The position numbers and the translations under genes are program-made. A DNA stretch of 33,831 bases from Desulfobulbaceae bacterium (GTDB lineage: Bacteria > Desulfobacterota > Desulfobulbia > Desulfobulbales > Desulfobulbaceae). How positions within the stretch are numbered: the first letter of the stretch is position 1; the number at the start of each line of letters is the position of its first letter. The DNA lies in contig WFRY01000330.1 in NCBI GenBank assembly GCA_015486315.1, positions 1 through 33,831 on the forward strand, in the 5' to 3' direction. Below the pieces are notes generated by a model, which was given only the letters and a program-made list of their open reading frames with translations, was not told the origin of the DNA and searched no databases. Positions 1 through 33,831 of this stretch are shown in pieces.

Positions 1-354
1 ATTATAACCATTCGATGGTGCATAAGGAGAAGCTGTAGCTGTGCTGCCAAAAATGCCATCTACATCAATAAAAATATCCCCTGATTCATACCCTTCGTTA
101 CCAGCTTTAAAATCAAAGCCGCCAACCATGCTGAGCGTATTACCGTTAAGGAAAAACCCCTCTAAATCCCAACTCTGATCATTCACCATGCCTGGTTCGG
201 TTTCACCATCTTCTAATCCAACACCGTGTCCTATGGTTCCGGTTCCATCATAGATTGTTATATTGGTGCCATATGAATCGGCCAAGGATGTGTGTGACAA
301 GCCAAGAAGACTTGTCAGGCCTATTGCGAATCCGGTGACAAGCAATTTTTTCAT
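1..354 (-). CDS. Secreted/exported protein, N-terminal 118 aa (3' end runs off the window)
   Basis: Reverse complement from 354 reads MKKLLVTGFAIGLTSLLGLSHTSLADSYGTNITIYDGTGTIGHGVGLEDGETEPGMVNDQSWDLEGFFLNGNTLSMVGGFDFKAGNEGYESGDIFIDVDG..., open to the edge; signal peptide; AAAGGAG RBS upstream. Absent from the ORF track because it is partial. Confidence 0.8.
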   Translation of the reverse strand, partial: MKKLLVTGFAIGLTSLLGLSHTSLADSYGTNITIYDGTGTIGHGVGLEDGETEPGMVNDQSWDLEGFFLNGNTLSMVGGFDFKAGNEGYESGDIFIDVDGIFGSTATASPYAPSNGYN

Positions 355-422
355 TTCATTCTCCTTTTACAAGTTATTATGGTATAAAAAATACAATTTA
401 ATACTTGAGACACAATGCCTTA

Positions 423-438
423 TGCAGAAACTGTGCCT
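423..438 (-). promoter_or_regulatory. Candidate sigma-54 (-24/-12) promoter for the secreted protein
   Basis: Minus strand AGGCACAGTTTCTGCA: GG-N10-GC spacing, 69 bp upstream of the ATG at 354. Confidence 0.5.
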
Positions 439-742
439 GGAGAACACCAATTACTTGACTATCTATCATTCCAATGAGTTACCCAACAAGCCCTTAACAA
501 GGCCGATAAAAAGCGAATACATTTTTTTCGGATTGCAGAAAACAGCAGTCCGCTTCTCCGGAATTTAAAAATATCGATGACAGTGATCCCGCAAAGAACC
601 AACGAACGTCATTAAATCCCTTATCATTTTCCCCTGAATTCAATAAGTTGAACCTATTCAGGACAGACATCCGCCGCCTGTCGATTATCATCGGCAGTTG
701 CTGGAACAACGAAGGAGGTGATTTGCAACAGATCCTGTAGAA

Positions 743-2263
743 TCAGGAACGGATAATTTTTTTCATGAGCCCCTGAACACTTTCAGGCCCCCAGGTACCG
801 GCGGCGTAATAGTGCAGCTGCTGATCCAGGTTACAGCATTGCTCGCATTCCTCAAGGACAGGGGTGAGAAAATCCCAGGAGGCTTCAATGCCGTCCTGAC
901 GCCAGAAGAGCATGTGATCCCCGTTCATACAGTCAAGAAGCACGCGCCCATAGGCCTCAAGAGGTTTTCCCGGGTAATGGGCGCTATAGGTAAAATCCAT
1001 GACCATGGTACGTAGGCAGGTTGCAGCCCCGGGACTTTTAGTTTGAAAGTTCAAACGAATGGCTTCTTCCGGAAAAGTTTCTATAACAAGACGGTTGGCA
1101 CTGATACTGTCGCCGAACATGCTCTGAAACAGTTTATGGGGCACCTCTTTAAACTGAACAACTATCCTGGTTGTCTTACGCGGCAGCCTTTTTCCGGAAA
1201 CAAGGAAAAATGGAACGCCCTGCCAGCGCCAGTTATCAAGGTATAGCTCCATAAGGGCAAAGGTAGGAACAAGTGACTGCCGGGCAATGCCCTGTTCTTG
1301 TCGGTAACCGGAAACAGCAACGCCATCAATCAGCCCGGCCTCATATTGGCCAAGACTGATCCGACTTCCCCTGGCGGGATGAAAATCACGTAACGAGCGG
1401 ATAGTCTTTACTTTTTCGTCCTGTACAGCACCGGCCTCCAGACGACACGGCGGCTCCATGGCCGTCAGTACCAGCAGCTGCATCATATGGTTCTGAAACA
1501 TATCCCGCAGCACACCAGCCTGTTCATAGTATCCGGCCCTGTTCCCGACGCCCAGGGACTCTGCAGCCATAATGGAAACATGCTCTATATGGTGACGGTT
1601 CCAGATCGGCTCAAAGATGGAGTTGGCAAAACGAAAGATGAGCATATTCTGCACGGTTTCCTTGGCCAGATAATGATCTATGCGAAAAATCTGCTCTTCC
1701 CTGAACGAATCGTGCAGGATCCGGTCAAGCTCCTTTGCACTTTCCAGGTCACGGCCAAATGGTTTCTCAACCACGATCCGTGCCCAGCCGTTACCATCGT
1801 CATCCTCTCTTGAAAGTTTTGTCCGGCCAAGGAGTTCGGCAATAATCGGATACAGGGAGGGGGGAACGGCCAGATCAAAGATACGGTTGCCCCGGCAGCT
1901 GCAGGTTCGGTCCTGCTGTATCAGGTACTCTCTGAGACCGGAAAAACCTGCTGAATCGTAAGAGACTGGATAATAGTATAATAAAGAGGCAAAGGCATCC
2001 CAGTCGGTAAGGTCCTGCCCGTTTTTCTGCAAGTCTTTTTTCAGCCTGTCACGATATTGGTCAGAGGTCAGCTGCGTGCGGCTGCAGCCTATAACAGCAA
2101 AAGGTTCAGGCAGCTGGTTCCGGCTGAACAGTGAGTACAGGGCCGGGATGAGTTTTCTTCTGGTCAGATCACCTGATCCCCCGAAGATCACCAGGGTGCA
2201 TGGATCCGGTTTGTTGTTCGCCAGGATGTCACAGAAATCTTTCGGCATTGTAAACCTCGGCAA
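743..2263 (-). CDS. zwf: Glucose-6-phosphate 1-dehydrogenase
   Basis: 506 aa; VIFGGSGDLTRRKLIPALYSL NADP-binding motif and RIDHYLAKETVQN active-site motif. Confidence 0.95.
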   Translation of the reverse strand: MPRFTMPKDFCDILANNKPDPCTLVIFGGSGDLTRRKLIPALYSLFSRNQLPEPFAVIGCSRTQLTSDQYRDRLKKDLQKNGQDLTDWDAFASLLYYYPVSYDSAGFSGLREYLIQQDRTCSCRGNRIFDLAVPPSLYPIIAELLGRTKLSREDDDGNGWARIVVEKPFGRDLESAKELDRILHDSFREEQIFRIDHYLAKETVQNMLIFRFANSIFEPIWNRHHIEHVSIMAAESLGVGNRAGYYEQAGVLRDMFQNHMMQLLVLTAMEPPCRLEAGAVQDEKVKTIRSLRDFHPARGSRISLGQYEAGLIDGVAVSGYRQEQGIARQSLVPTFALMELYLDNWRWQGVPFFLVSGKRLPRKTTRIVVQFKEVPHKLFQSMFGDSISANRLVIETFPEEAIRLNFQTKSPGAATCLRTMVMDFTYSAHYPGKPLEAYGRVLLDCMNGDHMLFWRQDGIEASWDFLTPVLEECEQCCNLDQQLHYYAAGTWGPESVQGLMKKIIRS

Positions 2264-2305
2264 GGGGGAGCAACGGCAGCGACCGGCAGGTAAAGGGTAG
2301 CGGAC

Positions 2306-3949
2306 TCATCCGATGAGGCAGGTTTTGGCCCTGAGTTCTTCAATCAGTATCGATTCATTCTCCGCATAATCCACGGGCAGCTCTATCAGATGAACCCCGG
2401 GAGTCTCCAGGCAATGCGCAAGGATAAGCGAAAGCTTTCCCTGCTCTTCCACCCGGTAGCCATGGGCGCCGTAACTGTCAGCATATTTGACAAAATCCGG
2501 ATTACCGAAATTCAGGCCGAAAGCCGGCAATCCCATTCCCGCCTGTTTCCATTTAATCATTCCGAATCCATTATCACGCAGCAGAAGAATCGTGAGGTCC
2601 AGCTGCAGGCGGATGGCGGTTTCCAGCTCCTGCGAGTTCATCATGAAACCGCCGTCCCCGCAGACCGCCACAACATTTCGTTTCGGGAAGAGCATCTTGG
2701 CAGCAACAGCAACCGGCAGCCCGGCCCCCATTGTTGCCAGGGCATTATCGAGCAGCACCGACAGGGAACTGGTCGACCGGTAGTTGCGGGCAAACCATAT
2801 CTTATACATACCGTTGTCAAGAGAGAGAATCGAATCCTCGGGCATGACATCCCGGATTACTCCGGTGAGCTGCTGCGGGGTGTACGGGAAGGAACGGGGC
2901 CGCTGACGCTTGAACACATTATCAATAATCCCCTGTTTCAAAACCTTGAAATACCCATCCCCCCCGAGGGAATCGGCTTTCACCAGAGACGCCAGCCGGT
3001 TGATCGAGTCGGAAATATCGCCGATTACCTCATACTGGGGAAAGTATACCTCGTCAAAGGCAGCACTGAAATAGTTGACATGAATCACTTCGACCCCGTC
3101 CCTGGTCATAAAAAAGGGCGGTTTTTCGACCACATCATGGCCGACGATAATAATAACATCAGCCTTGTCAATGGCACAGTGCAGGTAATCATGCTCGGAC
3201 AGGGCTGCCGTGCCGAGAGAACGATGGTGATATTCGCTGACAACGCCCTTGCCCATCTGAGTGGAAAAAAAATAAATACCGCTTCGTTCGATAAAGTTCC
3301 CAAGGGCAGCGCAGGTCTGACGACGGTTAGCTGCCGCTGCAATCAGCAGCAGCGGGTTTTTTGCCTGCTGGAGGAGTTCTGCGACCTCTTCCAGGGCCTC
3401 ACCTGCTGCAAGTGGCGGCTGGATATCGGTGACCGGAAAGGGCTGAACATCGCTCTGCTCGGCAGCAATATCCTCAGGCAGTTCCAGATGAACCGGACCG
3501 GATTTTTCGTTGACGGCGGTGCGGAAGGCCTCCCTGATCAAGGCCGGGATCGAATCCGCCCCGACAATCTGCTTGGTCATCTTGGTGATCGGCTCCATCA
3601 TGCCGACAACGTCAATAATCTGGAACCTGCCCTGTTTCGACTTCTTGATCGGCTTTTGACCGGTTATAAACAGAGAGGGCATCCCCCCAAGCAGGGCATA
3701 GGAAACACTGGTAACAAAATTGGTGGCACCCGGGCCCAGCGTTGCCAGGCAAACCCCGGGCCTGCCGGTAATCCTTCCGTACGTTGCGGCCATAAACCCG
3801 GCCGCCTGCTCATGCCGGGTCAGAATAAGCTTTATGGAAGACGTTCGCAGGGCCTCGAGCAGGGCAAGATTTTCTTCTCCAGGGATACCAAAAATATATT
3901 TAACCCCTTCATTCTCCAGGCAGCGGACCAAAAGTTCTGCACCGTTCAT
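2306..3949 (-). CDS. Acetolactate synthase large subunit-like TPP-dependent enzyme
   Basis: MNGAELLVRCLENEGVKYIFGIPGEENLALLEAL, RHEQAAGFMAATYGRITGRPGVCLATLGPGATN, GDGGFMMNSQELETA. The start at 3949 follows a GGAGAA RBS; the ORF-track start at 4015 is upstream extension. Confidence 0.88.
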   Translation of the reverse strand: MNGAELLVRCLENEGVKYIFGIPGEENLALLEALRTSSIKLILTRHEQAAGFMAATYGRITGRPGVCLATLGPGATNFVTSVSYALLGGMPSLFITGQKPIKKSKQGRFQIIDVVGMMEPITKMTKQIVGADSIPALIREAFRTAVNEKSGPVHLELPEDIAAEQSDVQPFPVTDIQPPLAAGEALEEVAELLQQAKNPLLLIAAAANRRQTCAALGNFIERSGIYFFSTQMGKGVVSEYHHRSLGTAALSEHDYLHCAIDKADVIIIVGHDVVEKPPFFMTRDGVEVIHVNYFSAAFDEVYFPQYEVIGDISDSINRLASLVKADSLGGDGYFKVLKQGIIDNVFKRQRPRSFPYTPQQLTGVIRDVMPEDSILSLDNGMYKIWFARNYRSTSSLSVLLDNALATMGAGLPVAVAAKMLFPKRNVVAVCGDGGFMMNSQELETAIRLQLDLTILLLRDNGFGMIKWKQAGMGLPAFGLNFGNPDFVKYADSYGAHGYRVEEQGKLSLILAHCLETPGVHLIELPVDYAENESILIEELRAKTCLIG

Positions 3950-4063
3950 GGCTGTTCTCCATTGGAATTTATGCGTAAATGAGCAATTATGAATTATAGT
4001 GCAACAGTACAGCAAATATTGAGTATAATACCCTATCAGGTCGAAAAAAAACGAAGAAAAGAG

Positions 4064-4266
4064 GTAACTATTCAGGAGCAGCTCACGGAGTCTGCGCTTA
4101 CCTCTTCACCCATTTAAACCCTCTCGAGTAGCATAAGTACGCTTCGCGGTCTTAAATGAACAGGTAGATAAGCGAAGACTTCGAGCGTAGACTCCGAATC
4201 TAAGGCACTCCCGAACAGTTACAGGCTGGTGGTATTGCCAATGTATTTTACTACCTGAAGAGTTAC
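4064..4266. mobile_element. MITE-like element, family A copy 1 (non-autonomous, no transposase)
   Basis: Begins GTAACTATTCAGGAGC and ends CTACCTGAAGAGTTAC (inverted ends), flanked by the perfect 8-bp direct repeat GAAAAGAG (4056-4063 and 4267-4274); long internal palindrome; second copy at 15644-15795. Confidence 0.85.
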
Positions 4267-4488
4267 GAAAAGAGTTGCGCTGGGGCGTATTTATCCGTCA
4301 CTCCCTTCTGACAGAGAAAATAAGAAAAAACAACCGGTGGTTGAAAAAGAGGTTTACAGAAAGGCTCAAGTGTCTGATAATTACCCCCTATATACCTGCA
4401 AAATATTTCGGGTTGTAATAAGTATACCAAGTCACCATGTTACGACTATCTACCCGATTCAAAATGACTCAATAAAATTGCTGACAAA

Positions 4489-6096
4489 ATGTATCTGGAA
4501 CATTTTAACCTGAAAAAATCCCCATTTGCCGAAGAACCGGATCCGGATATATTTTTCAAGGAGGCCGGTAGAGAAAAGATTCTCAAGGCCCTGAACCAAG
4601 AACTGCAAACCGGTAAACCACTGATCAGACTTACCGGCAGTGAGGGTTCCGGAAAAACCTTGTTGTGCAGGGTCCTGCAGCATCAAGTATCAGGCAGCGC
4701 CTATGAAGTCGTTTATCTTGACAATCCAGTGGGTTCGTTTGATGACCTGCTCCATATCGTCTGCCTGGATCTCGGAATGGATCCGGCCACAGTGCCGGAC
4801 CGGAACATGCTTTCAGAATTACGGACCCTGCTGGTCCGCAGGGAAGATGTTCATAAAAAAGTGCTGCTGATTGTGGATGAAGCCGAAAAACTGTTCCTGG
4901 CGGCCCTGGAACGTCTGATGCGTGCGCTCTGTGAAGCGAGCGGAAAGCATACGCTCCAGGTTTTGCTGGCAGGCCGCCCCACTCTTAACGCCAACCTTGA
5001 CCAGTTAACCGTATACTGTTCAGACGTGGACCTGGAAGGAGGTTATGTCCTTGAACCGCTCTCCGAAGAAGAAACCGCCCGTTATTTACGATTTCGCCTC
5101 AGCGCTGCAGGACTTGCCCCTGACAGCCGTGAAGAAATCTTTACCGAAGGTGCTGTACATAAAATTTTTGAGTCTGCCAGGGGAAACCTGCGCCTGATAA
5201 ACATACTGGCTGAAGAGGCGTTACGAACCTCCTCCTCCGATAAATCTTTTCTGGTGCTGCTTGACCATGTCGCAAACCAGCATGACAACAGTGAGAAGAC
5301 CCGTGCCTTAACTCTTTCTTCAGGCCTGACAGGAAAAAAAGTGATGGTGCTGGGCGGAGGAATTCTTGCCCTGCTGCTGGTCCTGGTGTTTCTGTTTAAC
5401 GGTGGCTTGATTAAGAAAAAAACCGAACCGGATGTGGAAGCCGAACACACTCTTACCACACCCGAGGTTACTGAGCCGCCCGATTTGACTTCCGAACAGC
5501 TTGAGTCGCCTCCGGAGATGATTGTCGAGGTTACAGAAGAAGAGCAGATTCCTGAAACTGTTGCAATTCAGCCCCCGCCTGAACGACCTGCGCCTGAATT
5601 GCATCCAGACAGGGTGGTAGAGCTCAAAGCCGACAAAATTAAATCTTTACCTGCCAGGCGGGGACATACCGATCCGGCGAAGGTTGAACCAAAAAGAGAC
5701 CACAGGCAGCTTCAATCCCAACCATTATCGGCAGGTACTGCAAATTCCGCCAACCGGAACGGCGAGCAACTCTACCAGGAACGGCTCAGGGCCAGTGCCA
5801 AATGGGTGGCCGGCGCCTACCATAACGTCTACACTGTCCAGATGATGATGCTTGCCTCTGAACAGGCCATCCCGAACATCAAAAAAATGCTGGTCGAAGA
5901 CCAATACTATGCCATAAAAAATAACTTTTATATCCTGCGCAAAAAAACCTCCCCCCCCACCCTTTTTGTTTTCTACGGGACCTATAACTCCATGGAACAG
6001 GCCAGGCAGGCCCGCAACAACATGCCGCTTTTTTTACGAAAGCACCATCCCTATGCCCTGTCGATCAACGATGCCCTCAAAAAAACGGAAGATTAA
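4489..6096 (+). CDS. ExeA/DamX-like AAA+ ATPase, single TM, SPOR-like C-terminal domain
   Basis: MYLEHFNLKKSPFAEEPDPDIFF...TGSEGSGKTLL (Walker A), VLLIVDEAEKL (Walker B); TM segment VMVLGGGILALLLVLVFLFNG; C-terminal YTVQMMMLASEQAI...FVFYGTYNSMEQARQARNNMP resembles SPOR. Confidence 0.85.
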   Translation: MYLEHFNLKKSPFAEEPDPDIFFKEAGREKILKALNQELQTGKPLIRLTGSEGSGKTLLCRVLQHQVSGSAYEVVYLDNPVGSFDDLLHIVCLDLGMDPATVPDRNMLSELRTLLVRREDVHKKVLLIVDEAEKLFLAALERLMRALCEASGKHTLQVLLAGRPTLNANLDQLTVYCSDVDLEGGYVLEPLSEEETARYLRFRLSAAGLAPDSREEIFTEGAVHKIFESARGNLRLINILAEEALRTSSSDKSFLVLLDHVANQHDNSEKTRALTLSSGLTGKKVMVLGGGILALLLVLVFLFNGGLIKKKTEPDVEAEHTLTTPEVTEPPDLTSEQLESPPEMIVEVTEEEQIPETVAIQPPPERPAPELHPDRVVELKADKIKSLPARRGHTDPAKVEPKRDHRQLQSQPLSAGTANSANRNGEQLYQERLRASAKWVAGAYHNVYTVQMMMLASEQAIPNIKKMLVEDQYYAIKNNFYILRKKTSPPTLFVFYGTYNSMEQARQARNNMPLFLRKHHPYALSINDALKKTED

Positions 6097-6237
6097 CCGG
6101 GAATAAGCAAATAACACTCAACTACGGTCCGGTGACCTTAAGGAACCGCTCTAAACGATTTTATCAACGAACGTCAGTTTAAAAACCGGTGTTTGTCAAG
6201 GACAAGATGTACCGAGCTCCCCTGTAGTTCCCCGAAC

Positions 6238-6272
6238 AAAAAAAGGGGTTACGGTAAACATACCGTAACCCC
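6238..6272 (-). terminator. Intrinsic terminator downstream of tRNA-Ala
   Basis: Minus strand GGGGTTACGGTA-TGTT-TACCGTAACCCC followed by TTTTTTT (perfect 12-bp stem). Confidence 0.9.
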
Positions 6273-6284
6273 TTGTATTTCCTT

Positions 6285-6360
<76 letters not shown>

Positions 6361-6519
6361 TCCACATTTTGTCAGCGGTGAATTACCATGGTTATGGTCC
6401 GGCTGTCAAGTGGATTTCGTTTTTTGGTCACCGACAGCCTCTATTACGTTGCCAGTTTTTTATCGTATTGGTATGATATGGGTTTTGATCATGAAAAACA
6501 GGCATAAATTCATCATGGC

Positions 6520-6617
6520 CGTCATTCCGGCAAATGCCGGAGGTTAGCGACTAACTGGACACTCCAATCCAGAACGACTTGAACTTATTGGATTCCTTAC
6601 CAAATCCGAGATGACGA
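6520..6617. repeat. Degenerate hairpin repeat with CGTCATTCCGG/CCGAGATGACG ends
   Basis: Starts CGTCATTCCGGCAAATGCCGGA, contains AATCCAG...TTGGATTCC, ends CCGAGATGACG (inverted relative to the start); resembles the common CGTCATTCC...AATCCAG intergenic repeats. Confidence 0.5.
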
Positions 6618-6757
6618 ACATATCGGATTTGCACTTTTTACAAAACCATCAGTTATATATTATTGAATGTTCTCAGTTGCGTTCTCCGGGACCGATCATA
6701 TCTTTTACCCCTATCTCGTGGAACTGAGCTGTACAACAGCTGACTCTTTTTAGGTGA

Positions 6758-7801
<1,044 letters not shown>

Positions 7802-7861
7802 CAACCGGCCCGGTACAGTCGTAGACAGGCTGTTAACCTTTTCAGTTTTTCATTCCGTCCG

Positions 7862-8713
7862 ATGAGGAAAAAAAGTACCAGGAAACGGGGAGGCCGTTTC
7901 AGAACATTTCGCCTTGTTCTTCTCAGTGGAGTTTTGCTGACCGTTGGTTTAATTTTTCTGGTTTTTATTTTTGGAGACCAGAAGGTCGGTCCGATGCACA
8001 AACTGCTCCTGGAGACTACCGGGCCGCTCCAGAAAATAGTTTCCCGGGCAACGGATTCTATCCAGTCCCTGAAACAAGACTATATCGACCTGCTCTCGGT
8101 GCGGGATGAAAAAAACCGTCTCTTAGAGGAGCTGCAGAAATGTCGGGCGATAGCCTATCAGCACCGGAAGGCCGTTGCAACAAATGCCCGTCTGGAGAAG
8201 CTGCTTGATTTTAAAGAATCCTCCGGTCTGCCCACCCTGGCCGTACGGATAATCGGCAAGGATCCCTCGCTCTGGTTTCGCAGTGTGGTTGTCGACCGTG
8301 GAAGCAGTGAGGGCGTTGCCAAGGGCATGCCGGTTGTCACGGGCGATGGGATAGTCGGGCAGGTTTACTCCACATCGCCCAATTATGCCAAGGTATTACT
8401 CTCTATTGCACCGTCAAGTGCCCTGGATGTACTGCTGCAGGAGTCAAGGGTGCGCGGTATCCTGAAGGGTACCGGCGGCAACACCTACCGTCTGGAATAT
8501 GTTCTCAAGACAGTGGAGGTCTCCGAGGGAGATCATGTGGTCACGGCCGGCTACGGCGGTCTGTTTCCAACCGGCCTGCCGGTGGGAGTTGTCTCCAGGG
8601 TAGTCAAAAAACGGCGTGGTATGTTTCTGGAAATCGAGGTGACACCGGCTGTAAATTTTGATACCCTTGAAGACCTGCTCATTATTGAGCAGGAAAGACC
8701 TGCAGTCGAGTAG
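7862..8713 (+). CDS. mreC: Rod shape-determining protein MreC
   Basis: N-terminal TM, coiled coil, VIGKDPSLWFRSVVVDRGSSEGVAKGMPVVTGDGIVGQV core; position after mreB. Confidence 0.93.
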   Translation: MRKKSTRKRGGRFRTFRLVLLSGVLLTVGLIFLVFIFGDQKVGPMHKLLLETTGPLQKIVSRATDSIQSLKQDYIDLLSVRDEKNRLLEELQKCRAIAYQHRKAVATNARLEKLLDFKESSGLPTLAVRIIGKDPSLWFRSVVVDRGSSEGVAKGMPVVTGDGIVGQVYSTSPNYAKVLLSIAPSSALDVLLQESRVRGILKGTGGNTYRLEYVLKTVEVSEGDHVVTAGYGGLFPTGLPVGVVSRVVKKRRGMFLEIEVTPAVNFDTLEDLLIIEQERPAVE

Positions 8714-8715
8714 TT

Positions 8716-9249
8716 ATGCTGACTGTCGGTCTTTTAGTAGTGGGTCTGGTGCTCATTATTTTGCAGACAACGGTGTTTATGTTCACACCGACCTGGGTTG
8801 CAGCGCCTGATTTTTATTATATTCTGGTAGCCTATCTGGCATATCGGATTGATCTCTTCCGCGGGCTGATTATCCTGCTGCCCGTAAGCTGTGTGCTTGA
8901 CGTCTTTTCAGGCACTATTATCGGTATGTATCCGGCAATCTGTTTCAGCGGTTATTTTCTGCTCAGATTTATTTCCAGCAAAATGCCTGTCCGAGAATCC
9001 CTCTACCAGATTCCATTTGTGGCAGTATCGTATCTTGTTGTCAGCTGGCTGGTTTTTCAGCTGCTTAACTTTATCCAACCCGGCACCCTCATCCCCTGGA
9101 GCTGGCCGGTCATGCTGCTCAGAGCAGGACTGATTATCCTGTTTTCCTTTCCCCTGTTCCGGTTTTTTGAATTTCTCAACCTCCATCTTCGAGGCAGACT
9201 TTCCTCTTTAAAGATACTTCGTTCCCGTTCGGGAAATAAGTACCGATAG
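8716..9249 (+). CDS. mreD: Rod shape-determining protein MreD
   Basis: Polytopic 177-aa membrane protein between mreC and PBP2. Confidence 0.88.
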   Translation: MLTVGLLVVGLVLIILQTTVFMFTPTWVAAPDFYYILVAYLAYRIDLFRGLIILLPVSCVLDVFSGTIIGMYPAICFSGYFLLRFISSKMPVRESLYQIPFVAVSYLVVSWLVFQLLNFIQPGTLIPWSWPVMLLRAGLIILFSFPLFRFFEFLNLHLRGRLSSLKILRSRSGNKYR

Positions 9250-9262
9250 GGGACACTGTTTT

Positions 9263-11272
9263 GTGATGAAGAGTATAAAAAAACGTAATAAAAAGCGGAG
9301 CAAGCCCGCTGAAGACATTGACCGGCGCCGTAATGCCGGCAAGACCAAGATTACCCATCGAGATGAGGGCGAGCTTGATTTTTTCCGCCGTCGGGCCATG
9401 TATTCCTCGGTTATTCTGATCTTCTTCTTTGCAACCCTTATTGCCCGTCTCTGGTACCTGCAGATCCAGCAGGGAGAGGAATATAAGAAGCTGGCTGAAA
9501 ACAACCGGGTTCGCTATCTTGAAATTGCTGCCCCGCGCGGCAACATCCTGGACAAAAAAGGACGGGAAATCGTTACCAATCGCCCATCGTTCAACGTGGT
9601 ATGGATTCGGGAGGGAAACCGGCTTGATGAAGATCTGATCAAAAGGATGGCCGGAATCCTGGAGGTGAATGTCTCCGACCTGTTAGCCAGGGTCCGGAAG
9701 ATGGCTGGTACTCCGGGGCATTACCCGATTCGACTTGGCGAAGACATCGACTGGGACAAGGTGGCCTATATAGAGAATAATCGTATGGACCTGCCGGGAA
9801 TCAAGATAGAGGTGGTTCCGCTCCGGGTATATCATTACGGGAATGTTGCCTCCCACGTCATCGGTTATCTCGGTGAAATAAACAAAAAAGAGCTTGCAAA
9901 GGCGGATCCCGGGATCTATCGCGGCGGTGATATGATCGGCAAAATGGGATTGGAACGGTTACGGGAAAAAGACCTGCGGGGAGAGAAGGGACGGGATTAC
10001 ATGGAGGTCAACGCCCTTGGATTTGAGCAGCGAAATTTAAAGGGTGTTGCCCCGCTGCCGGGCAATGATCTGCAGCTCACCATTGATATTGACATGCAGA
10101 AAGCTGCTGAAGATATCATGATGGCGGAAGAAAAATCCGGTGCTGTAGTTGCCATTGAAGTCAACTCCGGGCGGCTGCTTATGTTAGCCAGTTCTCCGGT
10201 CCTTGAGCTGGACAAATTTATCGGCGGCATTTCTCATAAGAACTGGAATGCCATGCTGGACAATCCGAATCACCCCCTGCTCAACAAAATTGTTCAGGGC
10301 CAGTACCCCCCCGGTTCAACGTATAAACTCGTCACCGCTACCGCCGGGCTGGCCGAGGGAGTTATCACACCGGATACCATTATCTATTGTCCCGGATATT
10401 ACCGATTCGGCAATCGTACCTATCGCTGCTGGAAACACAGCGGCCATGGTGCGGTAAACCTGAAACGGGCCCTGTCTGAATCCTGTGACGTCTATTTTTA
10501 TCAGGTAGGCCAGCGTCTCGGGGTTAACAGGCTTGCCGGTTATGCAAAACGCCTGGGGCTTGGCAAGAAAACCGGGGTGGAGATGGAACATGAAAAGTCA
10601 GGCCTTATTCCCACCTCGGACTGGAAGATGAAACGGTATGGCAAGCCCTGGCAGGAGGGCGAGACATTATCTGTTGCCATTGGTCAGGGGTTTGATCTGG
10701 TAACGCCCCTCCAGCTGGCACTTATGACCGCTACCGTTGCCAATGGCGGCACCCTGTATAAACCAAGCCTGATTGAACAGGTTCGAGACCCGGAGGGCCG
10801 GATTCTTGAACAGTTTACCCCCACAGTACTTGATCGGTTCACAGGTCAGGACCATAACCTGGACCTGGTACGCAAGGGCCTGATAGAGGCGGTGAATGGA
10901 CGACATGGCACAGGTCGTAGAGCCAGACTCAAAAACATTACGGTTGCCGGCAAAACCGGTACAGCCCAGGTGGTACGCTTAAAGCAGTACAGGCATCTTA
11001 AAGAAAAGGATATTCCGTATAAATACCGGGACCATGCCTGGTTTACCTGTTTTGCACCTGCGGAAAAACCCGAAATTGCCGTCAGTGTACTGGTGGAACA
11101 TGGACTGCACGGCGGATCGGGTGCTGCACCTATTGCCAAAGCGGTTCTGGAAAAATATTTTGGCGACAGGCTGCAGGATCCGAAAGAGGTAACCACTGTT
11201 ATCGTGCCGGGAAACCTACTGGCCGACATTCTTAATCCACCGGCGGATCACGATGCCGGAACGACTGACTGA
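9263..11272 (+). CDS. mrdA: Penicillin-binding protein 2 (peptidoglycan D,D-transpeptidase)
   Basis: PRGNILDKKGREIVTNRPSFNV; YPPGSTYKLVTA (SxxK); SESCDVYFYQ; VAGKTGTAQV. Confidence 0.95.
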   Translation: MMKSIKKRNKKRSKPAEDIDRRRNAGKTKITHRDEGELDFFRRRAMYSSVILIFFFATLIARLWYLQIQQGEEYKKLAENNRVRYLEIAAPRGNILDKKGREIVTNRPSFNVVWIREGNRLDEDLIKRMAGILEVNVSDLLARVRKMAGTPGHYPIRLGEDIDWDKVAYIENNRMDLPGIKIEVVPLRVYHYGNVASHVIGYLGEINKKELAKADPGIYRGGDMIGKMGLERLREKDLRGEKGRDYMEVNALGFEQRNLKGVAPLPGNDLQLTIDIDMQKAAEDIMMAEEKSGAVVAIEVNSGRLLMLASSPVLELDKFIGGISHKNWNAMLDNPNHPLLNKIVQGQYPPGSTYKLVTATAGLAEGVITPDTIIYCPGYYRFGNRTYRCWKHSGHGAVNLKRALSESCDVYFYQVGQRLGVNRLAGYAKRLGLGKKTGVEMEHEKSGLIPTSDWKMKRYGKPWQEGETLSVAIGQGFDLVTPLQLALMTATVANGGTLYKPSLIEQVRDPEGRILEQFTPTVLDRFTGQDHNLDLVRKGLIEAVNGRHGTGRRARLKNITVAGKTGTAQVVRLKQYRHLKEKDIPYKYRDHAWFTCFAPAEKPEIAVSVLVEHGLHGGSGAAPIAKAVLEKYFGDRLQDPKEVTTVIVPGNLLADILNPPADHDAGTTD

Positions 11273-11279
11273 GTGAGAT

Positions 11280-12392
11280 ATGCTGCGTTTTGACCGACGA
11301 TTGATCCATCATTTTGACTGGGTAATGCTGTTGATGCTTCTCCTGGTGTCTGCAATGTCACTGGCCAACCTGTTCAGCTCAACATGGGTCGGTGGCCCGG
11401 GCCCATCAACTGTGTTCATGAAACAGTTCTATTTCTTCCTGGTTGGCTATGTCCTGATCTTCATGTTGATCAGTATGGATTATAAGCATCTGGAAAAATT
11501 AGGCTATGCCAGCTATGTACTCATCTGTTTCCTGCTGCTCTACACCAACCTGTTTGTCCATACCATTGCCGGTACCCAGCGCTGGATAAATCTCGGTTTT
11601 TTTCATCTTCAGCCGTCTGAACCGGCAAAACTCGTTCTTGTGCTGGTGCTCGCCAGTGTCTATTCCCGCAGTGATGTCGGAGGAAGGGGATACGGCCTGC
11701 TTGACTTACTTAAACCCGGTATATTAACGGCAATACCGTTTGTTCTGATCCTGGTTCAGCCGGACCTGGGAACAGCTCTGATGTTGGGAATTTTATTTGT
11801 TTCCATGACCCTGTTTGTCAAGCTGCGCTGGTCGACAATGGGCATCCTTGGGGGAACCGGCCTTATCCTTGCCGTACTGGGCTGGAAATTTGCTCTTAAG
11901 GATTATCAGCGCCGCCGGATTGAGACCTTCCTCAACCCGGAAAAAGACCCCATGAACCATGGCTACCAGATCACCCAGTCTAAAATTGCAGTGGGCAGCG
12001 GGCAGGGCTTCGGCAACGGATTCATGGAGGGCACCCAGGGACATCTCCACTTCCTGCCCGAGCGGCATACCGATTTTGCCTTCTCGGTCTGGTGCGAGGA
12101 GTGGGGGTTTGTCGGAGCCCTGTTTTTTCTGAGCTGTTATTTCTTCATGCTCCTCTGGGGCATTAACATTGCCCTGACAGCCCGGGATAAATTCGGCGTT
12201 CTCCTTGCATTCGGCCTGGTCATGCTCATCTTCTGGCAGGCCGTAATCAACCTGTTTATGATAATGGGATTCCTGCCTGTAGTGGGGATTCCCCTCCCCC
12301 TGTTCAGTTACGGCGGATCTTCTCTCTGGACCACCCTGCTGGCCATCGGCATCCTGATGAATATCCGGATGCGCCGTTTTCAGACGCAGTAG
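11280..12392 (+). CDS. rodA: Rod shape-determining protein RodA (SEDS glycosyltransferase)
   Basis: GTQRWINLGFFHLQPSEPAKL, LVQPDLGTALM, FLPERHTDFAFSVWCEEWGFVGA, GIPLPLFSYGGSS. Confidence 0.95.
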   Translation: MLRFDRRLIHHFDWVMLLMLLLVSAMSLANLFSSTWVGGPGPSTVFMKQFYFFLVGYVLIFMLISMDYKHLEKLGYASYVLICFLLLYTNLFVHTIAGTQRWINLGFFHLQPSEPAKLVLVLVLASVYSRSDVGGRGYGLLDLLKPGILTAIPFVLILVQPDLGTALMLGILFVSMTLFVKLRWSTMGILGGTGLILAVLGWKFALKDYQRRRIETFLNPEKDPMNHGYQITQSKIAVGSGQGFGNGFMEGTQGHLHFLPERHTDFAFSVWCEEWGFVGALFFLSCYFFMLLWGINIALTARDKFGVLLAFGLVMLIFWQAVINLFMIMGFLPVVGIPLPLFSYGGSSLWTTLLAIGILMNIRMRRFQTQ

Positions 12393-12464
12393 ATTTCCAC
12401 GATCGTCCCGTTACCTCTTTTTAGTATGCGCAACTACACTCTTAACATAACAACACCACGGAAT

Positions 12465-12571
12465 GTAAGCGTTTCAGGAACGCCCTGCTGTGCGTGATCA
12501 AGTCCCCCGATAATACCCCTGTATATCTGGGGACTTGAGCGCGTGCAGCAGGGCGTTCATGGAGCGCTTAC
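12465..12571. repeat. Dispersed palindromic repeat, family B copy 1
   Basis: GTAAGCGTTTCAGGAACGCCCTGCTGTGCGTGATCAAGTCCCC...GGGGACTTGAGCGCGTGCAGCAGGGCGTTCATGGAGCGCTTAC; near-complete palindrome between convergent rodA and the transporter gene. Confidence 0.85.
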
Positions 12572-12574
12572 TCT

Positions 12575-13495
12575 TTACCTTCTCTGCACGTAAGCTGCAA
12601 GAAAGGAATCGATAAAGAGCTGGAAGAAGTGAAACATCAGGCAGACAATGATCGCACTGCCGGTATCATAACGGATGTTGGTCAACACGGCCAGTCCGAT
12701 GGCCAGGGTCTTCTGGGAAGCTACAAAAACCAGGGCCTTGTGATCAGCCGAAACCAGGTGTAACATTTTTCCGGCTTGCGCAGTGATGATCAAAAGCAGG
12801 CAATGGAGTATGGAAACCCCTGCCAGAACCATACCATACTCATTGAGCCCCAGACCGGAAAAAGCACTTTTGGAAACTGACAGGGAACTGTAAACCACCA
12901 GGATAACACAGGCCGAGTTAACATAACTCCAGTTTGGCGAGATCCGGCTCCTGCCGCTTGTATTGCGGATCAACTTGCCCACGGCAAAGGGCAGAAGAAC
13001 GAAAAAAATCATTTTCACCAGCAGCGCCGTCTGGTCAATATCTACCGGCCCCGCCGCCTTAAGACAGAGGTCAAGCGTGAAGGGCATGATAAAAATGCCC
13101 AGCAGGTTGAGGGAGATGGTGATGAACAGGGCCAGCACCGCATTCCCCCGACTCACCTCGGTAATAACAATACCAGAAGAAATGGTAGGCGGCACCGCCG
13201 AGATAATGATTAATCCCATGGCCAGGGAAACCGGGAAATCAATCAGTCTGATTATCACATACCCCAGCAGAGGGGCAAGCAGCAGCGAAATAACAGCTGC
13301 CGTCAACACAATATGAAACAGGTGCCTGTCCAGCGGCAAAGCCTTTGATCCTGTCTGATAACCGCTGACCAGAAAAATTATAAATACCAGAATCCTGGTA
13401 CCGCTGTTCTCGGAAATAAAGATACCGCCACCGGGCAGAAGCAGGGCTAAAACAATTGCCGACAACAGGCCCAAGGGAAGAAAGAGCTGTTTCAT
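12575..13495 (-). CDS. BASS-family (bile acid:sodium symporter / SLC10A7-like) transporter
   Basis: Polytopic; IIISAVPPTISSGIVITEVSRGNAVLALFITISLNLLGIFIMPF and VFVASQKTLAIGLAVLTNI motifs. Confidence 0.85.
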   Translation of the reverse strand: MKQLFLPLGLLSAIVLALLLPGGGIFISENSGTRILVFIIFLVSGYQTGSKALPLDRHLFHIVLTAAVISLLLAPLLGYVIIRLIDFPVSLAMGLIIISAVPPTISSGIVITEVSRGNAVLALFITISLNLLGIFIMPFTLDLCLKAAGPVDIDQTALLVKMIFFVLLPFAVGKLIRNTSGRSRISPNWSYVNSACVILVVYSSLSVSKSAFSGLGLNEYGMVLAGVSILHCLLLIITAQAGKMLHLVSADHKALVFVASQKTLAIGLAVLTNIRYDTGSAIIVCLMFHFFQLFIDSFLAAYVQRR

Positions 13496-13535
13496 GAATC
13501 CCGGCTCTCTTGCAGGCCAGACGTTCCCGGCACAA

Positions 13536-14738
13536 TCACTTGATGTCTGCCAGTACTGAAGTCACCTGCTCGATACATTGATCAATTTCTTCCCTGCTCA
13601 CGATCAACGGTGGTATAAAACGCAGTACCCGCATGCCGGCAAAGTTGATCAGGAGACCTTTTTTAAAGAGCTGCTGAACAATATCAGCCCCATGTTCAAT
13701 GCCCCGTTCTGTCAGGACCAGTCCAAGAAGCATCCCCCGACCCCGTACTCCGGTGGCCAGCCCCGGAAACCTTGCCGCGACCCCCTGCAGTTGTTCGACA
13801 AAATAGTCGCTTCGCCCCTGGAGAGAGGCAAAAAAACCATCTGCCAGCATGGTCTGCAGCACTGCAACTCCGGCAGCAGCAGCTACCGGGTTGCCGCCAA
13901 AAGTGGAGGCGTGGGTGCCCACACCAAGGGAGGCAGCTATCTCCTTCCGAGTCAGCATGGCACCGATGGGCAGACCATTTCCCAACGCCTTTGCCAGGGT
14001 CATAATATCCGGTATAACCCCTAACTGCTGGTAGGCAAAGAGGCTTCCGGTCCGCCCAATACCTGTCTGGACCTCATCAAAGATAAGCAGCAGACCGTGT
14101 TTATCACAGAGAGCCCGAATCGCCTGCAGGTACGCGCCGTCAAGCGGCCGCACCCCGCTCTCCCCCTGCAGCGGTTCACAGAGAACGGCACAGGTTTTAT
14201 CAGTAATCAACGCTTCTATTTTATGCGGATCGCCAAAACCGGCATGGACAAAACCAGAGGGCAGCGGTTCAAACCCCTGATGAAACTTGGGTTGGCCGGT
14301 TGCCGCCACAGTGGCAAGGGTCCGCCCGTGAAAGGAGCCGGACAGCGAAATTACTTCAAAACGGCCCTCATCGCTGTGAATCCTGGCCAGTTTAATAGCG
14401 GCCTCATTGGCCTCGGCACCGGAATTGGCCATGAACACCCGGTCGGCAAAGCTGTTTGCCGTCAAGAGTTCGGCGAGCTGTATCTGCGGTTCGGTATGAA
14501 AGAGGTTGGAGACATGCATAAGCTTTGCCGCCTGCTCACAAACCGCTCTGGTCACTGCCGGATGACAGTGACCGAGCGAACAGACCGCAATACCTGCCAG
14601 AAAATCAAGATACTCTTTACCATCCGCATCCCAAAGTCTGCATCCATCACCTCTGATCATGGCTGCCGGAAACCGGCTGTAGGTTCCTACAAACACTGAT
14701 TCTCCTCTGTTTATCCACTCTGCATTGTTCATACTCAT
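13536..14738 (-). CDS. argD: Acetylornithine aminotransferase
   Basis: [68 protein letters not shown]. Confidence 0.94.
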
Positions 14739-15619
14739 GCTGTAATCTCCGTGCCGATGCCCTTATGGGTGAAAATTTCCAGCAGAATGGCATGCTCCTG
14801 CCGACCGTCGACAATATGTGCCTTGCCCACACCGCCGTGAGTAACCGACGCGCAGCAGCGAAGCTTGGGAATCATGCCGCCCTGGATCACACCTTCATCA
14901 ATCATCTGCTCGATGGACTGCCCGGCAATGGATGACAGGAGTTGTCCATCACCGTCCTGTACGCCCTCCACATCAGTAAGCAGAATCAGCTTGACGGCAT
15001 TCAGCTCTGCAGCGATTGCTCCGGCCACAAGATCTGCATTAATATTATAGGCCTGGCCGTCTTCACCTACCCCCACAGGTGCGATGACCGGAATAAAATC
15101 TTCGGCATCCAGGGTCCGGAGGATTTCCGGGTTTATCCTGGTCACTTCACCCACCCGGCCCAGGTCAATGAGTTCCGGCGGTGCATTTTCAACCTCGGGT
15201 CTGCTTAAAATCTTCATCTTCCGGGCCTGGACAAGATCCCCGTCCCGGCCGGAAAGCCCTACGGCCTTACCGCCGCAATGGTTGATCAGGCCGACAATCT
15301 CCTTGTTCACCTTACCGACCAGTACCATCTCAACCACATCCATGGTCTCGCCATCCGTGACCCGCATTCCCTGGATATAGTTGGAGGTAATCTGCATCTT
15401 TTCCAGAAAGCGGTTAATCTGCGGACCGCCTCCGTGAACTATTACCGGATTAAGGCCAATATATTTGAGCAGGATCACGTCCAGGGCAAAACTTTTTTTA
15501 AGCGCTTCATCCACCATGGCGTGACCACCGTATTTGATCACCACGGTTTTTTCATTAAACTCTCTAATATACGGCAACGCCTCTATCAGCACCTTGGCCT
15601 TGGCTATTTCTTTCTCCAT
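14735..15619 (-). CDS. argB: Acetylglutamate kinase
   Basis: [42 protein letters not shown]. Start set at 15619 ([21 protein letters not shown]) after GGAG; the ORF-track start at 15676 lies inside the inserted repeat. 4-bp overlap with argD. Confidence 0.94.
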
Positions 15620-15643
15620 TCCCTGTACTCCAATACAATTATT

Positions 15644-15795
15644 GTAACTATTCAGGAGCACCTCATCTTCGCCCATTTAAGCCTGCTCGAGTAGCACTAG
15701 TACACTTCACAGTCTTAAATGAACGAATCTAAGGCACTCCTGAACAGTTACAGGACGGTGGTTTTGCAAGTTTTCTGCACCACCTGAATAGTTAC
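15644..15795. mobile_element. MITE-like element, family A copy 2
   Basis: GTAACTATTCAGGAGC...GCACCACCTGAATAGTTAC, perfect 8-bp direct repeats CAATTATT (15636-15643 and 15796-15803); shares blocks CTCGAGTAGCA, GTCTTAAATGAAC, GAATCTAAGGCACTCC, GAACAGTTACAGG with copy 1. Confidence 0.88.
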
Positions 15796-15987
15796 CAATT
15801 ATTATATATAAAATCTAAAATTATACCCACCCTCTGGCCGTCTTGTAAACAACTCTCTTTCCCCATATTCCGGAAGACGCTTATATCCGGAAACGCTTTA
15901 CATTTACCGGCGAACCCGGTATTCTTTGCTATTAATGCAAAAAACAATCCGGAACAATCAGTACACGTAATTTAAATAGGGATAACA

Positions 15988-16515
15988 ATGTCTATCTTTT
16001 CATTACCTGCCAGACAGGCCCTGCAGACGATGATGGTTATCACCCTTATCCTGTTTACCGCAGGACCGGGGTTCAGTGAAGACGAACCTATTCATATCGA
16101 GGCAGACCGCATGGTCTCCCAGGAGCAGAAAAACTCTGTTGTCTTTATCGGCAACGTAGATGCCAGTCAGGGCAAGATCACCATCCGCTCCGACGAGATG
16201 ACGGTGTATTACACCCAGAACGACAAAAGCAAACCAAAATCCCAATCCAGTCAGGTTAAAAAACTGATCTGCAGGGGCAATGTGGAGATCACCCAGGATG
16301 ACTGGCTGGGAACCAGCAAACGAATGGACTACTTTGCCAAGGACCGGAAGGTAATTCTGACAGGTGATGCCAAGGCCTGGCAGGGACAGAACATGGTCTC
16401 CGGTAAAACTATTATTTATTACCTTGATGAAAAAAGATCCGTTGTTGAACAGGACAGAAAAAAACCGGGTCGGGTCAAGGCCGTTATTCATCCTGAATCC
16501 GATTCAAAAAAATAA
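15988..16515 (+). CDS. lptA: LPS transport periplasmic protein LptA (OstA-like)
   Basis: Signal peptide; IHIEADRMVSQEQKNSVVFIGNVDASQGKITIRSDEMTVYY; directly upstream of lptB. Confidence 0.88.
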   Translation: MSIFSLPARQALQTMMVITLILFTAGPGFSEDEPIHIEADRMVSQEQKNSVVFIGNVDASQGKITIRSDEMTVYYTQNDKSKPKSQSSQVKKLICRGNVEITQDDWLGTSKRMDYFAKDRKVILTGDAKAWQGQNMVSGKTIIYYLDEKRSVVEQDRKKPGRVKAVIHPESDSKK

Positions 16516-16517
16516 TA

Positions 16518-17249
16518 ATGAAATCCGGCTCAATCCTGGAGACCAGAAATCTTATAAAAGAATATCGTTCACGCAGGGTGGTGGATCAGGTCAACCTCCA
16601 GGTGCAGAGCGGTTCCATTGTCGGCCTGCTGGGGCCGAACGGGGCCGGTAAAACCACAACTTTTTACTCCATCGTCGGATTTATCCGGCCCACAGCCGGT
16701 TCCATTTATCTTGACAGGGCAGACATTACCACCCTTCCCATCCACCAGCGGGCATCCCGGGGTATTACCTATCTCGCCCAGGAACCATCGGTCTTTAAAA
16801 AACTGACCGTAGAAGAAAATGTCCGTATCGTCCTTGAACCGCTTGGGTTAACCCGCAACGAGATCAACAATCGTATTGAAGAACTGATGGCGGAACTGAA
16901 GATCGAATACCTGGCCCAGAACAAGGGGCATGCCCTTTCCGGCGGTGAACGAAGACGGGTGGAGATCATGCGGGCCCTGGCCACCCGGCCTCGTTTTATC
17001 CTGCTTGATGAGCCGTTTGCCGGTGTCGATCCCCTCTCGGTTGCCGATCTGCAGCAGATCATCCGCGGCCTCAAGGACAAGGGACTCGGCGTGCTGATCT
17101 CAGACCATAACGTCCGGGAAACGCTGCAGGTTTGTGATTTTGCGTATATTATGAATGCAGGCCAGATTCTGACCAGTGGCGTTGCTGCAGATATCATTGA
17201 AAGTGAACTCGCCAAAAAGATGTACCTGGGCGAAAACTTTACCATGTAA
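16518..17249 (+). CDS. lptB: LPS export ABC transporter ATP-binding protein LptB
   Basis: GLLGPNGAGKTTTFYSIVG; LSGGERRRVEIMRALATRPRFILLDEPFAGVDP. Confidence 0.95.
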   Translation: MKSGSILETRNLIKEYRSRRVVDQVNLQVQSGSIVGLLGPNGAGKTTTFYSIVGFIRPTAGSIYLDRADITTLPIHQRASRGITYLAQEPSVFKKLTVEENVRIVLEPLGLTRNEINNRIEELMAELKIEYLAQNKGHALSGGERRRVEIMRALATRPRFILLDEPFAGVDPLSVADLQQIIRGLKDKGLGVLISDHNVRETLQVCDFAYIMNAGQILTSGVAADIIESELAKKMYLGENFTM

Positions 17250-17265
17250 AGAGCAAACCTGATCC

Positions 17266-18717
17266 ATGCTTGAGCTCCGACAACAGCTGAAACTTGCCCA
17301 GAAACTCGTGATGACGCCGCAGTTACGTCAGGCGATCAAGCTGCTGCAGCTCAACCGGCTGGAGCTCACCGATGCCCTGCAGTCGGAAATGGAACAAAAC
17401 CCACTGCTTGAAGAGGCTGTCGATCTCCCCGACGTTGACAGCAACCCGGAATCCCTGTCCGCAGAAGAGGTCAAGGAGCTGCCCGAAACAGCCGCCACCA
17501 CCCAGGTGGCCGGTGACGACCCGACCACGGTTGCCGAGGTAAACTGGGAAGATTATGCCAATAACTTTGACTCCGACTTTTCCTTTGCCAGGGAGACCCC
17601 GCCTGCTGATGCTCCTTCGCAGTTTGATTTTATCTCTGCGTCCCCCGGACTTAACTCGCATCTGCAATGGCAGCTCAGTCATCTGAAACTGAACGAGCTG
17701 GATAAAAATATTGCTCATTTTATTCTCGGAAACCTTGACGGGCACGGCTTTTTTGAAGCTGATATTCCCGATATCTGTACCTATGCCCACTGCACAGTAG
17801 AGGAGGCGGAAGGCGTTCTACGGCTCGTGCAAAGCCTGGAACCACCGGGGATTGCCGCCCGGGATATCCGGGAATCCCTGCTTCTGCAGCTGGATCGACT
17901 GGAGCAGGATGAGTCTCTGGCGTACCGGATCGTAGAAGAACACATGAACGAGCTGCAAACACGAAACTACGCCCTGATTGCACGCCAGACAGGTGTTACG
18001 GCCCGTAAGGTTCTGGCGGCTGTGGAGGTCATCTCCTCGCTCACTCCCTATCCCGGCAACGAATTCAGTAACGAGCAGACAAACTATGTCGTTCCCGATG
18101 TGTATGTGTACAAGATAGATGGTGAATTCGTTATCCAGCTCAACAATGAGGGCCTCCCCCGGCTGCAGCTATCTGAAGAGTACCAGAAACTGATCAAAGA
18201 GAAAAAGGCGCTGAATACGGAATCAAAGGGTTACCTGCAGGAAAAAAAACGAAGCGCCCAATGGTTTATCAAATCACTCCAGCAGCGCCAGCGGACTATT
18301 TACAAGGTAATGGAAAGCCTGCTTAAATTCCAGCACGACTTTTTTGAAAAAGGGCCGGGCTTTCTCAAGCCACTCATCCTCCATGATGTGGCAGAAGATA
18401 TCGGTATGCATGAATCAACGGTCAGCCGGGTTACCTCCAACAAGTACGTTCATACCCCCCAGGGAATCTATGAATTAAAATATTTTTTCTCCACTGCCGT
18501 TGCCACCACAAACGGTGATACAGTGGCTGCCGAGGCCATAAAAAATCGTATCAGGCAACTTATCCAGAAAGAGGACTCGGTAAAACCGCTCAGCGACAAC
18601 AAGATCTCCAAGCTTCTCAAAGAGGAAGGAATCAAGGTCGCCCGACGGACGGTGGCCAAGTATAGAGACCAGATGAAAATCCTGCCGGTCAAGCATCGCC
18701 GCAAGGCAAGAAAATAA
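17266..18717 (+). CDS. rpoN: RNA polymerase sigma-54 factor
   Basis: N-terminal Q/L-rich activator region; MHESTVSRVTSNKYVHTPQGIYELKYFFS; RpoN box ARRTVAKYRDQMKI. Confidence 0.96.
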   Translation: MLELRQQLKLAQKLVMTPQLRQAIKLLQLNRLELTDALQSEMEQNPLLEEAVDLPDVDSNPESLSAEEVKELPETAATTQVAGDDPTTVAEVNWEDYANNFDSDFSFARETPPADAPSQFDFISASPGLNSHLQWQLSHLKLNELDKNIAHFILGNLDGHGFFEADIPDICTYAHCTVEEAEGVLRLVQSLEPPGIAARDIRESLLLQLDRLEQDESLAYRIVEEHMNELQTRNYALIARQTGVTARKVLAAVEVISSLTPYPGNEFSNEQTNYVVPDVYVYKIDGEFVIQLNNEGLPRLQLSEEYQKLIKEKKALNTESKGYLQEKKRSAQWFIKSLQQRQRTIYKVMESLLKFQHDFFEKGPGFLKPLILHDVAEDIGMHESTVSRVTSNKYVHTPQGIYELKYFFSTAVATTNGDTVAAEAIKNRIRQLIQKEDSVKPLSDNKISKLLKEEGIKVARRTVAKYRDQMKILPVKHRRKARK

Positions 18718-18729
18718 CGTTGAATACAG

Positions 18730-19176
18730 ATGGTACAACTGGAAGGCGAATGCATAATTCCTGAACTGGAATCAAGCGGCAAAGAAGCTGTGCTGCGGGA
18801 ACTTGCGGAGACCGTGCATCATAAATGCACATTGATCGATATCGACACCCTGTACACAGTTCTGACGGAACGTGAACAGCTTGGTTCCACCGGAGTCGGC
18901 AATGGCGTTGCCATCCCGCACGGCAAGGTAAGCGGCCTGGAAAAACTGCTGCTCTGTCTTGGCCGCTCCAGGACCGGGATCAGCTTTGATGCCGTGGACA
19001 ACCGGCCTGTTCACCTCTTTGTGATGATCCTCTCGCCGCCGGGCATGGCCGAAGAATACCTGCAGACCCTGGCCAGGGTGAGCAAACTTCTCAAAGATGA
19101 CAATATAAGAAACAAATTCCTGCAGGCAGCAGATGTCGAGACTATCCTGGAACTGTTCAACGGAAGCGCTCCATGA
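18730..19176 (+). CDS. ptsN: PTS IIA-like nitrogen regulatory protein
   Basis: TEREQLGSTGVGNGVAIPHGKV; position after rpoN; the last codons and stop lie in repeat family B. Confidence 0.88.
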   Translation: MVQLEGECIIPELESSGKEAVLRELAETVHHKCTLIDIDTLYTVLTEREQLGSTGVGNGVAIPHGKVSGLEKLLLCLGRSRTGISFDAVDNRPVHLFVMILSPPGMAEEYLQTLARVSKLLKDDNIRNKFLQAADVETILELFNGSAP

Positions 19177-19257
19177 ACGCCCTCAAGTCCCCCGAATACA
19201 AGAGGGTATAACCAGGGGTCTCGCTCACGCACAGCAGGACGTTCCTGAAACGCTTAC
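19162..19257. repeat. Dispersed palindromic repeat, family B copy 2 (inverted relative to copy 1)
   Basis: Reverse complement GTAAGCGTTTCAGGAACGTCCTGCTGTGCGTGA...GGGGGACTTGAGGGCGTTCATGGAGCGCTTCC matches copy 1; overlaps the ptsN 3' end. Confidence 0.82.
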
Positions 19258-19328
19258 ATTCTGAAGTGTTATCAAGTCAAGAGTGGCGTTAATGACGCAC
19301 TTACTGTTCAACCGCTCATAATAAACAT

Positions 19329-19368
19329 AAAAAGGCGGTATTTGATTCAGCTGAACCCTGAACCGCCT
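19329..19368 (-). terminator. Intrinsic terminator for the DAHP synthase gene
   Basis: Minus strand AGGCGGT...ACCGCCT followed by TTTTATG, just 3' of the CDS. Confidence 0.65.
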
Positions 19369-19378
19369 CTGCCTGTTA

Positions 19379-20728
19379 TCAATTTCTGATCATCTCCGCA
19401 ATCTGAAACGCCATCTCCAGGGATTGTTCGGCATTGAGCCGGGGATCACAGGTCGTCAGATAGTTCCGGCCCAGCTGTTCGTCAGCGAGCTGACGTGCAC
19501 CGCCGGTACACTCGGTAACATCATCACCGGTAAGTTCAAAGTGAACCCCGCCCGGTACTGTTCCCTCTGCCCAGTGCAGTTCAAAAAAGCAGCGAAGTTC
19601 CGACAGGATATCATCAAAACTGCGGGTCTTGTGACCGCCCTCGGTCTTGCGGATATTGGCATGCATGGGATCACAGCTCCAGAGAACGTTCATACCCTCT
19701 TTTTTAACTGCCCGCAGCAGGGGGGGCAGATATTTTTCAATATCGTGTGCTCCAAAACGGGCAATCAGGGTCATCCGGCCCGCCTCATTCTCCGGGTTCA
19801 GCCGCTCAATGATGGCGAGAATATCGTCGATATCATGCTTGGGTCCAACCTTCATACCCAGTGGATTGAGAACACCACGCAGAAACTCGACATGGGCACC
19901 GTCAATCTGACGGGTACGGTCACCAATCCACAACATATGGCCGGAACAGTCGTACCAGCCGCCGTCCATTGAGTCTTCCCGGGTCAGCGACTCCTCATAA
20001 CCGAGAAATAATGCCTCATGGGAGGTAAAGAACTGGGCCTGCTTGAGCTGCGGCGCATCGGTATCGATACCAATGGTTTCCATAAAGGCAAGGGCCTGGC
20101 TGATCTGCTTGGCCAACCGTTCGTACGAACGTCCCATGGGGGACTGTTTAACAAACTCCTGATTCCAGGCCTGAACCTTGTGCAGGGCTCCGAACCCTCC
20201 CCTGGTAAAGGCCCGCAGCAGATTCAGGGTGGCGGCGGACATATTGTATCCCTGAAGAAGCCGCCGGGGATCAGGAATACGCGACTCCAGATCAGGCTGT
20301 ACTGCATTTGCCATATCACCACGATAACTGGGCAGTTCAACTCCGTTGACCATCTCGGTGTCGCTGGAACGGGGCTTGGCATACTGACCGGCAATACGAC
20401 CGACCTTGACCACTGGTTTGCCACCGGCATAGGTCAGGGTAACAGCCATCTGCAGGAGTACTTTCAAGGTATCCCTGATATTGGGAGCGGTACAGCGGGA
20501 AAACTCTTCCGAACAGTCCCCCCCCTGCAGCAGAAAGGCCTCGCCCTTTACCGCCTTGGCAAGTCCGGCCTTGAGATCACGAATTTCACCGGCAAATACC
20601 AGGGGCGGCAGGGACGCTATGGTCGCCAGGATTTCGTTGAGTTTTGTTTCATCCGGCCAGTTGGGCTGTTGCAGAGCAGTAAAATTATGCCAGGAAGACT
20701 TGGTCCAGTTATCTGTTGTATTGGTCAT
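19379..20728 (-). CDS. 3-deoxy-7-phosphoheptulonate synthase, class II (plant type)
   Basis: WHNFTALQQPNWPD; PPLVFAGEIRDLK; FLLQGGDCSEEF; KVGRIAGQYAKPRS; CDPMHANI. Confidence 0.94.
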   Translation of the reverse strand: MTNTTDNWTKSSWHNFTALQQPNWPDETKLNEILATIASLPPLVFAGEIRDLKAGLAKAVKGEAFLLQGGDCSEEFSRCTAPNIRDTLKVLLQMAVTLTYAGGKPVVKVGRIAGQYAKPRSSDTEMVNGVELPSYRGDMANAVQPDLESRIPDPRRLLQGYNMSAATLNLLRAFTRGGFGALHKVQAWNQEFVKQSPMGRSYERLAKQISQALAFMETIGIDTDAPQLKQAQFFTSHEALFLGYEESLTREDSMDGGWYDCSGHMLWIGDRTRQIDGAHVEFLRGVLNPLGMKVGPKHDIDDILAIIERLNPENEAGRMTLIARFGAHDIEKYLPPLLRAVKKEGMNVLWSCDPMHANIRKTEGGHKTRSFDDILSELRCFFELHWAEGTVPGGVHFELTGDDVTECTGGARQLADEQLGRNYLTTCDPRLNAEQSLEMAFQIAEMIRN

Positions 20729-20803
20729 GGTACGGTTTCTTTTTAGTTATTGGGTTAAAGGTGGAGGGTTGTACAAAAGGATCACCCGCAGGAGTAATAA
20801 AAT

Positions 20804-21379
20804 CTACTCTGTTTTGGGCAGGCTGCAGGAATCACCCCGACAGCAGACTTCAAGGTCAAAGGCGTTGAGGACGCGCAGGGTTCGCTCCCGTACCGCCTCA
20901 TCAACAGGCGGCCTGCAGCTGTATTCGTTAATCATCCCTTCCGCCTGCTCGCGGTTCGGGATGGCCTCCAGGCCGGTGGCCAGCACCTTGCCGGTGGCGG
21001 TTTCCAGCAGTTCGGCATCCCGGCCGTTGGTGACGACTGCCAAAGGTATGCAGTATTCGGGGTCAAGTACCCGCGCCGCTGCCAGAGCTGACTTTTCCCT
21101 GGTCACAAGTGACCCGGGACCGTAGCGCAGGACATACAGTCGTTTTCCTGCAACCGAGACCGTCAAATCAATGATGGAGCGGACGAAAATTTTATTAAAG
21201 GTCGTTTCAATGGTAAGGCGGGGCTCCAGATCTTCCCTGGCAAACCCCTTTTCCTCAACCATCATCCGCTCCAGATCCTGGCGAAACCGCTCATCATCGG
21301 TATCCGGTAGATCTTCACCGGTCAGGTAATCCTTTAAAGTACCATAAATAATATGATGACCAGGAATCTTGCGTTGCAT
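20804..21379 (-). CDS. Stand-alone type I restriction HsdR N-terminal-like (HSDR_N-type) protein
   Basis: MQRKIPGHHIIYGTLKDYLTGEDLPDTDDERFRQDLERMMVEEKGF...DLTVSVAGKRLYVLRYGPGSLVTREKSALAAARVL resembles the nuclease-fold HSDR_N_2 domain; start moved from 21436 to 21379. Confidence 0.65.
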   Translation of the reverse strand: MQRKIPGHHIIYGTLKDYLTGEDLPDTDDERFRQDLERMMVEEKGFAREDLEPRLTIETTFNKIFVRSIIDLTVSVAGKRLYVLRYGPGSLVTREKSALAAARVLDPEYCIPLAVVTNGRDAELLETATGKVLATGLEAIPNREQAEGMINEYSCRPPVDEAVRERTLRVLNAFDLEVCCRGDSCSLPKTE

Positions 21380-21475
21380 AATGGGACTTGAATACGTGTT
21401 AACTGTTGCCTTCTGCAGACTGCCGGTCAATGGCAAACCATTGCCGGCAGTCTTTCGCCTTGCTGTTGTGTACTC

Positions 21476-22372
21476 TTACAGTTCCAGCCAGGACTCGGAA
21501 AAAATAGTCTGACCGGACAGGGCCTTATAGGTTTTATAATGCTCCATGGCTGTTCCTTCAAGGGTAGACGGATCAGGATCAGTGCCGTCCATCATGGCGT
21601 GTACCATATCCACCACATCCTGCCGCTCACCTTTACAGATAGCCATCAGCTCGGTATCATAGGAGTTAACGATTGCAGTACTGATGCCATACTTCATGAG
21701 CATGATCAGATAGGTGCGATCCAGGTACTTGCGCAGGTGATCGGCAACGCCGTTGGAGACATTGGACAGCCCGACTGTTGAACCGGAACCCGGAGCGATG
21801 TCAGGCAGCATCATCATGAACTCCAGGCCTGCGGCTATCTGATCCGCTCCCAGGGTAATGGGCGTGCCGATGGGATCAAAGAGAATTTTTTCATTGGGAA
21901 TTCCCGCCTCGTTCAGGGCCATCATCAGGTCAACGGACATTGCAGCACGCTCCGCGGAATCACGGGGCATACCATCTGGTCCCCACAGCAGGGCAATGAC
22001 ATCACAACCCGCCTCCGCAGCCACGGGAATCAATGCCTCCATACGCTCCGGCTGGGCCGAAATAGAATTCATAATTGCCTGGGTTTTGTTCTTGACCACT
22101 TTAAAGCCGGCTGCCATGGCATCGGTATTGGTGCTGTCCAGACAAAGCGGGGTATCAACGGTATCCTGTACAGTCTCAACAACCCAGGGCATGAGCTCGG
22201 TCCCATCCTTACGCGCCGGTCCGATATTAAGGTCCAGATAACTGGCACCGGAAGCGGTTTCTTCCTTTGCCATTTCCTGAACAGGGCCCTGGCTGCGCTC
22301 CTTCATGGCAGAACCACTCCTGGTACCCATGATATTAATACTCTCAGCTATTGCCTTTACCGTCATTGCCAT
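21476..22372 (-). CDS. acsE: Methyltetrahydrofolate:corrinoid/iron-sulfur protein methyltransferase-like (AcsE/MeTr)
   Basis: Pterin-binding fold: GASYLDLNIGPARKDGTELMPWVVETVQDTVDTPLCLDSTN; ILFDPIGTPITLG; STVGLSNVSNGV. Confidence 0.88.
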   Translation of the reverse strand: MAMTVKAIAESINIMGTRSGSAMKERSQGPVQEMAKEETASGASYLDLNIGPARKDGTELMPWVVETVQDTVDTPLCLDSTNTDAMAAGFKVVKNKTQAIMNSISAQPERMEALIPVAAEAGCDVIALLWGPDGMPRDSAERAAMSVDLMMALNEAGIPNEKILFDPIGTPITLGADQIAAGLEFMMMLPDIAPGSGSTVGLSNVSNGVADHLRKYLDRTYLIMLMKYGISTAIVNSYDTELMAICKGERQDVVDMVHAMMDGTDPDPSTLEGTAMEHYKTYKALSGQTIFSESWLEL

Positions 22373-22615
22373 TTGCGTTCTCCTTTGGTAAATTATTTTC
22401 AGATGTTAAAGTATTCAATGCGGCCACCGGTGCCGACCGGAGAGGTGACAGTCATCACCCACCCGGCCGCCCCGACAAATCCGCGTAAACCACGGGCCGT
22501 GCATTATATCATTTCCGACCGCATGATCTCTGTTACAATCCGTCAAGGATAGAACCTGATAATTAATCGCATTTTTGCGTATTTGTCAATCATCAAATTG
22601 CCATACACCCCCACA

Positions 22616-24052
22616 ATGTGCAGGCTCCGCCTGCCGATGTTTCTCCTGCTGCTGCTCTTAACACTGGCTGCCGGCGGCTGCATGGATCTGCGTCCGGAAC
22701 CTGCAGTTCCCGGTCCGGAAAATCTTTCCGACCATTTTTCTCTGTACAGCACCGCTGATGATGCCGCCCTCCCCTGGTGGAACAACTTTAACGACCCCGA
22801 GCTCGACCAGCTGATTACAAGCGGTCTCGCAGACAACCTCAGCCTCCAGGAGGCATGGGCCAGACTCTCACAGACCAGGGCCCTGGCTGCAAAAGCCGGG
22901 GCCGGGCAGTACCCGGATCTCTCGATGAACGGAACAGCTGCCCACCTACGTTCCGACAGTTCGGATGCCCGGCAGCAGACCAATGAAAATTTTACCCTGG
23001 GCCTGGACACCGGCTACGAAATTGATCTCTGGGGGCGGGTACGGGCACAGATTAAAGGTGCTGATCTTGATCTGGATGCAGGCCGGGAGGATGTCAACGT
23101 CCTCATCATGAGCCTGAGCGGTCTGATAGCTGAAACCTGGGTGGAACTGCTCTCCCAGCGACAGCAGCAACTGCAGCTTAAAGAACAACTGGAGCTCAAT
23201 AAAAAACTACTGGACCTCATTGAAATGCGCTTTACCATGTCCCGGGCCAGTGCCCTGGACGTGTACCAGCAGGGACAGACCGTCACCGCTCTGCAGGGAG
23301 GGCTGATCAATTCACGGGCCCGCAGACAGCTGCAGCTCAACCAGCTGGCACTGCTCACCGGACGCTCCACTGCCGCCGGGATGAACCTGAGCCGGGTGAA
23401 GTTTCCGGAAATTTCCTCACTGCCCCCCACCGGCCTCCCCGCTGATCTACTGGCAAGGCGGCCTGATATCCGGGCGGCGGGACTGCGCCTGCAAAGTGCA
23501 GGTTGGCAGGTTGCCGCAGCACGGGCGGACCGGCTGCCGAAAATCAGGCTTGGCGGGGCAGTCAACTACACCTCGACCGCCCTTGACCTCTTGCTGGATA
23601 ACTGGATACTGAGACTTGCAGCCACGGTAACCGGCCCCATCTTTGACGGAGGGTACCGCCGGGCCGAGGTGAAACGCAGCCGGGCAGTGGTGGATGAGCG
23701 GCTGGCTGCTTACCGAAACACCGTGCTCACTGCCGTCCGTGAGGTTGAAGATGCCCTGACCCGGGAGCAGCAATACCGGAATTTCCTCATCAATATCGAC
23801 AAACAGCTGCAGTTAACTGAAATGGCCTACCGGGAGGCAACCTGGCGCTATCTGAACGGGCTCAACGACTTCCTGCCAGTGCTCAGGGAACAGATCAACC
23901 TGATCACCTTCCAGCTTGACCGAATCAAGACCGGTGCCGACCTGCTCAAGGCAAGAATCCTGCTCTATAAGGCCCTGGGCGGCAGTTGGATGGCAGACAT
24001 TCCGGAGCCTGCTGCCGAAAAAAGTATCCACCTATACAAAAAAACGAAATGA
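22616..24052 (+). CDS. RND efflux outer-membrane lipoprotein (TolC/NodT-like)
   Basis: Lipobox LTLAAGGC; WWNNFNDPELDQLITSGLADNLSLQEAWARLSQTRA; LLARRPDIRAAGLRLQSAGWQVAAARADRLPKI. ATG at 22616 preferred over the TTG at 22583. Confidence 0.92.
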   Translation: MCRLRLPMFLLLLLLTLAAGGCMDLRPEPAVPGPENLSDHFSLYSTADDAALPWWNNFNDPELDQLITSGLADNLSLQEAWARLSQTRALAAKAGAGQYPDLSMNGTAAHLRSDSSDARQQTNENFTLGLDTGYEIDLWGRVRAQIKGADLDLDAGREDVNVLIMSLSGLIAETWVELLSQRQQQLQLKEQLELNKKLLDLIEMRFTMSRASALDVYQQGQTVTALQGGLINSRARRQLQLNQLALLTGRSTAAGMNLSRVKFPEISSLPPTGLPADLLARRPDIRAAGLRLQSAGWQVAAARADRLPKIRLGGAVNYTSTALDLLLDNWILRLAATVTGPIFDGGYRRAEVKRSRAVVDERLAAYRNTVLTAVREVEDALTREQQYRNFLINIDKQLQLTEMAYREATWRYLNGLNDFLPVLREQINLITFQLDRIKTGADLLKARILLYKALGGSWMADIPEPAAEKSIHLYKKTK

Positions 24053-24070
24053 CCATAATATACACCTCCC

Positions 24071-25330
24071 ATGACTGATAAAAAATTTCAGCAGGAAGAT
24101 CCCCTCCAGGTCGATACTGCTGCCCCGGTACGTTCGGGAAAACAAAAATTCATGGCCGTCATCATTATTACGGCAATACTGGCCTGCGGCTGGTTTATTT
24201 CGCAGGGGTTGCTCCACTCGAAGCCGAAAGTCCATCGCCGGCAACCAACCAAGATGAAAACCGTAGTTCGACTGCAGGAGCTCAAACCTGCCGACCTTGC
24301 CCTTGAAGTCGAGGCCATGGGGACGGCAATTGCCTCGCAAAAGCTTGAGCTTAAGCCCAGGGTTTCCGGCAGAGTTGTGGAGGTCAGTCCGCAACTCGTC
24401 CCCGGCAGTCTGCTGAAAAAATCAGCTTTTATCCTGAAGATTGATGACCAGGACTATCAGCTTGCCCTTGAGCGCAGCAAAAATAACCTGCAAAAGGCCT
24501 CCATGGACCTGCGTCTTGAGCAGGGCAACCAGAAAGTAGCCAGACGTGAATTCGACCTGCTTCGTGAATATTCAGCATCCGGACTCAATAATGCCCCCCG
24601 GGACCTTGCCCTGCGCAAACCGCAATTAGCCAAGGCAACAGCCGTTGAAGCCGCCGCCCGCACTGAACTGCAGCAGGCTGAACTCAACCTGAACCGTACC
24701 ACGCTCCGAATGCCTTTTAACAGTGTGGTACTGGAAAAAAATGTTACCATCGGCACAGAGATTTCTCCGCAAACCACAGTAGCCACCATGGCCGGAACAG
24801 ATGAATTCTGGATCAGGGTGTCCATACCCCGCAGTGATCTGGACGACATCCTCCTGCCCTCGACACAATCAGAACAGATACCGGTTACCCTGCTCCCTAC
24901 CCCCTGGAATGGAAATGCCGACACAACCTGGCAGGGCACCATCCTCCGCCTGCTGCCCGATGTCGACCCCAGGGGCCTCATGGCCCGGCTGCTGATCTCG
25001 GTTAAAAATCCGCTGCTGCAAAACCAGAAAAATCCACTGCTGCTCGGCACCATGGTCAAAGTCCTGCTGCCCGGAAAAACCATTGCTGCCTGTTATGCCA
25101 TCCCGCGCACGGCTGTCCTTCCGGACTTCAGCGTTCTCCTGGCCGATGCGACTGACACCCTGGAAATCCGACCGGTCACAGTGGCTAAAATGGACAGTAA
25201 TGTTGCCTACATAACGAGTGGCCTGCACAGTGGTGAACGCTTGATTGTCTCTCCGGTACCGGCCCCCATTAGCGGCATGAAACTCTCTCCGACATCCGGA
25301 AAAAAATCCACCGGACAATCCCGGCCATGA
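24071..25330 (+). CDS. RND efflux periplasmic adaptor (HlyD/MFP family)
   Basis: TM anchor, biotinyl-lipoyl-like and hairpin regions; between the OMP and RND genes. Confidence 0.92.
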   Translation: MTDKKFQQEDPLQVDTAAPVRSGKQKFMAVIIITAILACGWFISQGLLHSKPKVHRRQPTKMKTVVRLQELKPADLALEVEAMGTAIASQKLELKPRVSGRVVEVSPQLVPGSLLKKSAFILKIDDQDYQLALERSKNNLQKASMDLRLEQGNQKVARREFDLLREYSASGLNNAPRDLALRKPQLAKATAVEAAARTELQQAELNLNRTTLRMPFNSVVLEKNVTIGTEISPQTTVATMAGTDEFWIRVSIPRSDLDDILLPSTQSEQIPVTLLPTPWNGNADTTWQGTILRLLPDVDPRGLMARLLISVKNPLLQNQKNPLLLGTMVKVLLPGKTIAACYAIPRTAVLPDFSVLLADATDTLEIRPVTVAKMDSNVAYITSGLHSGERLIVSPVPAPISGMKLSPTSGKKSTGQSRP

Positions 25331-28300
25331 CCCGGACCCAGTTCTCCGGAAAACATGGCCCCCTGGGATGGATGGCCGCCAATCCTGTGGCCGCCAATAT
25401 CCTGATGCTCTTCTTCCTGCTCGGCGGCCTGTACTGGTCCTCCCAGATCAGACAGGAGGTATTTCCTGAATTTGACCTGGACGAAGTCATTGTCCGGGTC
25501 GCCTATCCCGGAGCCAGCCCGGAAGAAGTCGCTGAAGGAATCATCCTGCCGGTGGAAGAGGCGGTTTCATCGCTTGCCGGGATTAAGGAGATCACCAGTT
25601 CCGCTGTCGAGGGCAGCGGAACTGTCCGTATAGAGGCGATGCTGGACATGGATCTGCAGCAGCTGGCCCTTGACGTCAAAAACGAGGTGGATCGAATCGC
25701 CTCGTTCCCTGTTGATGCGGAAGAACCATCCGTGACCATACCAATCAAACGCAGGTCGGTGATTACCCTGATCCTGTATGGCAACCTCAGCCGTCATGTA
25801 CTGCGCGAAAATGCGGAGCTGGTCCGTGACCAACTGCTGCAGGATAAGATCATCTCCCAGGTTGAACTGCTGGGAGCACGTCCCCTTGAAATTTCCATTG
25901 ATATTTCCCTGGATACCCTGCGCAGTTTTGATCTCAACCTGCAGGACGTTGCCGGCCGCATTCGCCAGGCCTCCCTTGACCTGCCCGGCGGCACCATCAA
26001 GGCACCCGGCGGCCAGGTGCAGCTCAGGATGAAGGAGCGGCGTGATTTCGGCCATGAGTTCGGCAGTCTGCCGGTATTGACCACGGCTGACGGCACCCCT
26101 GTCCTGCTGCGGGATATTGCAGTCATTACGGACGGCTTCAGAGAGACCGATCGGGAACTGAGCTATAATCACAAACCGGCCATCGGTGTAGAGGTGTTCC
26201 GGGTGGGTGAGCAGGGCCCCATTGAAATTGCCGATGCCGTGCGCAGACATATCACCCGATTACAGGCCGTACTGCCTGACGGCATAGAGGTCGCAGCAGT
26301 AAATGACCGATCCGAAATCTATAAACAGCGCCTGCACCTGCTGCTCAAAAACGGCTACCTGGGTTTACTCCTGGTCTTTCTCCTGCTGGGCATCTTTCTG
26401 GAACCACGCCTTGCCTTCTGGGTAACCATGGGCATTCCGGTTTCTTTTGCCGGTGCCCTGCTCTTTCTGCCCATGCTTGATGTATCCATCAATATGGTGT
26501 CGCTGTTTGCCTTTATTGTCTCGCTTGGTATTGTTGTAGATGATACCATTATTATCGGCGAAAATATACACAGCCTCCGGCAGCGCGGCATGTCCGCTCT
26601 GGATGCGTCCATTGCCGGGGTGCGGGAGATGGCGGTCCCGGTGACTTTTTCCGTGCTTACAAACATCATTACCTTTATGCCCCTCTACTTCATTCCCGGA
26701 GTAATGGGCAAAATATTCCGTAACATCCCCCTGGTTGTGGTGGTGGTCTTTGCCATCTCGCTTGTTGAAGCCCTTTTTGTTCTGCCCGCCCATCTTGGCC
26801 ACCAGAAGCCGCTGCGCGGAAAAATAACGACCACTATAGCCGACTGGCAGGCAATGATCAGCCAGGGCATCCGCCGGTTTATCAGCCGGGTCTTTACTCC
26901 CATGCTCATCTTCTGTCTCCGCTACCGTTACATTACCGTGGCGACCGGTATTGTGCTGCTGATGATCACCGGGGCCTACGTCAAAAGCGGACGCATGGGC
27001 ATGACCATGTTTCCCCGCATTGAATCGGACAAAGCCTATGTCAATTTTTCTCTGCCCGTGGGAGTGCCGCTGGAACAGACGCAGGAGGCAAGAGACAGAC
27101 TGCTGGCTGCTGCAGAAAAAATCAGTCAGGAAAACGGCGGCAGAGTCCTGGTGCAGGGCATGCTCTCTGAAATCATCGACAACACCGGCTGGATTAAAGT
27201 CTTTCTCACGCCTCCGGATTCCCGCCCCCTGTCAACAGCTGAATTTGTTAAAAAATGGCGGCGGCTGACCAGGCACATCCCCGGCATTGAGTCAATCCGG
27301 TTTAAATCCAACTTCGGCGGGCCCGGATCAGGCGCAGTCCTGACCGTCGAGCTGGCCCATCGAAACAGTGCTGTCCTTGAACAGGCCGGCAGTGAACTGG
27401 CCGCAGCACTCACCTCCTTTGCAACGGTCAGTGATATAGATGACGGCTTTGCCGGAGGCAAGCAGCAGTTTGATTTTCAGCTGCTCAACACAGGATACCG
27501 TCTGGGACTGCGCCCGGAAACCGTGGCCCGTCAGATCCGCGCCTCCTTTTATGGCTACGAAATTACCCGCCAGCTGCGTGGACGAAACGAAATACGGGTA
27601 ATGATCCGGTTGCCCGAGCAGGAACGTAGATCCCTGCACTCCCTGGAGACCATGATGATCCGCCTGCCGAACGGTGGTGAAGTTCCCCTCTCCGCTGTTG
27701 CCGCCATCACCAGGGGCCGGGCCGATACAAAAATTGAACGGCGTAACGGGCGCAGGATCATCCGGGTTACCGCCGATATCACCCCGCCCAGCCAGTCCGA
27801 CCAGGTGGTTACCGTGCTGAGAGAGGAAATCCTGCCCGAACTGCAGAAACAGTTTCCGGGACTGTCCTTTGATTTCAGCGGCAAGCAGAAAGATCGGAAA
27901 GAATCCATGCAGGCACTGGCCCGGGGAATGGCTACCGCCCTGCTGCTGGTCTACGTGCTGCTTGCCGTTGTCTTCAGGTCGTATATACAGCCGGCAATCA
28001 TCATGACCGCCATTCCCTTCGGCATTGTCGGTGCTGTTCTCGGCCACCTGATCATGGGCTATTCCCTGAGCCTGATCTCTTTTTTCGGTATTGTGGCCCT
28101 GTCCGGCGTGGTGGTCAACGACTCACTGGTCCTTATTGATCTGGCCAACCGGAAACGAATGGAGGGCCAAACCGGTTATGCAGCAGTGGTTAACGCCGCA
28201 GTATCAAGATTCCGGCCCATCCTGCTCACCACTCTGACCACTTTTTTCGGCCTGCTGCCGATGATCTTTGAGACCTCACGCCAGGCCAGGTTTCTTATTC

Positions 28301-28464
28301 CCATGGCTATCTCCCTTGGGTTTGGTATTCTTTTTGCAACCATCATTACCCTGGTTCTGGTACCATCTCTATACCTGATCCTGCAGGACATCCATAACAT
28401 TGCACCGGCTGAAGGAAAAACCATCAATGGCAGCCGTTCCCATTCCAGAAGGTATTCATTATGA
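25327..28464 (+). CDS. RND efflux permease (AcrB/HAE1-like)
   Basis: NPVAANILMLFFLLGGLYWSSQIRQEVFPEFDLDEVIVRVAYPGASPEEVAEGI; FIVSLGIVVDDTIIIGENI; 4-bp overlap with the adaptor gene. Confidence 0.94.
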   Translation: MTRTQFSGKHGPLGWMAANPVAANILMLFFLLGGLYWSSQIRQEVFPEFDLDEVIVRVAYPGASPEEVAEGIILPVEEAVSSLAGIKEITSSAVEGSGTVRIEAMLDMDLQQLALDVKNEVDRIASFPVDAEEPSVTIPIKRRSVITLILYGNLSRHVLRENAELVRDQLLQDKIISQVELLGARPLEISIDISLDTLRSFDLNLQDVAGRIRQASLDLPGGTIKAPGGQVQLRMKERRDFGHEFGSLPVLTTADGTPVLLRDIAVITDGFRETDRELSYNHKPAIGVEVFRVGEQGPIEIADAVRRHITRLQAVLPDGIEVAAVNDRSEIYKQRLHLLLKNGYLGLLLVFLLLGIFLEPRLAFWVTMGIPVSFAGALLFLPMLDVSINMVSLFAFIVSLGIVVDDTIIIGENIHSLRQRGMSALDASIAGVREMAVPVTFSVLTNIITFMPLYFIPGVMGKIFRNIPLVVVVVFAISLVEALFVLPAHLGHQKPLRGKITTTIADWQAMISQGIRRFISRVFTPMLIFCLRYRYITVATGIVLLMITGAYVKSGRMGMTMFPRIESDKAYVNFSLPVGVPLEQTQEARDRLLAAAEKISQENGGRVLVQGMLSEIIDNTGWIKVFLTPPDSRPLSTAEFVKKWRRLTRHIPGIESIRFKSNFGGPGSGAVLTVELAHRNSAVLEQAGSELAAALTSFATVSDIDDGFAGGKQQFDFQLLNTGYRLGLRPETVARQIRASFYGYEITRQLRGRNEIRVMIRLPEQERRSLHSLETMMIRLPNGGEVPLSAVAAITRGRADTKIERRNGRRIIRVTADITPPSQSDQVVTVLREEILPELQKQFPGLSFDFSGKQKDRKESMQALARGMATALLLVYVLLAVVFRSYIQPAIIMTAIPFGIVGAVLGHLIMGYSLSLISFFGIVALSGVVVNDSLVLIDLANRKRMEGQTGYAAVVNAAVSRFRPILLTTLTTFFGLLPMIFETSRQARFLIPMAISLGFGILFATIITLVLVPSLYLILQDIHNIAPAEGKTINGSRSHSRRYSL

Positions 28465-30092
28465 TCAGCGAAAAAAAACAGCAACTCCTTATCTTCAGTA
28501 TACTCTGTCTGCTGGCAGGCTGTGGCCTGATATCCTGCGCTCAGAAAGCACCGGAACCTGCTCCGGCAGTACGCAAACTCACCATCATCGGCACGGGTGA
28601 TCTGCAGGGAAACCTTGAGCCGACACTCAGATCAATTCGCATTACCAGGGGAGAAGAAAAAACCGAGGTCGTTGGAGGCATCAGCAGGCTTGCCGCGCTG
28701 ATCAAACAGATCCGGCAGGAGAGCCCGGATCCGGTAATTGCCGTATCTTCCGGTGATGATCTCATGGGGAAATACTTCCAGCAGTTCAGGGGCAAGGCCA
28801 TCTTCAGTCTGATGGATACGGCAGGTTATGAACTGCTGGCCCTGGGCAATCATGAATTCGACCATGGCCCCGAGGTGTTGGCCCGGGCTCTGAACTCCGT
28901 TGACTTCACTGTACTCTGCTCTGATCTGGAGGTCGAAAAAACCTCCATGGCAGGAAGCTGTCAACCGTATCTGCTCAAGGACTACCAGGGTATCCGGGTA
29001 GGTTTCTTCTCCCTTATGACGAATGATTTCCCGGTGGTTACAGTACACGGCAAGGTAAAAATCCGGCAAAACCAGGTGGTCGTTGCCCGCAACATGGTTG
29101 AGCTGCTCAGGAAAAAAGGCGCCCGGATCATTATCGCGGTCACCCATATCGGGACGGCCAAAGACCGGGAACTTGCCGCAGGTGTAGAAGGCATTGATAT
29201 CATATTCGGCGGTCATTCCCATAACTACCAGGCCACAGTGGAACGAGTGAACAACACACTTATTGTCAACGGCGGCGAAAAGGGTCCGGCCCTGGTCAGG
29301 CTGGATGTTTCTCTGGATAAGGATAATCATATACTGCCGGGCTCGGCAGCATACACACTCATTCCGGTCACAGCAGATATCAAGCCTGTTCCTGCAGTGG
29401 AAACACAACTTGCCCAGTACCGAAATCAACTGCCTGCGGCAACCGTGGTGGGGAAAACAGAACAGGAATGGGACCTGAGCAGTACAAGTCTGCGCACCCG
29501 GGAATCAGCCGTTGCCGATCTGGTGACTGATATAATACGCAACCAGTTTCAGGTTGACGTCGTCCTCTACAATGGGGGTGCCTTTCGCGGCAGGCAACAA
29601 TACCCTGCCGGTCCGATTACCAATAGGATGTTGACCGACATAGACGAATTTGAATGCACTATCTACCTGCTGACCATACAGGGAAAATATCTCCGCCAAA
29701 TCCTTGAACACTCTGCCACCCTGATCGGCGAGGGGGGATTTTTGCAGGTTTCAGGGATTCAATTCAAAATTGACCCCAATGGACTCCCCCAGAAACTGTC
29801 GGTAACAGACGCTGCACACTCCCGCATCAGTCAGGCGGGCAGCCGAGTCCAGGATATCAGGATACAGTCCTCAGACGGTTCCTGGCAACCCATTGATCCT
29901 GAGCACGAGTACCGAATTGCCAGCAACAGTTTTCTGGTCGAGATGGGGGGGAACCATTATTTCTGGTTAAAAAAATACGGTACCGATATCCGGAACACCT
30001 ACCTGACCATGGGAGCAATCATGATAAACTATGTCCGCAATCATAAGGTCGTCAATCCCGTCACACCGGACGGCAGGATTACCATAAAATAA
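28461..30092 (+). CDS. 5'-nucleotidase / 2',3'-cyclic phosphodiesterase-like lipoprotein (UshA-like)
   Basis: Lipobox LCLLAGC; GTGDLQGNLEP; LALGNHEFDHG; IIFGGHSHNY; C-terminal 5'-nucleotidase domain (ESAVADLVTDIIR; NGGAFRG). ATGA overlap with the RND permease. Confidence 0.9.
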   Translation: MISEKKQQLLIFSILCLLAGCGLISCAQKAPEPAPAVRKLTIIGTGDLQGNLEPTLRSIRITRGEEKTEVVGGISRLAALIKQIRQESPDPVIAVSSGDDLMGKYFQQFRGKAIFSLMDTAGYELLALGNHEFDHGPEVLARALNSVDFTVLCSDLEVEKTSMAGSCQPYLLKDYQGIRVGFFSLMTNDFPVVTVHGKVKIRQNQVVVARNMVELLRKKGARIIIAVTHIGTAKDRELAAGVEGIDIIFGGHSHNYQATVERVNNTLIVNGGEKGPALVRLDVSLDKDNHILPGSAAYTLIPVTADIKPVPAVETQLAQYRNQLPAATVVGKTEQEWDLSSTSLRTRESAVADLVTDIIRNQFQVDVVLYNGGAFRGRQQYPAGPITNRMLTDIDEFECTIYLLTIQGKYLRQILEHSATLIGEGGFLQVSGIQFKIDPNGLPQKLSVTDAAHSRISQAGSRVQDIRIQSSDGSWQPIDPEHEYRIASNSFLVEMGGNHYFWLKKYGTDIRNTYLTMGAIMINYVRNHKVVNPVTPDGRITIK

Positions 30093-30103
30093 TGGTTTGC
30101 GCA

Positions 30104-30130
30104 GTAAGCGCTCCATGAACACCCTGCTGC
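30104..30130. repeat. Dispersed repeat family B, half copy
   Basis: GTAAGCGCTCCATGAACACCCTGCTG matches one arm of copies 1 and 2. Confidence 0.75.
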
Positions 30131-30249
30131 CAAGAGATGTCAATTTTTCGACATCTTTGCCGTCTTTACCTCATAGCCTCTTTGTCACCGGCAAGACTTA
30201 TTGACATAACATGCTGTTTCAACAGATTAAATATTAAAATAATTTTTAT

Positions 30250-30265
30250 TGGCACGATATTAGCT
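30250..30265 (+). promoter_or_regulatory. Candidate sigma-54 promoter of the PilZ-like gene
   Basis: TGGCACGATATTAGCT: near-consensus, GG-N10-GC, 55 bp upstream of the ATG at 30320. Confidence 0.65.
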
Positions 30266-30319
30266 TCTTTACAATCAAATTGTATTGCAAAATTTCAGCA
30301 AATAGACAGGAGATTGCAA

Positions 30320-30619
30320 ATGTTAAACGAACGACGTCATGCCGGCAGATATGAAATCAACTACCCCCTGCTGCTCACAGAGAAAACAGGGCCGGCCGAA
30401 GGAACATATCTGGCACAAATTCTTGACGCCGGAACAGACGGTATGCGCCTGCTGCTGGCTGGTGCCAACCCTCTCCAAGTCGGCAGTGAATTGAACCTTG
30501 CCTGTTCTCCTGCCCGTGATAACGAAGATGATCAGGGGTGGCAACCTGTTCATCTTCGCTGTAAGGTTGCCTGGCAGGATCTGGATAATAACCAGATAGG
30601 CCTGGCCTATATCCAATAA
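30320..30619 (+). CDS. PilZ-like domain protein
   Basis: MLNERRHAGRYEINYPLLL (RRxxxR-type start), DAGTDGMRLLL, CKVAWQDLDNNQIGLAYI. ATG at 30320 after AGGAG; the upstream 61 codons of the ORF track cross the repeat and the promoter. Confidence 0.75.
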   Translation: MLNERRHAGRYEINYPLLLTEKTGPAEGTYLAQILDAGTDGMRLLLAGANPLQVGSELNLACSPARDNEDDQGWQPVHLRCKVAWQDLDNNQIGLAYIQ

Positions 30620-30636
30620 CAGGTAACCTCCCTGCT

Positions 30637-30675
30637 CCCCGGCAAGGCCGCCTCCTCCCTGCCGGGGTGTTTTTT
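30637..30675 (+). terminator. Intrinsic terminator after the PilZ-like gene
   Basis: CCCCGGCAAGG...CCCTGCCGGGG then TGTTTTTT. Confidence 0.85.
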
Positions 30676-30699
30676 CCGCAGTAGTTCTCCTTTTTAGCC

Positions 30700-30736
30700 C
30701 CGACAACAGGCCCCCTGTCGGATTTTCTTGTTTTTT
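30700..30736 (+). terminator. Second tandem terminator-like hairpin
   Basis: CCGACA...TGTCGG followed by ATTTTCTTGTTTTTT. Confidence 0.55.
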
Positions 30737-30847
30737 CCGGTTTTCTCTGCTATTTCCCGATCACTATTCAAATTGTATACAGGCCCCTCTGTCCTGCTTT
30801 GCTCCCGACAGTGAGCATAAACCTTAACAAATCCGAACCTCCTGTCC

Positions 30848-32089
30848 ATGAACCCCTATCTCATCTTTATTCTGGCCGTCCTGATCCTGAGCTACCTCCT
30901 GAATCTGCTCATTGCCGTCCTGGAACTGCGGGCTCTGGACCCTGAGCTGCCAATTGAGTTCAGGGATGTCTTTAATCAGGAGAAATACCGAAAATCTCAG
31001 CAATACACCAGAGTAACGACCCGTTTCTCCCAAATTCAAGATACCTTTATGCTGCTGGTCACTATCTGGTTTATCCTGGCAGGCGGCTTTAACAAACTGG
31101 ATCTGATCGCCCGCAGTTTCGGACTGGCCTCCATTGGTACCGGTCTGCTGTTCACCGGAGGACTTGTCCTGCTCTCCTCCGTTGTGGGCCTGCCTTTCTC
31201 CATCTACTCCACCTTTGTCATTGAAGAACGATTTGGTTTCAACACAACCACCCTGAAAACTTTTATCCTGGACCTGTTGAAAACCATAGTCCTGGCTGTC
31301 TGTATCGGAGGACCGCTGCTGACTGCCATACTCTGGTTTTTCCAGGTCACCGGCAGCCTGGCCTGGTTATACTGCTGGCTCGCCGTTACCATCTTTATCC
31401 TCATCATCCAGTTCCTGGCCCCGGTACTGATCATGCCGCTGTTTAACAAGTTTACTCCGCTTGAGGATGGGGAGCTGAAAAAATCAATCTCCGACTATGC
31501 ACAGGCGCAGCAGTTTGCCATCCAGGGTATTTACACCATGGATGGATCCAAACGTTCGACCCGGCTCAATGCTTTTTTCACCGGTTTCGGCCGCTTTCGC
31601 AGGATTGTTTTTTTTGATACCCTGGTGGAAAAACTTAAAGTCAAGGAGATCGTCGCTGTCCTGGCTCACGAAATGGGCCATTTCAAACATAAGCATATTT
31701 TCAAGATGATGGCGGCCTCCATTCTCCAGACAGGGATCATGTTTTTTATCATGTCCCTGTTCCTGGAGAACCGGCAGCTCTTTGCAGCCTTTGGCATGGA
31801 ACATGTTTCCATCTACGGGGGACTGATTTTCTTTGGTTTTCTCTATGCACCATTCTCCACCCTGATCGCCATCTTCTTTAACCTGTTTTCCAGAAAACAT
31901 GAGTTTGAAGCAGATGCCTGGGCAGTGACCAGCACGGGACAACCACAGGATTTGATCAGCGGACTGAAAAAACTCTGTGTCCACAACCTCTCCAACCTGA
32001 CCCCGCACCCGCTCAATGTGTTTGTAAACTACTCCCACCCGCCGATTCTGCAGCGGATCCGGGCCATTGAGCAGTTGTCAAAGACATGA
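30848..32089 (+). CDS. M48 family Ste24/CAAX prenyl protease-like metallopeptidase
   Basis: Multi-TM; FVIEERFGFN; DGSKRSTRLNAFFTGFGRFRRIVFFDTLVEKL; AHEMGHFKHKH zinc motif; HEFEADAWA. Confidence 0.92.
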   Translation: MNPYLIFILAVLILSYLLNLLIAVLELRALDPELPIEFRDVFNQEKYRKSQQYTRVTTRFSQIQDTFMLLVTIWFILAGGFNKLDLIARSFGLASIGTGLLFTGGLVLLSSVVGLPFSIYSTFVIEERFGFNTTTLKTFILDLLKTIVLAVCIGGPLLTAILWFFQVTGSLAWLYCWLAVTIFILIIQFLAPVLIMPLFNKFTPLEDGELKKSISDYAQAQQFAIQGIYTMDGSKRSTRLNAFFTGFGRFRRIVFFDTLVEKLKVKEIVAVLAHEMGHFKHKHIFKMMAASILQTGIMFFIMSLFLENRQLFAAFGMEHVSIYGGLIFFGFLYAPFSTLIAIFFNLFSRKHEFEADAWAVTSTGQPQDLISGLKKLCVHNLSNLTPHPLNVFVNYSHPPILQRIRAIEQLSKT

Positions 32090-32238
32090 CCCAACCGATA
32101 ACCAAACACCATGTGACCTGTCCTGTCTGCGGCCGCAGCTTTGCCATGGATGCAGTGATATGGTCTGAGCAGTCCGGGCACCCCCTCTACCCTGAATGCC
32201 GGGCAGAAGAAGAGAGTTGCGGGTGCAGCGATGATTAA
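32086..32238 (+). CDS. Small Cys-rich (zinc-ribbon-like) protein, 50 aa
   Basis: Not in the ORF track: MTQPITKHHVTCPVCGRSFAMDAVIWSEQSGHPLYPECRAEEESCGCSDD*. ATGA overlap with the upstream protease and 8-bp overlap with the downstream CDS; CPVC and CGC motifs. Confidence 0.65.
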   Translation: MTQPITKHHVTCPVCGRSFAMDAVIWSEQSGHPLYPECRAEEESCGCSDD

Positions 32239-33349
32239 TGAACTGCAGCAGTTATGGCTTAACCAGCTGGTGCGTGAATTTACCGATATCTGTTTTCAGT
32301 ACCGGCTTGAACTTCGACCCCCTATTCTGGAACTGTCAAATGCGACAAAGCAGTTGGGGTGCTGGCTTCCCGGCCAAAGAACAATCAGGTTAAGCCGCAG
32401 CCTTATCATGGAGAACCCATGGGACGTTGTGCTGATGGTATTCAAACATGAAATGGCCCACCAGGTATGCAGTGAAATCTTTGCCTGCCGCAACAATGGG
32501 CATGATCAACATTTCCAACAGGCCTGCCGAATGCTTGGCGTGCCGCCTCCCTATAACCGTTCCTCCGGTGATCTGACCGAGGTGGTCTGCCGACCGCCGG
32601 AAGACCGGCAGACCACAGCCGGACGAAACATCATCGTACGTATAAACAAATTACTGGCCCTGGCCGGATCCGACAACGAACACGAGGCAGCCCTTGCCAT
32701 GCAGCGAGCCACCGAACTCCTGCATCGACATAATCTGAATGCAGCAACAGACACATCCCCATCGACCTGCACCCGCCTCATCATCAATACCCGGAAAAAA
32801 CAGATCCCCTCCTTCAGACGATCCATCTGTGCAATCCTGAGGGATTATTTTTTTGTCCAGATCATCTGCTCATCAATCTATGACCCGCAGACAGACAACA
32901 CCTACAAAACCATTGAACTGCTGGGCAGGGCTGAAAACGTGCCGGTTGCCGAACACTGCTATTACTTCCTGGAACAGCAATTAGAAGGCCTCTGGCAAAA
33001 AAATCGCCATAAATTCAGGGGTAATACCCGCACAGCCAAGAACAGCTATTACCTTGGCCTGCTGCACGGCTTTGCCCGGAAGCTGGCAGCCCAGGTTCAG
33101 AGTAATGAGAGAATAAATGAGCAGGCTCTTTCCGGGAAAATAACTCCGGGAGCTCTGGCTGTAACCACGGACAACCAGTTACAGGATTTTGTCGGTTTCC
33201 ACTTTCCGCGCCTGAAGACACGTACTGTTCGTGGAGCCAGGATCTATCGACAGCCCTATGATGAAGCCGTAGCTACCGGCAAAACCATTGTCTTAAATAG
33301 AAGTGTTACCGATAAAAAAAAGGGTGCAGGAGGGCTGCTCAAGAGATAA
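32231..33349 (+). CDS. SprT-like metalloprotease-type domain fused to DUF2786-like domain
   Basis: N-terminal VLMVFKHEMAHQVCSEIF (HExxH) in SprT context; INKLLALAGSDNEHEAALAMQRATELLHRHNL typical of DUF2786; conserved-looking C-terminus. Confidence 0.75.
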   Translation: MINELQQLWLNQLVREFTDICFQYRLELRPPILELSNATKQLGCWLPGQRTIRLSRSLIMENPWDVVLMVFKHEMAHQVCSEIFACRNNGHDQHFQQACRMLGVPPPYNRSSGDLTEVVCRPPEDRQTTAGRNIIVRINKLLALAGSDNEHEAALAMQRATELLHRHNLNAATDTSPSTCTRLIINTRKKQIPSFRRSICAILRDYFFVQIICSSIYDPQTDNTYKTIELLGRAENVPVAEHCYYFLEQQLEGLWQKNRHKFRGNTRTAKNSYYLGLLHGFARKLAAQVQSNERINEQALSGKITPGALAVTTDNQLQDFVGFHFPRLKTRTVRGARIYRQPYDEAVATGKTIVLNRSVTDKKKGAGGLLKR

Positions 33350-33686
33350 TTAAAAGGCTTAAGGCGGGTGTAATGCTGCCGGGCCCTTGTCCACATCATC
33401 ACCCGATTAAAGTACAACATATTTTTCATATTTCCCCTGCCGGTTTATAGAAGACCAACCTTACCCGTGCCCCCTGCAGCAACCTGACCCACCTGCAACA
33501 CAACTGTCGGCCATATCGCCACACTCCTGTTATTTCCCGCCACAGTAATGTAAAATATCTCAGTCTGCAGCACATAAGTGTTGTAGGCCCACCTCTGTAA
33601 TCCGCTGAATTATAAAACAAAAATTAGGAATAAAAACAGATAATTATAACACACCATTACCTTTTACTTGTTAAAAAATTCAATTC

Positions 33687-33702
33687 AGGCACGCATGGTG
33701 CA
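33687..33702 (+). promoter_or_regulatory. Candidate sigma-54 promoter of the right-edge gene
   Basis: AGGCACGCATGGTGCA: GG-N10-GC, 48 bp upstream of the ATG at 33750. Confidence 0.6.
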
Positions 33703-33749
33703 ATAGTGAGGACAAAGAAACAAACCAACCAATAAATCAGGAGGACACC

Positions 33750-33831
33750 ATGACTGCTCAGACAACCACAAAAACAACGGCAAAAGTAAATGTTGGACAG
33801 GAAACCGGACAGTATGCAGTTAAGGCAATCG
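33750..33831 (+). CDS. Unknown protein, N-terminal 27 aa (runs off the window)
   Basis: MTAQTTTKTTAKVNVGQETGQYAVKAI...; good RBS (AGGAGG); truncated by the edge. Confidence 0.7.
   Translation, partial: MTAQTTTKTTAKVNVGQETGQYAVKAI

What the first reader, a model, noticed from the sequence alone, without database searches (positions are those of the whole stretch)
4056..4274. MITE-like element with a perfect 8-bp target duplication (family A, copy 1)
The sequence between GAAAAGAG direct repeats starts GTAACTATTCAGG and ends with its approximate inverse (CCTGAAGAGTTAC). No coding capacity is visible. Exact flanking 8-mers, different from those of copy 2, are what transposition predicts. GTAA-type ends with 8-bp duplications recall IS66-family elements; that parentage is inference.
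Basis: partly seen in the sequence, partly recalled or inferred. Interest (0 to 1): 0.72.

Follow-up and report, generated by a model that had tools for sequence, protein, structure and literature searches.

The report
IS66-type MITE with 17-bp inserts
This is one of roughly a hundred copies of a small non-coding jumping element in the genome of a sulfate-reducer-type bacterium; its ends match a full transposon in relatives, and it carries three copies of a 17-letter sequence that itself appears to have been inserted precisely in many unrelated places across the same bacterial order.

Summary
Window 4064-4266 (203 bp) has 13-bp imperfect terminal inverted repeats (12/13), no contained ORF, and perfect 8-bp GAAAAGAG repeats. 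It is a real MITE. In the same genome, 32 family copies have near-matching 8-bp flanks; 28 are perfect and all 28 differ (chance 0.7 expected). Empty orthologous sites exist in same-genus genomes for copy 1 and copy 2. The IS66 inference is supported: complete 1.6-1.7-kb single-ORF IS66 elements (ISBst12-type) in genomes of the same family carry near-identical ends and 8-bp duplications, but no such element was found in the window's own assembly. First, an extra inverted TIR lies 45 bp inside the right end in nearly all copies. Second, copy lengths step by 17 bp (152/153, 170, 187, 203) because a 17-bp module, GGTAAGCGNAGACTCCG, is present or absent precisely at fixed sites. Copy 1 is the 152-bp core plus three modules, one nested inside another. 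The module is interspersed across Desulfobulbales, inserted after A without target duplication into several unrelated repeat families. It resembles the "very small mobile repeated elements" of cyanobacteria. How it moves is unknown.

The parts
4056..4063 (.). left copy of the 8-bp target site duplication, GAAAAGAG
4064..4266 (+). MITE copy 1, 203 bp (152-bp core plus three 17-bp modules)
4064..4076 (+). left terminal inverted repeat GTAACTATTCAGG
4086..4102 (-). 17-bp module U (GGTAAGCGCAGACTCCG on the - strand), left-arm site
4112..4157 (.). central imperfect palindrome ATTTAA...TTAAAT of the core
4163..4196 (+). right-arm module U (GGTA|AGCGTAGACTCCG) split by a second, nested module
4167..4183 (+). 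nested 17-bp module variant GATAAGCGAAGACTTCG; removing it restores an intact U
4210..4222 (-). inner (subterminal) inverted TIR copy, CCCGAACAGTTAC
4254..4266 (-). right terminal inverted repeat CCTGAAGAGTTAC
4267..4274 (.). right copy of the target site duplication, GAAAAGAG
15636..15643 (.). left target duplication of copy 2, CAATTATT
15644..15795 (+). MITE copy 2, 152 bp, without any U module; aligns without gaps (84%) to copy 1 minus its three modules
15739..15751 (-). inner inverted TIR copy in copy 2, CCTGAACAGTTAC
15796..15803 (.). right target duplication of copy 2, CAATTATT

Best explanation
Window 4064-4266 is a non-autonomous miniature transposon (MITE) mobilised in trans by an IS66-family transposase of the single-ORF ISBst12 type. 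The transposase recognises the ~13-bp GTAACTATTCAG(G/C) ends and inserts the element with an 8-bp staggered cut that leaves GAAAAGAG on both sides (shown: ends, duplications, empty sites, full elements with matching ends in relatives; inferred: the trans-mobilisation itself). The core is 152-153 bp with a central palindrome and an additional inverted TIR 45 bp inside the right end, kept in most copies, which may be a second transposase-binding site (inferred). Copy 1 grew from 152 to 203 bp by three precise insertions of a 17-bp module (U, GGTAAGCGNAGACTCCG): one in each arm and a third inside the right-arm module. U behaves as an independent very small mobile repeat that inserts after A without target duplication (shown: precise presence/absence; inferred: mobility; mechanism unknown).
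For: 46 matches in the own genome; 28 perfect, all-different 8-bp duplications among 98 TIR pairs, shuffle mean 0.69. Element absent at the orthologous locus of copy 1 in G004 (both flanks present) and G002 (left flank only, contig ends just past the site), and at the locus of copy 2 in G001 and G004. Complete IS66 elements in the same family: G067 1713 bp, ten transposase matches in that genome, ends GTAACTATTCAGC both sides, duplications GTTGTTTT and GATTTGTA; G077, G078, G081 of 1595-1608 bp with GTAACTACTCAGCC-type ends, G066 of 1692 bp with GTAACTACTCAC, each with perfect 8-bp duplications. The G067 transposase scores 283.9 bits on NCBIfam IS66 NF033517 (cut-off 180) and matches PF03050 and PF20042. 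IS66 transposase remnants in same-genus G003 and in G018 end shortly before GCTGAATGGTTAC or GCTGAACAGTTAC. Published: ISDge4, ISBst12 group, TIRs GTGACTACTCAGCA/GTAACTGCTCAGCA, seen to transpose with an 8-bp repeat CCTCGATG (PMC12898284). Copy lengths and module sites; copy 1 minus three 17-mers aligns gaplessly to copy 2.
Against: No relative of the matching transposase was found in the own assembly, which is 89% complete in 485 contigs; the four IS66-family hits there carry no matching ends nearby. MITE interior and IS interior are not alike, so descent by internal deletion of a known IS is not shown. The inner TIR is not visible in the IS ends inspected. Flanks at the empty sites are diverged, so the single target copy is only approximate (GAAAAGAT in G002). 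No transposition was observed.
Confidence: 0.9

Rival explanations
1. The MITE is moved by some other 8-bp-duplicating transposase (not ISBst12/IS66) whose ends happen to resemble GTAACT.
For: No matching IS66 transposase was found in the own assembly.
Against: The same end sequence and the same duplication length occur in complete IS66 elements of five genomes of the same family and in transposase remnants of the same genus. Multi-copy IS elements are often lost from short-read assemblies (general knowledge).
Confidence: 0.08
2. The element is a degenerate relic or host-maintained palindrome (for example a regulatory or terminator repeat), and the 8-bp flanks are coincidental.
For: It has a strong fold as single-stranded DNA (z -3.3) and lies in a divergent intergenic region between an acetolactate synthase gene (-) and an AAA ATPase gene (+).
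Against: 28 perfect, all-different duplications and four empty-site comparisons. No promoter- or terminator-like site scored within the element, and counts in the region are at shuffle level.
Confidence: 0.02
3. For the 17-bp modules: U is an ancestral part of the MITE that is precisely lost in some copies by deletion or template switching, not a mobile insert.
For: U sits at the same two sites in MITE copies from several genera, and paired inverted U would form a longer stem prone to deletion.
Against: U occurs with clean empty counterparts in several unrelated repeat families; 15 of 59 sampled U sites have an empty counterpart against 0 of 59 and 0 of 60 at shifted control positions; a U variant lies inside another U.
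Confidence: 0.15
4. For the 17-bp modules: U is a REP-type sequence spread by a Y1 (RAYT) transposase.
For: U is short, often intergenic in the cases seen and often in inverted pairs; rarer 24-bp forms have a small GCGAGCTCGC-like palindromic centre.
Against: None of 30 Y1-transposase loci from seven genomes contains U. The genome with most U copies, G020 (218), has no Y1 hit. U has no GTAG tag and is not itself palindromic. U is found inserted inside GTAG-type REP-like sequences.
Confidence: 0.1

Closest known systems
IS66 family, ISBst12 group (single-ORF), e.g. ISDge4 of Deinococcus geothermalis (PMC12898284)
   Same: Terminal sequence GTRACTNCTCAGC-like, 8-bp duplication; full elements with an IS66 transposase found here in the same bacterial family.
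   Different: The window element is 203 bp, non-coding, with an unrelated interior, an extra inner TIR and 17-bp modules.
Bacterial MITEs such as MITECca01 (IS982-derived, PMC9769881) and MITEPsy1 (PMC3189936)
   Same: Short, non-coding, TIR-bounded, multi-copy, presumed to be moved in trans by an IS transposase.
   Different: Different transposase family and duplication length. A search of the held papers for IS66 together with MITE terms found none that describes an IS66-derived MITE among those opened; the library is incomplete. Here size is quantised by 17-bp inserts.
Small dispersed repeats of cyanobacteria (Elhai et al. [quoted passage not shown] paper itself not held, details from memory)
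   Same: For the U module: about 20 bp, interspersed, precise presence/absence, found inside other repeats, no target duplication, mechanism unknown.
   Different: Unrelated sequence (from memory), 17 bp rather than 21-27 bp (from memory), and in Desulfobulbales rather than cyanobacteria.
REP/REPIN elements with RAYT transposases (PMC3116915, PMC3733652)
   Same: U is short, interspersed, often in inverted pairs.
   Different: No GTAG tag, not palindromic, not linked to Y1 transposase genes in the loci examined.

Membership tests
IS66-type (ISBst12 group) MITE | Terminal inverted repeats beginning GTAA, matching a full IS66 element | tested here: met
   GTAACTATTCAGG versus GTAACTATTCAGC in the 1713-bp IS of G067
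IS66-type (ISBst12 group) MITE | 8-bp target site duplication | tested here: met
   28 perfect, all different, of 98 TIR pairs; shuffle mean 0.69
IS66-type (ISBst12 group) MITE | Short, no transposase gene | tested here: met
   203 bp, no contained ORF of 20 aa or more
IS66-type (ISBst12 group) MITE | Many copies and element-free orthologous sites | tested here: met
   46 matches; empty sites in G002 and G004 (copy 1), G001 and G004 (copy 2)
IS66-type (ISBst12 group) MITE | Proposed parent has an IS66-family transposase in a single ORF | tested here: met
   NF033517 283.9 bits vs 180; one 489-codon open frame spans most of a 1713-bp element
IS66-type (ISBst12 group) MITE | Autonomous partner in the same genome | tested here: inconclusive
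   Not found in the own assembly, but it is 89% complete and broken into 485 contigs; a remnant is in same-genus G003
IS66-type (ISBst12 group) MITE | Mobilisation in trans by the transposase | not testable with these tools
   Needs an assay
REP/RAYT system (for module U) | Linked Y1 transposase gene flanked by the repeat | tested here: not met
   No U in 30 Y1 loci; no Y1 hit in G020, which has 218 U
Very small mobile repeated element (SDR-like, for module U) | Precise empty sites in unrelated contexts, no target duplication | tested here: met
   15 of 59 vs 0 of 59 and 0 of 60 controls; preceded by A in 132 of 134
Very small mobile repeated element (SDR-like, for module U) | Sequence relation to the Nostoc SDRs | not tested
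   The source paper is not held

The most novel reading that the evidence does not exclude
The 17-bp module U is an independently mobile micro-element of the order Desulfobulbales. It is inserted without target duplication after A into repeats of several kinds, including this MITE and U itself, by an unknown, possibly single-strand or hairpin-based mechanism; the MITE is one vehicle in which it spreads.
Probability: 0.55. Interest if true: 0.72.

Novelty: new member of a known kind. Interest (0 to 1): 0.5.

Why it matters
The MITE gives an IS66-type example with identified full-length relatives, so trans-mobilisation by the poorly characterised ISBst12-type transposases becomes testable, including the role of the conserved inner TIR. 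The quantised 17-bp inserts offer a clean natural record of how very small repeats enter bacterial DNA, a question raised by the cyanobacterial reports, in an order with cultured members that carry U (Desulfogranum marinum, Desulfobulbus rhabdoformis).

Tried and rejected
Plasmid collection search with the element: no match. Rfam: only weak, sub-gathering microRNA hits, judged chance. Own-genome IS66 hits as parent: no matching ends nearby. RAYT/REP origin of module U: rejected on lack of linkage. Promoter or terminator function of the element: nothing above shuffle level. A test whether U sites in general lie in inverted repeats was only weakly positive (23% above the 95th percentile of re-paired flanks).

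Full report
Observation. No ORF of 20 aa or more lies within it. It sits in a divergent intergenic region between an acetolactate synthase gene on the minus strand and an AAA ATPase gene on the plus strand. Copy 2 is 15644-15795 with different flanks, CAATTATT; it lies between an acetylglutamate kinase gene and an lptA-like gene.

It is a MITE. The own genome (G000, 3.75 Mb in 485 contigs) holds 46 BLAST matches. In retrieved stretches, 98 pairs of TIR-like ends were tested; 28 have identical 8-mers outside the ends, all different from each other, against a mean of 0.69 and a maximum of 5 in 1000 re-pairings. Four further pairs have one or two mismatches. From TIR-motif counts (467 hits against 103 for the reversed control) and about three motifs per element, I estimate very roughly 100-120 copies in the genome; this is an inference, not a count. 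Related genomes of the same genus lack the element at the orthologous loci. For copy 1, G004 has both flanks with the element missing, and G002 has the left flank up to a GAAAAGAT shortly before its contig ends. For copy 2, G001 and G004 have both flanks without it. The flanks are diverged, so the single target copy is not letter-perfect.

Parent. Searching 75 genomes of the family with an IS66-type transposase remnant found in same-genus G003 brought in complete IS66 elements. The one in G067 is 1713 bp, with ten transposase matches in that genome. It has GTAACTATTCAGC at both ends and perfect 8-bp duplications at two inspected copies; G066, G077, G078 and G081 carry elements of 1595-1692 bp with GTAACTACTCA-type ends and perfect 8-bp duplications. 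The G067 transposase is IS66 by NCBIfam (283.9 bits, cut-off 180) and Pfam PF03050 plus PF20042, and one long open frame spans most of the element, as in the ISBst12 group. A paper in the library reports ISDge4, of that group, transposing with ends GTGACTACTCAGCA/GTAACTGCTCAGCA and the 8-bp repeat CCTCGATG (PMC12898284). The own assembly holds no matching transposase, which may reflect assembly loss of a repeated IS. MITE interiors share only the ends with the IS.

Nearly all copies carry a further inverted TIR (GTAACTGTTCAGG type) about 45 bp inside the right end; in copy 1 it is 4210-4222 and in copy 2 15739-15751. In G001 and G004 many matches cover chiefly this right-end segment, so I infer it matters for transposition, perhaps as a second binding site; the IS ends I inspected do not show it.

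Copy lengths are quantised: 152/153, 170, 186/187 and 203 bp. The steps are a 17-bp module U, GGTAAGCGNAGACTCCG, present or absent at two fixed sites, in neither, either or both arms. Copy 1 has one at 4086-4102 (minus strand) and one at 4163-4196 that is split by a third, nested module variant at 4167-4183. Removing the nested 17-mer restores an intact U, and removing all three leaves exactly 152 bp that align to copy 2 without a gap at 84% identity.

Module U beyond the MITE. With up to one mismatch U occurs about 65 times in the own genome, 149 in G018, 218 in G020 and 35 in G004; the reversed control pattern gives zero in each of the ten genomes scanned. U is preceded by A in 132 of 134 sites and shows no target duplication. 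Clean empty counterparts exist in unrelated repeat families, including, in the own genome, GTAG-type REP-like sequences and other repeats. Of sampled sites, 15 of 59 have an empty counterpart, against 0 of 59 and 0 of 60 for 17-bp windows shifted by 30 bp. Some genomes carry U in head-to-tail tandem. Longer forms, mostly 23-25 bp with a variable centre, exist but are rarer. U is not linked to Y1/RAYT transposase genes. The nearest precedent I know is the 'very small mobile repeated elements' of cyanobacteria (Elhai et al. 2008; cited in PMC3116915; the paper itself is not held, so the comparison rests on memory). How U moves is unknown; a mobile insert is my preferred reading, precise loss of an ancestral unit the main rival.

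Judgement. The finding as given is a well-supported new member of a known kind: an IS66-type MITE. A text search of the held, incomplete paper library found no description of an IS66-derived MITE among the papers opened, so how unusual that parentage is remains open. The interest above routine comes from the nested 17-bp modules.

Noticed in passing
window 4086-4102, 4163-4196 (nested 4167-4183); 134 sites in loci L164-L282: A 17-bp module GGTAAGCGNAGACTCCG, interspersed across Desulfobulbales, with precise empty counterparts in unrelated repeats, no target duplication and insertion after A; occasionally nested or in tandem.
   Followed up: partly
L157-L163 (G007): A second MITE-like family with ends GGCATCCTTCAT...ATGAAGGATGCC in a related genus also carries the 17-bp module, in some copies on both arms of a central hairpin.
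   Followed up: no
L023, L031, L065 (own genome): Composite or distinct elements of 207-351 bp with the same TIRs (starting GTAACTATTCAGCAG) and matching 8-bp flanks, some containing a family-A core, suggesting nested insertion or end exchange between MITEs.
   Followed up: partly
own-genome contigs C8, C32, C54, C120, C338 (L069, L070, L076-L078): Several contigs begin inside a MITE, with its two right-end TIRs at bases 94-106 and 139-151, suggesting that near-identical copies break the assembly.
   Followed up: no
L339, L345 (own genome): GTAG-type REP-like sequences (GTAGGAGCCCGCCCCTGCGGGCGAT) are present, and the 17-bp module is inserted at the tip of some of them.
   Followed up: partly
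   Followed up: no
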